DNA of 64,000 nt from NCBI RefSeq assembly GCF_002283555.1, contig NZ_MVOI01000006.1, positions 638,040 to 702,039 of the forward strand. Direction: 5' to 3'. The translations under genes were made by a program, and so were the position numbers. The notes under the pieces were generated by a model. It saw only the letters and a program-made list of their open reading frames with translations, was not told the origin of the DNA and ran no database searches. This document shows positions 1-64,000 of this stretch, piece by piece (position 1 is the first letter of the stretch; every line of letters starts with the position of its first letter). Origin of the DNA: Rubrivirga sp. SAORIC476 (lineage in GTDB: Bacteria; Bacteroidota; Rhodothermia; Rhodothermales; Rubricoccaceae).

Positions 1-489
1 GCCCACGGTCATGCCATGGACATACCCGCGAACGCTGGCGGGGCGCCGGAACGTCGACATGCGCAGGGCGAGGGTGTGCGTGCCTGAGCCTGCGAGGGAG
101 TCGGGCACGGCGTAGACGGCGTCGATCGGCCCCGGCACCTCGCCCGCCCGCGTCGTCCCGACCTGGCCGCTCTGCCCGATCCGGACACCGTCCCAGTACA
201 CCTCGCGGGCCGCGACGGCATATACCGCGATGCCGAGCGGAGCCGCGCCAGGGTCGAGGGCGACCTGCGTCCGGACCCAGAAGACGGCCTGGGTGTCGGG
301 AGGGGCAGAAACCGACCGAACGAGCCAGTCGGCGTCGTCCCAGCCGGGCCGCGCCCAACGCGCGTCGTCGCCCAGGCGGACACGCACCTCATGGATTGGG
401 GTCACCTCTTGCGCGCGGCCCGCACCGGAGAGCAGGGCCAGCACGACGAACGCGGCGAGGCGGAGGGGCACAGAGCGGGGCGACGTCAT
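1..489 (-). CDS. Exported or membrane sensor-type protein, N-terminal part only (cut by window edge)
   Basis: An open frame reads leftward from an ATG at 489 with no stop before the window edge, giving the first 163 residues. It starts MTSPRS, then has a hydrophobic signal segment (about residues 10-26, ending GAGRAQ). A region rich in Trp and Asp follows (ARPGWDDADW near residues 45-55, then WVRTQV and EVYWDGVRIG). This pattern resembles the periplasmic galactose-binding-like or 7TMR-DISM sensory domain at the front of many Bacteroidota sensor kinases, PP2C phosphatases and LytTR regulators. The resemblance is from memory and the output domain lies outside the window. It is divergent from the hydrolase gene at 640. 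The overlapping frame at 9-392 is a shadow. Confidence 0.7.
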   Translation of the reverse strand, partial: MTSPRSVPLRLAAFVVLALLSGAGRAQEVTPIHEVRVRLGDDARWARPGWDDADWLVRSVSAPPDTQAVFWVRTQVALDPGAAPLGIAVYAVAAREVYWDGVRIGQSGQVGTTRAGEVPGPIDAVYAVPDSLAGSGTHTLALRMSTFRRPASVRGYVHGMTVG

Positions 490-639
490 GTGTCCATCCT
501 ACGCCGCGTGTCGAGGTTGTGTGAGTCGTTCACGCGGCAGGCGAGCCGTTCACCCGTGGGCGTGTATCCCATTCGGGCAGGGGGCCGTGAGGCGGGCAGG
601 CCGATCCAGCCTCCTGTTCACTTCGTCCCCCGCGCTCCC

Positions 640-2052
640 ATGCTTCGTTCCTTCCTGCTCCTCACCCTGGCCGTACTCGCGTCCGCGTCGGCCACTGCTC
701 AGTCCGCCCCGCCCCTCACCGTCGAGCCGTACCTGTTCGAGGCTGGCGACGGGCGGTCCGTCGAGGCCGAACTCGGACGATTCCACGTCCCGGAGAACCG
801 GGCGCGGGCGGACGGGCGGACCCTCGAACTCACCTTCGTCCGCTTCCCGAGCACGAGCCCGACGCCGGGCCCGCCCATCGTCTACCTCGCGGGCGGCCCC
901 GGCGGGTCGGGAATCGGGACGGCGCGGGGCACGCGCTTCGACCTCTTCCAGTCGCTCCGCGAGGTCGCCGACGTGATCGCGTTCGACCAGCGGGGCACGG
1001 GCCTTTCAGAAGGCCCCCCCGAGTGCCCGCACCAGGTCACGCTGTCGCTCGACGCGACCCCGCGGGAGGCCGTCGCCGACGCCTATGCCGACGCCACCCG
1101 GGCGTGCCTGGCCCACTGGCGCCGCCTCGGCGTGGACCTGGGCGCCTACAACACCGAGGAGAGTGCCGACGACCTGGACGCGCTGCGAGAGGCGCTGGGC
1201 GCGGACCAGATCTCGCTCTGGGCGATCAGCTATGGCACGCACCTCGCGCTCTCGACGATCCGGCGCCACCCCGAGTTCATCGCGCGGGCCGTGCTCGCAG
1301 GCGTCGAGGGGCCCGATCACACGCTCAAGCTGCCGTCCGACCAGCAGGCCTTACTGGTCGAGATCGACCGCCGCAACCGGGTCCAGAATCCGGAGGCGCC
1401 GTCGCTCCTCGCCGACATGGAGGCCGTCCTCGACCGGCTTCGGACCGACCCCGTGACGGTCGAGACCGAGGTCGAGGGCGAGGCCGTCGCGGTCGGCGTC
1501 GGCGCGTTCGAGGTGCAGTGGCTCGCGGCCAACCTCCTCGGCGGGCCGGAACTCTCGATGCAACTCCCGGCGCTGTTCGCGGCCATGCGGGCGGACGACT
1601 TCTCGGGCGTGGCGCCGTGGCTCGTCTACCTCAAGGCCCCCGCTCCGATCGGCGCGATGTCGTCGGCGATGGACGCGGCCTCCGGGGCCTCGCTCCTGCG
1701 CCGGGCTCGGATCGCGAGCGAGGCGCGGCGGACGGTGCTGGGCGACGCCATCAACGTTCCCGGTCCCATCCTCGGCGCAGTGCTCCGGGTGCCCGACCTC
1801 GGTCCCGCTTTCCGCCAGCCGGTCGTGTCGGACGTGCCGACGCTGTTCATCAGCGGCACGCTGGACGGGCGGACGCCGGCGAGCAACGCCGACGAGGTCC
1901 GCGCCGGGTTCTCGCGCCACGCCCACCTCGTGATCGACGGGGCCGGGCACTCGGACCCGCTCTTCCTCGGCTCGCCCGTCATCCTGGAACGGATGCGGAC
2001 GTTCTTCGGCGGCGCGATGGTGCCGACCGAGACGATCCCGATGGCCGAGTGA
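640..2052 (+). CDS. Exported alpha/beta hydrolase (proline iminopeptidase/TAP-like)
   Basis: 470 residues from the ATG at 640. I chose this start because a clean signal peptide follows it (MLRSFLLLTLAV to ATAQ); the open frame upstream lacks one. The alpha/beta-hydrolase landmarks are in order: oxyanion-hole segment AGGPGGSG near residue 87, nucleophile elbow AISYGTH near residue 203, acid segment ISGTLDGRTP and catalytic His in DGAGHSD near the C-terminus. The size and the TAP-like C-terminal part fit secreted peptidases/esterases related to prolyl aminopeptidase. It probably acts on peptides or esters in the periplasm; the substrate cannot be read. It converges on the carboxylase gene at 2092, with a perfect 9-bp-arm hairpin between them. 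Confidence 0.85.
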   Translation: MLRSFLLLTLAVLASASATAQSAPPLTVEPYLFEAGDGRSVEAELGRFHVPENRARADGRTLELTFVRFPSTSPTPGPPIVYLAGGPGGSGIGTARGTRFDLFQSLREVADVIAFDQRGTGLSEGPPECPHQVTLSLDATPREAVADAYADATRACLAHWRRLGVDLGAYNTEESADDLDALREALGADQISLWAISYGTHLALSTIRRHPEFIARAVLAGVEGPDHTLKLPSDQQALLVEIDRRNRVQNPEAPSLLADMEAVLDRLRTDPVTVETEVEGEAVAVGVGAFEVQWLAANLLGGPELSMQLPALFAAMRADDFSGVAPWLVYLKAPAPIGAMSSAMDAASGASLLRRARIASEARRTVLGDAINVPGPILGAVLRVPDLGPAFRQPVVSDVPTLFISGTLDGRTPASNADEVRAGFSRHAHLVIDGAGHSDPLFLGSPVILERMRTFFGGAMVPTETIPMAE

Positions 2053-2065
2053 CCGTCCGGCCCGT

Positions 2066-2090
2066 CCGCCTCGGGGCCGCACCGAGGCGG
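2066..2090. terminator. Bidirectional GC hairpin between convergent genes
   Basis: Perfect 9-bp arms CCGCCTCGG (2066-2074) and CCGAGGCGG (2082-2090) enclose a 7-base loop. It sits in the 39-base gap between two stop codons (2052 and 2092) and lacks a T-run. It belongs to the palindrome family seen at many gene ends in this window. Confidence 0.6.
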
Positions 2091-2091
2091 G

Positions 2092-3651
2092 CTACAGCGG
2101 CAGGTTGCCGTGCTTCTTGCGCGGTAGCGTCTGGACCTTGTTCGCCAACATGGTCAGCGCGCGGATGAGCCGGCCTCGGGTCTCCGACGGGCGGATCACG
2201 TCGTCCACATAGCCGCGCTCGGCGGCGACGTAGGGATTGGCGAAGTGCTGGCGGTACTCCTCCGTGAACTGGGCCTCGGCGGCGGCGGGGTCGTCGGCCG
2301 CCGCGATCTCGCGCTTGCGGATGATCTCGACGGCGCCCTTCGGCCCCATGACCGCGATCTCGGCCGTCGGCCACGCCAGGTTGAGGTCGGCGCGGATGTG
2401 CTTCGAGTTCATCACGTCGTAGGCGCCGCCGTAGGCCTTGCGCGTGATGACGGTCAGCTTGGGCACGGTCGCCTCGCAGAAGGCGTAGAGCAGCTTGGCG
2501 CCGTGGCGGATGATGCCGTTCCACTCCTGGTCGGTGCCCGGCAGGAAGCCCGGCACGTCCTCGAAGACGACCAGCGGGATCCCGAACGCGTCGCAGAAGC
2601 GCACGAACCGCGCGCCCTTGACGGAGGCGTCGATGTCGAGCACGCCCGCCAGCACGGCCGGCTGGTTCGCCACGACCCCGACGCTCTTGCCGCCGAGGCG
2701 GGCGAAGCCGACCACGATGTTGGCAGCGAAGTCGGGGTGGATCTCGAAGAACGTGCCCCCGTCCACGACGCGCCGGATGACCTCGTGGATGTCGTACGGC
2801 TTGTTCGGGTTGGTCGGCACGAGCGCGTCCAACTCGAGGTCGGCCCGGTCGGCGGGGTCGCTGGTGGCGGCCGTCGGCGGGGCGTCCTCGCAGTTGGAGG
2901 GCAGGTAGGCCATCAGCTCGCGGATGCCCATCAGCAGGGCGCCCTCGTTGGCGAACGCGCGGTGGCAGACGCCCGACTTGCTGGCGTGCGTGTCGGCGCC
3001 GCCCAGTTCCTCCTGCGTCACCTCCTCGTTGGTGACGGTCTTGACCACGTTCGGTCCGGTCACGAACATGTAGCTCGTCCCGCGCGCCATGAACACGAAG
3101 TCGGTGATCGCGGGGGAGTAGACCGCGCCGCCCGCGCACGGCCCGAGGACCGCCGAGATCTGGGGCACGACGCCGGACGCCAGGGTGTTCTGCAGGAAGA
3201 TGTCGGCGTAGCCGCCCAGCGCCGCGACGCCTTCCTGGATGCGCGCCCCGCCCGAGTCGTTGAGCCCGATCACCGGGTAGCCGTTCTCCAGCGCCAGCTC
3301 CATCAGGCGGACGATCTTCTCAGCGTGGGCGAGTCCCAGCGAGCCGCCGAAGACGGTGAAGTCCTGCGAGTAGACGGTCACCGTCCGCCCGTCGATGGTG
3401 CCCCAGCCGGTCACGACGCCGTCACCGTACGGCCGGGAGTCCTCCAGCCCGAAGCCCGTCGCCTGGTGGCGGACGAACGCGCCGGTCTCGACGAACGAGC
3501 CGGGGTCGAGCAGGATCTCAATGCGCTCGCGGGCGGTCAGCTTGCCCTTGTCGTGCTGGCGGGCGACGCGGGCCTCGCCTCCGCCCTCGCGGGATTCGGC
3601 GCGGCGGGCGTCGAGGTCGGCGTAGAGGGCGTCGGCGGTCGGGTCGGACAT
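2092..3651 (-). CDS. pccB: Acyl-CoA (propionyl-CoA type) carboxylase, carboxyltransferase beta subunit
   Basis: 519 residues, starting [10 protein letters not shown] at the ATG at 3651. It has both carboxyltransferase halves. The N-terminal half has KLTARERIE (near residue 36), [26 protein letters not shown] and [12 protein letters not shown]. The C-terminal half has [29 protein letters not shown] and [10 protein letters not shown]. This is the biotin-dependent subunit that transfers carboxylate to propionyl- or methylmalonyl-type CoA esters, in propionate and odd-chain fatty acid metabolism. Length and motifs fit PccB/MmdA. The biotin carboxylase and biotin carrier subunits are not in this window, so carboxylase versus decarboxylase use cannot be decided. 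A TAGCTTTCG element lies 28 bases upstream. It is divergent from the HAD gene at 3784. Confidence 0.92.
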
Positions 3652-3670
3652 CGGTCGGCAGAGGGAGGGC

Positions 3671-3679
3671 CGAAAGCTA
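3671..3679 (-). promoter_or_regulatory. Candidate -7 box for pccB (TAGCTTTCG)
   Basis: On the minus strand TAGCTTTCG begins 28 bases before the pccB ATG. It matches the Bacteroidota -7 consensus TAnnTTTG except for an extra C. I see no clear -33 TTG box. Confidence 0.4.
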
Positions 3680-3783
3680 CCGCCGCCGCTCCGCCGCCTT
3701 CGGCCGCCCGCCCAGTCGACGGTCGGAAGGACGAGCGCCCGCGCTCGCACGGAGCCATCTTGCCGCACGCCCCTCGCCTCCCC

Positions 3784-4509
3784 ATGCTCGACCTCCTCGC
3801 CTTCGACCTCGACGGCACCCTCGCCGACACCGAGGACCTCAAGGCGAAATCCTACGCCTGGGCGGCACACCGCCTCCGCCCCGACCTCGACCCCGCGACC
3901 GTCGAGACGGCCTACGCCGACTGCATCGGCTTCTCGCGGCGCGAGATCTCCCAGATGCTGCTCGATCGGTTCGACCTGGAGGCGGCCGCGCGAGCGCACG
4001 ACCCGGCCGTCGCGCCCTGGGAGAGCTACGTCGGCCTGCGGCTGGAGCACTACCGCGCGATGCTGGCCGACGGCGACCTCGTCCGCGCCCACGCCCGGCC
4101 TGCGGCGACGCTGGTGCGGGAGGCCCACGCACTGGCCCGGCACGTCGCGCTCGTGACCACCAGCGGGCGGCAGAACGCCGGGCTCGTGCTCGCCGCCCTC
4201 GGCCTCGGCGATGCGTTCGACGACATCATCACAGCCGACGACGTGGTGAAGACGAAGCCCGACCCGGAGGGCTATCGTCTCGCGCTCAGCCGAGCGTCGG
4301 CCCACCCGGCGCGGTCGCTGGCCATCGAGGACTCTCCGGCGGGCGTCCGCGCTGCCGTCGCTGCCGAGTTGCCCGTGCTCGCCGTGCCGGACGCGCTCAC
4401 CCGCGAGGGCATCCAGGCGCTCGTCGGGGCAGGTGCGCTCCCGGCCACCTCCGTCCTCGCCCCAGACGTCCTCGCTGAGGTCGTCCGCCGACGCGCCGAG
4501 GCGGTGTAG
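3784..4509 (+). CDS. HAD-superfamily hydrolase, subfamily IA (phosphoglycolate/beta-phosphoglucomutase-like)
   Basis: 241 residues from the ATG at 3784; the longer open frame upstream is antisense to pccB and is not coding. HAD motif I is FDLDGTLAD (nucleophile Asp8, acid Asp10), motif II Thr/Ser is in LVTTSG, the motif III Lys is in KTKPDP and motif IV is IEDSPAG. The cap between motifs I and II is alpha-helical (C1 type), as in subfamily IA phosphatases and phosphomutases acting on small sugar or organic phosphates. The substrate is not identifiable. Its stop codon abuts the stop of the convergent gene at 4510 with no intervening base. Confidence 0.85.
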
Positions 4510-6237
4510 CTACCGCCGGTCGAAGTGGTCCTGGACCGCGTCGATGAACGCGACCATGCTCTCGGTGTACGGGTTGACCGAGTGGGCGCGCAGGATGTCC
4601 GACGAGATGATGCCCGTCGCCTCGGTGTAGTTCGCCGAGCGGTCGATGCGGTCGAGCGTTCGGTGGTAGGCGCTCGGCGAACCGTCGAACAGCTCAGTGA
4701 CGAAAGTGTCGCGGCGCTCGCGTGCGCCGTCGCCCAGGACGCGGGTCTCCAGCGTGTCGAGCGCCGGGCTCTCGCCCGTCTCGCCCACAGGCGCCGAGAG
4801 CGGGGGAGGAGAGGGGAGCTTGGCGGCGAGGTCGGACTGGGCGAACCGTTTCCAGAGCGGCTCCTCATCGTCGGAGGCAGGCGTGGGAGGGAGCGGGGTG
4901 TCGTCGGCCCGCTCTCGGACGAGGTGTTTCCAGAGCGGCTCGTCGTCGTTGTCGTCGTCGAGGGGCTGGGCCGAAGGCGCCTCGGGACTCGGCGACTCGG
5001 GCTCGGAGCGTTCGGTCGGGGAGGCGGTCGCCGGAGGCAGGTCGGGGAGCGGGGCAGGGGGGCGTGCCGCGACGGGCTCGGCCGCCTCGGGCGACTCGTC
5101 GGGTTCCTCCTCGGGGAAGATGAACGACGCGCTGGCCGGCGGCGTCACCGGGGGGGCGACCGCCTCGGGCGTGATGAGCGGGTTCGAGCCCGGCGCCTCG
5201 TCGGGCTCGGCGAGCGGTTCGGCGACGGCATCGCGGACCTCCTCCATCGCGTCGGCTTGAGAGAGGGGCTCCTGGCGATGGTCGTCGGTCCTTCCGGGAG
5301 CGTCGGTCGCGGGAGCGTCGTGCGACCCCGCAGGCACCGGCGGGCCGAGGACTTCGGACTCGTCCACCGCGTCGAACTCCGGCGCGAGGTACTTCGACCC
5401 GATGGTCGGCGGACGGACCCCCTCGGCGATGGGCGGGACCGGGGGCGCCGTCAGGTGGGGCGGGTGGGTGGCGACCTGACGCCCGCGGGCGCCATCGTCG
5501 GTCGGGACGAGCGTGCGGGCGAGGAGCGCGTGGAGGTCAGCCGAGGTGATCGCGTCGATCCCGTCCAACTCCGCCGCCAGGGCGTCGACGCCCTTGGCCT
5601 CGAAGAGCGGGCGCAGAAGTGAGGTCGGGACCGACCCCGCGGGGCTGCCGACCGGGCCGACGAGCGCGAACAGCGGCCCGAGGAGCGTCGTCCAGTCGTC
5701 GGGGCCGAACGTGGACACCATGCGGCGGTCGATCCGGCGGAAGAGCTGCTCCAGGCTGACTCGGTCGATGGCGCCGAGATCCTTGCGGTCGGCGTAGCGG
5801 GCGGCGATCTGCGGGAGGTACGGGTACGGCCCGAAGGCGCGGACGCGGTCCAGCGCGATCTGGATGGGCAGCGACGCCCGGCCGCCAGCGAAGGCGACCG
5901 CTGCGAGCGTGTCGGCCGGGCGGATGAGGTGGGCCAGCGCCAGTCCCGCCGCCTCGCGGACGGCCTCCGGCCAGACGTCGGCCGGGATGTGAACGGCGGC
6001 GCGGGCGGTCTCCTTCCACACCTCGGTGGCCTCGCGGATGGCCTCGGCGTCGAGCCACGCCGACGACCCCGGGGCGGCGGCGTCCACGGCGGCGCCGAGG
6101 CGGGCCTGGAGGAGGGTCACCAGTGGCGCTGGGAGCGGAGCCAGGTCGGCGGCGCCGCGCGGCCGGTCGGCGGGGACCTCGGCGAGGGCCCGGCGGGTGA
6201 GGGCCTCGGCGGTGGCGTCGAGCGCGGCGTCGGTCAT
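4510..6237 (-). CDS. Unknown conserved-looking protein with Pro/Glu/Asp-rich middle and doubled EPLWK motif
   Basis: 575 residues; I do not recognise a family. Residues 1-240 look folded and helical (for example YPYLPQIAARYADRKDLG). Residues 240-430 are low-complexity and rich in Pro, Glu and Ala. Two copies of an acidic-aromatic motif follow, EPLWKHL (433-439) and EPLWKRF (459-465), each preceded by a run of Asp/Glu. The last 75 residues form a compact, conserved-looking end (LFDGSPSAYHRTLDRI). No signal peptide or membrane segment, so it is probably cytoplasmic. The two EPLWK copies suggest a short linear docking motif on a disordered linker between two domains (inference). A TAGCTTC element lies 27 bases upstream of the ATG. 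Confidence 0.75.
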   Translation of the reverse strand: MTDAALDATAEALTRRALAEVPADRPRGAADLAPLPAPLVTLLQARLGAAVDAAAPGSSAWLDAEAIREATEVWKETARAAVHIPADVWPEAVREAAGLALAHLIRPADTLAAVAFAGGRASLPIQIALDRVRAFGPYPYLPQIAARYADRKDLGAIDRVSLEQLFRRIDRRMVSTFGPDDWTTLLGPLFALVGPVGSPAGSVPTSLLRPLFEAKGVDALAAELDGIDAITSADLHALLARTLVPTDDGARGRQVATHPPHLTAPPVPPIAEGVRPPTIGSKYLAPEFDAVDESEVLGPPVPAGSHDAPATDAPGRTDDHRQEPLSQADAMEEVRDAVAEPLAEPDEAPGSNPLITPEAVAPPVTPPASASFIFPEEEPDESPEAAEPVAARPPAPLPDLPPATASPTERSEPESPSPEAPSAQPLDDDNDDEPLWKHLVRERADDTPLPPTPASDDEEPLWKRFAQSDLAAKLPSPPPLSAPVGETGESPALDTLETRVLGDGARERRDTFVTELFDGSPSAYHRTLDRIDRSANYTEATGIISSDILRAHSVNPYTESMVAFIDAVQDHFDRR

Positions 6238-6256
6238 GGCGGGCGTGGAGGGGGGG

Positions 6257-6264
6257 TGAAGCTA
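6257..6264 (-). promoter_or_regulatory. Candidate -7 box (TAGCTTCA)
   Basis: Minus-strand TAGCTTCA starts 27 bases before the ATG at 6237, the same spacing as the similar box before pccB. Confidence 0.35.
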
Positions 6265-6348
6265 CGTCCGGACGGGGGGCGGCCGTTCCCCCGAGCGTCC
6301 TCGTCTCGGGTCCCCGGCGTCGGGGAGGGCGAGCGGTGCGGGCCGCGA

Positions 6349-6357
6349 TAGGTTCTG
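6349..6357 (+). promoter_or_regulatory. Candidate -7 box (TAGGTTCTG)
   Basis: TAGGTTCTG lies 54 bases before the lipoprotein ATG at 6403 and fits the TAnnTTnnG pattern seen before several genes here. Confidence 0.3.
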
Positions 6358-6402
6358 GGACGCGAGCCGAACGACCGGCTCTCCGTCTCCTTGCCTGACC
6401 CC

Positions 6403-6888
6403 ATGCGACTCGCCCTTCTTTCCCTGCTCCTGATCGCCGTGGCCGGGTGCGCGGGGCCGCCTCGCGCGCCGTCCTGCGACGGCCTCGTGCTGGACCTGGA
6501 GCGCGGCACGCTCAGCGGCGTCGCCCCGACGGCCTCACCCGCCGCGTTCCAGGCCGCCTTCCCGTGCGCCACGGGCGAGACCGAGGAGGGGGGGCTCTAC
6601 AACTTCGGTGGCGGCGTCTTCTACCTCGACCACGACTTCTACGCCTACACCCACCGCGACTTCATCGAGGCGCGCGAGGACTTCGCGGGGAGGACCGTCC
6701 CGGCTGCCGTGCTCGGCTCGTCGGCTGCCCAGGCGGATGCGACGTTCGGGACGCCCGAGCGCGTCGAGGACGGCGCGCGGCTCTACGACCGGCGCTACGG
6801 GTGCCTCCGCGTCGAGGTCGTCGGCGGGGCGGTCAAGGAGGTCGGCGTCCACGCCCAGACGTGTGCCGAGGTGGAGGTGCCGCGCTGA
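6403..6888 (+). CDS. Small lipoprotein of unknown function
   Basis: 161 residues. The ATG at 6403 is preferred to the TTG at 6391 because it begins a typical lipoprotein signal (MRLALLSLLLIAVAGC) with the lipobox Cys at residue 16. The mature part carries GLYNFGGGVFYLDHDFYAY and a later YDRRYGCLRVEV segment, with a Cys pair that may form a disulfide. I do not recognise the family. It is expected to be anchored in the envelope, facing the periplasm. Its 3' end converges on smc, with an AGCCCG/CGGGCT inverted repeat in the gap. Confidence 0.75.
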   Translation: MRLALLSLLLIAVAGCAGPPRAPSCDGLVLDLERGTLSGVAPTASPAAFQAAFPCATGETEEGGLYNFGGGVFYLDHDFYAYTHRDFIEAREDFAGRTVPAAVLGSSAAQADATFGTPERVEDGARLYDRRYGCLRVEVVGGAVKEVGVHAQTCAEVEVPR

Positions 6889-6912
6889 CCGAGCCCGCCC
6901 GGGGGGACCGGG

Positions 6913-9900
6913 CTAGGCCTCGACGGCCGTCTCCTCTTCGTCGAACCGGACGCCGACGAGGCGGCTGATGCCAGGCGTCGGCATCGTCACGCCGTACATG
7001 CGGTCGGCAGCCTCCATCGTCAGCTTGTTGTGGGTGACGAGGATGAACTGCGTCGAGTCGGCGAAGGAGCGGATGAGGCGCATGAAGCGGCCCACGTTGG
7101 CGTCGTCGAGCGGCGCGTCGACCTCGTCGAGGATGCAGAACGGCGACGGCTTGACGAGGTAGATCGCGAACAGGAGCGCGGTCGCGGTGAGCGTCTTCTC
7201 ACCGCCGGAGAGTTGGGTCAGCGAGACGGGCCGCTTGCCCTTCGGGCGGGCCGTGATCGAGACGGGCGCCTCCAGCGGGTCGTCGCCGTCGAGCGTGACG
7301 TCGGCCGTGGCGTCGCCGCCGAAGAGGTCGGCGAAGATCTTCTGGAACGCCTCGCGGACCTGGGAGAACGTCTCGTCGAAGCGCGCGCGGGCGGTCTCGT
7401 TGATCTCGCGGATGGTTTCGAGGAGCGACGCCTCGGCGTCGGCGAGGTCGGTGCGCTGGCCCTGGAGGAAGGCGAGGCGCTCCTGCTCCTCCTCGTAGCT
7501 CTCCAGCGCGAGCGCGTTGACGGCGCCGAGGTCGCGGATCTTGCGCCGCAGGTCCGGGATCTCGGCGCGGGCGGTCTCGGGCTGGAACAGCTCCTCGGCC
7601 TGGAGGCGGTCGAGTTCCTCGTTGGCGTCGTCGAGGTCGGCGCCGTGCTCCTCCTGAAGCCGCTCCAGGGTCGTCTCCTGCCGGGTGGCGACCTCGGCGA
7701 GGCGGCGCTCCGCGTCGGCGCGGGCCGTCGCGGCGACTTCGCGCTGCTGGCGGAGCTCGCGCAGGCCGCGCTCGGCGTCGGCGATGCGGGCGCGGCCCTG
7801 GAGGACGGCCGTCTCGGCGTCGGAGGCGGTCGTCTGGAGGGCGTCGGTGCGGCGGCGTTCGGCGTCGAGGCGGGCGGTGACGGTCTCGGCGGCGGCCCCG
7901 GTCTCCGCGATCTCGGCCGCGAGGCGCTCCGCCTCGGCGTCGCGGTCGGCCTGCCGGCGGGCGATGTCGGCGCGGATGGCGCGGGCGCGGTCCCGCGCGT
8001 CGCGGGCGGCCTGCGCGGCCGACTGGGCGCGGGCGTGGGCAAGGCGGGCGTCGCTCCACGCGGCCTCGGCGGTCTGGCGGGCGGCCGAAGCCGCGTCCAG
8101 CGCGGCGTCGGCGCGGGCCTGGCGGGCTTCGGCGTCGGACGCGGCGAGCCGCCGAGCCGATGCCTCGTCCTCCAGCGCATCCGCCTCCGGCAGGGCCTCG
8201 ATCTGCTGGCGGAGCTCGTCGGCGCGGGCGCCGAGGCGGGCGGCCTGGGCGTCTCGCGCGGACGCCTGGGCGTCCGCGCGGGTCACGGCGTCGCGTGCCG
8301 CGTCGCGGGCGGTGCGGGCGGCGTCGCGTGCCTGCTCGGCCTGCCGACGCGCCTGCTCAGCGGCGTCGCGGGCGGCGCGGGCTGCCTCGGCGGCGGTCTC
8401 GGCCGCGTCGCGGACACGCTCGGCCTCGGCCAGCGCCTCGGCCGCGTCTGCCAGCCGCTCGCGGACGCCGAAGCGCCCCGCGCCCTCGGACGGCGTCGCC
8501 GAGCCGCCGTGGACGGCGCCGCTCGCATCCGTCCACGCGCCCTCGCGGGTCACGAACCGGGCGACGGGGTAGGTGTCGCGCAGCGCCCGCGCCTCCATCA
8601 GCGAGCCGACCACGAACGTGTTGCCCAGCAGCGCCTGGAGGAGCGGCTGAAGGCGCGCATCCGCTTTGGCGAGTGCCAGCGCGGGCGTCGAGCCCGGAGG
8701 CGCGGGCGACCGCTCCGTCTGCGTCTTGCCGACGCGCGAGAGGACGAGGAAGGTCGCCCGGCCGCGCTCGGCGGCGCGGAGCCGCCCGATGGCCGCGTCC
8801 GCCGCGTCGTCGTCGGGGACGACCAGGGCCTCGGTCCAGGCGCCGAGCGCCGCGTCCAGCGCGAGCCGGTCCGCCTCGTCGGCGCCGACGAGTTCGGCCA
8901 GCGGCGGCGCGTTCACCTCGGGGTGGGCGGCGAGGAAGGCGACCGCGCCGTCGCCTTCCGGCCCGGCCTCGACGAGCGCCTGCAGCAGGTCGGCCTCGGC
9001 CTTCGCGGCGCGAGCGGCAGACCGGGCCGACTGCCGCTCGGCGTCGGCGGCCTCGAAGGCCGAGCGGGCGGCGTCGCGGGCCGCGACAGCGGTGTTGACG
9101 GCCTCGGACGCGGCCTGGAGGTCGGCCTCGGCGGCGTCGAGGCGGGCGTGGTCGGGCTGGGCCTCCGGGGCGGACGCCAGGGTGGCGCGTTCGGCCTCGA
9201 CCCGCTCGGCCTCGGCGGTCAGCAGGGTGCGGCGGTCGCGGGCGCGCTCGACGGCCCGCTCGGCGTCGCGCAGGGCGGACAGCGCCTCCGCAGCGCTCGC
9301 CCGAGCCGACTGCGCGGCCTGCCGGGTCGCCTCGGCGGCGTCGCGGGCCTCGACGCGCTCGCCGTCGGCCACGAGGAGGGCGGCGTCGCGCTCGGCGAGC
9401 GTCGCCTCGGCGGTCTCGATCCGGCTCTCGGCGTCGGCTTCGTCCGCAGCGGCGTCCTCGGCGCGGGCCGCGTCGGCGTCGCGCTCGCGGGCGATGCGGT
9501 CGAGCGCGCGGCGCCCCGCCTGCTGGCGCTCGTCGCCCAGCCGGATCTCGGCCTCCAGCGCCTGGACGGTCTCGGCGTGCGCCTGGAGCGCCCGCGCGGC
9601 CGACGCCATGTTCTGTTCGAGGCCCACGAGGGCCGTCCGCGCCTGCTCGATCTGGGCTTCGCCCGCCGCCACCTGTGCGCCCAGGCCCTCCGCCTCGGTG
9701 CCCCGCGTGCGGACGGTCGCCTCCAGCGCGTCGCGCTCGGCCTGGAGCCGCTCCACGTCGTGGGCCGCCATCGCCAGCTCCAGCCGCCGCAGCCGCGTGG
9801 CCAGCCGCTCGTGCCGCGCCGCCTTCTGCGCCTGTCGGCTCAGCGAGCGCACCTGCTTCTCGACCTCCTCGATGATGTCGTCGAGGCGGGTCAGGTCGGA

Positions 9901-10455
9901 CTGCGTCGCCTCCAGCCGCTTGAGCGCCTGCGCGCGGCGGCGCTTGTACTTGGTCACGCCCGCGGCCTCCTCGAACAGCCGGCGCCGGTCGCCTGCGTTC
10001 TCCGACAGGATGTCCTCGACCATCGACAGCTCGATCACGGAGTACGCCCCGGCGCCCATGCCGGTGTCCATGAACAGGTCCAGGATGTCGCGCAGGCGGC
10101 AGACGGTGCCGTTCAGCAGGTAGTCCGAGTCGCCGTTGCGGTAGAGGCGCCGCGTGACCGTCACCTCCGAGAACTCGGTCGGCAGCACGCCGCGCGTGTT
10201 CTCCACCGTCAGCGAGACCTCGGCCATGCCCAGCGGCTTCTTCCCCGACGAGCCGTTGAAGATGACGCCCGCCATCGACTCGCTCCGGAGCAGCCGCGAC
10301 CGCTGCTCGCCGAGCACCCAGCGGACCGCGTCGATCACGTTCGACTTGCCGCACCCGTTCGGCCCGACGATGGCCGTCACGCCCGGGGAGAAGTCCACGG
10401 TCGTCTTCTGGGCGAAGCTCTTGAAGCCGTGGAGATCGAGCCGACTGAGGTACAC
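6913..10455 (-). CDS. smc: Chromosome segregation protein SMC
   Basis: 1180 residues from a GTG at 10455 that gives the canonical start VYLSRLDLHGFKSF; frames further upstream do not resemble SMC. The N-terminal ATPase half has Walker A GPNGCGKS (31-38). A long coiled coil rich in Ala, Arg and Asp follows, then a hinge region around residues 510-660 (FLAAHPEVNAPPL through TYPVARFV), then the returning coiled coil. The C-terminal half has the signature LSGGEKT (from residue 1082) and Walker B FCILDEVDAPLDD. Length is normal for bacterial SMC (about 1150-1200). It organises the chromosome as a dimer with ScpA/ScpB, which are not encoded here. A TATCTTCG element lies 29 bases upstream of the GTG. 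Confidence 0.97.
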   Translation of the reverse strand: MYLSRLDLHGFKSFAQKTTVDFSPGVTAIVGPNGCGKSNVIDAVRWVLGEQRSRLLRSESMAGVIFNGSSGKKPLGMAEVSLTVENTRGVLPTEFSEVTVTRRLYRNGDSDYLLNGTVCRLRDILDLFMDTGMGAGAYSVIELSMVEDILSENAGDRRRLFEEAAGVTKYKRRRAQALKRLEATQSDLTRLDDIIEEVEKQVRSLSRQAQKAARHERLATRLRRLELAMAAHDVERLQAERDALEATVRTRGTEAEGLGAQVAAGEAQIEQARTALVGLEQNMASAARALQAHAETVQALEAEIRLGDERQQAGRRALDRIARERDADAARAEDAAADEADAESRIETAEATLAERDAALLVADGERVEARDAAEATRQAAQSARASAAEALSALRDAERAVERARDRRTLLTAEAERVEAERATLASAPEAQPDHARLDAAEADLQAASEAVNTAVAARDAARSAFEAADAERQSARSAARAAKAEADLLQALVEAGPEGDGAVAFLAAHPEVNAPPLAELVGADEADRLALDAALGAWTEALVVPDDDAADAAIGRLRAAERGRATFLVLSRVGKTQTERSPAPPGSTPALALAKADARLQPLLQALLGNTFVVGSLMEARALRDTYPVARFVTREGAWTDASGAVHGGSATPSEGAGRFGVRERLADAAEALAEAERVRDAAETAAEAARAARDAAEQARRQAEQARDAARTARDAARDAVTRADAQASARDAQAARLGARADELRQQIEALPEADALEDEASARRLAASDAEARQARADAALDAASAARQTAEAAWSDARLAHARAQSAAQAARDARDRARAIRADIARRQADRDAEAERLAAEIAETGAAAETVTARLDAERRRTDALQTTASDAETAVLQGRARIADAERGLRELRQQREVAATARADAERRLAEVATRQETTLERLQEEHGADLDDANEELDRLQAEELFQPETARAEIPDLRRKIRDLGAVNALALESYEEEQERLAFLQGQRTDLADAEASLLETIREINETARARFDETFSQVREAFQKIFADLFGGDATADVTLDGDDPLEAPVSITARPKGKRPVSLTQLSGGEKTLTATALLFAIYLVKPSPFCILDEVDAPLDDANVGRFMRLIRSFADSTQFILVTHNKLTMEAADRMYGVTMPTPGISRLVGVRFDEEETAVEA

Positions 10456-10476
10456 GCGGGGCCGGGGAACGGGCCC

Positions 10477-10484
10477 CGAAGATA
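10477..10484 (-). promoter_or_regulatory. Candidate -7 box for smc (TATCTTCG)
   Basis: Minus-strand TATCTTCG begins 29 bases before the smc GTG and fits TAnnTTnG. The rest of the 212-base gap 10456-10667 shows nothing else I can name. Confidence 0.4.
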
Positions 10485-10667
10485 CCGTCCGTGTTCGCGG
10501 CGCCACCGGTCGCGGCCGACGCCCCCAAAGGGAGAGGCGCGAGGTCCCACCACGGCCCCCGCGCCTCGGCCGCTGAGCGATCCCGCACAGCAGCGTCCCT
10601 TGCGTGCGTCCTACGGGCGAAGAACGGATTCGTGACAGCGGCCGACCGTCTTCACACGAGGACGGCC

Positions 10668-10949
10668 TCAGTCGTCGATCGCCGTCGTCGGGTCCTCGTC
10701 GACGGCCTCGTCGCCATCGGTGACGCGGGGGCTGGACTTCAGGTCGTCGTCCATCGTGCGGCCGACGTAGGCGTTGCCCGCCTCGGCGACGCGGGCGCCG
10801 TCCTCGACCTCCGCGGCAGCGGGCGCAGCGTCCCCGTCCGGGTCGATGGCGTCGTCGGCCTGCTCCTGCTCGGGGGCGTGCGGGGTGGGCGCCTGGCTGT
10901 CGGAGGCGACGTAGCGGTGGTCGTCGGGCGTGGACTGGTCGGGATGCAT
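10668..10949 (-). CDS. Small acidic hypothetical protein
   Basis: 93 residues beginning MHPDQSTPDDHRY, strongly acidic and rich in Ala, Asp and Glu, with no signal peptide, Cys or membrane segment. It is probably intrinsically disordered. The ATG is preceded on its strand by TCCCCTCCTCTC, the pyrimidine-rich leader common before starts in this window, which supports real coding. It lies upstream of smc on the same strand with a 212-base gap, so it is probably a separate transcript. No function can be assigned. Confidence 0.5.
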   Translation of the reverse strand: MHPDQSTPDDHRYVASDSQAPTPHAPEQEQADDAIDPDGDAAPAAAEVEDGARVAEAGNAYVGRTMDDDLKSSPRVTDGDEAVDEDPTTAIDD

Positions 10950-11022
10950 GAGAGGAGGGGATGGAAGAGGCTCTGTGAACCACCGAGGAGCGGGAGGGTT
11001 CGGGCGCGAGCGTCGGCGCCCG

Positions 11023-11031
11023 TACGTTGTG
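11023..11031 (+). promoter_or_regulatory. Candidate -7 box (TACGTTGTG)
   Basis: TACGTTGTG lies 31 bases before the transpeptidase ATG at 11054, in the usual spacing range of these elements. Confidence 0.3.
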
Positions 11032-11053
11032 GCGTCTCCCTGAGCGTCCCCCC

Positions 11054-12151
11054 ATGGCTCGTCTGACCGCCCTCGCCGTCCTCCTCGTGCTCGCCGCGCC
11101 GTCCGCGCAGGCCGTGTCGCCGAACCCCGCCGCCCGGCTGGCGGACGCGCTCGACCGGTACCGCGCCGTCGCCCAGGCGGGCGGCTGGCCGACGATCCCG
11201 GAGGTCGGCCCGCTCGTCTACCCCGGCGGCACCGACGCCACGCAGGTGCCCCTGCTCCGCCGCCGCCTCCAGGCCGAGGGCGCCCTCGGGGCTGCCGCGC
11301 CCACCGGCGACACGCTCGACCCGGCCCTCGCCGCCGCCCTCGCCGCCACCCAGGCCCGCCTCGGCCTCGCCTCCGACGGCATCCTCGGGCCCAACACGCG
11401 CGTCGCCCTCAACGTCCCGGCCGCCGAGCGTGCCCGCCGCATCGCCCAGGCCGTCGAGCGGCTCCCCGCCCTCGACCTGCCCACGTCCGGCCGCTTCGTG
11501 CTCGTCAACCTGCCCGAGTACCGCGTGCGCGGCTTCGAGAACGGCCGCGAGGTGATCACCATGAAGACCGTCGTCGGGGCCGACGCCGACGGCTGGCGCA
11601 CGCCCACCTTCCGCGACGAGATCGAGTACCTCGTCTTCCGGCCGTACTGGAACGTCCCGACCTCCATCGCGATCAACGAGTTGGTCCCGAAGGGCGCCGA
11701 CGCGCTCGCCGCCGAGGGCTACGAACTCGTCCGCAGCTTCAGCGCCGACGCCGAGATCCACCCGATGACGCCGGAGAACCTCCAGCGGCTCGTCGACGGC
11801 CACCTGCTCATCCGGCAGGGCGCCGGGCCAGCCAACGCGCTCGGCCTGCTGAAGATCATGTTTCCGAACGCCAACAACATCTACCTCCACGACACGCCCG
11901 CGAAGGGCTTCTTCGCGCGCGACGAGCGGGCGCTGAGCCACGGGTGCGTGCGCCTGGAGCAGCCCGCCGCGATGGGGGCCTGGCTCCTCGGCTGGGACGA
12001 GGCCGAGGTGCGGGCCGCGATGGAGTCCGGCACCCAGTCGCAGGTGGACCTCGCGACCCGCGTCCCGGTCGTGATCGCCTACCTCCCCGCCTGGGCCGAC
12101 GACGACGGCGCCGTCTGGTTCGGCCGCGACCCCTACGGCCTGCTGGGGTAG
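11054..12151 (+). CDS. L,D-transpeptidase (YkuD/YcbB-like) with peptidoglycan-binding domain
   Basis: 365 residues from the ATG at 11054, which starts a signal peptide (MARLTALAVLLVLAAPSAQA). A putative peptidoglycan-binding domain_1 spans about residues 50-122 (LRRRLQAEG, then GILGPNTRVALN). The YkuD catalytic domain follows (FVLVNLPEYRVR at 148). Its active site is visible: His279 in YLHDTP and the SHGCVRL motif with His296, Gly297, Cys298 and Arg300. The conserved FRPYWNVPTSI segment places it with the larger YcbB/LdtD-type enzymes. It would make 3-3 peptidoglycan cross-links, or attach proteins to peptidoglycan, in the periplasm. A short hairpin (CCGGCC/GGCCGG, 12158-12176) follows the stop. 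Confidence 0.92.
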   Translation: MARLTALAVLLVLAAPSAQAVSPNPAARLADALDRYRAVAQAGGWPTIPEVGPLVYPGGTDATQVPLLRRRLQAEGALGAAAPTGDTLDPALAAALAATQARLGLASDGILGPNTRVALNVPAAERARRIAQAVERLPALDLPTSGRFVLVNLPEYRVRGFENGREVITMKTVVGADADGWRTPTFRDEIEYLVFRPYWNVPTSIAINELVPKGADALAAEGYELVRSFSADAEIHPMTPENLQRLVDGHLLIRQGAGPANALGLLKIMFPNANNIYLHDTPAKGFFARDERALSHGCVRLEQPAAMGAWLLGWDEAEVRAAMESGTQSQVDLATRVPVVIAYLPAWADDDGAVWFGRDPYGLLG

Positions 12152-12220
12152 CCCACCCCGGCCCCGAGGCGGCCGGACTCGTCCCCGTGTGCGACCTTGC
12201 GGACTCCCCTCCGCCCCGTC

Positions 12221-12529
12221 ATGGCCACCGACTACTCCCTCGTCGGCAAGCGCGTCCGCGTGCACCTCTACACCCGCGAGGGCCACCTCCTCGGCGCCAT
12301 CGAAGGCCGCGTCGCCGACGTGTCGCCGGGCGTGACCGTCGGGCAGGACGCCGCCGGGCGCGACATCAAGAAGGACCTCGTCTACGTCCTCGACATCGTC
12401 CCCGGCCGCGGGCCGGACGGCGAGGAGGTGCCCTACACCAACTCCGCCGGGACGGAGGGCGAGGGCTGGTTCGCCGTCCAGGACGTGACGGTCATCGAGG
12501 GCGACGGGCCGCCGCTGTTCGCCAACTGA
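12221..12529 (+). CDS. Small hypothetical protein
   Basis: 102 residues from the ATG at 12221 (MATDYSLVGKRVRVHLYT); an upstream in-frame TTG at 12197 adds only basic residues. The sequence looks like a small beta-rich fold (KRVRVHLYTREGHLLGAI, then YVLDIVPGRG). No signal peptide or membrane segment, so probably cytoplasmic. It is co-directional with the transpeptidase 69 bases upstream and converges on the HExxH gene, with 6 bases between the stop codons. I do not recognise the family. Confidence 0.6.
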   Translation: MATDYSLVGKRVRVHLYTREGHLLGAIEGRVADVSPGVTVGQDAAGRDIKKDLVYVLDIVPGRGPDGEEVPYTNSAGTEGEGWFAVQDVTVIEGDGPPLFAN

Positions 12530-12535
12530 CGCCGC

Positions 12536-14800
12536 CTACTCGACGCCGAGGTCGAGGATCGGGGTGCCGGGGACGATTGGGACGAGACCGCTGCGGATGC
12601 TGCCCAGGTTGACGCCCGCCAGGCTGTTGTCGTCGTAGCCGTCGTCGGTGGAGGCCACGTTGAAGTGCCCGACGACCGTGCCGCGCGCCTCGGGGACCGC
12701 GCAGCCGCTCGACGAGGTCTCGGGCCACCGGAGCACCTCGAACTGGAACGAGCCCGCGATCCGCCCCTGGGCGGCCTCCTCCAGCACCAGCTGGCCCGCC
12801 GTGCAGGTCACCGCCGGACAGTCGGAGCCCCGGGCCATCTCGCGCTCCTCGGCCGCCTCTTGTGCGGTCATCGTGCAGACCTCCCAGCCGCCCATCGCCT
12901 CGGCGGCCTCCCGGAGCCCGGCCGGAAGCGTCCCCGGCGTCGCCATGGATCCGCTGCTGACGCCCGCCCGCATGCCGTCGAGGAACGCCTGCGGGAAGAC
13001 CATCACGCCGAACTCGGGCACCTCGTCCTCCGGGTAGAGGTCCTCGTCGACGGCCCCGGCGAGGATCTGGGCGCCGCCCTCGCGCCCGGAGAGGAGCGCG
13101 TTGAGCGTCATCTGGCACTCTGTGCCGCCGGTCTGCCCGACGAAGGTGGCCATCAGGCGCGTCATGCGCTCGGCGCGGGCCTCGTCGGCCGCGGCGGCGA
13201 TGTCCGGCTCGGCCTCGACCCGGGCGCGGGCCATCTCGGTGTCCATCTGCTGGCGGAGCTGGGCCATCTGCTCGGGTGTGATCCCGGCCGCCATGCCCTG
13301 CCGCTCCAGCCGCCTGAGCGTCACCTCGACGTCGTCGATCATGTCCTCCATGTCCTGCACCATCTCCGGAACCGCCCGGTCGAGGTCGCGGCCCACCTCG
13401 TCGGGCGTCATCAGGTCGAAGACGGCCTGTGAGCGCCCGCCGCCCTCGCACGCCCACGGGCCGGGGCCGCGGACGCTGAAGCCGGGGGGGAGGGCCCCGC
13501 CGGCGTCGATGGACTCGCCGAGGCGGTCGCCGTCGGGGCGTGCGGCGTCAGGGCGCGGGGCGGAGAGAGACGGGGCGGCCCCGTCGGTGACGGCCTCGCC
13601 GTAGAAGCCTTCCGCCTCGATGCGTACCGTGAACATGGCGGGACCGGTCGCGGCGGCCTCCTCGGCCACGTTCGCTACGCGGACCAGCAGCGTCGTGTCG
13701 GAGAACACCTGGACGACGTGGGTGAACGGCGTCGAGGCGAGGGCGGGCCGCCCGGCCACGCTCTCGCCGACGACGAGGTGGAGCGGGTCGCGGGCGTCGC
13801 CGAGCGCGCCGCCGTCGAGCGCCTCCAGCGTGAAGCGAACCGGGATGCCGCGGACCGTCAGGCGCGCCTCGTCCACGTTCACGCGCACCTGCATCGCGGT
13901 CGAGGCGAGGGGCAGCAGCGTCCCCTCGACGTCGTGGACCGCCGGGGCGTCCAACTCCAGCGTGGGCACGGTCGAGAAGTAGCGCTCGTCGGTGTGCTCG
14001 GCGAGGTACCGGGGGACGAGGTCGTACAGGCCGTTCGCGTACGCGCGTGGCGCTCCGAAGTGCACCGCTGCTGCCCGCAGCCCCGCGTCCACGGCCGCGA
14101 CGCCGGCCTCCTCCCAGCCGGCCGACTGCTCGAACACGAACCGCAGCGGCGCCAGCGCCGACGTGCCCCTCGGCACGAGCATCTCACCCACGCGGTACCA
14201 GAAGTGACCCAGCGGGTAGATGTTGGCCGTGAGCGTGCTGGTCAGCGGCAGCGAGAGGTCGGGCCGGCCGGTCATCCCGAAGTCGCCGTGGAGGTGCTGG
14301 TTCCAGGCGTACTCCGCCGCCGTCGCGGTGCCCTCCACGATCCAGCCGTGCGCCTCGGCTTCCGCGTCGTACGGGGCGAGCGTCGTCTCCTGGACGGCGT
14401 GGAACAGCTCGTGGACCGGCGTCGAGAGCCGGTTCGCCGCCTCCAGATCGGCCCGGCCGACCGTCGCCGGGTCGATGAGCTCTCCCGACGGCATCCGGAA
14501 CATGCCCGAACACAACGAGAGGGACACGTAGTTGTACGAACCGAGCTCCTTCTCGCACTTCGTCGCCACCTGCCCGACCACCTCCACGACGTAGCGGTCG
14601 GCGCTGCGGGTGAGTGTGGGCGCGCGGAAGCCGAGGTCGCGATACCACGTGCCTGCGGCGACCAGCGTCTCGGAGACCCACGCCGCCCGGTCGGCCGGGA
14701 CCTCGCGGGTGCTGATGCGGACGCTCCACGGGGCGAGCGACCACTGCGCCGAGACGGGCGCGGCGACGAGGAGGGCGAGGAAGGGGAGCAGGCGACGCAT
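12536..14800 (-). CDS. Secreted putative zinc metallopeptidase (HExxH) with large C-terminal region
   Basis: 754 residues with a signal peptide (MRRLLPFLALLVAAPVSAQ). A zinc-peptidase-like site is visible: His130-Glu131-x-x-His134 in PVHELFHAVQ, followed by Glu157 in WIVEGTATAAEY, the arrangement of gluzincins. Two Cys near residues 82 and 97 could form a disulfide close to the active site. After about residue 330 comes a long region with beta-rich segments and an Asp/Glu-rich helical stretch near residues 470-550 (EMVQDMEDMIDD). A terminal beta domain follows (RIAGSFQFEV, then EARGTVVGHF) and resembles part of the lipoprotein at 48002. The family is not one I can name. It probably cleaves or binds proteins outside the cytoplasm. 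It is downstream of the OmpA-like gene on the same strand. Confidence 0.75.
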   Translation of the reverse strand: MRRLLPFLALLVAAPVSAQWSLAPWSVRISTREVPADRAAWVSETLVAAGTWYRDLGFRAPTLTRSADRYVVEVVGQVATKCEKELGSYNYVSLSLCSGMFRMPSGELIDPATVGRADLEAANRLSTPVHELFHAVQETTLAPYDAEAEAHGWIVEGTATAAEYAWNQHLHGDFGMTGRPDLSLPLTSTLTANIYPLGHFWYRVGEMLVPRGTSALAPLRFVFEQSAGWEEAGVAAVDAGLRAAAVHFGAPRAYANGLYDLVPRYLAEHTDERYFSTVPTLELDAPAVHDVEGTLLPLASTAMQVRVNVDEARLTVRGIPVRFTLEALDGGALGDARDPLHLVVGESVAGRPALASTPFTHVVQVFSDTTLLVRVANVAEEAAATGPAMFTVRIEAEGFYGEAVTDGAAPSLSAPRPDAARPDGDRLGESIDAGGALPPGFSVRGPGPWACEGGGRSQAVFDLMTPDEVGRDLDRAVPEMVQDMEDMIDDVEVTLRRLERQGMAAGITPEQMAQLRQQMDTEMARARVEAEPDIAAAADEARAERMTRLMATFVGQTGGTECQMTLNALLSGREGGAQILAGAVDEDLYPEDEVPEFGVMVFPQAFLDGMRAGVSSGSMATPGTLPAGLREAAEAMGGWEVCTMTAQEAAEEREMARGSDCPAVTCTAGQLVLEEAAQGRIAGSFQFEVLRWPETSSSGCAVPEARGTVVGHFNVASTDDGYDDNSLAGVNLGSIRSGLVPIVPGTPILDLGVE

Positions 14801-14822
14801 GGACGGGAGAGGCGCGAGGGCA

Positions 14823-14844
14823 CCCGCCTCGGGACCGAGGCGGG
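14823..14844 (-). terminator. GC palindrome after the OmpA-like gene
   Basis: Ten-base arms CCCGCCTCGG (14823-14832) and CCGAGGCGGG (14835-14844) separated by GA. It lies 47 bases past the OmpA-like stop at 14891 and before the HExxH gene. There is no T-run, so terminator function is inferred from position. Confidence 0.5.
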
Positions 14845-14890
14845 CAAGAGGGCGGCGCGGCGAGGCCGGCTCGTGCGCGCCGTGGGACGA

Positions 14891-16273
14891 TCAGAGCAGC
14901 ACCACCTCCACGCGGCGGTTCTGCGCGCGGCCCTCGGGCGTGTCGTTGCCTGCCGCAGGCTGGTCGGGACCCATCCCGACGGCCTCCAGGCGCGCGCCGT
15001 CAATGCCCTGGCTGGTCAGCCACGCCGCGACGGCGGCCGCGCGCTCCTGGCTGAGGCGCCGGTTGGCGTCCGCCGAGCCCGTGTCGTCGGTGTGGCCCTC
15101 GATGCGCAGGCGGACGGCGCTGTTCTGGTCCAGCATCCGCTGCAGGTCGCGGAGCGTCGGGGTGGACTCCGGCCGGAGCCGCGCCGAGGCGGTGTCGAAC
15201 AGGATGCCGCCGAGCGCCACGCGGCCGTCGGCCTGGAGCTTGTCGTAGAGGATCTCGCGCCCGCCCGCGGCCACGCGGATGTTGTCGACCAGGATCGGCC
15301 CGTTGTAGCCATCGTCGATGGCCGCGACCTCGCCCGCGACGGCCCAGAGGATGCGGTCGGTGCGCTGCACGTCGGCGTTGGGGACGTTCGCGACGCGCTC
15401 CGTGCCGATGTACATCTTGACGTAGCTGCCGTCCACGGCGATGCGGACGGGCACCATGGCCTCCTCGTGGGCACTCTGATTCTGGAGCGACGAGCCGCCG
15501 TCGTCGGACGAGACGCCGGTCTGGAAGAAGCTCCCGACGCGGAACTCGGCCGCGGTGTGGTTCTTCAGGTCGCCGTGGAAGGTGTGGAAGTCGTCGTCGG
15601 GGTCGGTCAGCGGGCCCGTGCCGAGGACGGTGTAGTTCCAGTTGTCGCCGTGGTACAGGTCGAACTCGATCGTGAACCGCTCGGGCAAGACCTCCGGGAG
15701 GGGCAGCGCGATGGCGCTCGCGTTGCCGAAGCGGAGCATCTGGTTGCCGTTCTCTTCGACGACCTCCATCACGCCGTCGTGGAAGGTCACGCGCCGGGGC
15801 ACGTTGCCGACCAGGTCGGACTCGAAGTCCTCGACGAACAGCGGGCGCTCGCCGGGCACGAAGTCGTAGTTGGCCCAGGCGCCCTCGCCGGGGCGGGCGC
15901 TGGCCGGGGCCGCCGCCCCGCCACCCGAGGCGGACCGGACGACGGCGTCGGATGCGTTGCCCTCGCCGACGGGCGCGCCGGAGCGGTCGACCGGCGCGCC
16001 GTCGGCGTCGGTCAGCACCACGTCCTCGCCGCGCGACTGGGCGTCGTCGATGCAGGCTTGATCGGTGAACACGCACCGGACGGCGTTCTCGCCTGCATCG
16101 AACATCCCGTCGATGGCGGCCTCGGTGGCGCGGCGGGCGCGGTCCTCGGCCTGCCGTTCGACGGCGCGCTCGGCCCCACGGCGGGCGGCGTCACGGGCGC
16201 GGCGCCAGATCTGGGCGTCGGCGGTCTCGGCGACGGTGAGAGACAGAAGCAGGAGAAGCAGGAAGCGAATCAT
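14891..16273 (-). CDS. OmpA-family outer membrane/peptidoglycan-anchoring protein
   Basis: 460 residues from the ATG at 16273 (MIRFLLLLLLSLTVAETADAQ signal). Residues 20-60 are Arg/Ala-rich and helical. A central beta region (about 130-330: ANYDFVPGERPLF, FTIEFDLYHGDNWNY, ILVDNIRV) looks like a laminin-G/concanavalin-type jelly roll. The last 115 residues are the OmpA peptidoglycan-binding domain (GILFDTASARLRPES, IEGHTDDTGSADANRRLS, GPDQPAAGNDTPEGRAQNRRVEV), with the conserved Asp and Arg that bind diaminopimelate. It would tether the outer membrane to peptidoglycan. It is divergent from the LCCL lipoprotein at 16425. Confidence 0.88.
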   Translation of the reverse strand: MIRFLLLLLLSLTVAETADAQIWRRARDAARRGAERAVERQAEDRARRATEAAIDGMFDAGENAVRCVFTDQACIDDAQSRGEDVVLTDADGAPVDRSGAPVGEGNASDAVVRSASGGGAAAPASARPGEGAWANYDFVPGERPLFVEDFESDLVGNVPRRVTFHDGVMEVVEENGNQMLRFGNASAIALPLPEVLPERFTIEFDLYHGDNWNYTVLGTGPLTDPDDDFHTFHGDLKNHTAAEFRVGSFFQTGVSSDDGGSSLQNQSAHEEAMVPVRIAVDGSYVKMYIGTERVANVPNADVQRTDRILWAVAGEVAAIDDGYNGPILVDNIRVAAGGREILYDKLQADGRVALGGILFDTASARLRPESTPTLRDLQRMLDQNSAVRLRIEGHTDDTGSADANRRLSQERAAAVAAWLTSQGIDGARLEAVGMGPDQPAAGNDTPEGRAQNRRVEVVLL

Positions 16274-16424
16274 GAGATCAGGTGGACTGGGGGAGGTCGC
16301 CCCCACTACGCGATCCTGCGGGACGAGCCGTCACCATACCCGCTGGCCCTCCGTGGCGGGAACGGGGCGCGGATTGCGAAGGGGAGGGGGACCCCATCTC
16401 CCAACCGGCCCCCAGGCCCACCCC

Positions 16425-16898
16425 ATGCGATTCCTGACCCTCCTCTGCCTCCTCGTCCTCGTCGGATGCTCCGCCGCCTCCGACGCCGTCCGCTCCCTGC
16501 CGGGCACGCCCACGCCGAGCACGCCCCCCGCCCAGACCTTCGAGTACGACGTGCTCCACGGCGCTGCCGACTGGGACACCCAGGTCTCCGACTACCGGGG
16601 CCGAAACGGCGACATCGTCGCCTTCGACTGTCAGGGCGATCCGAACGAGACGCCCCCGAGCGGCGCGGGCGCCGTCTACGGCGGCGGCGCGGACGGCCGC
16701 GGCCTCTTCACCGACGACTCCCGCGTGTGCTGGGCCGGCGTCTTCGCGGGCGCCATCCCGCGCACCGGCGGGCGGCTATACGTCGAGGTCCGCCCCGAGG
16801 CGGACACCTTCCCCGGCGGCTACACCCGGAACGCGGTGTCCACGGTAGACTGGCCGTCGTACGAGGGCGGCGGGTTCGTCGTCCTCGGCGCGCGGTAG
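16425..16898 (+). CDS. LCCL-domain lipoprotein
   Basis: 157 residues from the ATG at 16425. The lipoprotein signal MRFLTLLCLLVLVGC puts the lipobox Cys at residue 15. The rest is mostly one LCCL-type domain: YGGGADGRGLFTDDSRVCWAG, then HAGAI-like FAGAI, a GGRLYVEV strand, YTRNAVST and a final GGGFVVL strand. LCCL domains are best known from factor C and cochlin and bind sugars or lipopolysaccharide in some cases; bacterial lipoprotein versions are poorly characterised. A paralogue lies at 28260. It probably faces the periplasm or cell surface. The longer open frame upstream runs antisense to the OmpA-like gene. Confidence 0.75.
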   Translation: MRFLTLLCLLVLVGCSAASDAVRSLPGTPTPSTPPAQTFEYDVLHGAADWDTQVSDYRGRNGDIVAFDCQGDPNETPPSGAGAVYGGGADGRGLFTDDSRVCWAGVFAGAIPRTGGRLYVEVRPEADTFPGGYTRNAVSTVDWPSYEGGGFVVLGAR

Positions 16899-16919
16899 GC
16901 CGTCCCCGGGCTCGCGCGG

Positions 16920-16928
16920 TAGGTTCCG
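16920..16928 (+). promoter_or_regulatory. Candidate -7 box before the ECF sigma gene (TAGGTTCCG)
   Basis: TAGGTTCCG lies 30 bases before the GTG at 16950 and fits the TAnnTTnnG pattern. Confidence 0.35.
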
Positions 16929-16949
16929 GCCTCACCCGGACCTCCGCGC

Positions 16950-17495
16950 GTGCCCGACTCCCTCGACGCCCTGCTCACCGCCTCCCGGCAGGGAGACGCG
17001 TCCGCGGCGGCGGCCCTCTTCGAGGCGACCTACGACGAACTCCGCAGGCTCGCCGGACGCGTCCGACGCGGGCGCGCGTCGGCGACCCTCAACACGACGG
17101 CGCTCGTCCACGAGGCCTTCCTGCGGCTCGCCGAGGGGGCCGCGGCGGAGAGCCGGGCGCACTTCCTCGCCATCGCCGCCAAGGCCATGCGCCACGTCGT
17201 CGTGGACGATGCCCGGCGCCGCCTCGCCGTCAAGCGCGGCGGCGGCGTCGAGCACGTCGCACTCCGCGAGACGCTCGTCGGCGAGGGCCCCGCGCCCGAC
17301 CTGCTCGCCCTCGACGAGGCCCTCGACCGGCTGGCTGAGGTGGACGCCCGCGCCGCCGCCGTCGTCGAGTGCCGCTTCTTCGGCGGCCTGACCGTCGAGG
17401 AGACGGCCGGCGCCCTCGCCGTCTCGCCGCGCACCGTCGAGCGGACGTGGCGCGCGGCCCGTGTCCGCCTCTTCCAGACCCTCCGCGACGACTAG
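16950..17495 (+). CDS. ECF-type sigma factor (TIGR02999-like), linked to TPR kinases
   Basis: 181 residues from the GTG at 16950. Region 2 covers residues 1-95 (LFEATYDELRRLAGRV, TTALVHEAFLRL, HFLAIAAKAMRHVVVD). The conserved DARRRLAVKRGG linker follows. Region 4 is at 120-178 (LDRLAEVDARAAAVVECRFFGGLTVEETAGALAVSPRTVERTW). The LVHEAFLRL and RHVVVDDAR signatures fit the TIGR02999/Sigma70_ECF group. It would redirect RNA polymerase to a specific regulon. Its stop codon directly abuts the ATG of the Ser/Thr kinase at 17496, so the two are probably cotranscribed and translationally coupled. No anti-sigma gene is visible; the kinase may control it by phosphorylation (inference from STK-linked ECF groups). 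Confidence 0.9.
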   Translation: MPDSLDALLTASRQGDASAAAALFEATYDELRRLAGRVRRGRASATLNTTALVHEAFLRLAEGAAAESRAHFLAIAAKAMRHVVVDDARRRLAVKRGGGVEHVALRETLVGEGPAPDLLALDEALDRLAEVDARAAAVVECRFFGGLTVEETAGALAVSPRTVERTWRAARVRLFQTLRDD

Positions 17496-20150
17496 ATGCC
17501 CGCGCCCCCGGACCGCCGCCAGCAGGTCGATGCGGTGTTTGCCGAGGCCGTCGACCTGCCGCCGGGCGACCGGGCGGCCTTCCTCGCCCGCGCCTGCCCG
17601 GATGCCGGGATGCGCGCCGAGGTGGAGGCCATGCTGGCCGCCGACGCCCAGGCCGACGCCTTCTTCGCCGATGCCGCCCTCCACCTCGCCGACGTCGCCG
17701 AGGAACTCACCGCGCGTCCGCCCGAGCGGGCCGGGCCGTGGCGCCTCGGTCGTCTGCTGGGCCGCGGCGGGATGGGCGAGGTCTACCGCGCCGAGCGCGC
17801 CGACGCGGACGCCCCCGGCGGCTTCGCGCAGCAGGCGGCCGTCAAGCTGGTGCAGCCCGGGCTCGCGCCGGGGCTCGTGGCTCGCTTCCACGCCGAACGG
17901 CGCATCCTGGCCGGGCTCGACCACCCCGGCATCGCCCGGTTGCTGGACGGAGGGACCGCCAGCGACGGGCGGCCGTACCTCGCGATGGACCTCGTGGAGG
18001 GGGAGCCGATCACGACCTACTGCGACCGCCACCGCCTCGGCGTGGACGCGCGGCTGGCGCTGTTCGAAGCCGTGTGCGACGCCGTCGCCTACGCCCACCG
18101 GCGGCTGGTCGTCCACCGGGACCTGAAGCCGGCCAACGTGCTCGTCTCCAACACGCCGGACGGCCCGCGTGTGACGCTGCTCGACTTCGGCGTCGCTCGC
18201 CTGCTGGACGATGAGCGCGACGCGACGCGGACGGTCCTGCACGCGCTCACTCCGGAATACGCCGCCCCCGAGCAACTCCGCGGCGACCTCCCGACGACAG
18301 CCACCGACGTGTATGCGCTCGGCGTGCTCCTCTACGAACTGCTCGCCGGGCAGCGACCCTTCCGGCTCCCGTCCCGTCTCGCCGCCGAGGCGGCGCGGGT
18401 CGTGCTGGACGAGCGGCCGACCGACCCCAGCGTGGCCGTCCGCCAGACGACCGTGTCGCCGAAGGGACACCCCCCGGCGACCACGCCCGACGCCATCGCG
18501 GAGGCTCGGGCGACGCGTCCGGACCGGCTCCACCGGCGCCTCCGTGGCGACCTCGACCGGATCGCTCAGGTCGCGCTCCGCAAGGAGCCCGCGCGGCGGT
18601 ATGCGTCGGCCGAGGCCCTCGGGCGCGATGTGCGGCGCCACCTGGAGGGGCTGCCGGTGGAGGCCCGGCCGGCGTCGGTCGCGTACCGGGTCGGGCGGTT
18701 CGTGCGTCGCCACCGCGGGGCCGTGGCGGCGGCGGTGCTGGGCGTGCTGGGACTCGCCGGGTGGGCCGCCACGGCGACGGCCCAGCGGGCGCGCATCGCC
18801 ACCGAGCGGGACCGCGCCGAGCGGTTCGCGGACGTGCTGGAGACGCTCTTCACCGAGGCCAACCCCTACGCCGACGACGCCGACCGACTCACCGCGGCGA
18901 CGCCGCTCGGGGACGCCCTCCACGCCTCTGCCCGACGCGTCGAGGCGGACCTCGCCGCCGACCCCGAGGCGCGGTTCCGCCTCCTGGCCTCCATCGGGGG
19001 CTCGCTGGCGGGCATCGGCGCGGACTCGCTCGCGGCGGACGTCTTCGCGACCAACCGCCGCCTCGCCACCGCCGCCTTCGGCCCCGACGACGCGCGGACC
19101 ATCCGGGCGCTGCGCGACGAGGGCGCCCACCTCGGGGAGACCGCCGACACACCCGCCGACCGGGCACGCGCCGACACGCTCCTGCGCCGCGCGCTAATGC
19201 GCTCCGAGCGAGTCCACGGCGCGACGGCCCGGGAGACCGGCGAGGCGGCCATCGACCTGGCGACGTTCGTGAAGGACGAGGGAGAGATCGAGGACGCCGA
19301 GCGACTCGCAGCCCGCGGGGTGTCCATCGCCCGGCGCCACCGGCCCGAGGCGGACCTGGCGACGGCGCTCATGATCCACGCGCTCATCCTCGGCCAGCGT
19401 GGGGACGCCGCCGCGGCCTGGGAGGCGGCCCGGGAGGCGGCCGAGATCGCCCGCGCCGAGCGCCCCGACGACAGCGCGAACCTGATCTCGGTGCTGGCGA
19501 ACGCGGCTACCGCGGCCGAGGCGGCCGGAGCCCCCGAGCAGGCGCTCGCGCTCGAACGGGAGGCGGCAGCGCTCGCCCACGACCGGCTCGGGCCCAGCCA
19601 CCCGACCACCCTCACCGTCCGCGCAAACCTCGCGACGACGCTCGCGGGCCTCGACCGCTACGCCGAGGCGGAGGCGGAGCACCGGGCCGTCCTCGACCAG
19701 CGGCTCGCCCGGGACGGGCCGCTCAGCGTCGAGGCGGCGATCTCGTTTAACCAGCTGGCGGGCGTGCTGCGGCGGGCGAGACGGCTGGACCAGGCCTCCG
19801 CCACGTACGGCCGTGCCGCGACCGCCTTCGAGGCGTCGCTCCCCGACACCCACCCGTACCGCGCCATCCCTTACGTCGCGCTGGCGTCCGTCGACGCCGA
19901 CCGCGGGCGCTTCGCCGACGCCGAGCGCCACGCCCGAGCCGCCCTCCGGCTCGCTGCCCGGTCCTTCCCGGAGGACGACCCCATCCACGGGCACGCGCGG
20001 GCGCGGCTGGGGCGCTCGCTCATCGGCCAGGGACGCCGGGCCGAGGGCGTCCGCGAACTGGACGCCGGGCTGGCACACCTCCGCTCGACCCTCCCCGCCG
20101 ACGACGAGGGGCTGGCCGAGGCGGAGGGGTGGCGCCGCGCAGGACGCTGA
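17496..20150 (+). CDS. Membrane Ser/Thr protein kinase with extracytoplasmic TPR region (kinase 1)
   Basis: 884 residues. An N-terminal helical segment of about 75 residues (RRQQVDAVFAEAVDLPPGDR) is typical of kinases paired with this sigma family. The kinase domain (82-385) is complete: glycine loop GRGGMGEV (89-96), Lys117, catalytic HRDLKPAN (207-214), DFG (230-232) and APE in YAAPEQ. A single transmembrane segment follows (about 408-428). The last 430 residues consist of TPR-like helical repeats (for example DRYAEAEAEHRAVL), predicted outside the cytoplasm. It probably senses an envelope signal and phosphorylates the adjacent sigma factor or other proteins. It shares a 61-base identical stretch with kinase 2, over the catalytic loop. 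Confidence 0.93.
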   Translation: MPAPPDRRQQVDAVFAEAVDLPPGDRAAFLARACPDAGMRAEVEAMLAADAQADAFFADAALHLADVAEELTARPPERAGPWRLGRLLGRGGMGEVYRAERADADAPGGFAQQAAVKLVQPGLAPGLVARFHAERRILAGLDHPGIARLLDGGTASDGRPYLAMDLVEGEPITTYCDRHRLGVDARLALFEAVCDAVAYAHRRLVVHRDLKPANVLVSNTPDGPRVTLLDFGVARLLDDERDATRTVLHALTPEYAAPEQLRGDLPTTATDVYALGVLLYELLAGQRPFRLPSRLAAEAARVVLDERPTDPSVAVRQTTVSPKGHPPATTPDAIAEARATRPDRLHRRLRGDLDRIAQVALRKEPARRYASAEALGRDVRRHLEGLPVEARPASVAYRVGRFVRRHRGAVAAAVLGVLGLAGWAATATAQRARIATERDRAERFADVLETLFTEANPYADDADRLTAATPLGDALHASARRVEADLAADPEARFRLLASIGGSLAGIGADSLAADVFATNRRLATAAFGPDDARTIRALRDEGAHLGETADTPADRARADTLLRRALMRSERVHGATARETGEAAIDLATFVKDEGEIEDAERLAARGVSIARRHRPEADLATALMIHALILGQRGDAAAAWEAAREAAEIARAERPDDSANLISVLANAATAAEAAGAPEQALALEREAAALAHDRLGPSHPTTLTVRANLATTLAGLDRYAEAEAEHRAVLDQRLARDGPLSVEAAISFNQLAGVLRRARRLDQASATYGRAATAFEASLPDTHPYRAIPYVALASVDADRGRFADAERHARAALRLAARSFPEDDPIHGHARARLGRSLIGQGRRAEGVRELDAGLAHLRSTLPADDEGLAEAEGWRRAGR

Positions 20151-20204
20151 GGGTCAGAGCCGGCGAGGGGCGTAGACTGCCACGGCCCGTCGCGTGCGTC
20201 TCCG

Positions 20205-22718
<2,514 letters not shown>

Positions 22719-22722
22719 CGCT

Positions 22723-22746
22723 GCCCGCCTCGGGCCGAGGGTGGGC
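22723..22746. repeat. GC palindrome of the CCGCCTCGG family (imperfect)
   Basis: GCCCGCCTCGG (22723-22733) pairs with CCGAGGGTGGGC (22735-22746) apart from one bulged base. It follows the kinase 2 stop by 4 bases and is followed by a run of seven A, not T, so it is not a classic terminator for the + strand. Confidence 0.45.
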
Positions 22747-22749
22747 GAG

Positions 22750-22774
22750 AAAAAAATCGACGGGACGTGTCGAT
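22750..22774 (-). terminator. Minus-strand intrinsic terminator-like hairpin with no matching gene
   Basis: Six-bp arms ATCGAC (22756-22761) and GTCGAT (22769-22774) with a 7-base loop. On the minus strand the hairpin is followed by seven T (22756-22750), the normal form of an intrinsic terminator. Both flanking genes read rightward, so it would end an antisense or small RNA. Confidence 0.4.
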
Positions 22775-22844
22775 CTGCGTCATGCCCGTTCGTCGGGTGG
22801 ATAGAGTGGGGGAGAGCCCCCCGCCGTCCCAGACCCTCCCGACG

Positions 22845-23651
22845 ATGCGCTTCATGATTTTCCGCAAGGCCGACGCCCAGACCGAGGCCGGCCTGCTTCC
22901 CTCGACCGACCTCCTGACGGCCATGACGGCCTACAACGAGTCCCTCTCCCGCGCGGGCGTGCTGCTGGCGGGCGAGGGCCTCAAGCCCTCCGCCGAGGGC
23001 GTCCGCTACCACTACACCGGCGGCGAGGCCACCGTCACCGACGGCCCGTTCGCCGAGACCAAGGAACTCGTGGCCGGCTTCACCACGATCCAGGCGCGCT
23101 CGCTCGACGAGGCCGTCGCCTGGGCTCGCCGCTGGCCCGCCGAGGACGGCGACGTGACGCTGGAGGTCCGCCAGGTGCACGAGCCGGTCCCCTCGTTCGG
23201 CACTCCGGACCCCGCCCGGCGCCAGTTCATCGCCATCTGGAGCGCTCCGCCTCAGGCCGAGACCCAGACCGAGCCGTCGGCTGAGATGCAGCAGGCCATG
23301 GGCCAGCTCATGGCCGACACTGCGGCGGCGGGCGTCCTGCTCGAAGCGGGCGGGCTGCTCCCGTCGGCGGTCGGGGCGCGGGTCGTGTTCGAGGACGGGA
23401 CGCCGACCGTCGTGGACGGGCCGTTCTCGGAGTCGAAGGAGGTCATCGGCGGGTACGCCGTCTACCAGGCCGACTCGCTGGAGGCCCTCCGCCCGTGGTC
23501 CGAGCGGTTCGGCCGGGTCGTCGGCGACGGCACGAGCGAGATCCGACCGGTCTACGGGGCCGAGGACTTCGGCGAGGCCTTCACGCCGGAGCTCCAGGCA
23601 CAGGAGGACCGCCTCCGCGCCGAGGCCGCCGCTCGTACCCAGACTGACTGA
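22845..23651 (+). CDS. Tandem YCII/DGPF-domain protein of an ECF42-type cassette
   Basis: 268 residues from the ATG at 22845 (MRFMIFRKAD). Two YCII-related (DGPF) domains lie in one chain. The first has LAGEGLKPSAEGVRY and TDGPFAETKE (DGPF 66-69); the second has LEAGGLLPSAVGARV and VDGPFSESKE (DGPF 191-194). Most DGPF proteins have one domain of about 120 residues, so this is a fused or duplicated form. Genes of this kind are the usual partners of ECF42 sigma factors, and one follows here after a VOC gene. The enzymatic role is unknown; YCII domains have been proposed to have small-molecule catalytic activity. Confidence 0.88.
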   Translation: MRFMIFRKADAQTEAGLLPSTDLLTAMTAYNESLSRAGVLLAGEGLKPSAEGVRYHYTGGEATVTDGPFAETKELVAGFTTIQARSLDEAVAWARRWPAEDGDVTLEVRQVHEPVPSFGTPDPARRQFIAIWSAPPQAETQTEPSAEMQQAMGQLMADTAAAGVLLEAGGLLPSAVGARVVFEDGTPTVVDGPFSESKEVIGGYAVYQADSLEALRPWSERFGRVVGDGTSEIRPVYGAEDFGEAFTPELQAQEDRLRAEAAARTQTD

Positions 23652-23803
23652 TCCGCGACTGGGGTGGGAAGCGGGGATGTCACTGCCGTCCGCGTTCCTT
23701 TCGACCCGAGACCCGCGTCGGTCCGATCCGGCACGTGACGCGGGTCCAGCCGAGGGGCACGGACCCCTCGGCACGCAGCGCCCCGTTTCCACCCCTTCGA
23801 CTC

Positions 23804-24181
23804 ATGAGCCAACTCGTCTACTTCGAAATCCAGGCCGACGACCCCGAGGCCACCGCGACGTTCTACGCTGAGGTCTTCGGCTGGACCGCCGAGCGCGACC
23901 CGGCGCTCCCCATCCCGTACTGGCGCATCGAGGCCCACGGGATGCGCGGCGGCATTCTCCAGCGCCCGGCGCCCGTACCGGCGGGTTCACACGGCACGAA
24001 CGCGTACGTCTGCTCCTTCGAGGTCGCGGACTTCGATGTCACGGCGGAGGCCATCCAGGCGCGCGGCGGGCGCGTGGCGATGGACAAGTTTGCCATCCCC
24101 GGCGTGTGCTGGCAGGGCTACTTCCTCGACCCAGCGGTCAACACGTTCGGCCTCGTCCAGCCCGACCCCGAGGCGGCGTGA
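23804..24181 (+). CDS. VOC-family (glyoxalase/bleomycin-resistance-like) protein
   Basis: 125 residues from the ATG at 23804. The two-module VOC pattern is clear: VYFEIQADDPEATATFYAEVFGW at the start, then YVCSFEVADFDVTAEAIQARGGRV and YFLDPAVNTFGLVQPD. The usual metal-ligand positions are not all obvious, so it may be a binding protein or an enzyme on a small molecule. Its TGA overlaps the GTG of the sigma factor gene (GTGA), so the two are translationally coupled and the protein is probably a functional part of the ECF42-type cassette. Confidence 0.88.
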   Translation: MSQLVYFEIQADDPEATATFYAEVFGWTAERDPALPIPYWRIEAHGMRGGILQRPAPVPAGSHGTNAYVCSFEVADFDVTAEAIQARGGRVAMDKFAIPGVCWQGYFLDPAVNTFGLVQPDPEAA

Positions 24182-25446
24182 CCGACGCCGAGCCCTCCGC
24201 TGAGGCGGTCCGCGCGGCCGTCGAGACCACGTGGCGGCTGGAGTCCGCCCAGCTGATCGCGACGCTGGTGCGGCTGACCGGCGACCTTGGCGCGGCCGAG
24301 GATCTCGCCCACGACGCCCTCGTGGCGGCCCTCGAATCGTGGCCCACGACCGGCATCCCGCAGAGCCCGGGCGCGTGGCTCACCACGACGGCCCGGCGCC
24401 GCGCGCTCGACGCCCTCCGCCGCGCGCCGATGCTGGACCGCGCCCACGCCGAGATCGCCCGCGACCACGAGGTGCCCGACGCCGCCGCCGATCTCCACGA
24501 CGCCCTCGACGACCCCGTGGGCGACGACCTCCTGCGGCTCGTGTTCACGACCTGCCACCCGGCGCTGAGCACCGAGGCGCGCGTCGCGCTCACGTTGCGC
24601 CTGTTCGGCGGCCTCACCACCGACGAGATCGCCCGCGCCTTCCTCACGCCCGTGCCGACGGTCGCCCAGCGCATCGTGCGCGCCAAGAAGACCCTCCGCG
24701 ACCTCGGGGCGCCGTTCGAGGTGCCGCGCGCCGCCGACCTGCCCGCCCGGCTCGCCGACGTGCTGCGCGTGGTCTACCTCGTCTTCAACGAGGGCTACAC
24801 GGCCACCTCGGGCGACGACTGGGCGCGGCCGGCACTCTGCGAGGACGCCCTCCGCCTCGGCCGCGTCCTCGCCGCGCTCCTGCCCGACGAGCCGGAGGTC
24901 CACGGCTTGGTCTCACTCATGGAGGTCCAGGCGTCGCGCCTCCCCGCGCGCGTCGGCTCCGACGGCGAGCCGGTGCTGCTGATGGACCAGGACCGGTCGC
25001 GGTGGGACGGCCTGCTCGTCCGCCGCGGGCTGGCGGCGCTGGACCGGGGCGCCGCACTCGCAGGCGGAGCGCCCGGCCCGTACCTCCTCCAGGCCGCGAT
25101 CGCCGCCTGCCACGCCCGCGCGCGGGCGTCCACCGATACCGACTGGGCCGAGATCGCGGCGCTCTACGCAGCCCTCTACGCGATCCACCCGTCCCCCGTG
25201 GTGGAGCTGAACCGGGCCGTCGCGGTCTCCTTCGCCGAGGGGCCCGCCGCCGGACTGGCCCTCGCCGACGCCCTGGCCGAGTCGGGCACCCTCGACGGCT
25301 ACCACCTCCTTGACGCCGTCCGCGGCGACCTGCTGGACAGGCTCGGCCGGGCCGACGAGGCGCGCGCCGCCTTCGAGGCCGCCGCGGCCCTCACCCGCAA
25401 CGAGCGCGAGCGGACGCTCCTCCTCGACCGGGCCGCCCGCCTCTGA
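24178..25446 (+). CDS. ECF42-type RNA polymerase sigma factor with C-terminal TPR-like extension
   Basis: 422 residues from the GTG at 24178, which overlaps the preceding stop. Region 2 is at 10-80 (ESAQLIATLVRLTGDLGAAEDLAHDALVAALESW, GAWLTTTARRRALDALRR). Region 4 is at 120-175 (LSTEARVALTLRLFGGLTTDEIARAFLTPVPTVAQRIVRAKK). A 240-residue helical extension follows (YLVFNEGYTATSGDD, LMDQDRSRWDGLLV, AIHPSPVVELNRAVAVSFAEG), the hallmark of the ECF42/COG4941 group. In that group the extension, rather than an anti-sigma factor, is thought to be needed for activity, and the target is usually the neighbouring DGPF gene. That fits the order seen here. Confidence 0.93.
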   Translation: MTDAEPSAEAVRAAVETTWRLESAQLIATLVRLTGDLGAAEDLAHDALVAALESWPTTGIPQSPGAWLTTTARRRALDALRRAPMLDRAHAEIARDHEVPDAAADLHDALDDPVGDDLLRLVFTTCHPALSTEARVALTLRLFGGLTTDEIARAFLTPVPTVAQRIVRAKKTLRDLGAPFEVPRAADLPARLADVLRVVYLVFNEGYTATSGDDWARPALCEDALRLGRVLAALLPDEPEVHGLVSLMEVQASRLPARVGSDGEPVLLMDQDRSRWDGLLVRRGLAALDRGAALAGGAPGPYLLQAAIAACHARARASTDTDWAEIAALYAALYAIHPSPVVELNRAVAVSFAEGPAAGLALADALAESGTLDGYHLLDAVRGDLLDRLGRADEARAAFEAAAALTRNERERTLLLDRAARL

Positions 25447-25451
25447 CCCTC

Positions 25452-25471
25452 CCGCCTCGGCGCCGAGGCGG
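25452..25471. terminator. 20-base perfect palindrome after the sigma factor gene
   Basis: CCGCCTCGGC (25452-25461) is followed directly by its exact reverse complement (25462-25471). In RNA it would form an 8-bp stem with a GCGC loop. It begins 6 bases past the stop at 25446. No T-run. Confidence 0.5.
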
Positions 25472-25549
25472 ACGGGGTCATGGTTCACACACGCGACGCG
25501 CCTCTGTCGCTCGCCCGGGCGAGCTTGAGCGACCCTCTTGCCGCCCGCG

Positions 25550-26992
25550 ATGACCTCTCCTGCCACCCCCGAGGCCGACGGGTCCGATCCCTCCGCGCCC
25601 GACGCACCGCGGTCGCTGGGGCGCGAGATGCTCGCCGCCCTCCGGGGGACGGCCCGCGACTACACCGAGGGGCCCATCGGGACGGCGCTGCTGCTGCTGG
25701 CCGTCCCGATGGTGCTGGAGATGGTCATGGAGTCCGTCTTCGCCGTCGTGGACGTGTACTGGGTCGCGTCGCTCGGCGCCCCCGCCGTCGCGGCCGTCGG
25801 GCTGACCGAGTCCGTCCTGTCGCTGATGTACGCCGTCGCGATGGGGTTGTCGATGGCGGCCACGGCCGTCGTCTCCCGGCGGATCGGGGAGAAGGACCCC
25901 GACGGCGCGGCGCGGGCGGCGGTGCAGGCGGTCGCGGTGGCGGCCGCGGCCTCCATCCCGTTCGCCGTCGTCGGCATCTGGTACAGCGACGGCCTGCTGA
26001 CGCTGATGGGCGCCGACGCCGAGACGGCGGCCGTCGGCGCGGGCTACATGGCCTGGATGCTGGGCGGCAACGCCGTCATCATGCTGCTGTTCGTGCTCAA
26101 CGCCGTCTTCCGGGGCGCGGGCGACGCGGCCATTGCGATGCGCGTGCTGTGGCTGGCCAACGGCATCAACCTGATCCTCGACCCGATGCTGATCTTCGGC
26201 TGGGGGCCGTTCCCGGAGTGGGGCGTCACCGGCGCGGCCATCGCCACCACCATCGGCCGGGGGATCGCGGTGCTCGTCCAACTGATCGTGCTGCTGCGCG
26301 GGAGCCAGCACCTCCGCGTCCTCGCCCGCCACCTCCGCCTCCAGGCCGACGTGATGGACCGCATCGTGCGGACCTCCCTCGGCGGGATCGCGCAGTTCGG
26401 CGTCGCCACCACGTCGTGGGTCTTCCTGGTCCGCATCGTGGCCGAGTTCGGGGCAGACTCGCTGGCGGGCTACACCATCGCCATCCGCATCTTTCTGTTC
26501 ACGCTGCTCCCCGCGTGGGGGCTGGCGAACGCCGCGGCGACGCTGGTGGGCCAGAACCTGGGCGCCGGGAAGCCCGAGCGCGCCGAGCGGTCGGTCTGGA
26601 TCGCGGGCTGGGTGACGATGGCGCTGCTCGGCCTGGTGTCGGTCGCCTACGTCGTCTGGGACGAGGCGCTCGTCCGGCTGTTCACCGACGAGGCGGGCGT
26701 GGTCGCGACGGGGGCCGAGTGCCTCCGCGTCCTCGCCTACGGGTACGTCATCTTCGCGTGGGCGATGGTGATCCCCCAGGCCTTCAACGGCGCCGGCGAC
26801 ACGCTCACGCCGACCTGGATCAACCTGGCCTGCTTCTGGGCGCTCCAGGTGCCCGTCGCGTGGGCGTTGGCGTTCCCGCTCGGGCTGGGCGAGTTGGGCG
26901 TCTACCTCTCGATTACGATCGCGAACCTCGCCGCCGCCCTCCTGGCCGCCGTCCTCTTCCGCCGCGGCACCTGGAAGGCGACGATGGTGTGA
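25550..26992 (+). CDS. MATE-family multidrug/organic cation exporter
   Basis: 480 residues from the ATG at 25550 (MTSPATPEADG); a TTG 12 bases upstream is possible but less likely. About twelve transmembrane segments are visible, starting at IGTALLLLAVPMVLEMVMESV near residue 45. The duplicated MatE layout is clear, with VSRRIGEKDPDGA in the first half and VGQNLGAGKPERAERSV in the second. It exports organic cations or drugs by Na+ or H+ antiport across the inner membrane. The substrate cannot be inferred from neighbours. Its end converges on the aspartoacylase-family gene, with a 24-base perfect palindrome in the gap. Confidence 0.92.
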   Translation: MTSPATPEADGSDPSAPDAPRSLGREMLAALRGTARDYTEGPIGTALLLLAVPMVLEMVMESVFAVVDVYWVASLGAPAVAAVGLTESVLSLMYAVAMGLSMAATAVVSRRIGEKDPDGAARAAVQAVAVAAAASIPFAVVGIWYSDGLLTLMGADAETAAVGAGYMAWMLGGNAVIMLLFVLNAVFRGAGDAAIAMRVLWLANGINLILDPMLIFGWGPFPEWGVTGAAIATTIGRGIAVLVQLIVLLRGSQHLRVLARHLRLQADVMDRIVRTSLGGIAQFGVATTSWVFLVRIVAEFGADSLAGYTIAIRIFLFTLLPAWGLANAAATLVGQNLGAGKPERAERSVWIAGWVTMALLGLVSVAYVVWDEALVRLFTDEAGVVATGAECLRVLAYGYVIFAWAMVIPQAFNGAGDTLTPTWINLACFWALQVPVAWALAFPLGLGELGVYLSITIANLAAALLAAVLFRRGTWKATMV

Positions 26993-27020
26993 GGACCGGT
27001 GTTCGGCTCCCGTCGACTGT

Positions 27021-27044
27021 GCCCGCCTCGGCGCCGAGGCGGGC
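27021..27044. terminator. 24-base perfect palindrome between convergent genes
   Basis: GCCCGCCTCGGC (27021-27032) is followed by its exact reverse complement (27033-27044). It lies in the 76-base gap between the MATE stop (26992) and the stop of the leftward gene at 27069, so it could terminate both. Confidence 0.6.
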
Positions 27045-27068
27045 CGGGTCGCCGAGGCCGCGCCCCGG

Positions 27069-28115
27069 TCAGTGATCCGCCTCCACCGGCTCCCGCCACC
27101 CCGAGAGCCGGTCCTCGTACGTCGCCAGCCGCGCCTCCGCCGTGTCCGGCGCATCCAGCCGGGCGACGTGGAACAGCGCCTCGCCCTCGTACACCAGCGG
27201 CAACTGCGTCTTGCCGATGATGAGCCCCGAGTCGCGCGACAGGACCGGCCGCGAGTGGTCGCCCAGCGGCGCCGTCAGCGTGCCCACCTGCTCGCCCTCC
27301 TCCACGAGGTCGCCGATGTCGCGCGTCATCTGGAGCGTGCCGCTCTCCTCGGCCCGCGTCCACCCGCTGCTCCGCGCGATCAGCGGCGGCACCACGCGCG
27401 TCGGCGCCGTCTTGGGCAGCATCCCGAGCCCGCGCATCACCGAGACCACCCCCCGCAGCCCGATCCGCACCGACCGCTCGTCCAGCCGCAGCGCCTCGCC
27501 GGCCTCGTAGAGCAGCACCGGCACGCCGTGCTCCAGCACCGTCTGCCGCATCGAGCCGTCGCGCAGGTTGGCGTGCAGGATCAGCGGCACCCGAAACCCG
27601 TGCGCCATCGCGACGGCGTCCTCCTGGTCCAGCGACACCCGCACCTGCGGCAGGTTCGTCCGGTTCAGCGCCCCCGTGTGGAGGTCGATCCCGTGCGTCG
27701 CGTTCGCCACCACCTCCTCCATGAACGTGTGCGCCAGCCGCGACGCCATCGACCCGGTCGGCGAGCCGGGAAACGAGCGGTTCAGGTCGCGCCGGTCGGG
27801 CAGGTACCGCGACCGCGCCGTGTAGCCGTACACGTTCACCACCGGCACCGCGATCAACGTCCCGCGGAGGTGCTTCAGCAACCGCAGCCCCAGCAGCCGC
27901 CGGATGATCTCGACGCCCAGGATCTCGTCGCCGTGGATCGCCGCCGACACGAACAGCCGCGGCCCGTCGCGCCGGCCCCGCACCACGTGGACGGGCATCG
28001 CCATCGCCGCGAGCGTGTAGAGCGGTGCGATGGGGAGGCGGATCGTCCGCCGCGTCCCGCGCGGGATCTCGGCGCCGCCGATGACAAGGGGCTCGGGCAG
28101 GGGGGAGGGGGTCAT
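27069..28115 (-). CDS. Succinylglutamate desuccinylase/aspartoacylase-family zinc hydrolase
   Basis: 348 residues. M14-type zinc ligands are present: His61 and Glu64 in AAIHGDE, and His146 in GIDLHTG. The likely catalytic Glu204 is in LLYEAGE. Arg residues in DRRDLNRSFPG (108-117) match the substrate-binding motif of this family. A C-terminal beta domain (ESGTLQMTRDIGDLVEEGEQVGTL) is typical of the longer AstE-like group. Such enzymes hydrolyse N-acyl amino acids; members of this subgroup often sit beside rimK, but no rimK is in this window. The substrate is therefore open. Confidence 0.88.
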   Translation of the reverse strand: MTPSPLPEPLVIGGAEIPRGTRRTIRLPIAPLYTLAAMAMPVHVVRGRRDGPRLFVSAAIHGDEILGVEIIRRLLGLRLLKHLRGTLIAVPVVNVYGYTARSRYLPDRRDLNRSFPGSPTGSMASRLAHTFMEEVVANATHGIDLHTGALNRTNLPQVRVSLDQEDAVAMAHGFRVPLILHANLRDGSMRQTVLEHGVPVLLYEAGEALRLDERSVRIGLRGVVSVMRGLGMLPKTAPTRVVPPLIARSSGWTRAEESGTLQMTRDIGDLVEEGEQVGTLTAPLGDHSRPVLSRDSGLIIGKTQLPLVYEGEALFHVARLDAPDTAEARLATYEDRLSGWREPVEADH

Positions 28116-28137
28116 GCCGGGAGACTACGGATCTTGC

Positions 28138-28155
28138 CGCCTCGGTGCCGAGGCG
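28138..28155. repeat. GC palindrome between divergent genes
   Basis: Arms CGCCTCGG (28138-28145) and CCGAGGCG (28148-28155) with a TG loop. It lies between two gene starts (28115 leftward, 28260 rightward), so it does not end either gene. Confidence 0.5.
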
Positions 28156-28259
28156 CGGAACCTCAGGGCCGAATCCGGTGACAGGCGCCCTCCGGCGATC
28201 GCGTACTCAGGACGGTCCCGGGGCCCAACGCCCCGCTTTCCTCCTCAGCCCCTCTCGCC

Positions 28260-28661
28260 ATGCGCCGCCTTTCCTGTGCCCTTCTCCTGCTCGCGTCCGT
28301 CGCAGGCTGCTCCTCCTCCGACCAGGCCGCCCCGGCCGTCGAAGTCGCCCAGACCGTCGATGCGACGTGGAGCACCGACGCACGCGTAGGCCGCGAGGCG
28401 ATGGGCCGGTACGCCTTCGTCTGTTCGCCGAACCCGCCCGAGAGCGACCGGGGCGCCATTGTCTGGGGCTCCGGCCCCTACACCGACGACTCGAGCGTCT
28501 GCCGGGCGGGCGTCCACGCCGGTGCCATCACCTACGCCTCCGGAGGGCGCGTCGTCATCGAGATGCGCCCAGGCCAGGAGCAGTACGTCGGGAGCGTCCG
28601 AAACGGGGTTGAGACGGAGGACTACGGATCCTGGGGGGGCAGCTTCGCCGTCGTTCGCTAA
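28260..28661 (+). CDS. LCCL-domain lipoprotein (paralogue of the gene at 16425)
   Basis: 133 residues. The lipoprotein signal MRRLSCALLLLASVAGC puts the lipobox Cys at residue 17. The LCCL domain fills the C-terminal 85 residues with the consensus well kept: VWGSGPYTDDSSVCRAG, VHAGAI, GGRVVIEM, YVGSVRNGVET and GSFAVVR. It is closer to the general LCCL consensus than the copy at 16425. Two Cys (in FVC and SVC) probably form a disulfide. It is probably an envelope-anchored binding protein; ligand unknown. It lies 32 bases upstream of the VOC gene at 28694. Confidence 0.82.
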   Translation: MRRLSCALLLLASVAGCSSSDQAAPAVEVAQTVDATWSTDARVGREAMGRYAFVCSPNPPESDRGAIVWGSGPYTDDSSVCRAGVHAGAITYASGGRVVIEMRPGQEQYVGSVRNGVETEDYGSWGGSFAVVR

Positions 28662-28693
28662 CCTCGCTGCGACTCCGCCCCTGCCCGAGCCCT

Positions 28694-29047
28694 ATGCCCA
28701 CGCACCACGCCATCGACTACATCGAGTTCACCGTCCGCGACCTGAGCGAGGCCAAACGCTTCTACAGCGACGCCTTCGACTGGGTCTTCACCGACTACGG
28801 CCCGAGCTACGCGGGCATCCAGCGGCCCGGCGGCGACGGTGAGGCCGGCGGCATGGAGCAGTCCGACACGCTCCGTCCCGGCGGCCCCCTGGTGATCCTC
28901 TACTCCGACGACCTGGAAGCCAGCGTAGCGGCCGTCGAAGCGGCAGGCGGCACCGTCTCTACGCCGCCGTTCGGCTTCCCCGGAGGGCGGCGCTTCCACT
29001 TCACCGACCCCAGCGGCAACGAACTGGCGGTCTGGGCCGAGAAGTAG
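28694..29047 (+). CDS. VOC-family (glyoxalase-like) protein
   Basis: 117 residues, MPTHHAIDYIEFTVRDLSEAKRFYSDAFDW at the start and RFHFTDPSGNELAVW at the end, a standard pair of beta-alpha-beta modules. The glutamate in IEFTV and that in GNELAVW sit where metal ligands occur in glyoxalase-like enzymes. It probably acts on, or binds, a small molecule in the cytoplasm. It is not closely similar to the VOC protein at 23804, so it is not a local duplicate. Confidence 0.9.
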   Translation: MPTHHAIDYIEFTVRDLSEAKRFYSDAFDWVFTDYGPSYAGIQRPGGDGEAGGMEQSDTLRPGGPLVILYSDDLEASVAAVEAAGGTVSTPPFGFPGGRRFHFTDPSGNELAVWAEK

Positions 29048-29051
29048 CCAC

Positions 29052-29073
29052 CCCGCCCCGGCGCCGTGGCGGG
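29052..29073. terminator. GC palindrome after the VOC gene
   Basis: CCCGCCCCGGC (29052-29062) pairs with GCCGTGGCGGG (29063-29073), one mismatch. It starts 5 bases past the stop at 29047. Confidence 0.5.
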
Positions 29074-29168
29074 CAAGACGGCACAGGCGGCGTGACAGGC
29101 GAACGAGGCAGACGCGGTAGTGGGGGTGGCTCCAATCAGGCGCCGTTTCTTTTTGCCTCCCCGGACCC

Positions 29169-29783
29169 ATGCGCTCCCTCCTCGTTCTGCTCGCTCTCCT
29201 CGTCGCCACCGGCTGCTCCCAGCTCGAACAGGTCGCACGCGACACCCTCAACGGCACCCTGTCCTCCTCGCCGACGACCTACGACACCGCTCAGGGGGAG
29301 CGGGTCCGGTTTGCGCTCGGCGCCGTCGCCTTCGCCGACCGCGTCGACTCGTTCCGGCCGACGCGCGAGTTGTCGGCGGCCTACGCCGACCCGTCCCAGG
29401 CCGTCGGCCCGCCGGACTACGACACCGACCGCTGCCCCAGTGGCGACGAGTGCTACCTGACGCTCACGAGCGGCGGCGTGGCCGTGTTCGAGTTCACCAA
29501 CAACACCCTCTACGACGGCCCCGGCGATGACCTCGCCATCTTCGAGATCGGCCCCGACGTCGAGGCCATGACGGTCGAGATCTCCGTCGACGGGCGTGAC
29601 TACCTGATGCTGGGTCGCGTCGAGGGCTCGTCGGCCCTGCTCGACATCGCCGGGCGCGGCCGGAGCGGCGCGCAGTACCGGTTCGTGCGGCTCACCGACG
29701 ACCCCGAGCAGGGCGGCAGCGGCGGCTCCACGCCCGGCGCCGACGTGGATGCCGTCGGCGCGATCCACGCCGAGCAGCGCTGA
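29169..29783 (+). CDS. Lipoprotein with PEP-CTERM-associated-type beta-sandwich domain
   Basis: 204 residues. The lipoprotein signal MRSLLVLLALLVATGC has its lipobox Cys at residue 16. The mature chain carries a pattern seen in many secreted cell-surface proteins: AVGPPDYDTD, a GGVAVFEFTNNTLYDGPGDD strand pair, LAIFEIG, then VEISVDGRDYLML, and a final GADVDAVGAI. This fold usually has a calcium-rich loop (DGPGDD here). It is probably a surface or periplasmic binding protein. It converges on clpB, with a 12-bp-arm palindrome in the 42-base gap. Confidence 0.72.
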   Translation: MRSLLVLLALLVATGCSQLEQVARDTLNGTLSSSPTTYDTAQGERVRFALGAVAFADRVDSFRPTRELSAAYADPSQAVGPPDYDTDRCPSGDECYLTLTSGGVAVFEFTNNTLYDGPGDDLAIFEIGPDVEAMTVEISVDGRDYLMLGRVEGSSALLDIAGRGRSGAQYRFVRLTDDPEQGGSGGSTPGADVDAVGAIHAEQR

Positions 29784-29790
29784 CCTGACG

Positions 29791-29816
29791 CCCCCGCCTC
29801 GGCACCGAGGCGGGGG
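29791..29816. terminator. Bidirectional 12-bp GC hairpin between convergent genes
   Basis: CCCCCGCCTCGG (29791-29802) pairs perfectly with CCGAGGCGGGGG (29805-29816) around a CA loop. It lies between the lipoprotein stop (29783) and the clpB stop (29826). Confidence 0.6.
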
Positions 29817-29825
29817 GACCCGGTC

Positions 29826-32486
29826 CTACGCTTCGGCGGCCGGGGCCATCGGCCCGACGGCCTCCGGGATGGCCTCGCCGGCCGGGACCGTCTCCAGCGA
29901 GACGCCGCCGCCCGGCGCCGCGTCGATCACCACCGCGTCGCCGTCGGCCACCAGGCCGCCGAGGATCTGCTCGGCGAGCTTGTTGGCGACCTGGCGCTGG
30001 AGCACCCGCTTGAGGGGCCGCGCGCCGAACGCGGCGTCGAAGCCCTCGGCCGCGAGCGCGTCCTTGGCCGCGTCGGTCAGCACGAGGCGCAGGCCGTGGG
30101 CCTTGCGCGCCATCGCCCGCGTCCGCTCGAACAGGATTTCGACGATGCGCCGGATCTGGGTCCGTCCCAGCGGCCGGAACACGACCGTCTCGTCGATCCG
30201 GTTGAGGAACTCCGGCCGCAGGCGCGTCCGCAGCATCCCCGTCAGCTCATCGCGCAGGGCGTCCATCTCCGACTCCGAGATCTCGCGGTCGGTCCCCAGG
30301 CGCTGGGTGATCAGCTCCGAGCCCAGGTTGGAGGTCATGATGATGAGCGTGTTCGAGAAGTCGACCACGCGGCCCTTGGAATCGGTCAGACGGCCGTCGT
30401 CGAGCACCTGCAGGAGCACATTGTAGACCTCCGGGTGCGCCTTCTCGAACTCGTCGAGGAGGACGACGGAGTACGGACGCCGCCGCACGGCTTCGGTCAA
30501 CTGCCCGCCCTCGTCGTAGCCGACGTAGCCGGGAGGCGCACCGACCAGTCGCGACACCGTGTGCCGCTCCTGGTACTCGGACATGTCGATCCGCACCAGC
30601 GCGCCCTCGTCGTCGAACAGCTGCTCGGCGAGCGCCTTCGCCAGCTCCGTCTTGCCGACGCCCGTCGTGCCCAGGAAGATGAACGAGCCCAGCGGACGGC
30701 TCGCCTCCTGCAGGCCGGCCCGCGAGCGGCGCACCGCGTTCGACACCGCCTCGACGGCCTCGGGCTGCCCGACGACGCGCTGTTCGAGGGCGTCCTCCAG
30801 GTGCAGCAGCTTCTCGCGCTCGGTCGCCAACATCCGCGAGACCGGGATGCCGGTGGCGCGCGAGATCACGTCCGCGATGTCCTCCGCGTCGACCTCCTCT
30901 TTGAGCATCGCGCCGTTCGACTGGACCTCGGCGAGCCGCTCCGTCGCCCGGTCGATCTGCTCCTGGAGGCCGGGGATCTGGCCGTGGCGGATCTCGGCGA
31001 CGCGGGCGAAGTCGCCCTGCCGCTCTTGCTCGGCCGCCTCGGTCTTGAGGGCCTCGATGGAGGCGCGGGAGTTCTTGATGGTCGTCACCAGGTCGCGCTC
31101 TTGCTCCCAGGTCGCGCGGAGCCGGTCGCGCTCCTCTTCGAGGTTCGCCAGCCGCTCCGAGATGGTCTCCACCTGGGCATCGTCGCCCTCACGCTTGACC
31201 GCCTCCCTCGCGATCTCCTGGGTCCGGATCTCGCGCTCGACGGAGTCCAGTTCTTCGGGCGTCGAGTCGATCTCCAGACGCAGGCGCGACGCCGCCTCGT
31301 CGATCAGGTCGATGGCCTTGTCGGGCAGGAAGCGGCTGGTGACGTAGCGGTCCGACAGCTCGGCCGCCGCCACGATGGCGCCGTCCGTGATGCGCACGCC
31401 GTGGTGGACCTCGTACCGGTCCTTGATGCCGCGCAGGATCGCGACCGTGTCCTCCACCGACGGCTCGGCGACGAGCACCATCTGGAAGCGGCGCTCCAGC
31501 GCCTTGTCCTTCTCGAAGTACTTCTGGTACTCGTCCAGCGTCGTCGCGCCGATGGCCCGCAACTCACCGCGCGCCAGGGCGGGCTTCAGGATGTTGGCCG
31601 CGTCCATCGCGCCGTCGCCGCCGCCCGCGCCGACCAGCGTGTGGATCTCGTCGATGAACAGGATGATCTCGCCCGCCGCGTCCGTCACGTCCTTGACGAC
31701 CGCCTTGAGGCGGTCCTCGAACTCGCCGCGGTACTTCGCGCCCGCGATCAGCGCGCCCATGTCGAGTGCCAGGATCCGCTTCGACTGGAGCCCCTCGGGC
31801 ACGTCGCCTTCGACGATCCGGATCGCCAGCCCCTCCGCGATGGCCGTCTTGCCGACGCCCGGCTCGCCGACCAACACGGGGTTGTTCTTCGTCCGCCGCG
31901 AGAGGATCTGGAGCACGCGCCGGATCTCGTCGTCGCGCCCGATCACCGGGTCGATCTGGCCTTTCCGGGCCGCCTCGTTGAGGTCGCGGGCGTAGCGGTT
32001 GAGCGCGTCGTACTTGGACTCGGCGTAGGGGTCCTGCACGCGCTGGCCGCCGCGCACCTCCTGGAGCACGCCCAACAGCGTGTCCTTGGTGACGCCCTGG
32101 CTCTTGAGCGCGTTCGCCGTCGGCCCGTCGCCCTCGGCGAGCGCCATCAGCAGGTGCTCCGAGGCGACGTACTCGTCGCTCAGCGTCTCCGCCTCGGCGA
32201 GCGCCCGGTCGAACGCCTTGTTGAGGTCCTGGCCGATGTACTGGCCCGACACGCTGGCCCCGGTCACGACAGGCAGCTTGTCGACGGCCCGCTCGGCGAG
32301 CGCAGCGAGGGTCTCGGCATTCGCACCGAGGCGGTCGAGCAGGGTGGGGATCAGGCCGCCCTCGTCCTGCAGGAACGCCTGCAAGAGGTGCGGGGGCTCG
32401 ACGCCCTGGTGGTTCTTGGACTGCGCGATCTCGAGGGCGCGCTGGACGGCCTCCTGGGCCTTGACGGTAAACTTCTGCAGGTTCAT
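29826..32486 (-). CDS. clpB: Chaperone ClpB (protein disaggregase)
   Basis: 886 residues from the ATG at 32486 ([14 protein letters not shown]). The N-domain (1-145) has two Clp repeats. Nucleotide domain 1 has Walker A GEPGVGKT and Walker [15 protein letters not shown]. The coiled-coil M domain (about 400-545: [21 protein letters not shown]) separates ClpB from ClpA/ClpC. Domain 2 has [16 protein letters not shown], and the C-terminal region ([13 protein letters not shown]) completes the chain. Length fits ClpB. It rescues aggregated proteins together with DnaK/DnaJ; a DnaJ-type gene lies 4 kb away. I see no CIRCE element upstream, but a 12-base palindrome TCGACGCGTCGA (32531-32542) lies in the leader region. 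Confidence 0.97.
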
Positions 32487-32779
32487 GGTCGGGGGGCGGG
32501 GCGGCCGGGGCCGCGTGTTCGAAGTCGGTTTCGACGCGTCGAGAGCGAAGGGTGTGCCATCGGGGCCTCGTCTGTCACCCTGTCAGCCGTTATTGGCGAA
32601 GGGCGGGTCGTGCTCGCCCGCCCGCTCGGTTCCACGGGGAGAGGGGGGGGACGCCCTGCCGCCGAGCGCGGCCGTTTCTCCTCCGAACCGGTGCACAGGG
32701 ACCGGGGGGGTGACGAGGCCTCCGGTTGAGTCCACGGTGCGAGAGGCCGATATCCCCCGCGCGCTTCTCTGTCTGGCCC

Positions 32780-35700
32780 GTGTCCTCGTCCTCCCGTCGT
32801 CCGTCCGCCGTCGTCCAGGCCTTCCGCTGGCTGCTGCTCATGGGGGCGCTCACCACCTTCGGCTTCTGGTGGATGTACCAGGTCGTCGGGCCGAGTCCCC
32901 ACGACATGCTGTGGCTTCGGGCCGTCATGGCCTCGCCGTTCCTGGCCATCCTCGCCGGGACGTACACGAGCGAGTGGGTGCGACGACACGTCTGGTGGCT
33001 GGCACTGGGGGCGAGTGCGATGATGAACGCGTACTTCTCCACGCTCGCCGTGCTCAGCGGTTTCGGAGAGGCCTGGACCATCGCCATCCTCACGGCCACC
33101 TCCGCCGCCATCCTCGCGCTCGCCTCGTATGCGCGGAAGCCGCGCCACGTGTGGGTCGCCGCGGTCGTGAACCTGACCGCCAGTTCGATTCCCCTGTTCG
33201 TTCTCGGGGCGGATGGCCTGCAGACCACGCTCACCCTCGCCTATGCCGGGGTGCTGGCGACGCTCATCTCGTTCGCGGCGGTCTCCCAGGTGCGGACGCG
33301 ACACGCCTATCGCGCGCAGCGCGACGCCGCTGCCGCGCAGGGACGCCTGCTCCGGACCGTCATCGATGCCATCCCCCAGCACGTCTACGTCAAGGACCGG
33401 GAGGGGAGGTGCCTCATCCGCAACCGGTACAGCGCCGAGCAGATGGGCTTCGACGATCCGGAGGAGGCGGTTGGCCTGACCGTGTTCGACCAGTCGGAGG
33501 ACCCGCAGGTCGCCGCCGACTACTGGGCCCAGGAGGACCGGGTGATGCGGGCCGGGGAGCCGGACCTCGACCACGAGGAGCCCTACGCCTTCGACGGCCA
33601 GACCGGCTGGGTGGTGACGTCGCGGGTCCCGCTCCGCGACGACACCGGGGCGGTCGTCGGTCTCGTCGGGGTGACGCGGGACGTGACCGAGCAGAAGACG
33701 GCGCGGGCGGTCGTGCTGGAGGCCAAGGAGGCCGCCGAGGCGCGGGAGGCCGAGGTGGCCGAGCAGCGCGCGCTCCTCCGCACGGTCATCGACACCATCC
33801 CGGACCACATCTACGTCAAGGACCGCGAGGGGCGAGCCACGCTCCGGAACCTCGCCAGTGCGCGATCCCTCGGCTACGAGACCCCCGAGGACGCCGTCGG
33901 CTACGCCGATTCGGACGTCGACGCCGACCTCGGCGCCCTCACCCGCGCCGACGATCTCTACGTGATCGAGACGGGCGCCGCCATCCGCGACAAAGAGGAG
34001 CAGGCGCTTGGAGGGGGCTGGCTGCTCACCACGAAGGTCCCGCTCCGGGACCGTGACGGCGCGGTCACCGGACTCGTCGGCGTCAGCCGCGACATCACGG
34101 CCCAGCGCGAGGCCAAGGCGGCGCTCGTGCAGGCGAAGGAAGCCGCCGAGGCGCGAGGGCGTGCGCTCGCCGAGCAGAGGCAGCTCCTCCAGACGCTCAT
34201 CGACGAGATTCCCGACGCCATCTACATCCTCGACAACGACCGGCGGTTCCTGGCCCTCAACCGAGGCGCGGCCTACTGCTTCGGGCACCCGGCCGAGGAG
34301 ATCGTCGGGAGGACGCCGGACGAACTGTTCGCCCCCGCGCTGGCGAAGAGCTTCCGGCAGAGCGACGAGTCCCTGCTCGCTGCCGAGGGAGACTTCCTGC
34401 GGACGGAGCACGACTTCACGTTGCCCAGTGGGCAAACGGTCCGGGCGGTCACCTCCCGCTTCGTCACACGCGACGCGTCCGGCGCCGTCGCCGGCCTCGT
34501 CGGGGTGAGCCGGGACGTCACGGCCGACCGGGCAGCGCAGAAGGCGCTCATCGAGGCCAAGGAGGCTGCCGAGGCGGCCACCCGGGCCAAGAGCGAGTTC
34601 CTGGCCAACATGAGCCACGAGATCCGGACGCCCATGAACGGCGTTATCGGCATGACCTCGCTCCTGCTGGACACCGCGCTCGACCGGGAGCAGCACGACT
34701 TCGTGGAGACCATCCGCTCGTCGGGCGAGGCGCTCCTGACCATCATCAACGACATCCTCGACTTCTCGAAGATCGAGGCCGGGATGCTCGACCTCGACGT
34801 GCAGCCGTTCGACATCCGGACGTGCGTCGAGGCGGCGCTCGACCTGGTGGCCCAGCCGGCGGCTGAGAAGGGCGTCGAACTGGCCTACCTCGTCGAAGAC
34901 GGCGTGCCGCGGACCGTCCGCGGCGACGTGACGCGCGTCCGCCAGGTGCTCGTCAACCTGCTTTCGAACGCCGTCAAGTTCACCCACGAGGGCAGCGTCT
35001 GCGTCCGCGTCGACGCGGCGCCGCACGATGCGGAGGCCGGGACCACCTGCGAGGTTGAGTTCGCGGTCGAAGACACGGGCATCGGCATCGCGCCCGACAA
35101 GATGGACCTCGTGTTCGAGAGCTTCTCCCAGGCCGACGCCTCGACCACCCGCAAGTACGGCGGAACGGGCCTCGGCCTGACGATCTGCCGCCGCCTCGTG
35201 GACATGATGGGCGGGACGATGGAGGCCGAGAGTCGCCTCGGCCAAGGGTCCACGTTCCGCTTCTCGATGAAGGCCGAGGTGGCGCCGTCGGAGCGGCGCG
35301 TGTTCCTCCGGCGCGAGCAGCCCGTGCTGCAGGGCCGCCGCGTGCTGATCGTCGACGACAACGACGTCAACCGCGAGATCCTGACCCGCCTCGCCTCGCG
35401 CTGGCGCATGGTGCCGGACGCCGTCGCCTCGGGCGCGGCGGCCATCGACACGGCCCGCGCGGCGATGGTGGCCGGGCGGCCCTACGATCTCGTGCTGCTC
35501 GACATGCAGATGCCCGAGATGAACGGCGTCGACACGGCCCATGCCCTGCGGGCGCTTGCGCCCGACGCGCCGCCCGTCATGGTGATGCTGACCTCCATCA
35601 ACCGGGAGGGCGGGCTCCGCGAGGAGACGCGGGCGGCTGGCATCACGGCCGTCCTGTACAAGCCCACCAAGCCGTCGCAACTGTACGACATCCTGATCGA

Positions 35701-36190
35701 CGCCTTCGACGGTCGCCCGGCCGCCGCGGCGCCTCAGGCGCAGGGCTCGACGTCCTGGATCTCGCGTGCTCAGCCCGCCGCAGCCCTCCGGATCCTGCTC
35801 GCCGAGGACAACGTGGTGAACCAGAAGGTGGCCGTGCGCCTCCTCGACCGGCTCGGCTGCGCGGTCGACGTGGTCTCCGACGGGGCCGAGGCGGTCGCGG
35901 CTGTGGTGCGGCAGGCTGACGCAGACACCCCCTACGACCTCGTGTTCATGGACGTGCAGATGCCGGTCATGGACGGCCTGGAGGCCACCCGCGCCATCCG
36001 CCAGGCGGCCGAGGTGACGCAGGCGCCCTACATCGTCGCGCTGACGGCCAACGCCATGCAGGGCGACCGCGAGGAGTGCCTCGCTGCCGGAGCCGACGAC
36101 TACCTCGCCAAGCCGGTGCAGCTGGACAGCATGCAGGCGGCGCTGGACCGCGCCCTCGCCGCCCGCCGCGCGTCGAGGGAAACGGCGTAG
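32780..36190 (+). CDS. Hybrid sensor histidine kinase: 6 TM, 3 PAS, HisKA, HATPase, 2 receivers
   Basis: 1136 residues from the GTG at 32780 ([15 protein letters not shown]); the in-frame TTG at 32726 is less likely. Six hydrophobic segments span about residues 11-175. Three PAS domains start near residues 194, 332 and 470; the first two are near-copies ([34 protein letters not shown]) and each ends in a GLVGVxRD motif. The HisKA phosphoacceptor is His613 in [11 protein letters not shown]. The ATPase N-box is near 725 ([10 protein letters not shown]), followed by [10 protein letters not shown] and GGTGLGLTI. Receivers follow with Asp908 ([11 protein letters not shown]) and Asp1058 ([11 protein letters not shown]). 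No Hpt domain or response regulator is adjacent, so the phosphorelay partner is elsewhere. Confidence 0.93.
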
Positions 36191-36196
36191 GCCGCG

Positions 36197-37156
36197 CTAA
36201 GCGAGCCCTTCGGCCTCGGCCCAGGCGCGGAGGCCCTCGGCGGCCCCGTCCGAGAGCGTCGGCACGGAGACCTCGATGAGGACGAACAGGTCGCCCTGGC
36301 CCGCGTCGGTCTCCACCCCCTGGCCTTTGACGCGGAGGCGCCGCCCCGGCTGCGTGCCGGGCTTCACCTTCAGGCGGACCGTCTTGCCGGTCGCGGTGCG
36401 TACCTCCCGAGTGGTGCCGAGCATGGCTTCGACGGCCGTGATCGTCTCGGTCGTGATGAGGTCGTCACCGTCGCGCGAGAACCGAGCGTCGGGCGTGACG
36501 CGGAAGGTGATGAAGAGGTCCCCTGCAGGCCCGCGTGGTCCGGGAGCCGTCTCGCCCTTGCCGGTCAGCTTGATCTTGAAGCCGTCGCGGACGCCCTTCG
36601 GGATCGTGATGCGGACCGTCTCACCGCCGGGCGTTCGGAACTCGCGCTTGCCCCCGGCCAGTGCCTCCTCGAACGTCAGGCGGACCGTCGTCTCGACGTC
36701 ACGCCCGCCCCGGAAAGCGGTGTCGCCGCCGCCGCCCGCGCCGCCGAAGAACTGGTCGAAGATGTCGCCGAGGCCGCCGCCGCCACCGAACGTGAACGCG
36801 TCCTGGTCTCCGCCCGGCCCCGCGCCCGTCGCGTCGACGCGGACGTAGGTGCCGTCGGGGGCGCGGTAGTAGCGGCCGGGACCGCCGGGGCCGGGGAAGC
36901 CCCCGAACGGCGTCCCCTCGTACTGCCCACCGTAGGGATCGCGTCTGGCCCGGTCGTAGGCCCGCCGCTTGGTCTCGTCGCCGACGAGGTCGTAGGCGGC
37001 CTGGATCTCCTTGAACCGCTCTTCCGCGGCCGGGTCGCCCGCGTTGCGGTCCGGGTGGTACTGCTGGGCGAGCGCGCGGTACGCCTTTTTTATCTCCTTT
37101 GCGGAGGCGTCGTCGGCGACGCCGAGGGTCGTGTAGGGGTCCGAGGTGGAGGGCAC
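36197..37156 (-). CDS. CbpA/DnaJ-type co-chaperone (J domain, no zinc finger)
   Basis: 319 residues from the GTG at 37156 (VPSTSDPYTTLGV); upstream in-frame codons read through the leader. The J domain (6-75) has the HPD motif in QQYHPDRNAG. A Gly/Phe/Pro-rich stretch follows (FGGFPGPGGPGRYYR and FTFGGGGGLGDIFDQFFGG). The C-terminal substrate-binding domains come next (TVRLTFEEALAGGKREF, VRITIPKGVRDG, FITFRVTPDARFSRDGDDL). The DnaJ zinc-binding Cys repeats are absent, so this is type II, like CbpA. It stimulates DnaK ATPase and delivers clients. It converges on the hybrid kinase, with 6 bases between the stop codons. Confidence 0.92.
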   Translation of the reverse strand: MPSTSDPYTTLGVADDASAKEIKKAYRALAQQYHPDRNAGDPAAEERFKEIQAAYDLVGDETKRRAYDRARRDPYGGQYEGTPFGGFPGPGGPGRYYRAPDGTYVRVDATGAGPGGDQDAFTFGGGGGLGDIFDQFFGGAGGGGDTAFRGGRDVETTVRLTFEEALAGGKREFRTPGGETVRITIPKGVRDGFKIKLTGKGETAPGPRGPAGDLFITFRVTPDARFSRDGDDLITTETITAVEAMLGTTREVRTATGKTVRLKVKPGTQPGRRLRVKGQGVETDAGQGDLFVLIEVSVPTLSDGAAEGLRAWAEAEGLA

Positions 37157-37229
37157 GGGGGCGGGAGAATGGGCCCGGTGGTACTCCCTCCCGGCCCGCC
37201 GCTGTTCCGGCCTCGCGCGCTCCGGTGCG

Positions 37230-38906
37230 TCAGGGCGCCGTGCCCGCGCGAGCCGAGTCGGGCGCGAGTGTGAGACGGGCCCGGGGCGGCGAGGCACTCG
37301 GCGTGAGCCGGATGCGGGAGGCGGGGGCGCCCGCTGCGAGCAACCGGGCGCGAGCGTCGCGGACCGCTGCCGTGTCGCCGTCCAGGACGACGCCGAGGCG
37401 GGGGGTGCGGGCGAGCAGCGCTGCCAGCGAGGTCGCCGCTGCCGAGTCGGGCAGCGCGCGAGGGGCCGTCACGATGGCGCGAGCCGAGGCCTGTCCGGGA
37501 TCCAGCTGGAGCGCTTGCGCGGCCTGTCGGGCGAGGAGTTGCTCCGCCTCGGGCGGTAGGCGGCGGGCGGCGGCGTAGACGACGGTGAGCGTTGGCTGTC
37601 CGTCCGTCGACACGTCGAGGGCGCCCTCGACGACCTGGACGCCGTCGGGCAGGGCGAGGGCGCCCAGCACCCCCGCCAGCCGACCGCGGACGGACGCCAG
37701 CGTCGCCGCCACCGAGGCGGGCTCGGTGGTCTGCGGCACCGACCGCACGGCGGGCCGCTCCGGGAGCGCGTTGGCGAATGCCGCCAGGTCGCCGGAGGAC
37801 GCCAGGATCTGCTCCAGCACGAGCGTCACTGGCTCCCCGGCCTCCTCGCTCGCCTGGGCGGCGAGTTCGGACTCGGCCGCGTCCGGGATCCACGCCTCCG
37901 TCGCTACGCGCAGCCGGGCGGACGACCCCGCCTCGCCGTAGGTGACCTCGCGGTCGATGACGTACGCATCCTCGGCGCGAAGCTGGGCCTCGACGGCGTC
38001 GATCGCCTGGCTCACCCGCCCCTCGCGGACGACCTGCCGCAGCGACGAGGTCAGCGGGACGGCCACGGCGGCCATGAACGCCACCACCAGCAGCACGCGG
38101 GCGAGCGGGCTCGCCAGGCCCGGCAGCCGGTTTAGCCAGCGCGCCTCGTGGATGCGCGCCGCGAAGCCCGTCGAGCCCTCCGTGGCGTGCCACGCGCTTG
38201 CCGCCTTCACCACGGGCGCCCGGTGCATTCCGATGATGAGGAACACCAGCATCCCGCTCAGGACGATGCCCGCCAGGTTCGCCCCGAACAACAGCAGCGC
38301 GCCCTTCGCAATGGCCACCTTGCCGATGGCGATCCCGAATCCCGCCACCCCGAGCGGCGGTACCAGCGCCACGGCCACGGCCACGCCCGGGATGGACGCC
38401 GAGAGCCGCGCCTCGCGCGACGCCGTTACGACGGCACCCGCCAGGCCCGAGAACACCGCGATGCCCAGGTCGAGCGTCGTCGGGCGCGTCCGGCTGGCGA
38501 TTTCGTCGGTCACGCTGTGGAACGGCAGCAGCACCGTCAGCAGGGCGGCCAGCGCGACGATGCCCGCGGCGCCCAGCAGGATCGTCGCGGCGGTCTGCAC
38601 GAACAGTCGCCCATCGCCGACGGCGAGGGCCAGCGACAGGCCTAGCAGCGGGCCCAGCAAAGGCGCCACCAGCATCGCCCCGATGACGACGGCGGTCGAG
38701 TTGAGCACGAGCCCCAGCGTGGCGATGGCCCCCGAGAGGAGCAGCACGAGCCAGAACGGCAGGTCCGTGTCGGTGGCCGCCTCGGCGGTCTCGCGGTACA
38801 GCGCCGGACGGTCCCAGGTGCGGAGGCCGAAGTGGCGCCGCGCGGCCTCCTCCATCGGCGAGTCGTCGTCGGAGGCCTCGGCGAGGACCGGGTCGTCGGT
38901 GGGCAT
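37230..38906 (-). CDS. DUF389-family multi-pass membrane protein
   Basis: 558 residues. After a short acidic N-terminus comes a membrane region with about seven hydrophobic helices (50-250): LPFWLVLLLSGAIATLGLVLNSTAVVIGAMLVAPLLGPLLGLSLAL, then IPGVAVAVALVPPLGVAGFGIAIG. This matches the DUF389 (TIGR00341/TIGR00271) core. Another hydrophobic segment (near 275) precedes a 270-residue C-terminal soluble region with OsmY/BON-like alternation (VEAQLRAEDAYVIDREVTYGEAG, LPDGVQVVEGALDVSTDGQ). The function of DUF389 proteins is unknown. It is the last gene of a leftward series and follows sixA by 52 bases. Confidence 0.85.
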   Translation of the reverse strand: MPTDDPVLAEASDDDSPMEEAARRHFGLRTWDRPALYRETAEAATDTDLPFWLVLLLSGAIATLGLVLNSTAVVIGAMLVAPLLGPLLGLSLALAVGDGRLFVQTAATILLGAAGIVALAALLTVLLPFHSVTDEIASRTRPTTLDLGIAVFSGLAGAVVTASREARLSASIPGVAVAVALVPPLGVAGFGIAIGKVAIAKGALLLFGANLAGIVLSGMLVFLIIGMHRAPVVKAASAWHATEGSTGFAARIHEARWLNRLPGLASPLARVLLVVAFMAAVAVPLTSSLRQVVREGRVSQAIDAVEAQLRAEDAYVIDREVTYGEAGSSARLRVATEAWIPDAAESELAAQASEEAGEPVTLVLEQILASSGDLAAFANALPERPAVRSVPQTTEPASVAATLASVRGRLAGVLGALALPDGVQVVEGALDVSTDGQPTLTVVYAAARRLPPEAEQLLARQAAQALQLDPGQASARAIVTAPRALPDSAAATSLAALLARTPRLGVVLDGDTAAVRDARARLLAAGAPASRIRLTPSASPPRARLTLAPDSARAGTAP

Positions 38907-38958
38907 TCGGAGAGGCGGGGCGCGGCGACCGGGACGGTGAGGGGGCCGAGGCGGAGGG

Positions 38959-39612
38959 CTAGGCCTCCGGCTGATCGGTCGCGTCCACGCCGCCGCGAGG
39001 CAGCGAGGCCGGGCGGAGGGGCTTCGCCTTGGGGGCCGCCGCCTTCTCCGCCTGCGCGACGGCCTTCTGGCGTGCCTCGATGGCCTTGTCGATCGTCTTC
39101 TTCAGCTTGCGATACGCGTTGGGCCGGAGGTCGGACGGAGAGAGCAGCCCGGACAGGACGCCGCGGCCCGGCGCCACGTCCGCCCAGCGCTCGACCTCCA
39201 GGCTGATGCGCGCCACGGTCGCGGTCTTCATCTCGATGCGCCCGCCGCCGATGAGCAGCGACACGAGCGCGCTCCACGTCGGCTGATGGCCCACCACGAT
39301 GAGCGTGTCGGCGTCGTCGTCCTCGGCCTGGATCTCGCGGAGAACGGCCTCCGGGCTGGCCTCGTAGAGGGCGTCGGTGACGCGGGCCGGCCCGGTCCAC
39401 CCCCCTGCCTCGGCCGCCGTGGCGAGCGTCTCACGAGCCCGCACGGCCGACGACGTGAGGGCGCGGTCGGGCACGACGCGCGCCGTCGTCAGGAAGCGAC
39501 CCATCTTGCGGGCTCCCTTCTGGCCGCGCGTGGCAAGCGGCCGGGCATGGTCGTCCCCGAAGTCGACGTCCCAGTCGGACTTGGCGTGGCGGAGGATGAG
39601 GAGGGTCTTCAT
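38959..39612 (-). CDS. sixA: SixA-type phosphohistidine phosphatase with basic C-terminal tail
   Basis: 217 residues from the ATG at 39612. The histidine-phosphatase signature LILRHAKSDWD (catalytic RH near residue 7) is followed by the SixA-typical DHARPLATRG, TSSAVRARET and the second catalytic His in VVGHQPTW. About 60 C-terminal residues (RKLKKTIDKAIEARQ, then AEKAAAPKAK) extend beyond the usual SixA length of about 160 and are rich in Lys and Ala, perhaps an oligomerisation or nucleic-acid-binding tail (inference). SixA removes phosphate from phosphohistidine in phosphotransfer proteins. The large hybrid kinase nearby is one conceivable partner. A TATCCTTCG element lies 37 bases upstream. 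Confidence 0.88.
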   Translation of the reverse strand: MKTLLILRHAKSDWDVDFGDDHARPLATRGQKGARKMGRFLTTARVVPDRALTSSAVRARETLATAAEAGGWTGPARVTDALYEASPEAVLREIQAEDDDADTLIVVGHQPTWSALVSLLIGGGRIEMKTATVARISLEVERWADVAPGRGVLSGLLSPSDLRPNAYRKLKKTIDKAIEARQKAVAQAEKAAAPKAKPLRPASLPRGGVDATDQPEA

Positions 39613-39640
39613 GAGCGACGGAAGGGGCCGGGAACGGCGC

Positions 39641-39649
39641 CGAAGGATA
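39641..39649 (-). promoter_or_regulatory. Candidate -7 box for sixA (TATCCTTCG)
   Basis: Minus-strand TATCCTTCG, 37 bases before the ATG at 39612, one base longer between TA and TTCG than the other boxes. Confidence 0.25.
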
Positions 39650-39695
39650 GGGGCTCCCAGGGTGGGAGGCGAACCGCACCGCACCTGCGCGGAGC

Positions 39696-40523
39696 TTACG
39701 GGAGGATGCCCGGGACGGTCGTCGTGCCTCCCGAGGGGGGCACCGTCGTGAGGGCCGTCCCGCTGGGGTCGAAGAGGGCCGCGTACGTGAACACGATGAT
39801 GAAGCCGATCACGCCGACGACCAGCGCGACCAGGAACGCGCTGTACGACCGCTGGAGCATCTCGTACTTCTTCTGGAGCACGCTCCCGACGCCGTAGATG
39901 TCCTTCATCATCATCTCGTAGGTCCGGGTCGAGTCCATCACGACCTCTTTGAGCGTGTCGACGAACTGGCTCTCGTTCATGTGGCTGAAGTTGCCGAAGA
40001 AGAGCAGGTTCTTGCGCTTCGTGAGCACTTCCTCGGGCGTGACGACGGTGCTCTGGACGCGCGGCCGGGCGGCGAGCACGGCGAACACGAGCGAGATCAG
40101 GCAGCCCAGCAGGAACAGCGACGTCGGGATCAGGAGCCAGGGGTTCTTCTCGATGCCCGGCGCGATCGACGCGATCATGATGGACACGATCAGGCCGTTG
40201 ATCGAGATCATGATGTTGGCCTTCGCATCGGCCAGCGACGAGAGGTCCATGTTGACCCGGTAGCTGGTCCGGAACAGGGTCTCGATGCCGCGCTTGGTGC
40301 CGAGCTCGGCGAGCGCCTGGTCGGCCGCCGAGACGGCGCCGTCCGACGGGCCGACGGCGGTCATCTCCTTGGTCTTCTTTTTCTTCTTGTGCGGCGCGTC
40401 GTCGGGGGCGACCGGCACGTCGCGCGCCCCGGCCACCTGGCTCATGTCCACGGTGGCGCCCGCGGCAGGCATGCCGTCACCGGCGTCGTCGGCGACGGAA
40501 TCGGGAGTGGGGGAGGGGTCCAT
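39696..40523 (-). CDS. Pycsar-effector-like (DUF5706/PycTM-type) membrane protein
   Basis: 275 residues. Residues 1-65 are polar and look disordered, with a lysine run (HKKKKKTKEM). The conserved core follows: ADAKANIMISINGLIVSIMIASI (transmembrane), PWLLIPTSLFLLGCLISLVFAVLAARPR (transmembrane), then RKNLLFFGNFSHMNESQFVD and a third membrane segment near 230-250 (AFLVALVVGVIGFIIVFTY). I match this from memory to the DUF5706 or Pycsar-effector family, whose characterised members respond to cyclic pyrimidine nucleotides and disrupt membranes during phage infection. No pyrimidine cyclase is nearby, so the role here is uncertain. It follows the phosphoesterase-like/barrel gene by 46 bases on the same strand. 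Confidence 0.78.
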   Translation of the reverse strand: MDPSPTPDSVADDAGDGMPAAGATVDMSQVAGARDVPVAPDDAPHKKKKKTKEMTAVGPSDGAVSAADQALAELGTKRGIETLFRTSYRVNMDLSSLADAKANIMISINGLIVSIMIASIAPGIEKNPWLLIPTSLFLLGCLISLVFAVLAARPRVQSTVVTPEEVLTKRKNLLFFGNFSHMNESQFVDTLKEVVMDSTRTYEMMMKDIYGVGSVLQKKYEMLQRSYSAFLVALVVGVIGFIIVFTYAALFDPSGTALTTVPPSGGTTTVPGILP

Positions 40524-40569
40524 GGGGGAGGCGGAAAGGGGGGCGGCCTGAACGGTCGGGGAGGCGGCG

Positions 40570-43500
40570 TCAGTAGGCGAAGCCGACGCCGAAGGTGAAC
40601 AGCGTCGCCTCGTCGGAGGCGCCGACGGTGAGGTTGACGACGGCGGCGTCGAGGACGCCGATCCACAGGCCGCCGCCGTAACCGAGCTGGAGGTCGTCGC
40701 TGCTGAAAGTCGGGGTCAACTGGAACGGAGTGAGTGGCGGGACGCAGTCGCCGGTGATGCCGCAGTTCACGTACCGGTTGTCCCAGACGCGGCCGGCGTC
40801 GACGAAGCCGAGGGCGCCGACCTGGAGCGGCAGCACGTAGGCGTCGACGTTGAACAGCTTCATCCGCGCCTCGGCCGAGGCCGACGCGGCCGTCCGACCG
40901 GTGAACCGCTCGCGGCGGTACCCGCGGACCGTGCCCGGCCCGCCGAGCACGGCGCCGTCGAAAAACGGGAAGTCGCCGATGCGGTGCTCGGCACCGGCGC
41001 GGAGGGCCAGCGTGAGCTGCGGCGCGAGGCGGACCGGGATGTAGGCGACCGCTTCGCCGCCGACGGTGCCGTACGTGTCGGCGGGGCCGGTCAGCCCGGC
41101 GAAGACCGAGCCTTCGGCCATCACCCGGAGGCCCTGGAAGGGATTCGGGCCGAGCGACGCCGTCGACGCCTCCAGGCGCCCGAAGCCGCCCGCATGCGCC
41201 TGCGCCTCGAACGACGCGTCGGGGAGCTGCGAGAGGGGCGTCGGGCCATCGTCTGGCAGAATCGCGAGCTCGCCTCGCGAGGCGTCCGCGAAGCGGGCCG
41301 TCGGGCCGACGATGAGCCGGAGGCCCTGGCCCAGCGGCGTCCCGAAGCCCGCCCGTGCACGGACCTGCGCGAGGTCCACGCGGGCGAGGTCGCCGGGGAT
41401 GTTCCGCGAGCCGTTGCCGAGGCCGTAGAAGTTGCGCGCGTAGCGCGGCGTCGATGCGAAGGCGTCCACGTCGAGGTCGAACGCGCCGACGGCCTTCTTC
41501 ATCCGCCCCGTGTAGGAGCCCGCGACCCCGCTCGTGGTCGTGGCGTAGTTCACCGAGAGCGTGTGCGTCGCGGCGAACGGGCGGAGCCGGAAGCCAGGCA
41601 CGTTCCACACGGCCGTCGCCCCGATCAGGACGCCGTCGGTGGCGCGGTAGCCCGCGGTGGGGAACAGCTTGCGGTCGCCGAGCACGTGCTCAGTCTCGTC
41701 GTAGCGGTTCACGTCGGGGTCGTCGGAGCGCTGGTCCTCGACGCGGGGGCCGAGGTCGGAGAGGGTGGCGCCGTCGGGCGTGTCGTAGATGGCGACGTGG
41801 CCGGCGGGGGCGATGATCTCGTCGTCGCCGGCCCCCGCGATCACGCGGAGCGCGATCCGGTCCGGCCCCTCGCCGGTCAGGCGGAACACGTCGCGCCCGG
41901 CGAAGCCGTACAGGCGCACCTCCTCGGTCTCCGACGGCAGGAACTCGCGGCGGTAGAGCTCGCGCCCGTCCTCGCCGCCCTTGTACGAGCGGACGGTGAC
42001 GGTGAGCCGCCCGTCGGGGGAACGCACGGCGTCGAAGGCCTCCCGCTCGTCGCTGCCCAGCACGTCGACGGTGTGGGCCTGGAGGTCGTAGTACTCCTGT
42101 GCCATCTCGGCCAGGCGGTCTCGGCGCCCGCGGAGCACGGTCGTCCAGTAGTCTCCCACCTCGGCATAGATGGGCTCCGGAAGGGCGCGGACGGCGCGGT
42201 CGATGGCAGCGTCGGTGAGCGACGCCTGGAGGCTGGAGATGGCGGCCTCCCACTCGGCCGCGTCGAGGGCGTTGAGGAAGCGCCGGTCCTGGTAGAAGCC
42301 GTTCTGCATCAGCCCGCGGACGCTCTTGCTCTGCTCCCCGAGCCCGTTCAGGCGACGGTCGTAGAACTTCTGCAGCGGGTACTGGAGCAGCCCGCCGATG
42401 TCGTAGAGCGCGAAGTCGCGGTCGCGGGCGATGGGGCGGTAGATCTTGCCCTTGGTGGAGTCCTCGCCGGTGAGCGTCGGGTCCAGGTCGCCGGGCTCGA
42501 AGGCCGCCCAGCGCCACTGGTCGGCGTGGCGGTCCCAGTCGGCGATGAACAGGTCGAAGAGGCGCGCCCGGAGGAAGGCCTCCTGGTCGACGCGGTGGTC
42601 CTGGTCCTCGCGCAGGTCCTCGCGGAGGTTGGCCGACGACCCCACGTCGTACATGCCTTCGAAGCCGGGCACGTCCGACATGTCGTCGTCGGGGCGGACC
42701 TCGAAGAGGGCCAGCTTGTCGCCGAACGTCTCGCGGTAGCGCCCGAGGCGGGGGTCGTCGGGGATGTAGACGATCTCGGGCGACGGCTGGGCGACGCCTG
42801 CGGCGCGGGCCAGCGGCGCGGCCACGAGCGAGGCGTACGGGTTCATGGCCGCGCGGAGCTCCAGCACGAGGTCGCCCACGAGGCCGTCGCGGAGTTCGTA
42901 GGGCACCTGGGAGAGGCCGCTCTTCTCCAGCAGGCGGAGGCCGTACTCGTGGCCGTCGCCGCCGAGCAGGCGGAGGGAGGTCGTCTGCTGGCCACCGCCC
43001 ATCTTGACCGGCTCCAGCCCGCCGAACTCGGTGCCGAGGTCGATGGTGCGGAACGCGACTGGCGTCTTCCAGGAGTCGCGGTAGTTGCGGCCCAAGAGGG
43101 CGCGCGTCAGGCGGTCGTTCTGGAACCGGTCCGTCTGGAAGTCCTCATCGGCGGCGCGGGTCACGACGGCGTCGGTGTCCGGCAGATCGGCCGGGTCGAT
43201 GGCGTCGGGCAGGCGGTCCGGCACGAGTTCGGCGTTGGGGCCGGAGATCTCGGCGCGGAAGACGACCTGCGGCGTGCCCGCGCCATCCACCTCGACGGTC
43301 TCGGTCCAGAGGCGGCCGTCGGCGAAGTAGACGAGGCGCTGGTAGCCGGGCTGGGACGACACGTACTGCGCGCCGCCCGCGCCCGCCCGCGCCGTCTCGC
43401 CGCCGCCCGTGCCGGACACGAGGTGGGTCTGCGCCCGGAGCGTGTTGATGACATCGTCGTAGGTCTGGAGGATGCGGTCATGCGAAGCCGCCCAGACGAG

Positions 43501-44328
43501 GCCGTTGTGGAGGCCCGCCACGCGCCCGAGCGAGGTCCGCAGCGCGCGGTAGCGAGGCGAGGCGAGGTCCTGCGCGCTGAAGCCGACCGTCCGCGCCGCG
43601 AGGCCCGTGAGCGGGTCGCCGCGGAAGCCGCCATAGGGCCCGCGCGAGATGAGCGGGTGGTGAGCCAGCACCACGATCCGGTCGTCGTCGCGGTCGAGCA
43701 CGATCTGCTCCAGGACGCGCGTCACGTCGCCCGGCGTGCGGATGTCCTGGTCTTCCGCCTCGCCGTCGGGCCGGTCGGCCGCGTCGACGAGCCACCACGC
43801 GGTGTCGAGGGCGATCAGCCGGAGGCCCTCCGCGGGCGACGACTCGCGCGGGCCGCCCGCCTGGTCTCCCGGCGTCAGCACGTCGGTGTCGAAGGCGTCG
43901 TCCAGAATGTCTTCGAGGCGCTTGAGGCCGTCCTCGCCCTGGCGCCAGTCTCGGTCGCCGGGGACCACGATCACATCCCCCTGCACGCCGTCGAGCGCGG
44001 CGATGAGGGCGCGCACAGGCGCCTCGGCTGCGGCGCGGGCCGGGTCGTCGTCGGCCGGGATGCCGTCGGCGGTCACGTCGCCCAGGAGGGCGATGGTGGC
44101 GTTCTCGCCCGCGGCGCGGGCGTCGGTGGCGAAGGCGCGCAGGACGGCCTCGGAGCCACCGTCGGCGAGGTCGCCGGTGTTGCCGGTCAGGAACACGCGG
44201 TGCGCGATCTCACCGCCGGGCAGCGGCGGCACGGGCTCGGCCCGGCGCTCAGGGGCGACGTAGGTGGCGGTCGTCGCACACCCGCCGACGAGGGCGAGGA
44301 GCGTGAGGAGAGGAAGCAGTCGGCGCAT
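40570..44328 (-). CDS. Giant envelope protein: metallophosphoesterase-like, kinase-like middle and C-terminal beta-barrel
   Basis: 1252 residues. The lipoprotein signal MRRLLPLLTLLALVGGC has its Cys at residue 17. Residues 42-300 follow the calcineurin-like phosphoesterase order, but several metal-binding positions look altered: GNTGD (49-53), GDVTADG (83-89), GDRDW (124-128) where GNHDW is usual, HHPLIS (223-228), SHDR (282-285) where GHDH is usual. Residues 430-700 contain KMGGGQQTTSLRL, then DWDRHADQW (597-605) and ARDRD (634-638), recalling CotH/HipA-like kinase folds. From about 860 to the end lies an outer-membrane barrel of the BamA/TamA surface-antigen type (GPGTVRGYRRERF, terminal FTFGVGFAY). 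It is probably anchored in the outer membrane. Confidence 0.82.
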   Translation of the reverse strand: MRRLLPLLTLLALVGGCATTATYVAPERRAEPVPPLPGGEIAHRVFLTGNTGDLADGGSEAVLRAFATDARAAGENATIALLGDVTADGIPADDDPARAAAEAPVRALIAALDGVQGDVIVVPGDRDWRQGEDGLKRLEDILDDAFDTDVLTPGDQAGGPRESSPAEGLRLIALDTAWWLVDAADRPDGEAEDQDIRTPGDVTRVLEQIVLDRDDDRIVVLAHHPLISRGPYGGFRGDPLTGLAARTVGFSAQDLASPRYRALRTSLGRVAGLHNGLVWAASHDRILQTYDDVINTLRAQTHLVSGTGGGETARAGAGGAQYVSSQPGYQRLVYFADGRLWTETVEVDGAGTPQVVFRAEISGPNAELVPDRLPDAIDPADLPDTDAVVTRAADEDFQTDRFQNDRLTRALLGRNYRDSWKTPVAFRTIDLGTEFGGLEPVKMGGGQQTTSLRLLGGDGHEYGLRLLEKSGLSQVPYELRDGLVGDLVLELRAAMNPYASLVAAPLARAAGVAQPSPEIVYIPDDPRLGRYRETFGDKLALFEVRPDDDMSDVPGFEGMYDVGSSANLREDLREDQDHRVDQEAFLRARLFDLFIADWDRHADQWRWAAFEPGDLDPTLTGEDSTKGKIYRPIARDRDFALYDIGGLLQYPLQKFYDRRLNGLGEQSKSVRGLMQNGFYQDRRFLNALDAAEWEAAISSLQASLTDAAIDRAVRALPEPIYAEVGDYWTTVLRGRRDRLAEMAQEYYDLQAHTVDVLGSDEREAFDAVRSPDGRLTVTVRSYKGGEDGRELYRREFLPSETEEVRLYGFAGRDVFRLTGEGPDRIALRVIAGAGDDEIIAPAGHVAIYDTPDGATLSDLGPRVEDQRSDDPDVNRYDETEHVLGDRKLFPTAGYRATDGVLIGATAVWNVPGFRLRPFAATHTLSVNYATTTSGVAGSYTGRMKKAVGAFDLDVDAFASTPRYARNFYGLGNGSRNIPGDLARVDLAQVRARAGFGTPLGQGLRLIVGPTARFADASRGELAILPDDGPTPLSQLPDASFEAQAHAGGFGRLEASTASLGPNPFQGLRVMAEGSVFAGLTGPADTYGTVGGEAVAYIPVRLAPQLTLALRAGAEHRIGDFPFFDGAVLGGPGTVRGYRRERFTGRTAASASAEARMKLFNVDAYVLPLQVGALGFVDAGRVWDNRYVNCGITGDCVPPLTPFQLTPTFSSDDLQLGYGGGLWIGVLDAAVVNLTVGASDEATLFTFGVGFAY

Positions 44329-44333
44329 GCAGC

Positions 44334-45161
44334 CTAGCGGGTGGGAGCGAAGCGGAGGAGAGTGCCGGGACCGGTGGTCCCCTCACTGGAGATGTACAGC
44401 GTGCCGTCGGCCGCGAAGGCGATGCCCTCGGGCTGGGGCGCGGCGTCGAGGTGGAGGTCGGCGACGCCGAGCAGCGTGCCGTCGGGGTCGAGAACGGCGA
44501 TGGCGCGGCGAACGGACGAGAGCACGTAGATCTGCCCCGTCGCCGGGTGAATCGCGAGCGCGGACGGCCGGAAGCGAAGGTCGGTGTCGACGGCGGCCTG
44601 GTCGAGGAGGTAGACCGGCCGCTCGGCCATCGTCTCGGTGGCGAGGTCGAAGGCGTAGATCGCGCGGACGTCGTCGAGGTCGTGGCCGGGCCACTCCTTG
44701 CAAGCGACGAGGAGGCGGTGATTGGCCGCATCGTAGGCCAGCCCCTCGGTGTCGTTGCGGCTCTTGAGCGGCGTCTCGACCTTGCGGGCGGTGGGGGTGC
44801 CGGTCGAGTCGCGGGCCAGGCGGAACAGGTCGCCGTCGCTGCGGAGCGCCCAGACGGCGTCGCCTGCCAGTTCGAGTCCCTCGAAGTCGCCGGCGCCGTC
44901 GAACACGAGCCGGTCGACGACGGCACCGGTCGCGGGGTGGATCTCGTAGAGCGTCCCGGTCTCGTCCTGGAGGGTGCCCAGCCGGCCGCTCGGGAGGACC
45001 GTCAGCGCGGATGTTTCCGTCAGCTCGCCCGACAGAGCGATCACGGCGTCGGGCGCGTCGAGGCGGTAGGGGAGGACGTCGGGCTGCTCGGGCCCTGGCG
45101 CAGTGCGGGTGGCGTCGGCGCAGGATCCGAGAGCGAGGAGGGCGAACAGAACGAAGCGCAT
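44334..45161 (-). CDS. SdiA-regulated-family beta-propeller lipoprotein
   Basis: 275 residues. The lipoprotein-like signal MRFVLFALLALGSC has its lipobox Cys at residue 14. Repeated propeller blades are visible: SALTVLPSGRLGTLQDETGTLYEIHPATG, DFEGLELAGDAVWALRSDGDLFRL, NDTEGLAYDAANHRLLVACKE, RPSALAIHPATGQIYVLSS and QPEGIAFAADGTLYISSEG. This pattern and length match the SdiA-regulated family of periplasmic proteins, whose function is unknown. It lies 5 bases upstream of the 1252-residue gene, so the two are almost certainly cotranscribed. It is divergent from yebC, with a 234-base gap that shows no other gene. Confidence 0.85.
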   Translation of the reverse strand: MRFVLFALLALGSCADATRTAPGPEQPDVLPYRLDAPDAVIALSGELTETSALTVLPSGRLGTLQDETGTLYEIHPATGAVVDRLVFDGAGDFEGLELAGDAVWALRSDGDLFRLARDSTGTPTARKVETPLKSRNDTEGLAYDAANHRLLVACKEWPGHDLDDVRAIYAFDLATETMAERPVYLLDQAAVDTDLRFRPSALAIHPATGQIYVLSSVRRAIAVLDPDGTLLGVADLHLDAAPQPEGIAFAADGTLYISSEGTTGPGTLLRFAPTR

Positions 45162-45360
45162 AGACAGTCGTGAACGCGAGGAGACTCCGACGGTTCATCC
45201 GGCCCTGTGCGGGGGCGTGGAATTCGCCCTCCGACTCTCCCGGCAGTGGACGCGTCTCTGCGTGCTCGTGTCTCTCCAGTCTCCGATCCCGACGGTTCGC
45301 GAGGCAGAAAAGGGGAACGCGTGGCGCGCGCTGCGGCTCGGGAGCAGTGCGGGCGCTCCG

Positions 45361-45369
45361 TACCTTCGG
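45361..45369 (+). promoter_or_regulatory. Candidate -7 box for yebC (TACCTTCGG)
   Basis: TACCTTCGG lies 35 bases before the yebC ATG. The same GTACCTTCG string occurs before kgd at 52275. Confidence 0.4.
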
Positions 45370-45395
45370 AGCACCGACACTCAGCAGCATTCGAC

Positions 45396-46175
45396 ATGGC
45401 AGGCCACAACAAATGGTCGAAGATCAAGCGCAAGAAGGGCGCCGCGGACGCGAAGCGCTCCAAGGTCTGGGCCCGCATCACGCGTGACATCATGATCGCG
45501 GCGCGGGACGGCGGCGGCTCGCCCGACATGAACGCCCGGCTGGCGCTCGCGGTCGACCAGGCGAAGGCGGCCAACATGCCCAAGGACAACATCGAGCGGG
45601 CCATCAAGCGCGGCACCGGCGAGATCGAGGGGGCCGACTACGAGGAGGGCACCTACGAGGGCTACGCCTCCAACGGCATCGCGGTCTTCGTCGAGACGCT
45701 CACCGACAACACCAACCGCACCGTTGCCGACCTCCGGAGCCTCTTCTCGAAGGCGGGCGGTAACCTCGGGACCTCGGGCTCGGTCGCGTTCCTGTTCGAC
45801 CAGAAGGCGGTCTTCGAGATTCCCGTCCGCGCCGACGAGGGCGACGCGCCGGTCACCGAGGACGATGTGTTCCTCCTCGTCGCCGAGGCAGGCGCCGAGG
45901 ACCTTCGCCGCGATGAGGGCGAGGAGGGAGCGGTGTTCGTGGTCGAGGCGCCCGTGGAGGCCTTCGGTGACGTGCAGGCGGCGCTCGCCGAGGCGGGCAT
46001 CGAGACCTCCGAGGCGGGCCTGGTCCGCATCCCCACCACGACCACGGCGCTCGATCCGTCGGACGCCGCCAAGGTCCTCCGCCTCCTCGACCAACTGGAC
46101 GACCATCAGGACATCCAGGCGGTCTACTCGACGCTCCAGGTCGACGACGCCGCACTGGCCGCCTACGAGGGGTAG
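45396..46175 (+). CDS. yebC: YebC/PmpR-family translation-associated or regulatory protein
   Basis: 259 residues from the ATG at 45396, giving the invariant start MAGHNKWSKIKRKKGAAD. The rest follows the family closely: IMIAARDGGGSPDMNARL, MPKDNIERAIKRGTGE, YEGYASNGIAVFVETLTDN, GNLGTSGSVAFLF and the final LLDQLDDHQDIQAVYSTL. YebC proteins were long annotated as DNA-binding regulators; recent work links some members to resolving ribosome stalling at proline-rich sequences. It precedes ruvC by 57 bases, a neighbour pair common in bacteria. Confidence 0.96.
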   Translation: MAGHNKWSKIKRKKGAADAKRSKVWARITRDIMIAARDGGGSPDMNARLALAVDQAKAANMPKDNIERAIKRGTGEIEGADYEEGTYEGYASNGIAVFVETLTDNTNRTVADLRSLFSKAGGNLGTSGSVAFLFDQKAVFEIPVRADEGDAPVTEDDVFLLVAEAGAEDLRRDEGEEGAVFVVEAPVEAFGDVQAALAEAGIETSEAGLVRIPTTTTALDPSDAAKVLRLLDQLDDHQDIQAVYSTLQVDDAALAAYEG

Positions 46176-46232
46176 CGGGCGCGAGGCGTTCGCCTCATGT
46201 CCCACGTCTCGTGCCTCTTGCCCCTCTCCTCC

Positions 46233-46769
46233 ATGATCGTCCTCGGCATCGACCCCGGCACACGCACGGCGGGCTTCGGCGTGATCGAGATCGAGAACCG
46301 CAACGAGCGAGCGCTCGACTTCGGCACCATCGACCTGCCGGACGGCATGGACCACACACTCCGGCTGCGGACCATCTACGACCGCATCCTCGAGTTGGTG
46401 GACCGCCACCTGCCCGACGAGGTGGCCGTCGAGGTGCCGTTCCTGGGCCAGAACGTCCAGTCGCTCCGCAAGCTCGTCCGCGTGGAAGCGACGGTGATGC
46501 TGGCCGCGATGCACCGCGAACTGCCGGTCGCGCAGTACGCGCCGGCGGAGGTCAAGAAGGCGGTCACGGGCAAGGGGCGGGCGGCCAAGGAGCAGGTCGC
46601 GTTCATGGTCCGCGCGATCCTCACGCTGGAGGACTCCGGCGCGCTTGACGCCTCGGACGCGCTGGCGGTCGCCCTCTGCCACGCCCGCCGCGCGACGAGT
46701 GGGGCCGCCTCGGGAGCGCCGAAGGACTGGGCGGCGTTCATCAAGGCGAACCCCGGCCGCGTGCGCTGA
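46233..46769 (+). CDS. ruvC: Crossover junction endodeoxyribonuclease RuvC
   Basis: 178 residues from the ATG at 46233 (MIVLGIDPGT); an in-frame ATG at 46197 would add residues foreign to the family. Catalytic acids are visible: Asp7, Glu67 (VAVEVPF), Asp139 and Asp142 (LDASDALAVALCHA). The DNA-binding segment KKAVTGKGRAAKEQV is conserved. It resolves Holliday junctions with RuvAB, which are not in this window. It lies between yebC and a DinB-family gene, all rightward, so they probably form one transcript. Confidence 0.96.
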   Translation: MIVLGIDPGTRTAGFGVIEIENRNERALDFGTIDLPDGMDHTLRLRTIYDRILELVDRHLPDEVAVEVPFLGQNVQSLRKLVRVEATVMLAAMHRELPVAQYAPAEVKKAVTGKGRAAKEQVAFMVRAILTLEDSGALDASDALAVALCHARRATSGAASGAPKDWAAFIKANPGRVR

Positions 46770-46773
46770 CGCC

Positions 46774-47304
46774 GTGTCGCAGATCCCCTTCCGCCTCGAC
46801 GCCGTCGTGGCCGCCCTCGCCCGCACGCCCGCCGTCCTCGACGCACTGCTGAGGACGCTCCCCGACGAGTGGGTCGACGGCACCGAGGGGCCGGGCACGT
46901 GGAGCCCGCGGCAGGTCGTCGCCCACCTCGTCGATGGCGAACGGGTCGACTGGACGGTTCGCGCGAGAGCGATCCTGGCGAAGGAGACGCCGACCTTCGC
47001 GCCGTACGACATCGGCGGCTCGGTCGAGCAGGCGACAGACCGCCCGCTGACGGCGTGGCTCGACGCCTTCGCGGACGCGCGCGCCGAAAACCTCGCGTGG
47101 CTCCGGTCCGCCCACCTCACCGAGGTGGACCTGGAGCGGACGGGCATCCACCCGACGTTCGGCCTCGTCACGCTGCGGCAACTGCTGGCGACGTGGGTCG
47201 TGCACGACCACGGGCACATCGTCCAGATCGCACGGACGCTGGCCCGGCAGTCCCGCGACGAGGTCGGGCCGTGGACCGCGTTCCTGTCCGTGTTCGACGG
47301 GTAG
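46774..47304 (+). CDS. DinB-family putative metal-dependent hydrolase
   Basis: 176 residues from the GTG at 46774, 4 bases after the ruvC stop. The DinB/DUF664 four-helix pattern is clear: WSPRQVVAHLVDGERVDW (first metal His in VAHL), then RQLLATWVVHDHGHIVQIARTL with the HDHGH cluster. Members bind a metal through three His; several are thiol S-transferases. Substrate unknown. The final TAG overlaps a TAGCGCTA palindrome that also supplies the stop of the convergent gene at 47307. Confidence 0.88.
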   Translation: MSQIPFRLDAVVAALARTPAVLDALLRTLPDEWVDGTEGPGTWSPRQVVAHLVDGERVDWTVRARAILAKETPTFAPYDIGGSVEQATDRPLTAWLDAFADARAENLAWLRSAHLTEVDLERTGIHPTFGLVTLRQLLATWVVHDHGHIVQIARTLARQSRDEVGPWTAFLSVFDG

Positions 47305-47306
47305 CG

Positions 47307-47588
47307 CTACGCAGCGCCGAGCCCTCGCTCTTCGTCGCGCACGCGGACGACGTCGGCCACCTCGGTCGGGTCGAGGGTCCGGTTGCTGAGCGCCACGGCC
47401 AGCTCGGCGACCTGCTGCGGCTTCTGTGGCGCCTGACTCCACTCCGGGTGGGAGTTCTCGATGAGCGCGACCAGAATGCGGACGTAGGGGAAGCGCTCCT
47501 CGGCGGAGGGCAACGCGCCCGTCGCCTCGGCGAAGAGCTGGGCGTTGCGGCCGACCTGGCGGTCGAGAATGCGGCGGTCGTAGACCAT
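47307..47588 (-). CDS. Small hypothetical protein
   Basis: 93 residues, MVYDRRILDRQVGRNAQLFAEATG at the start, then RFPYVRILVALIENSHPEWSQ. It is helical, soluble and mildly charged, without signal peptide or Cys. The ATG is preceded by CCTCCCCTCTCC, the pyrimidine-rich leader usual here. It lies in convergent orientation to the DinB gene (2 bases between stops) and divergent to the gene at 47680. I do not recognise the family. Confidence 0.6.
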   Translation of the reverse strand: MVYDRRILDRQVGRNAQLFAEATGALPSAEERFPYVRILVALIENSHPEWSQAPQKPQQVAELAVALSNRTLDPTEVADVVRVRDEERGLGAA

Positions 47589-47679
47589 GGAGAGGGGAGG
47601 GGAGAGGGGACCCCGAGAGGAGCGACCCCTATACTACCGTGCGCCGTCGGCAGTTCGGTGGCGCCCCGATCGGACTTCG

Positions 47680-47973
47680 ATGCCTGCCCCGACCGCCCCC
47701 TCGCTCCCGAACCCGCGCCCGCCGTACCGGCTGGAGCTGCTGCCGGTTGTGCCGCCGTTCTTCAAGCGCGCCCGGGCGTCCGAGGTCCAGACCGGCGAAC
47801 TGGTGTACTACGGACCCGCGCCCGCCTTCTACGGCATCGGCGAGGTGGTCAGCCAGACCGAGAAGCACGTCCTCGTCGACTTCCGGGGCACCGGCCAGCT
47901 GGGCGTCCACCAGGAGACGCTGGCACCGCAGTACGTGCTCCCCATCCCCGACGACCGGGTAGGCCTGATCTGA
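47680..47973 (+). CDS. Small hypothetical protein
   Basis: 97 residues from the ATG at 47680 (MPAPTAPSLPNPRPPYRLELLPVVPPFF). The second half looks like a small beta-barrel of SH3 or CarD-like type (ELVYYGPAPAFYGIGEVVSQTEKHVLVDFRGTGQLGVHQETL). That resemblance is only by pattern. Cytoplasmic by appearance. It converges on the lipoprotein gene at 48002. Confidence 0.6.
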   Translation: MPAPTAPSLPNPRPPYRLELLPVVPPFFKRARASEVQTGELVYYGPAPAFYGIGEVVSQTEKHVLVDFRGTGQLGVHQETLAPQYVLPIPDDRVGLI

Positions 47974-48001
47974 GCGCGCGAGGGGGAGTCGGCTCGGCGC
48001 C

Positions 48002-48577
48002 TCAGATGCCCAGATCCAGGCCGAGGCGGCGGAAGACGGACGGCGGCTCGTAGCGCGCCTCGAAGGTGCCGCGCGCGTTGCCGTCGACGGACCGGTTCGG
48101 CGGGGCCGCCATGACGCCTCGGGCGTCGAACTGGAAGGAGCCCGTGATGAAGCCGTAGCCGTCGATGCGCGTCAGCGCCAGCGTGCCGCCGACGCCGTTG
48201 AGGATCGCGCCGACCGCGTCGAGCGGCTCGTCGGCCTCCTCGACGCGGGCGATGGTCGCGCCGAACGCGCGGGTCGGGTCGTCGTCGATGGCGTACGCGC
48301 CGACGCCGGGGCGGTCTCCGGGGCGGCGGAAGAGCACGTAGTCGTACTCGTCGAAGTCGCTGTCGTAGAGGTCGCCGACGAACAGCCCGATCACGAACTC
48401 GGGACCGTAGGGGCCGTTGACGACGGTGTAGACGGCCTCGCCGTCCACCACGCGCGCCTCGGGGCCGACCGCGATGCGGCCCTCGAACTCGCCGAGGAGG
48501 CTCTCCTCGGAGTCGCACCCCGCGGTGCCGAGAGCGAGGACGGACAGGAGGGAGAGAGAGAAGAAGAGGCGCAGCAT
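48002..48577 (-). CDS. Lipoprotein of unknown function
   Basis: 191 residues. The lipoprotein signal MLRLFFSLSLLSVLALGTAGC has its Cys at residue 21. The mature part is acidic and beta-rich (LLGEFEGRIAVG, YDYVLFRRPGDRPG, GYGFITGSFQFDARG, NARGTFEARY). The GxIxGSFQF and ARGT elements also appear at the C-terminus of the HExxH protein at 12536, suggesting a shared small beta domain. It is divergent from the ABC ATPase gene at 48678. Function unknown. Confidence 0.7.
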   Translation of the reverse strand: MLRLFFSLSLLSVLALGTAGCDSEESLLGEFEGRIAVGPEARVVDGEAVYTVVNGPYGPEFVIGLFVGDLYDSDFDEYDYVLFRRPGDRPGVGAYAIDDDPTRAFGATIARVEEADEPLDAVGAILNGVGGTLALTRIDGYGFITGSFQFDARGVMAAPPNRSVDGNARGTFEARYEPPSVFRRLGLDLGI

Positions 48578-48677
48578 AGGAGGGGAAGGGTGCAGCGCCC
48601 GGGGGGACGGAGTAACCTCCGCGAACCCGGACCGTACCGCGTCCTTCTCGCTCCGTTCCCTGCGCCCGCCGACTCAA

Positions 48678-49613
48678 ATGACTGCCGCGCTCTGTCTCGA
48701 AAACGTGACCAAGCGCTATGGTCAAACGGTCGCCGTGGACGGCGTCTCGTTCACGGCCGAGCCCGGACGGCTGTTCGGGCTGCTCGGTCCGAACGGCGCC
48801 GGCAAGACGTCCACCATCCGGATGGTGACGAACATCACGACGCCGGACGAGGGCACGATCACGCTCGGCGGCACCCCCGTCGGGCCCGCCTCGCAGGCGC
48901 GGATGGGCTACCTCCCCGAGGAGCGCGGCCTGTACCGCAAGCTGAAGGTCGGCGAGCAGCTCGTCTACCTCGCGCGTCTGAAGGGCATGACCGAGGCGGA
49001 CGCGACGGCCTCCGTGCGCCGGTGGCTCGACCGCTTCGACGGGCTGGACTGGGCAGGCAAGAAGACCGAGGAGCTGTCCAAGGGCATGCAGCAGAAGGTC
49101 CAGTTCATCTCGACGGTCGTCCACGACCCGACGCTGGTTATCCTCGACGAGCCGTTCTCCGGGCTGGACCCGATCAACGCGGACCTGCTGGTCGAGGTGA
49201 TCGGCGAATTGCGTGAGGGAGGGCGGACGGTGCTCTTTGCGAGCCACCGCATGGAGTCGGTGGAGGCCCTCTGCGACGACCTCTGCCTGATGGCCCACGG
49301 CCGCGTGGTGCTGGCGGGCCCACTCCGCGAGGTCAAGCGGCGCTTCGGTCGCGACACGGTCTCAGTGGCGTTCGACGGCGACGGCACGTGGCTGGACCCT
49401 CTCGTCGATGCCAACGCGGTCCGGGTGCTGAGCCGGACCGGCGGCCTCGTCTCGGTCCGCCTCGCGGGCGCCGCGCCGCGCGACGTGCTAGCCGCGGCGC
49501 TGGCGGGCGGCGTCGAGGTCGACCGGTTCGAGGTTCACGAGCCGCCCCTCGTCGACATCTTCCGGCAGGCCGTCGCGGGGGCTGGGATCGCCCCGGTCGA
49601 GTCCGCCGCCTGA
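48678..49613 (+). CDS. ABC transporter ATP-binding protein (NatA-like)
   Basis: 311 residues from the ATG at 48678; upstream in-frame codons run antisense to the lipoprotein. Walker A is GPNGAGKT (37-44), the Q-loop region GYLPEERGLYRKLKV, signature LSKGMQQKVQ, Walker B LVILDEPFSGLD and the switch His in ASHRME. The GYLPEERGLY segment is typical of the NatA/DrrA export group. About 85 C-terminal residues (DTVSVAFDGDGTWL to EPPLVDIFRQAV) form the DUF4162-like tail of these ATPases. It pairs with the permease at 49696 as an exporter of unknown substrate, possibly Na+ or small molecules. Confidence 0.93.
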   Translation: MTAALCLENVTKRYGQTVAVDGVSFTAEPGRLFGLLGPNGAGKTSTIRMVTNITTPDEGTITLGGTPVGPASQARMGYLPEERGLYRKLKVGEQLVYLARLKGMTEADATASVRRWLDRFDGLDWAGKKTEELSKGMQQKVQFISTVVHDPTLVILDEPFSGLDPINADLLVEVIGELREGGRTVLFASHRMESVEALCDDLCLMAHGRVVLAGPLREVKRRFGRDTVSVAFDGDGTWLDPLVDANAVRVLSRTGGLVSVRLAGAAPRDVLAAALAGGVEVDRFEVHEPPLVDIFRQAVAGAGIAPVESAA

Positions 49614-49695
49614 TCCGTATCGCGTGTCGCGGACGGCACGGTCGAGCGACAGGGCTCGGGCGGGCGACGCAGCACGAACCACGCCACTGCACTCC

Positions 49696-50967
49696 ATGAA
49701 CAAGACCCTCCTGATCGCGACCAGCGAGTACCTGCGGCGCGTCCGCTCGGTGTGGTTCGCCGTGGCCACGCTGGCCGTGCCGCTGCTGTCGCTGGCCGTC
49801 TTCGCGCTGCCCATGCTCGCGTTCTCCGACGACGGCGACGTGGACCGCATCGCCGTCGTGGGCGACGCGGCGTTGGGCACGGACGTGGCCCGGTCCCTCG
49901 GCGACGCCGCCGACGTGAGCGTTTCCGACGCCCCGCTGGACACGCTCCGCGCACGCGTCCTCGACGGTGCGCTGGATGGGGTGCTGGTGCTGCCGGACGG
50001 ACTCGTCGCAGGAGAGGAGGGCGTCCGGGCGCGCTACTTCGCACGAGGCGGGCTCGACTCGGGCGGCGGGGTGAGCGGCGCCACCCGGGAGGCCGTCCGC
50101 CGGGCACGGGCCGAGGCCGCCGGGGCGAGCCCCGAGGCGGTCGCCGCGTTCTCCTCGGACGTGCCGCTCGACCGCGTGACGGTCTCCGAGGACGGCGACC
50201 AGGCCGACGATGCGATCGGGCGCTACCTCCTCGCCAACCTCCTCAGCCTGCTCCTCTACATCGCCATTCTGGTGTTCGGCATGATGGTGATGCGGGGTGT
50301 GATCGAGGAGAAGGCCAATCGCATCGTCGAGGTGATCGCGTCCAGCGTCCGCCCGTTCGAGCTGATGATGGGCAAGGTGCTCGGGATCGGGGCCGTGGGG
50401 CTGTCGCAGCTGCTGGCGTGGGGCGTGCTGTCGTTCGGGCTGAGCCTCGCCGTGGGGCCGCTGCTGCTCGCGCTCGCCCCGGAGGCGGCCGCCAGTCCGG
50501 CGCCCGATGACGTGCCCTTCGGGCCGGAGATGCTGGCGGGCATGCTCTCGCCCGACCTTCTGGTCGCTTTCGTGCTGTTCTTCGTCGGCGGGTACATGCT
50601 CTACTCCAGCGTGTTCGCGGCCGTCGGGAGCGCGGTGGACCAGGAGGCCGACGCGCAGAGCCTCCAGGCGGTCGTGGTGATCCCGATCATGATCCCGATC
50701 CTCTGTCTGACGCTCGTCGCTAACAATCCCGACAGCGGCCTGAGCCTGTTCCTGTCGCTCTTCCCGCTGACCTCGCCGATCCTGATGGTGGTCCGCATGG
50801 CGATCACGGACGTGCCCGCGTGGCAGATCGGGCTGTCGCTGGTGCTGCTCGCGGGGGCGTTCGTGGGCATGATCGCGCTCGCGGCGCGGATCTACCGGGT
50901 CGGCATCCTGAGCTACGGCAAGCGGGCGTCGTTCGCCGACCTCTGGCGCTGGGTGCGGACGGCGTAG
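49696..50967 (+). CDS. ABC-2-type permease (NatB-like)
   Basis: 423 residues from the ATG at 49696. One transmembrane segment near residue 30 (VWFAVATLAVPLLSLAVFALPML) is followed by a large extracytoplasmic domain of about 140 residues (DVDRIAVVGDAALG to DDAIGRYLL). Five or six more segments follow, starting at LLSLLLYIAILVFGMMVMRGVIEEKANRIVEVI, the signature of the NatB/ABC2_membrane_3 family. It forms the membrane half of the exporter with the ATPase 82 bases upstream. An imperfect GC palindrome near 51004-51023 follows the stop. Confidence 0.92.
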   Translation: MNKTLLIATSEYLRRVRSVWFAVATLAVPLLSLAVFALPMLAFSDDGDVDRIAVVGDAALGTDVARSLGDAADVSVSDAPLDTLRARVLDGALDGVLVLPDGLVAGEEGVRARYFARGGLDSGGGVSGATREAVRRARAEAAGASPEAVAAFSSDVPLDRVTVSEDGDQADDAIGRYLLANLLSLLLYIAILVFGMMVMRGVIEEKANRIVEVIASSVRPFELMMGKVLGIGAVGLSQLLAWGVLSFGLSLAVGPLLLALAPEAAASPAPDDVPFGPEMLAGMLSPDLLVAFVLFFVGGYMLYSSVFAAVGSAVDQEADAQSLQAVVVIPIMIPILCLTLVANNPDSGLSLFLSLFPLTSPILMVVRMAITDVPAWQIGLSLVLLAGAFVGMIALAARIYRVGILSYGKRASFADLWRWVRTA

Positions 50968-51006
50968 GGCCACGGAGGGTTCGGGACATGGCCGAGAGCG
51001 CCTCCG

Positions 51007-51020
51007 CCTCGGCGCCGAGG
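51007..51020. terminator. GC palindrome after the ABC exporter operon
   Basis: CCTCGGC (51007-51013) is directly followed by GCCGAGG (51014-51020), with weaker complementarity outside. It lies 40 bases past the permease stop. The rest of the 235-base gap to 51203 holds no gene I can see. Confidence 0.4.
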
Positions 51021-51202
51021 TCGGGGGCATCGCGGCAGTCTTCGGTCCTCGGACCCGGGCTTCCGTCTCGAACCGGCCGCGATTGTAGCGGAATGGTGTC
51101 GGGTGTCCGTCGGTCGTGCGGCATCGGGATCGGGGCAGACGAACCGGGGCTGGGGGAGCGTACCGTCCCGGCAACTGCATGTCCCCCCACTTCCCCCCGA
51201 CC

Positions 51203-52168
51203 ATGACCCGCTCTTCTCAGTTCTTCCGCCGCGCCGGACTCGCCGTCCTGATCGGCCTCGGCGTGTCCGCCGCCGACGCCCAGCCGCGCGGCCTCGACGC
51301 TCGCCTCGACCGTCTCACGGATGGCCTCACCCTTTCCACTCAGCAGAGCGCCTCGCTGGACGCCCTCGCCACCGAGTACGCCGAGGCAGACCGTGCCGAC
51401 CTCTGGGCCGCCGCCGCCGAGGTGTCGGCCGTTCTCACGGACGCCCAGATCGACCAACTCCAGGAGGCTCGCACCGCCCGCCGCTCCGAGAGTGGCGCTC
51501 GGAGCGGGGAAGGCCGCCAGGGCCGACGCGGGGACCGCGCGACGCGCGGGGATCGCCAGGACCGTACGGCTCGTGAGGGTCGCCAGGAGCGCGGCAGCCG
51601 GCAGGGCCGTGCCGACCGCCTGACGCTGACCGACGAGCAGCGCGACGCGCTCCGCGCCATCCGCTCGGACGTACGCGCCCAGGCGGAGGCGCTGGCCGAC
51701 CAGCTCCGCGACGGTGCGATCTCCGACGAGGCCTTCCTGGCACAGACGCGCGCACTCCGTGAGGAGGGCGTTCGCCGCAGCGCCGAGGTACTCCCGGCCG
51801 ACGTCGCCGCAGAGAGGGCCGAGCGGCAGGCGTCCCGCGACGCGGCCCAGGCGGCGCGGGAGCAGGCCCTCGGCCTGACCGCCGCGCAGAAGCAGCAGAT
51901 GGAGGCCCGCCGCTTGGACCGCGTCCGCAACGCGCCCGAGCCGCTCGACATGCGTCCGTACCTCGACGCTGACGGCCGACTCGACCGGGAGGCTTTCCGT
52001 GAGGCGCAGCGCGCCCAGCGCGAGACGATGCGGGAAGCCCGCGGCGAACGCGACGACGTGCTCACCGAGGACCAGAAGGACATCGCCTTCGTGTACTCCG
52101 CGCTGGCCGGTGGTGGCGACGGCCAGGGGCGCCGAGGCCGTGGGCACCGCGGCGGCCGGGGCCGCTAG
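51203..52168 (+). CDS. Exported protein with five LTxxQ motifs and an RGDR/RQ-rich linker
   Basis: 321 residues from the ATG at 51203, giving a signal peptide (MTRSSQFFRRAGLAVLIGLGVSAADA); an ATG at 51179 in the same frame would spoil it. Five LTxxQ-like motifs are spaced along the chain: LSTQQSAS, LTDAQIDQL, LTDEQRDAL, LTAAQKQQM and LTEDQKDI. Such motifs mark the Spy/CpxP family of periplasmic chaperones and stress sensors, though that family normally has one or two copies in about 160 residues. Residues 95-140 are a low-complexity Arg/Gly/Gln/Asp stretch, and the C-terminus is Gly/Arg-rich. It is probably periplasmic and helical. Confidence 0.78.
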   Translation: MTRSSQFFRRAGLAVLIGLGVSAADAQPRGLDARLDRLTDGLTLSTQQSASLDALATEYAEADRADLWAAAAEVSAVLTDAQIDQLQEARTARRSESGARSGEGRQGRRGDRATRGDRQDRTAREGRQERGSRQGRADRLTLTDEQRDALRAIRSDVRAQAEALADQLRDGAISDEAFLAQTRALREEGVRRSAEVLPADVAAERAERQASRDAAQAAREQALGLTAAQKQQMEARRLDRVRNAPEPLDMRPYLDADGRLDREAFREAQRAQRETMREARGERDDVLTEDQKDIAFVYSALAGGGDGQGRRGRGHRGGRGR

Positions 52169-52189
52169 CCCCCTCGCCCCTCGCTTCTG

Positions 52190-52220
52190 CGGGCCGTCCC
52201 CTCTCACCGGGGGCGGCCCG
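52190..52220 (+). terminator. Strong hairpin after the LTxxQ gene
   Basis: CGGGCCG (52190-52196) pairs with CGGCCCG (52214-52220) and the inner CCCC pairs with GGGG, leaving a loop near TCTCACC. It starts 22 bases past the stop at 52168. The following T-run is weak (GTTTG). Confidence 0.55.
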
Positions 52221-52274
52221 TCCGCGTTTGGGGCCTCGTCGCGTCTTCAGGAATCCGTCCCGCGTGGGGGCGCG

Positions 52275-52283
52275 TACCTTCGC
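52275..52283 (+). promoter_or_regulatory. Candidate -7 box for kgd (TACCTTCGC)
   Basis: TACCTTCGC lies 54 bases before the kgd ATG and shares GTACCTTCG with the yebC upstream region. Confidence 0.4.
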
Positions 52284-52328
52284 GTGCTGCCCTCCGTCCC
52301 CCTTTTCGGCCTGCATCGGCCGCCCAGC

Positions 52329-55300
52329 ATGTTTGGATTCAACAGCGGTTACGTCGAGGATCTCTACGCCCAGTACCGCCAGGACCCCGCGTCCGTCAGT
52401 GAGAGCTGGCGCGAGTTCTTCGCCGACTTCGACCCCGGCCCGAGTTACTCGGCCTCCCTCGGCGCCGAGGCGTCCGAGACGGACGGCAAGGTGCGCATGA
52501 TCCTGCCCGAGGACCAGCCCCGCGCGGCCGTCAAGGCCCAGGGCGACGGGGCGCCGACCCGGCCCGCCTCGGCCACGTCGAGCGAGGCGTCGGCATCCTC
52601 TGCGCCCGCCCCGAGGCCGACGGCCCCGGCGTCGAACGGCGCGTCCGGCGATGGGGCGGCGCTGCCGGCCCGGCTGGAGGCGCCCGAGATCTCGTTGCCC
52701 GAGGGCGCCGAGTCCAAGGCCATCAAGGGCGTCGGCGCGCGGATCGTGGAGAACATGGAGGCTAGCCTCACGATCCCGACCGCCACGTCGGTGCGCGAGA
52801 TCCCGGTCAAGCTGCTCTCCGAGAACCGGCGCCTCATCAACCGCCATCAGCGGAAGACCGGCGGCAACAAGGTCACGTTCACCCACCTGATCGCGTTCGC
52901 CATCGTGCGCGCGATGGAGGCGGTCCCGGCGATGCGAAGCGCGTTCCGCGAGCAGGCAGGCACGCCGGAGCGGATCACCCCGGCCTCGACGGCCTTCGGC
53001 CTCGCCATCGACATCGAGAAGCGCGGCCAGCGCCAGCTGCTCGTGCCCAACATCAAGGACGCCGGCTCGATGCCGTTCGCGGCCTTCCTCGGCGGCTACA
53101 ACGACATCGTCAAGCGCGCCCTCGGCGGCAAGCTGACGCTGGAGGACTTCGCGGGCACCACCGCCACGCTGACCAACCCCGGCGGCATCGGGACCCAGAT
53201 GAGCGTGCCGCGGCTGATGCCCGGCCAGAGCGTCATCGTGGCGGTCGGCGGCATCGGCTACCCGCCCGAGTACGCGGGCATGGACGCGAGCGAGCTGTCC
53301 CGCCTCGGGCTGTCGCCGGTGATGACCATGACCAGCACCTACGACCACCGGGTCATCCAGGGCGCCGAGTCGGGCGAGTTCCTGAACCGCATCGCGTCCT
53401 TGCTCGACGGCGACGACGGGTTCTACGACGACATCTTCCAGAGCCTCGGCCTCCACGTCCCGGCATTCACCGGCCGGTCCGACTCGACGCCCTCGCTCGG
53501 TAAGGCGGCGCTCGGCTCCGGTGCCAAGGCCACCAAGGTCGAGAAGCAGGCCCGCGTCTACGAGCTGATCCGTGCGTACCGCGTCCGCGGCCACCTGCTG
53601 GCCGACACCAACCCGCTCGGCTACGAGCCGCGCAACCACACTGAGCTGGACCCGGCTTCCTACGGCCTCACCGTCTGGGACCTCGACCGGATGTTCTTCA
53701 CCGGCGGCATGGCAGGCGTCGGCGGCGGGCTGGGGGGCAACCCCCGCATGACGCTCCGCGACATCCTGGACACGCTCTGGGACACCTACACGGGGCACGT
53801 CGGGAGCGAGTTCATGCACATCTCCTCCCCTGCGGAGAAGCGCTGGCTGATCGAGCGGATCGAGCCGCAGCAGTTCCGCGAGCCCATCGACACGGCGCGC
53901 AAGAAGCGCATCTTCGAGAAGCTCAACGAGGCCGAGGCCCTGGAGCAGTTCATCCACACGAAGTACATCGGCCACAAGCGCTTCTCGCTGGAGGGCGCCG
54001 AGACGATGATCCCGCTGCTCGACGCCGTCCTCTCGGACGCAGCCGACCAGGAGACGGAGGACGTGGTGATCGGGATGGCTCACCGCGGTCGCCTGAACGT
54101 GCTCACCAACATCATGGGCAAGCCCTACGACCGCGTCTTCGGCGAGTTCGAGGGCACCGTCGACCCGGACGCGGTCCAGGGCTCGGGCGACGTGAAGTAC
54201 CACATGGGACAGACCGGCACCCACACGTCGCCCAACGGCGCGACGACGCGGCTCACGCTGGCGTCCAACCCGAGCCACCTCGAAGCCGTCAACCCGGTGG
54301 TGGAGGGCATGGTGCGGGCCAAGCAGCAGCGCGTGCTGGAGGCGCACCCCGACGCGAGCGAGAAGCTGCTCCGCGACCGGGTGCTGCCGATCCTGCTCCA
54401 CGGCGACGCCGCGTTCGCGGGCCAGGGCGTGGTCGCCGAGACGCTCAACCTGAGCCAGTTGGAGGGCTACCGCACGGGCGGCACGGTCCACCTCGTGGTG
54501 AACAACCAGATCGGGTTCACGACGCTCCCGATGCACTCGCGCTCCTCGGCCTACGCGACCGACATCGCGCGCATGATCCAGGCGCCCATCTTCCACGTCA
54601 ACGGCGACGACCCCGAGGCGGCCGTCCGCGTGGCGCGGCTGGCGCTGGACTACCGCAACGTCTTCAACAAGGACGTGGTGATCGACCTCGTCTGCTACCG
54701 CAAGTACGGCCACAACGAGGGCGACGAGCCGTCCTACACGCAGCCGCTCATGTATGAGGAGATCGGGACGCACCGGTCGGTGCGGAAGCTCTACCTGGAG
54801 CTGCTGCTGCGCCGCGGCGAGCTGACGCCCGAGGAGGCCGAGGGCATCCTCGACGACTTCAAGGGCATCCTCGACCGCGCCTTCGAGGAGACCAAGGACC
54901 TCGCCGAGCAGCGCAAGGACCTCCAGCCGGTCTCGGTCCCCGTGGCCGCCGACCCCAACGCCGACGTGTCGACGGCCGCCTCGCGCGAGGCGCTGGGCAC
55001 GGTCGTGGACGCGCTCGTCTCGCTGCCGGACGACTTCCAGGTCCACAAGAAGCTGGGCCGCCTCGTGGTGGACCGCCGCCGGAAGCAGTTCGAGGAGGGG
55101 ACCATCGACTGGGCGCTCGCGGAGGCGCTCGCCTTCGGGACGCTCCTGCTAGAGGGCACGCCGGTGCGGCTCTCGGGGCAGGACTCCGGGCGCGGCACCT
55201 TCAGCCAGCGCCACGCGATTCTCTACGACCAGGGCGACGCGCACCGCTACCTGCCGCTCAACCACCTCACGCCGGGCGGCCCGGGCGACGGTCAGGCACG

Positions 55301-56150
55301 CTTCCAGGTCTACGACTCGCTGCTGAGCGAGTACGCCGCGCTCGGCTTCGAGTACGGCTACACCGTCGCCGACCCGTCGGCGCTGGTGCTGTGGGAGGGC
55401 CAGTTCGGCGACTTCGTCAACGGCGCCCAGATCATGATCGACCAGTTCATCACGGCGGCCGAGGCCAAGTGGGGCCAGACGTCGTCGCTGGTGATGCTGC
55501 TGCCGCACGGCTACGAGGGACAGGGGCCGGAGCACTCGTCGGGCCGTCTGGAGCGCTTCCTCCAGGCGTGCGCCGAGGACAACCTGATTGTGGCCAACTA
55601 CTCGACCCCGGCCAACTACTTCCACGCGCTGCGCCGCCAGGTGCTGCGCGACGCCAAGAAGCCGCTCATTCTGATGACGCCCAAGTCGCTCCTGCGTCAC
55701 CCGCAGGCCGTGACGCGTGTCGAGGACCTGGCCGACGGCGCCTACCAGCCGTTCATCGCCGGCGACCAGCCCGAGGCGGACCGCCTCGTGATCTGCTCGG
55801 GCAAGGTGGTGTATGACGCGATCAAGGCGCGCGACGAGTCTGGCGCCTCGGCGTCGGTGGCGCGGCTGGAGCAGTTCTACCCGTTCCCTGAGGCCGCCGT
55901 CCGCGAGGAGCTGGCGCGGTTCGCGGGCAAGCCGGTCGTCTGGCTCCAAGAGGAGCCTGCCAACATGGGCGCGTGGACCTTCGTGCGGCCGCTGTTCGAC
56001 GACCTGCTGGAAGCGGCCAACGGCGACTGCTCGAATCGCATCCAGTACGCCGGTCGCCGCGCCGCCGCCAGCCCGGCGACGGGCTCGGCGCGCGTCCACG
56101 CGGCCGAGCAGGCGGCGATCCTCCGGGGCGCGCTGGGACTAGCCGACTAG
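52329..56150 (+). CDS. kgd: Multifunctional 2-oxoglutarate decarboxylase/dehydrogenase E1 fused to E2 acyltransferase (Kgd/OdhA type)
   Basis: 1273 residues from the ATG at 52329 (MFGFNSGYVEDLYAQYRQDP, the E1 N-terminal segment). An Ala/Pro/Ser linker (70-120) leads to an E2-type acyltransferase domain (about 125-380) with catalytic His340 in YDHRVIQGAESG and the TNPGGIGT motif. The complete thiamine-diphosphate E1 follows: RVRGHLLADTNPLGY, GMAHRGRLNVL, GDVKYHMG, LASNPSHLEAVNPV, HGDAAFAGQG, NNQIGFTT, RYKYGHNEGDEP-like YRKYGHNEGDEP, and the C-terminal RLSGQDSGRGTFSQRH and LLPHGYEGQGPEHSS. There is no lipoyl domain. This is the actinobacterial Kgd/OdhA layout. It feeds the TCA step from 2-oxoglutarate to succinyl-CoA. 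Confidence 0.95.
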   Translation: MFGFNSGYVEDLYAQYRQDPASVSESWREFFADFDPGPSYSASLGAEASETDGKVRMILPEDQPRAAVKAQGDGAPTRPASATSSEASASSAPAPRPTAPASNGASGDGAALPARLEAPEISLPEGAESKAIKGVGARIVENMEASLTIPTATSVREIPVKLLSENRRLINRHQRKTGGNKVTFTHLIAFAIVRAMEAVPAMRSAFREQAGTPERITPASTAFGLAIDIEKRGQRQLLVPNIKDAGSMPFAAFLGGYNDIVKRALGGKLTLEDFAGTTATLTNPGGIGTQMSVPRLMPGQSVIVAVGGIGYPPEYAGMDASELSRLGLSPVMTMTSTYDHRVIQGAESGEFLNRIASLLDGDDGFYDDIFQSLGLHVPAFTGRSDSTPSLGKAALGSGAKATKVEKQARVYELIRAYRVRGHLLADTNPLGYEPRNHTELDPASYGLTVWDLDRMFFTGGMAGVGGGLGGNPRMTLRDILDTLWDTYTGHVGSEFMHISSPAEKRWLIERIEPQQFREPIDTARKKRIFEKLNEAEALEQFIHTKYIGHKRFSLEGAETMIPLLDAVLSDAADQETEDVVIGMAHRGRLNVLTNIMGKPYDRVFGEFEGTVDPDAVQGSGDVKYHMGQTGTHTSPNGATTRLTLASNPSHLEAVNPVVEGMVRAKQQRVLEAHPDASEKLLRDRVLPILLHGDAAFAGQGVVAETLNLSQLEGYRTGGTVHLVVNNQIGFTTLPMHSRSSAYATDIARMIQAPIFHVNGDDPEAAVRVARLALDYRNVFNKDVVIDLVCYRKYGHNEGDEPSYTQPLMYEEIGTHRSVRKLYLELLLRRGELTPEEAEGILDDFKGILDRAFEETKDLAEQRKDLQPVSVPVAADPNADVSTAASREALGTVVDALVSLPDDFQVHKKLGRLVVDRRRKQFEEGTIDWALAEALAFGTLLLEGTPVRLSGQDSGRGTFSQRHAILYDQGDAHRYLPLNHLTPGGPGDGQARFQVYDSLLSEYAALGFEYGYTVADPSALVLWEGQFGDFVNGAQIMIDQFITAAEAKWGQTSSLVMLLPHGYEGQGPEHSSGRLERFLQACAEDNLIVANYSTPANYFHALRRQVLRDAKKPLILMTPKSLLRHPQAVTRVEDLADGAYQPFIAGDQPEADRLVICSGKVVYDAIKARDESGASASVARLEQFYPFPEAAVREELARFAGKPVVWLQEEPANMGAWTFVRPLFDDLLEAANGDCSNRIQYAGRRAAASPATGSARVHAAEQAAILRGALGLAD

Positions 56151-56155
56151 TCGCC

Positions 56156-56695
56156 GTGTCCGAACCGTCCTCGCTCTACGCGCGCTTCGCGATCCGTCCC
56201 GCGGCCTACCAGGCGTTCCGAGCGTCTCCCGTCTCCGCCCCGGCCGACTTCCCGGACTGGGTGGAGTGGGCCGCCACGCGCCCGATGCATGGGGAGCCTC
56301 CCTCCGCCGCGGCACTGGCCGAGATGCGCGGCAGCGGGGAGCCGACGGGGGCCGTGCTCGATCAGTGGCTCGGCGAGGACGAGCAGCCGGTCGAGGGCAA
56401 CGTCCGGCAGGAGCGAGACGACGAGACGTGGACGCTCTCGGTCGCGCTGTTCTCCGAGAACTACTTCGAGTGGATGGTCTTCCTCTCCGTCCTCCGGGGG
56501 ATCGCGCCGTACCTGGAGGACGGGGGCGGAGCCGTGGTGATCCACGACTACCTCTGGGGCGACACTGACACGGACGTGGCGGTTCTCTTCTCCGAGGGGG
56601 GCAGCACGCTCGTGGACACGATTCCCGCCTTGCTGCTCGCGGAAGCGCGACGGCACCTGGGCGCGCAGGTCGCAGAGATCGAAGGCGGTGGCTGA
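56156..56695 (+). CDS. Unknown protein between kgd and proB
   Basis: 179 residues from the GTG at 56156, 5 bases after kgd. It opens VSEPSSLYARFAIRPAAYQAF and later has SENYFEWMVFLSVLRGIAPYLEDGGGAVVIHDYLWGD, then VLFSEGGSTLVD. It is acidic and soluble without signal or membrane segments. I do not recognise the family; the overall look, with several Trp and acidic surface, is like immunity or SUFU-type proteins, but that is weak. Its stop overlaps the proB start (GTG at 56688) by 8 bases, so it is cotranscribed with proBA. Confidence 0.75.
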   Translation: MSEPSSLYARFAIRPAAYQAFRASPVSAPADFPDWVEWAATRPMHGEPPSAAALAEMRGSGEPTGAVLDQWLGEDEQPVEGNVRQERDDETWTLSVALFSENYFEWMVFLSVLRGIAPYLEDGGGAVVIHDYLWGDTDTDVAVLFSEGGSTLVDTIPALLLAEARRHLGAQVAEIEGGG

Positions 56696-57821
56696 CTCCC
56701 AGGCCGTCGCTTTGCGCCTCCGTTCCCCTCGACGCGTCGTGATCAAGGTGGGCAGCGCACTCGTGGCGCCGGACGGGCCGCCGAGTGACCGCTACCTCGG
56801 GGCCATCGCGGCCTTCGTGACCACCAGCCGGGCGGCGGGGCGCGAGGTCGTGGTCGTGTCGTCGGGCGCGGTCGCGGCGGGGCTCGCGGCGACGGGCGGG
56901 CGTCGGCCCCGCACCATCCCCGAGAAGCAGGCGCTCGCGGCCATCGGCCAGCCCCGCCTGATGGCGCTCTGGGGAGACCTGCTGGACGCCCCCGTCGCTC
57001 AGGTGCTGCTCACGCACGACGACCTCGTCCACCGAGACCGCTTCCTGAACGCCCGCGCGACCATGGCCGAGTTGCTCGCCCGCGGCGTCGTGCCGGTCGT
57101 GAACGAGAACGACACCGTCGCCGTGGACGAGCTGAAGGTGGGCGACAACGACAACCTCGCCGCCCACGTGGCCGTCCTTACCGAGGCCGACCTGCTCGTG
57201 ATCTTGTCGGACGTGGCCGGCCTCTACGACGCCGACCCGCGCTCGTACCCCGATGCCCGCCTCGTGCCCGTCGTGGACCGTGTCGACGCGGCGGTGCGCG
57301 CGATGGCGGGCGGGGCCGGGACCGCTGGCGGCACCGGGGGGATGCGGACCAAGGTGCAGGCCGCCGAGAAGGCGACGGCGCGAGGCATCGACACGGTACT
57401 GCTGGACGGCACCGCTGCGACCCGTCTCGGCGCACTCGCCGAGGGTGTATTGCAGGGGACGCTCTTCCGCGCCCTCGACCCGCCCATGCCCGCGCGCAAG
57501 CACTGGCTTCTCCACGCTACGCCTGTCGCCGGGCGCCTCACCGTGGACGACGGCGCCGCCCGCGCCCTCCGCCAGTCCGGCGCCTCGCTGCTCGCCTCGG
57601 GGCTCGTCACGGTCGCGGGCGAGGTCCACCGCGGCGACCCGGTCGAGGTCGCCACCGAGTCGGGCGAGGTGTTCGCGCGCGGCGTCTCGCGCTACGCCGC
57701 CCATGAACTGATCCGCATCCAGGGCCGCCACAGCGCCGACGTGGAGGCCGAACTCGGCTACGCCGGTCCCGCCGCCGTCATCCACCGTGACGACCTTGTG
57801 CTCGTCGACCCTCCTGCCTGA
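56688..57821 (+). CDS. proB: Glutamate 5-kinase
   Basis: 377 residues from the GTG at 56688, which lies inside the end of the preceding gene. The amino acid kinase domain has VVIKVGSALVAP, VVVVSSGAVAAGL, KQALAAIGQPRLM, VPVVNENDTVAVDELKVGDNDNLAAHVA and GGMRTKVQAAEKA. The C-terminal 100 residues (HWLLHATPVAGRLTVDDGAARAL to ELIRIQGRHS) are the PUA domain, as in full-length ProB. It phosphorylates glutamate in the first step of proline synthesis, and is normally feedback-inhibited by proline. Its stop overlaps the proA start (TGATG). Confidence 0.97.
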   Translation: MADSQAVALRLRSPRRVVIKVGSALVAPDGPPSDRYLGAIAAFVTTSRAAGREVVVVSSGAVAAGLAATGGRRPRTIPEKQALAAIGQPRLMALWGDLLDAPVAQVLLTHDDLVHRDRFLNARATMAELLARGVVPVVNENDTVAVDELKVGDNDNLAAHVAVLTEADLLVILSDVAGLYDADPRSYPDARLVPVVDRVDAAVRAMAGGAGTAGGTGGMRTKVQAAEKATARGIDTVLLDGTAATRLGALAEGVLQGTLFRALDPPMPARKHWLLHATPVAGRLTVDDGAARALRQSGASLLASGLVTVAGEVHRGDPVEVATESGEVFARGVSRYAAHELIRIQGRHSADVEAELGYAGPAAVIHRDDLVLVDPPA

Positions 57822-59107
57822 TGTCCGATCTCGACCCGTCCCTCTACGACCTCGTGTCTGCCTGCAAGGCGGCCTCGCGCCAGGCCGCCTCGCTGTCCAC
57901 GGAGGCCAAGAACCGCGCCCTCCGTGCGATGGCGGAGGCCCTCCTGGGCCGCCGGACCGAGATCTTGGCCGCCAACCGACTCGACCTCGACGCGGCCGCC
58001 GAGCGCGGCCTGTCGGACGCGATGACCGACCGCCTGACGCTCACGCCCGAGCGCATCGACAAAATGGCCGACGCGCTGCGCGAGGTCGCCGGGTTCGACG
58101 ATCCGGTCGGCCAGATCGCCGACGTCCGGCGCCGCCCGAGTGGCATCGAGGTTGGCCGGATGCGGGTGCCGCTGGGTGTGATCGCGATGATCTATGAGGC
58201 CCGTCCCAACGTCACCTCCGACGCTGCCGGGCTGTGCTTCAAGGCCGGGAACGCCGTCGTCCTCCGGGGCGGCTCCGAGGCCATCCACTCGAACCGCGCC
58301 GTCGCCTCGGCGCTCCACGAAGCGCTGGCGCACGAGGGCATCGACCCGGCCGTCGTCACCCTCGTGCCGACGACCGACCGGGAGGCGATCAAGGACCTCA
58401 TTCGGATGAACGAGCACCTCGACCTCGTCATTCCGCGCGGCGGCGAGGGGCTGATCCGGTTCGTCGACGAGCACAGCCGCGTGCCCGTCATCAAGCACTA
58501 CAAGGGCGTCTGCCACCTGTTCGTGGACGAGACCGCCGACCTCGGGGTCGCTCTCGACCTGCTGCTCGACGGCAAGCTGTCGCGTCCGGGCGTCTGCAAC
58601 GCGCTCGAAACGCTGCTCGTCCACGCGTCCGTCGCAGAGGCTTTCCTGCCGCGTGCCTTCGCCGAGATGACCGCGAACGGCGGTCAGCTCCGTGGGGACG
58701 ACCGCACCCGCCAGATCCTCGGCGACACGGTCCCGCAGGCGACCGAGGCGGACTACGAGGCAGAGTTCCTGGCGCCGATCCTGGCCGTCCGCGTGGTCGA
58801 CGACCTCGACCAGGCGCTCGACCACGTGGCGACGTACGGCTCACTCCACACCGAGGTCATCGCGACCGAGAGCGTCACGAACGCCCGCCGCTGGGTGCGT
58901 GAGGCCGACGCCTCGGTGGTGCTCGTCAACGCCTCGTCACGCTTCTCCGACGGCGGCGAGCTGGGACTGGGCGCCGAGATCGGCATCTCGACGACCAAGC
59001 TGCACGCCTTCGGGCCGATGGGCCTGGAGGCACTCACGACGCAGAAGTTCGTCGTCCACGGGGCGGGGGAGACGCGGCACGCCGTTCCGCCGCGCGCCGA
59101 CGCCTGA
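57821..59107 (+). CDS. proA: Gamma-glutamyl phosphate reductase
   Basis: 428 residues, ATG at 57821 overlapping the proB stop by one base. Aldehyde-dehydrogenase-fold motifs are typical: RVPLGVIAMIYEARPNVTSDAAGLCFKAGNAVVLRGGSEA, IPRGGEGLI, VIKHYKGVCHLFVDE and the catalytic Cys259 in SRPGVCNALETLLVH. The end ELGLGAEIGISTTKLHAFGPMGLEALTTQKFVVHG is diagnostic. It reduces gamma-glutamyl phosphate to glutamate semialdehyde with NADPH, the second proline step. Coupling with proB fits the known ProB-ProA channelling. Confidence 0.97.
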   Translation: MSDLDPSLYDLVSACKAASRQAASLSTEAKNRALRAMAEALLGRRTEILAANRLDLDAAAERGLSDAMTDRLTLTPERIDKMADALREVAGFDDPVGQIADVRRRPSGIEVGRMRVPLGVIAMIYEARPNVTSDAAGLCFKAGNAVVLRGGSEAIHSNRAVASALHEALAHEGIDPAVVTLVPTTDREAIKDLIRMNEHLDLVIPRGGEGLIRFVDEHSRVPVIKHYKGVCHLFVDETADLGVALDLLLDGKLSRPGVCNALETLLVHASVAEAFLPRAFAEMTANGGQLRGDDRTRQILGDTVPQATEADYEAEFLAPILAVRVVDDLDQALDHVATYGSLHTEVIATESVTNARRWVREADASVVLVNASSRFSDGGELGLGAEIGISTTKLHAFGPMGLEALTTQKFVVHGAGETRHAVPPRADA

Positions 59108-59129
59108 CCGCACTCGGCCGACGCAAAAC

Positions 59130-59158
59130 ACCCGCCCCGGACCGAGCCCGAGGCGGGT
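59130..59158 (-). terminator. Intrinsic terminator of rpsU
   Basis: Arms ACCCGCC-CCGG (59130-59140) and CCGAGGCGGGT (59148-59158), one mismatch, 7-base loop. On the minus strand the hairpin is followed by GTTTTGC, a short T-run, 46 bases past the rpsU stop. It also ends proA on the other strand by position. Confidence 0.65.
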
Positions 59159-59203
59159 GGCGACCCGTCAGCGGCGTCCGCCGACGAGGCTGTAGCTCAG
59201 TGC

Positions 59204-59401
59204 CTAGTACCGGCGGCGGTTGGCGCGGCGGGCCTTCTTGGCGGCCTCCTTGCGCTCCTCGCGCTTCACAGCCGACGGCTTCGTGTAGGCCATGTTCTCG
59301 CGGTACGTCCGGAGGACGCGGGCGCGGTTGACGGTCCGCTTGAAGCGGCGGAGGGCGCGGTCGATGGACTCCTTGTCGCGTACTTTGATGCCGATGGCCA
59401 A
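59204..59401 (-). CDS. rpsU: Ribosomal protein bS21
   Basis: 65 residues, MAIGIKVRDKESIDRALRRFKRTVNRARVLRTYRENMAY and a basic tail KKARRANRRRY, a full match to bS21. The start is TTG at 59401; no ATG or GTG lies in frame just upstream, so the start is well supported and unusual for a ribosomal protein. bS21 sits at the 3' end of 16S rRNA near the anti-Shine-Dalgarno. In Flavobacteriia it helps hide that sequence, and rpsU itself is then autoregulated. The leader before the TTG has only a weak AGG. A TAGCTTTATCG box lies 60 bases upstream. Confidence 0.95.
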   Translation of the reverse strand: MAIGIKVRDKESIDRALRRFKRTVNRARVLRTYRENMAYTKPSAVKREERKEAAKKARRANRRRY

Positions 59402-59450
59402 GGCGATACCTGTCTGTGAGTGAGGGGTGCGGGCGGGTGCGGAGCGCAGC

Positions 59451-59461
59451 CGATAAAGCTA
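59451..59461 (-). promoter_or_regulatory. Candidate -7 box for rpsU (TAGCTTTATCG)
   Basis: Minus-strand TAGCTTTATCG, 60 bases before the rpsU TTG, shares TAGCTTT with the pccB and atp boxes. The remaining gap to 59612 shows no gene. Confidence 0.4.
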
Positions 59462-59611
59462 GGAGGTCAGCGCGCTCCTACCAAGCACGCCCGGCCGAGG
59501 ATCGGTGAATAGCGGGTGGAGGGTGCGACGCTCGCCACACGGTTCCGGCTCGCGACGGTGGCGTAGAAGGGAGAAGGGTGTCAGATTCCCTCCGTGCCCC
59601 CCTCTCCTCCG

Positions 59612-60208
59612 ATGCGCCTCGTCCTCGCCACCCGCAACCCCGGCAAGGTCGCCGAACTCCAGGCCCGCCTCGGCCCGCTCAGCGTGGACCTCGTCTCCGC
59701 CGCCGACCTCGGCGCGCCCGAGGTGGTCGAGGACGCCGACACCCTCCGCGGGAACGCGGACAAGAAGGCCCGCGCGCTGGCCCGTCACACGGGGCTCCCC
59801 GCTCTCGCCGACGACACCGGCCTCGAAGTCGACGCCCTGGGCGGGGCGCCCGGCGTCTACTCGGCGCGCTTCGCGGGGTCCGATGCCGACGACGCGGCCA
59901 ACCGCCACAAGCTGATCGCCGACCTCCACGGCGTCGCCGACCGAGCCGCGCGATTCCGCACCGTGCTCGTGTTCGTCGACAGGGACGGTCAGGCGCTCGC
60001 GTTCGACGGCGTCTGTGAGGGCGTGATCACCGAGGGAGAGGTGGGCGACGGGGGATTCGGCTACGACGCGCTGTTTCGTCCGGCAGATGGAGACGGACGG
60101 ACCTTCGCGCAGATGTCGACGGCCGAGAAGAACCGCATCAGCCATCGAGGCCGCGCGCTCGACGCGTTCGTGGCCTGGCTGGCTGGGCAGGACGACCGCG
60201 GTGCGTAG
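59612..60208 (+). CDS. rdgB: XTP/dITP diphosphatase (Ham1/RdgB)
   Basis: 198 residues from the ATG at 59612 (MRLVLATRNPGKVAEL); a GTG 18 bases upstream is possible but adds only PPSPP. Family motifs are all present: GNADKKARALARHTGLPALADDTGLEVDALGG, GVYSARFAG, GVCEGVITEG, GFGYDALF and KNRISHRGRALDAF. It hydrolyses deaminated or oxidised purine nucleoside triphosphates (ITP, XTP, dITP) to monophosphates, keeping them out of DNA and RNA. It is monocistronic by appearance, with a 170-base gap before the atp cluster. Confidence 0.96.
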   Translation: MRLVLATRNPGKVAELQARLGPLSVDLVSAADLGAPEVVEDADTLRGNADKKARALARHTGLPALADDTGLEVDALGGAPGVYSARFAGSDADDAANRHKLIADLHGVADRAARFRTVLVFVDRDGQALAFDGVCEGVITEGEVGDGGFGYDALFRPADGDGRTFAQMSTAEKNRISHRGRALDAFVAWLAGQDDRGA

Positions 60209-60332
60209 CCCCAGAACCACGCGGGGATGAGCAGGTGCGGAAAGCCTGTATAGGGGTCCACTTTGCCCCCTCTTCACCCTCCGGGCTGCCGGTCTTCACC
60301 CCGGCTTGGGGGAGCCTGCCAGAGCGGCTGAC

Positions 60333-60341
60333 TAGCTTTTG
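60333..60341 (+). promoter_or_regulatory. Candidate -7 box of the atp operon (TAGCTTTTG)
   Basis: TAGCTTTTG lies 46 bases before the first atp gene, the nearest match in the window to Bacteroidota TAnnTTTG. A TTG 27 bases upstream could be a -33 element but the spacing is long. Confidence 0.45.
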
Positions 60342-60378
60342 AGACCCGCCATACCTCCGTCCGGATCTCGCCGTCTCG

Positions 60379-60687
60379 ATGACCGTCACTGCCAGCCTGC
60401 TCCTCGGTGCCTTCGTTGGCGCGATCAACGCGGTGGCAGCGGCATGGACGGCGCGTATCGCGATGGCCGGAGAGCCCGGCAAGGCCCTGCATCTCGTGCT
60501 GGGTGGCATGGTGGTCCGGATGGTCGTCATCCTCGGCACTGTGGCGGCGGTGCTCGCGCTGTTGCCCGTGCACCGGGGCGCGTTCATCATCGGCCTCGGT
60601 TTCCTCTTCGTGTGCGGCCTCCTCGCCGAGATCGCCATCGTGTTCAGCCGCTCCTCCGGCACCTCCCAGCCCCCAGCCGACGCCTAG
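60379..60687 (+). CDS. AtpI-like ATP synthase assembly protein
   Basis: 102 residues from the ATG at 60379. Three or four hydrophobic helices cover almost the whole chain (LLLGAFVGAINAVAAAWTARIAM, ALHLVLGGMVVRMVVILGTVAAVLALLP, AFIIGLGFLFVCGLLAEIAIVF). Size and position directly upstream of atpB fit the AtpI/ATP synthase subunit I group, which helps assemble the c-ring. Sequence similarity alone is weak, so the call rests partly on context. A 5-base gap separates it from atpB. Confidence 0.75.
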   Translation: MTVTASLLLGAFVGAINAVAAAWTARIAMAGEPGKALHLVLGGMVVRMVVILGTVAAVLALLPVHRGAFIIGLGFLFVCGLLAEIAIVFSRSSGTSQPPADA

Positions 60688-60692
60688 CTCCG

Positions 60693-61937
60693 ATGCGAAT
60701 CGCTCGTCTCGCCCTGCTCCTGTCGGTCGCCCTCAGCGTCTCCTCTCCCGCGTTCGCCGCGGGCGATGGCGAGACGCTCGACGCTGTCCATCACACGTCC
60801 GACGGCTACTACCTCGACTTCTCGCCGATCGGCAAGGTCGAGCTGCCGCGCCTGTTCGTCACGCGTCGCGACGGCTCCATCGGATTCGACTTCTACGGCT
60901 CGTCGACGGCCGCCGTGGCGTCGGGCGAGTACATGATCGAGGCGCACGAGGAGGGCGAGCACGCGGACGAGGCCCACACGGAGGAGGGCGCGCTGACCGT
61001 CGAGGGACTGGAAGAGGCGAACCGCGAGGAAATCCTCGGTGAGGGCGTGACGGCGGACGCGCCCTACGACGCGCACCTCGTCGCGACCGGCGGAGCCGAG
61101 ATCCTGGTCGACATGTCCATCTCGCGGCATCTGGTGTTCATCTTCCTCGCCATCGGCGTCCTCTTCCTGCTGTTCGTCCCGATGGCAGGCAAGTACAAGA
61201 AGGGCGTCGGGCGGACGTCCGCGCCGCGTGGCCTGCTCCAGAACATGCTGGAGGCGATGGTGATCTACGTCCGCGACGAGATCGCCCGTCCCAACCTGGG
61301 CGCCAAGACCGACCGGTACCTGCCGTACCTGCTGACGGTCTTCTTCTTCATCCTGATCTGTAACCTGCTGGGGCTGATGCCCTTCGGCGCGACGGCGACG
61401 GCCAACATCACGGTGACCACCGTGCTGGCCCTGTTCACGTTCGTGCTGACCCAGGCCGCCGGAACGAAGGACTACTGGATGCACATTCTGTGGCCCCCCG
61501 GCATCCCGTGGTTCGTCAAGCCGATTCTCGTCCCGATCGAGATCCTGGGCCTGTTCACCAAGCCGTTCGCCCTGGCCGTCCGTCTGTTCGCCAACATGAC
61601 GGCGGGCCACCTGGTGATCCTGAACCTGATCGGTCTCATCTTCATCGTGGGCGGCTTGAACGAGGCGGCGGGCTACGGCACCTCGATCCCGGCGCTCGGG
61701 CTGACGCTCTTCGTCTACGCCCTCGAGCTGCTGGTGGCCTTCATCCAGGCCTACGTGTTCACGATCCTCTCGGCGCTGTTCATCGGGATGGCGACCGCCG
61801 AGCACGAGCACGACCACGATCACTCGGAGGACCACGGCCTGACGACGCACGACATCGCGGTGTCGCAGTCGAACGGGTTCCACGAGCCTCACAAGATCAG
61901 CGAGCGGACCGTCGGCACGGAAGCCGCCCTCGCGTAA
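60693..61937 (+). CDS. atpB: ATP synthase F0 subunit a
   Basis: 414 residues from the ATG at 60693, longer than the usual 230-370. It begins with a signal-like segment (MRIARLALLLSVALSVSSPAFAA) and a 120-residue periplasmic-type region rich in Glu and His (AHEEGEHADEAHTEEG), as in Bacteroidota AtpB. The membrane part has the proton-channel segment with essential Arg297 in LAVRLFANMTAGH, and VFTILSALFIGMATAEHEH. A His/Asp-rich C-terminal tail (HEHDHDHSEDHG) is unusual. It forms the static half of the proton channel against the c-ring. Confidence 0.95.
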   Translation: MRIARLALLLSVALSVSSPAFAAGDGETLDAVHHTSDGYYLDFSPIGKVELPRLFVTRRDGSIGFDFYGSSTAAVASGEYMIEAHEEGEHADEAHTEEGALTVEGLEEANREEILGEGVTADAPYDAHLVATGGAEILVDMSISRHLVFIFLAIGVLFLLFVPMAGKYKKGVGRTSAPRGLLQNMLEAMVIYVRDEIARPNLGAKTDRYLPYLLTVFFFILICNLLGLMPFGATATANITVTTVLALFTFVLTQAAGTKDYWMHILWPPGIPWFVKPILVPIEILGLFTKPFALAVRLFANMTAGHLVILNLIGLIFIVGGLNEAAGYGTSIPALGLTLFVYALELLVAFIQAYVFTILSALFIGMATAEHEHDHDHSEDHGLTTHDIAVSQSNGFHEPHKISERTVGTEAALA

Positions 61938-62028
61938 CCACACCCCGCGGCATCCGCCGCAGCGGCCTCGGCCGCACTCCCGGGCGTCTCGCCCTCTTCT
62001 AGACCACACCACCCAACCCTCTCGACTC

Positions 62029-62256
62029 ATGGAGTCCATCGCTCTCGGTTACCTCGCCGCCGGTCTCGGTGCCGGCCTCTGCGTCCTCGGTGCCGGCCTC
62101 GGCATCGGCCGTCTCGCCGCCGCCGCCCTCGAAGGCTCGGCCCGTCAGCCCGAGGCTGCCGGTGACATCCGGACCACGATGATCATCGCCGCCGCGCTCA
62201 TCGAGGGCGCCACGTTCTTCGGCCTGATCGTCTGCATCCTCATGGCGATCGCCTAG
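62029..62256 (+). CDS. atpE: ATP synthase F0 subunit c
   Basis: 75 residues, two helices: GYLAAGLGAGLCVLGAGLGIGRLAAAALEG, the RQPEA loop, and MIIAAALIEGATFFGLIVCILMAI with the ion-binding Glu59. The helix 1 Gln and the residues after Glu that mark sodium-dependent rings are not present, so proton coupling is likely (inference). Membrane-embedded rotor ring. It is followed by a perfect 12-bp hairpin. Confidence 0.96.
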   Translation: MESIALGYLAAGLGAGLCVLGAGLGIGRLAAAALEGSARQPEAAGDIRTTMIIAAALIEGATFFGLIVCILMAIA

Positions 62257-62303
62257 GTCGCCCCGGGCCGCCGCCTCAGTGGCCCGACCGACCGTGCCCG
62301 GGA

Positions 62304-62333
62304 GCACGGCCCCGCCAGAGAGCGGGGCCGTGC
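62304..62333 (+). other. Perfect 12-bp hairpin between atpE and atpF
   Basis: GCACGGCCCCGC (62304-62315) and GCGGGGCCGTGC (62322-62333) with a 6-base loop CAGAGA. No T-run follows. It lies 48 bases after atpE and 36 before atpF, so it may be an attenuator, processing site or 3'-end stabiliser that raises atpE expression. Confidence 0.6.
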
Positions 62334-62369
62334 ATCATGCCCGACCCTACCCCTTAGACCGCTCTCCCG

Positions 62370-62879
62370 ATGGCTCTCGTCCTCGCCGCCAGCCTGCTCT
62401 CGGCCAACTTCGGCCTCGCGATCTGGCTCGGCATCGCGTTCCTGCTCCTGATGATCTTGCTCCGCAAGTTCGCCTGGGGCCCGATCACGTCTGCCCTGGA
62501 GGAGCGTGAGAGCACGATCGAGGAGTCGATCACCCGCGCCGAGCGCGCCCTCGCCGAGGCGAAGCAACTCCAGGCCGACAACGAATCGGCACGGCGCGAC
62601 GCCGAGCGGCAGGCGCAGTCCATCCTCGCGGACGCCCGCGCGGAGGCCACGCGTCAGTCGGAGGCCGCCACGGCGTCCCTCGACGCCAAGCTGGCCGAGC
62701 GCCAGGCCAAGGCCGAGGCCGACATCGACCGCCAGAAGCAGCAGGCGCTCTCCGAGCTCCGCGCCGAGGTGGCCGCCCTGGCCGTCGGAGCCGCCGAGAA
62801 GATCCTCCGCAAGGAGATCGACGCGGACCAGCAGCGCGGCCTCGTCGACCAGTTCATCGCCGACCTGCCCCAGAACTAG
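62370..62879 (+). CDS. atpF: ATP synthase F0 subunit b
   Basis: 169 residues. One N-terminal transmembrane helix (FGLAIWLGIAFLLLMILLRKFAW) is followed by a long charged coiled coil (EERESTIEESITRAERALAEAKQLQADNE) and a C-terminal end LAVGAAEKILRKEID typical of AtpF. It forms the peripheral stalk that holds F1 still. Normal length. Confidence 0.95.
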   Translation: MALVLAASLLSANFGLAIWLGIAFLLLMILLRKFAWGPITSALEERESTIEESITRAERALAEAKQLQADNESARRDAERQAQSILADARAEATRQSEAATASLDAKLAERQAKAEADIDRQKQQALSELRAEVAALAVGAAEKILRKEIDADQQRGLVDQFIADLPQN

Positions 62880-62882
62880 TTC

Positions 62883-62953
62883 CGAGTTGAGAGTCCAGGG
62901 TCCAGAGTTCGCCTCTGACGACCCCGAGCTCTGAACCCCGAACTCCGAACTCC
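62883..62953 (+). repeat. 28-base imperfect inverted repeat filling the atpF-atpH gap
   Basis: Left arm 62883-62910 and right arm 62926-62953 match as reverse complements at 21 of 28 positions around a 15-base loop. The right arm ends one base before the atpH ATG. The arms hold internal direct repeats (CCGAACTCCGAACTCC). Confidence 0.6.
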
Positions 62954-62954
62954 T

Positions 62955-63506
62955 ATGGACCCCGTCGCTCGCCGCTACGCCCAGGCCCTCACCGAGGAGG
63001 CCCAGTCCATGGGCGCCCTCGACGCGTCCGACGCCGACGTGGCGCTCCTCACGGAGACCCTGTCCGGCTCGCGGGACCTGCAGGTCGCGCTGACCAGCCC
63101 CGTCGTCTCGCACGACAAGAAGCTGGCCATCCTGAGCCGCCTCTTCGACGGCAAGGTCTCCGACCTCACGTTGCGCTTCCTGAAGCTGCTCGTGTCTAAG
63201 CAGCGCGACGGCCAGATCCCGGCCATCCTCGACGCCTACCGCCAACTCCGCGACGAGCGGACGAACACGGTCGAGGCGCTCGTCCGCACTGCGACCCCGC
63301 TGTCGCCGGACGCGGCCGACCGCCTCAAGGCGGCACTCGAAGCCCGCTCCGGCTCGACGGTCCGCATGGACCTCCGCGTCGACCCGTCGCTCATCGGCGG
63401 CCTCGTCGTCCGGCTGGGCGACGTCGTCTACGACCGCAGCGTCAAGCACCAGCTCGACACCCTCCGCGGCCAGCTCGCTGAGCGCGCCGCCGTCAGTCTG
63501 AACTGA
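62955..63506 (+). CDS. atpH: ATP synthase F1 subunit delta
   Basis: 183 residues, MDPVARRYAQALTEEAQSMG at the start, helical N-domain with LTSPVVSHDKKLAILSRLFDGKVSDLTLRFLKLLVSKQRDGQI, and the C-terminal VRMDLRVDPSLIGGLVVRLGDVVYDRSVKHQLDTLRGQL. All OSCP/delta signatures are present at normal length. It links the peripheral stalk to the top of F1. Confidence 0.95.
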   Translation: MDPVARRYAQALTEEAQSMGALDASDADVALLTETLSGSRDLQVALTSPVVSHDKKLAILSRLFDGKVSDLTLRFLKLLVSKQRDGQIPAILDAYRQLRDERTNTVEALVRTATPLSPDAADRLKAALEARSGSTVRMDLRVDPSLIGGLVVRLGDVVYDRSVKHQLDTLRGQLAERAAVSLN

Positions 63507-63510
63507 TTCC

Positions 63511-63567
63511 TGTTGCGTATTGCGTGCCGCGTCCTCAGCGTCGCCACGCGGTACGAAACACGCAACA
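63511..63567 (+). repeat. 22-base inverted repeat filling the atpH-atpA gap
   Basis: Left arm 63511-63532 (TGTTGCGTATTGCGTG and on) and right arm 63546-63567 match as reverse complements at 19 of 22 positions around a 13-base loop. The right arm continues as degenerate copies of AACACGnAAC up to 63585, just before atpA. Confidence 0.6.
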
Positions 63568-63591
63568 CGTAACACGAAACACGCACCCCCC

Positions 63592-64000
63592 ATGGCAACT
63601 GCGATCCGCCCCGACGAAGTGACCGGCGTGCTCCGCGAGGAGCTCGGCAACTTCTCCTCCGAGACCGACACCTACGAGGTCGGCACCGTGCTCCAGGTGG
63701 GCGACGGCATCGCCCGGCTCTACGGCCTGAGCAAGGTGCAGGCCGGTGAGCTCATCGAGTTCCCCCAGACCGGCGTGACCGGCATGGTCCTCAACCTCGA
63801 AGAGGACAACGTCGGCGCGGTGCTGTTCGGCGGTGCCAACGAGGTCAAGGAGGGCCACGAGGCGCGTCGCTCTGGCCGCATCGCCTCCATCAAGGTGGGC
63901 GAGGGCATGCTCGGCCGCGTGGTGGACCCGCTCGGCAACCCGCTCGATGGCAAGGGCCCGATCACGGGCGAGACCTTCGAGATGCCCATCGAGCGCAAGG
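63592..64000 (+). CDS. atpA: ATP synthase F1 subunit alpha (N-terminal part; cut by window edge)
   Basis: 136 residues from the ATG at 63592 before the edge. MATAIRPDEVTGVLREEL opens, then the beta-barrel domain: YEVGTVLQVGDGIARLYGLSKVQAGELIEF, GMVLNLEEDNVGAVLFGG, and the switch into the nucleotide domain VGEGMLGRVVDPLGNPLDGKGPI. The P-loop lies beyond the window. Together with beta it forms the catalytic hexamer. Confidence 0.95.
   Translation, partial: MATAIRPDEVTGVLREELGNFSSETDTYEVGTVLQVGDGIARLYGLSKVQAGELIEFPQTGVTGMVLNLEEDNVGAVLFGGANEVKEGHEARRSGRIASIKVGEGMLGRVVDPLGNPLDGKGPITGETFEMPIERK

Follow-up and report, generated by a model that had tools for sequence, protein, structure and literature searches.

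A predicted outer-membrane lipoprotein of Rubrivirga with a kinase-fold domain between a phosphatase-shaped part and an Omp85-type barrel

The window, which is the whole 64,000-nucleotide stretch of Rubrivirga sp. SAORIC476 DNA that was analysed, carries at 40570..44328 (-) a gene for a 1252-aa predicted lipoprotein. In this predicted outer-membrane protein a kinase-fold part sits between a phosphatase-shaped part and a barrel, and relatives are found in many bacteria. All features of the window located below lie on the same (-) strand. The protein begins with a lipoprotein signal peptide (44278..44328) whose lipobox, LVGG followed by C17, was recognised by eye and follows a pattern shared by the same-genus relatives L032 and L033. 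The N-termini of the relatives also appear by eye to be signal peptides, lipoboxes or membrane anchors, although a simple lipobox pattern fits only 38 of 124 fused rows. These sequence signals agree with the initial annotation, which took the protein to be exported. The signal is followed by a purple-acid-phosphatase-fold domain (residues ~41-370, 43219..44208), assigned by AlphaFold2 (AF2) and VIA-align and with degenerate metal-ligand motifs (GNTG, GDVTADG, GDRD, SHDR), and then by the kinase-fold domain (residues 406-745, 42094..43113). A beta-rich connector (residues 746-860, 41749..42093) has strands in the AF2 model and GxGxD-type repeats in its sequence, of which FAGRDVF and GAGDDE look calcium-binding. 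The C-terminal part (residues 861-1252, 40573..41748) is an Omp85-type outer-membrane barrel (PF01103, E 1e-11), which bears out the proposed fusion to a barrel and places the protein in the Omp85 superfamily through its PF01103 barrel domain.

Five same-strand frames, encoding a propeller, the kinase protein, PycTM, His_Phos_1 and DUF389, are clustered in the window with gaps of 5-52 bp. The adjacent upstream gene, at a 5-bp gap, encodes a SdiA-regulated or phytase-like propeller (44334..45161), for which the SdiA-regulated (PF06977, E 2.8e-17) and phytase-like esterase (PF13449, E 6.3e-8) models are both above cut-off. Next downstream, after 46 bp, is a PycTM membrane protein (39696..40523; PF18967, E 2e-28), followed by a His_Phos_1 phosphatase (38959..39684; PF00300, E 9.5e-11) of SixA-like type and a DUF389 protein (37230..38906; PF04087, E 3.5e-34). 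Counted in 61 genomes, one per genus, PycTM and the kinase gene are no more than 8 kb apart in 40 of the 56 genomes having both, and PPK1 is within 8 kb in 14 of 57 and within 15 kb in 20 of 57; chance would give 0.37 (PycTM) and 0.47 (PPK1) pairs, assuming 4.2-Mb genomes. For the SdiA-regulated gene the 8-kb count is 21 of 35 genomes. The neighbour clusters include shadow ORFs, and only clusters with a Pfam-named representative were used. Shared descent contributes to these counts, yet gene orders and strands vary. PycTM is a Pycsar effector-like membrane protein, in many genomes encoded by a longer frame that also has an HD domain, and its frequent linkage across the phylum is a hint that such copies may act outside phage defence. 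PPK1 lies near the kinase gene in distant lineages (L168, L173, L140, L174 and others, with titles that include Gemmatimonadetes and Ignavibacteriae). In the window's own genome PPK1 is on contig C2 and the kinase gene on C6. The window's family includes eight genomes with both genes, several of them in many contigs, and in none do the two stand on one contig at a distance of up to 8 kb.

The initial annotation had read the middle of this protein as a kinase-like domain because of four short strings, and all four are in frame in the 1252-aa ORF at the place and in the order given: KMGGGQQTTSLRL starts at residue 442, LRLLEK is residues 464-469, DWDRHADQW is residues 597-605 and RPIARDRD is residues 631-638. 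The domain is indeed present, and its extent, first put at 42220-43040, is somewhat longer, about 42094-43113. The AF2 model of residues 385-745 (83 sequences; model residue = window residue minus 384) has a pLDDT of 95 and a pTM of 0.93 and is a two-lobed atypical kinase, so that structure prediction, proposed as a check, returned the kinase lobes with confidence, and the outcome that would have refuted the idea, a fold lacking them, did not occur. All 21 Foldseek matches in the PDB at E<=1e-3 are kinases by title, including CotH, CtkA, HipA, HipT, PI4KIIalpha and RIO2, and PI4KIIalpha, CtkA and CotH again match the kinase part when residues 36-860 are modelled together (pLDDT 88.9, pTM 0.79). 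The TM-scores over the query are low, 0.30-0.42 for the 21 best PDB matches, so the domain as modelled is distant from every solved kinase. In VIA-align, CotH (Z 14.8, rmsd 4.1, 251 aligned) is tied with PI4KIIbeta (Z 14.7, rmsd 4.9, 254 aligned), followed by CtkA (Z 14.0, rmsd 4.6, 234 aligned), HipA (Z 11.7, rmsd 4.5, 224 aligned), FAM20A (Z 10.7, rmsd 5.2, 231 aligned) and actin-fragmin kinase (Z 10.6, rmsd 4.1, 222 aligned). Judged from the model, the middle domain almost certainly has a kinase fold, and the kinase-like interpretation is supported.

The model also places the motifs in the slots expected of the protein-kinase-like fold superfamily. The glycine-rich loop MGGGQQTTS (residues 443-451, 42976..43002) lies between the N-lobe strands at model positions 54-60 and 67-72. 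R465 is inside the next, third N-lobe strand (model 77-82) and K469 is three residues past its end, and the two are candidate nucleotide-binding bases (42922..42936). E490 (42859..42861) is the acidic residue of the following helix (model 99-110), which is in the alpha-C position. The catalytic loop DWDRHADQWRW (residues 597-607, 42508..42540) comes after a helix (model 198-210), and the metal-binding loop PIARDRDFAL (residues 632-641, 42406..42435), the DFG equivalent, comes after a strand (model 245-250). Glycine-rich loop, alpha-C acidic residue, catalytic Asp loop and metal-binding Asp loop are thus predicted in the standard kinase order that had been claimed for the strings.

Conservation agrees with these assignments. 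Among 57 non-redundant copies, collected by similarity to the window domain and not by motif (the five partial copies L047, L051, L053, L077 and L080 being skipped in the residue counts), G445 is kept in 51/57, Q448 in 48/57, R465 in 50/57, K469 in 53/57, D592 in 56/57, D597 in 55/57, D599 in 50/57, R600 in 55/57, Q604 in 51/57, W607 in 57/57, D636 in 52/57 and D638 in 50/57. Because such near-invariant residues occur in copies found without the motif, the strings are, by their conservation, more than chance. In a larger set of 182 rows (171 distinct domain strings, the window gene being present more than once), R465 is kept in 174, K469 in 178 and an acidic residue at position 490 in 181. E543, which is not among the six scored kinase positions, has been lost in copy L055. 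Alignment A1 holds 53 of the 57 non-redundant copies, omitting L072, L073 and L074, the most divergent, and L078, which has an insert; A2 holds 82 of 86 copies plus the window, and A5 63 of 66 plus the window. In each of the 12 relatives compared (L033 and L096 being near-copies), conservation is highest in the kinase part, ahead of the other two large parts.

The likeness to CotH and HipA, part of the initial annotation, holds for the fold, in which CotH, PI4KII, CtkA and HipA are the best solved matches, and does not extend to family membership by sequence. The middle domain of the window has no Pfam match at E<=1, PF08757 (CotH) included, the barrel being the sole Pfam match in the whole protein (E 1.7e-10); it has no match to PF07804 (HipA_C) and none in an NCBIfam scan. 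It is therefore, by sequence, not a CotH or HipA family member. Of 53 family members, one matches the CotH model (E 1.1e-4) and two HipA_C (best E 0.18); Fam20C has no match in whole-library Pfam scans of the window protein and the 53 members, so that the FAM20 comparison that had been called for yields the fold match to FAM20A and no Pfam family match. The HMM-HMM comparison, also called for, was made with hhalign and puts the motifs in register at weak scores, with a probability of 4.0% (E 0.01, 127 columns) against the CotH alignment and 1.7% (E 0.03) against the HipA alignment, a signal too weak to place the family by profile-profile comparison. A PDB sequence search with the single protein gave no matches, and one with profile A1 gave two EF-hand-protein matches (E 0.052 and 0.24), taken as chance.

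CotH (PF08757; 5jd9, 5jda) is nevertheless a tied top structural match, and the weak hhalign register sets the window DWD and RDRD loops against the CotH catalytic and metal loops, as it sets the RxRLFD..DWDRH stretch against the HipA catalytic loop. The catalytic loops themselves differ, DWDRHxDQWRW in the window family and WD...NNYYLY in CotH (alignment A3). The substitution D228Q abolishes the activity of B. subtilis CotH (PMC7821199). From the CotH alignment and the statistically weak hhalign register, D228 would map to window D599. As a side observation, CotH-family genes (393- and 378-aa frames) lie 1.5 and 2.2 kb from the domain in two genomes (G019:C15:16534-17403 and G070:C10:23802-24674) that are two genera of one family. 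In the window's genome, one CotH-family gene lies at another place on the window's contig (G000:C6:37805-38743, E 1e-55).

Searched with the window segment 42124-43146, the middle domain is present in 111 of 296 genomes sampled from the phylum, or 61 of 140 genera, and in 23 of 40 near-relative genomes, the window's own genome being counted in both sets. The pattern DWDR[HRT]x[DG]QW identifies at least 595 loci in GTDB contigs, of which 80 (L096-L175) were kept; since these were found by a motif pattern, their catalytic loop is conserved by selection, and numbers that leave them out are reported separately. Judged by title, the 80 are mostly Bacteroidota in the wide sense. The other titles are Gemmatimonadetes/Gemmatimonadales (L168, L173), Longimicrobiaceae (L140), Ignavibacteriae (L174), Chlorobiota (L141) and one Deltaproteobacteria MAG (L171).

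The architectures of 181 copies, counted as rows with duplicates and edge-cut copies included, are dominated by phosphatase+kinase+barrel, with a long N-part and more than 400 aa after the kinase (126 rows, 11 of them cut at the locus edge on the N-side and 34 on the C-side). Another 30 are kinase+barrel (two and four cut), 19 have a C-part of 90-250 aa after the kinase in frames of 502-600 aa, mostly with a lipobox by eye, and six have less than 90 aa after the kinase, five of these being about 430 aa long, with what looks by eye like a membrane anchor, and the sixth, L161, cut on its C-side by a contig end. The three parts are also found as separate genes. L064 has three adjacent same-strand genes for a kinase lipoprotein (518 aa), a phosphoesterase (403 aa; PF00149, E 1.6e-6) and a barrel (394 aa; PF01103, E 2e-11) that shares 30% identity with the window barrel across 332 columns (E 4e-24), and L065, from a second genome of that genus, has the same gene order.

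Kinase positions are broken in 14 of the 182 rows, none of which has a fused phosphatase; nine are barrel-linked and five are tandem copies. The nine kinase+barrel copies (860-1031 aa; L071-L076, L080-L082) have eroded kinase motifs and are possible pseudokinases. Two or three tandem kinase-only genes occur at five loci (L061, L062, L134, L155, L163), and at each of the five one copy is D599S beside at least one intact copy. In FAM20A/FAM20C, a copy without the catalytic Asp is paired with an intact one. The tandem copies recall that pair, and by analogy would resemble an active kinase with a pseudokinase partner. The FAM20 proteins are secretory-pathway kinases and so belong, as the window protein would, to the exported world, although their structural match is lower and Pfam gives none.

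Taken together, the middle domain is probably a catalytically competent atypical kinase, exported in an outer-membrane lipoprotein and phosphorylating an envelope substrate in the periplasm. We infer the activity, substrate and donor of the kinase domain as follows. The domain would belong to the PI3/4K-CotH-HipA-FAM20 fold group, the outer-membrane lipoprotein would export it, and the Omp85-type barrel would hold it on the periplasmic side, a location that we infer from Omp85 topology and the lipobox. R465 and K469 would hold the nucleotide together with E490 and the GGGxQT loop, D636/D638 and Q604 may be the metal ligands, and D599 of the DWDRHADQWRW loop is likely the catalytic base. The phosphoryl group would pass to an envelope substrate, most likely a protein and possibly a lipid or glycan. 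In most relatives the phosphatase-fold domain may be an opposing or co-acting hydrolase; in the window organism its site would have decayed and the domain would be a structural part. That the domain is an active phosphotransferase is predicted with good, if incomplete, confidence, and a protein specifically as its substrate is put at somewhat below an even chance.

The main doubt on the kinase reading is the supply of ATP. ATP is not known to be present in the periplasm, which raises the question of the donor. Polyphosphate is a candidate since PPK1 genes are linked in many lineages, and it or another non-ATP donor is considered improbable. A wider proposal joins it to the neighbouring genes: a kinase and a phosphatase, joined in a single outer-membrane protein or made as three adjacent gene products, would form a widespread envelope phosphorylation switch in the periplasm, using a non-ATP donor such as polyphosphate and regulated by the PycTM / nucleotide-cyclase / histidine-phosphatase gene set. 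This is speculative and improbable, and is given less weight because the kinase genes of the window's own family have no PPK1 nearby.

The domain might instead be a lipid, glycan or inositol-phosphate kinase that acts on outer-membrane molecules and not on protein, which we consider somewhat unlikely. PI4KII ties with CotH as the best structural match, and the neighbouring gene has a phytase-like propeller signal. PI3/PI4 kinases have the catalytic pattern DRHxxN, and the window DRHxDQ resembles this pattern as much as it does CotH or HipA. The type II phosphatidylinositol 4-kinases are eukaryotic cytosolic lipid kinases with 11-13% identity to the window domain. However, the protein kinases CotH, CtkA and HipA match about as well or nearly so.

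Another alternative differs from the preferred reading in place and not in chemistry: in a Type-Vd-like secretion of the PlpD kind, the barrel would carry the kinase and phosphatase parts to the cell surface as passengers. The plan of an enzyme part followed by an Omp85 barrel is shared, and Heinz and Lithgow (2014) raise this route for the Omp85 'Metallo' proteins, which they define by PF00149 and whose domain they call a metalloprotease (PMC4104836); the word 'kinase' does not occur in the text of that paper. The window-type proteins are probably this 'Metallo' subfamily or its kin, likened by domain plan, since full-length relatives (L127, L112, L005) carry both PF00149 and PF01103; L090 matches PF00149 only. 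Against surface passengers are the N-terminal lipobox of the window protein and the split kinase, phosphatase and barrel genes, which need no passenger link, and we regard this route as unlikely. Two other proteins were considered as known relatives and set aside on the available text of their sources: Riemerella OMP76, of 710 aa, with nothing there pointing to the window's family, and TamL, a different protein with POTRA domains. A Riemerella metallophosphoesterase is listed as a T9SS effector.

An exported kinase-fold enzyme could also carry out other chemistry, such as AMPylation, glutamylation or another transfer. SelO and SidJ are kinase-fold enzymes with other transfer chemistry, and what the fold and motifs point to is the binding of nucleotide and metal, not a type of reaction. 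The strand-3 residue is unusual too, being Arg (R465) and not Lys; R465 and K469 are both near invariant. The catalytic and metal Asp loops are nonetheless standard in order and identity, and other chemistry seems rather improbable. In the accessible part of the Legionella pan-kinome, the Lani_1194 kinase-fold family is likewise proposed to have Arg in place of the strand-3 Lys; it is a methyltransferase-fused fold that is set apart from the window protein by its description, which mentions no barrel or export, and no such barrel or phosphatase fusion is described among the kinase-fold families listed there (PMC9758233).

A further possibility is a non-catalytic scaffold, in which a pseudokinase and a pseudophosphatase would lend stability to an outer-membrane assembly or transport machine built on the barrel. 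The phosphatase part of the window agrees with this: its metal-ligand motifs are mostly lost, and its fold, shared with purple acid phosphatases (pig 7ov2, Z 27.1, rmsd 3.3, 271 aligned in VIA-align), also matches the Plasmodium anchor protein GAP50 (Z 26.2). Despite that fold it has no match to PF00149. Typical relatives have GDxG, GDNxYPxG, GNHDW, HHP and GHxH, whereas the window has GNTG, GDVTADG, GDRDW, HHP and SHDR, keeping two of five and lacking a complete set of dimetal ligands. Some relatives also have eroded kinase motifs. The six kinase positions (R465, K469, D/E490, D599, Q/N604 and D636 or D638) are, however, intact in all 116 distinct phosphatase-fused rows, in which the window gene is counted twice, while the five phosphatase motifs are complete in 79 and incomplete in 37; among those rows not picked by a catalytic motif, 39 are intact and 16 incomplete. 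In a wider count, all five are kept in 83 of 125 rows. In a FastTree tree built from 158 rows, the phosphatase state is known for 106 and changes at least 11 times, against 27-30 times in five shuffles. From these row counts and the changes on the tree, the kinase site is by sequence retained, whereas loss has struck the phosphatase site repeatedly. A scaffold without catalysis is considered improbable. Chance resemblance of the motifs without a kinase fold, in keeping only with the absence of a Pfam match to the window domain, has a negligible probability given the confident AF2 model and the kinase matches in Foldseek and VIA-align.

The preferred reading, an exported and active kinase, describes an unusual kind of enzyme outside the cytoplasm. 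A literature search in which most subscription papers were outside coverage recognised no published kinase of such a kind. If the domain is active, it would represent a kinase family, one for which neither Pfam nor NCBIfam offers a name when the window domain is scanned, in 111 of the 296 sampled genomes of the phylum, sited in the Gram-negative periplasm and outer membrane, where phosphorylation has been little studied. It would also give the Omp85 'Metallo'-kind proteins a testable function, provide natural pairs of intact and Asp-less copies, and raise the question of the local phosphoryl donor.
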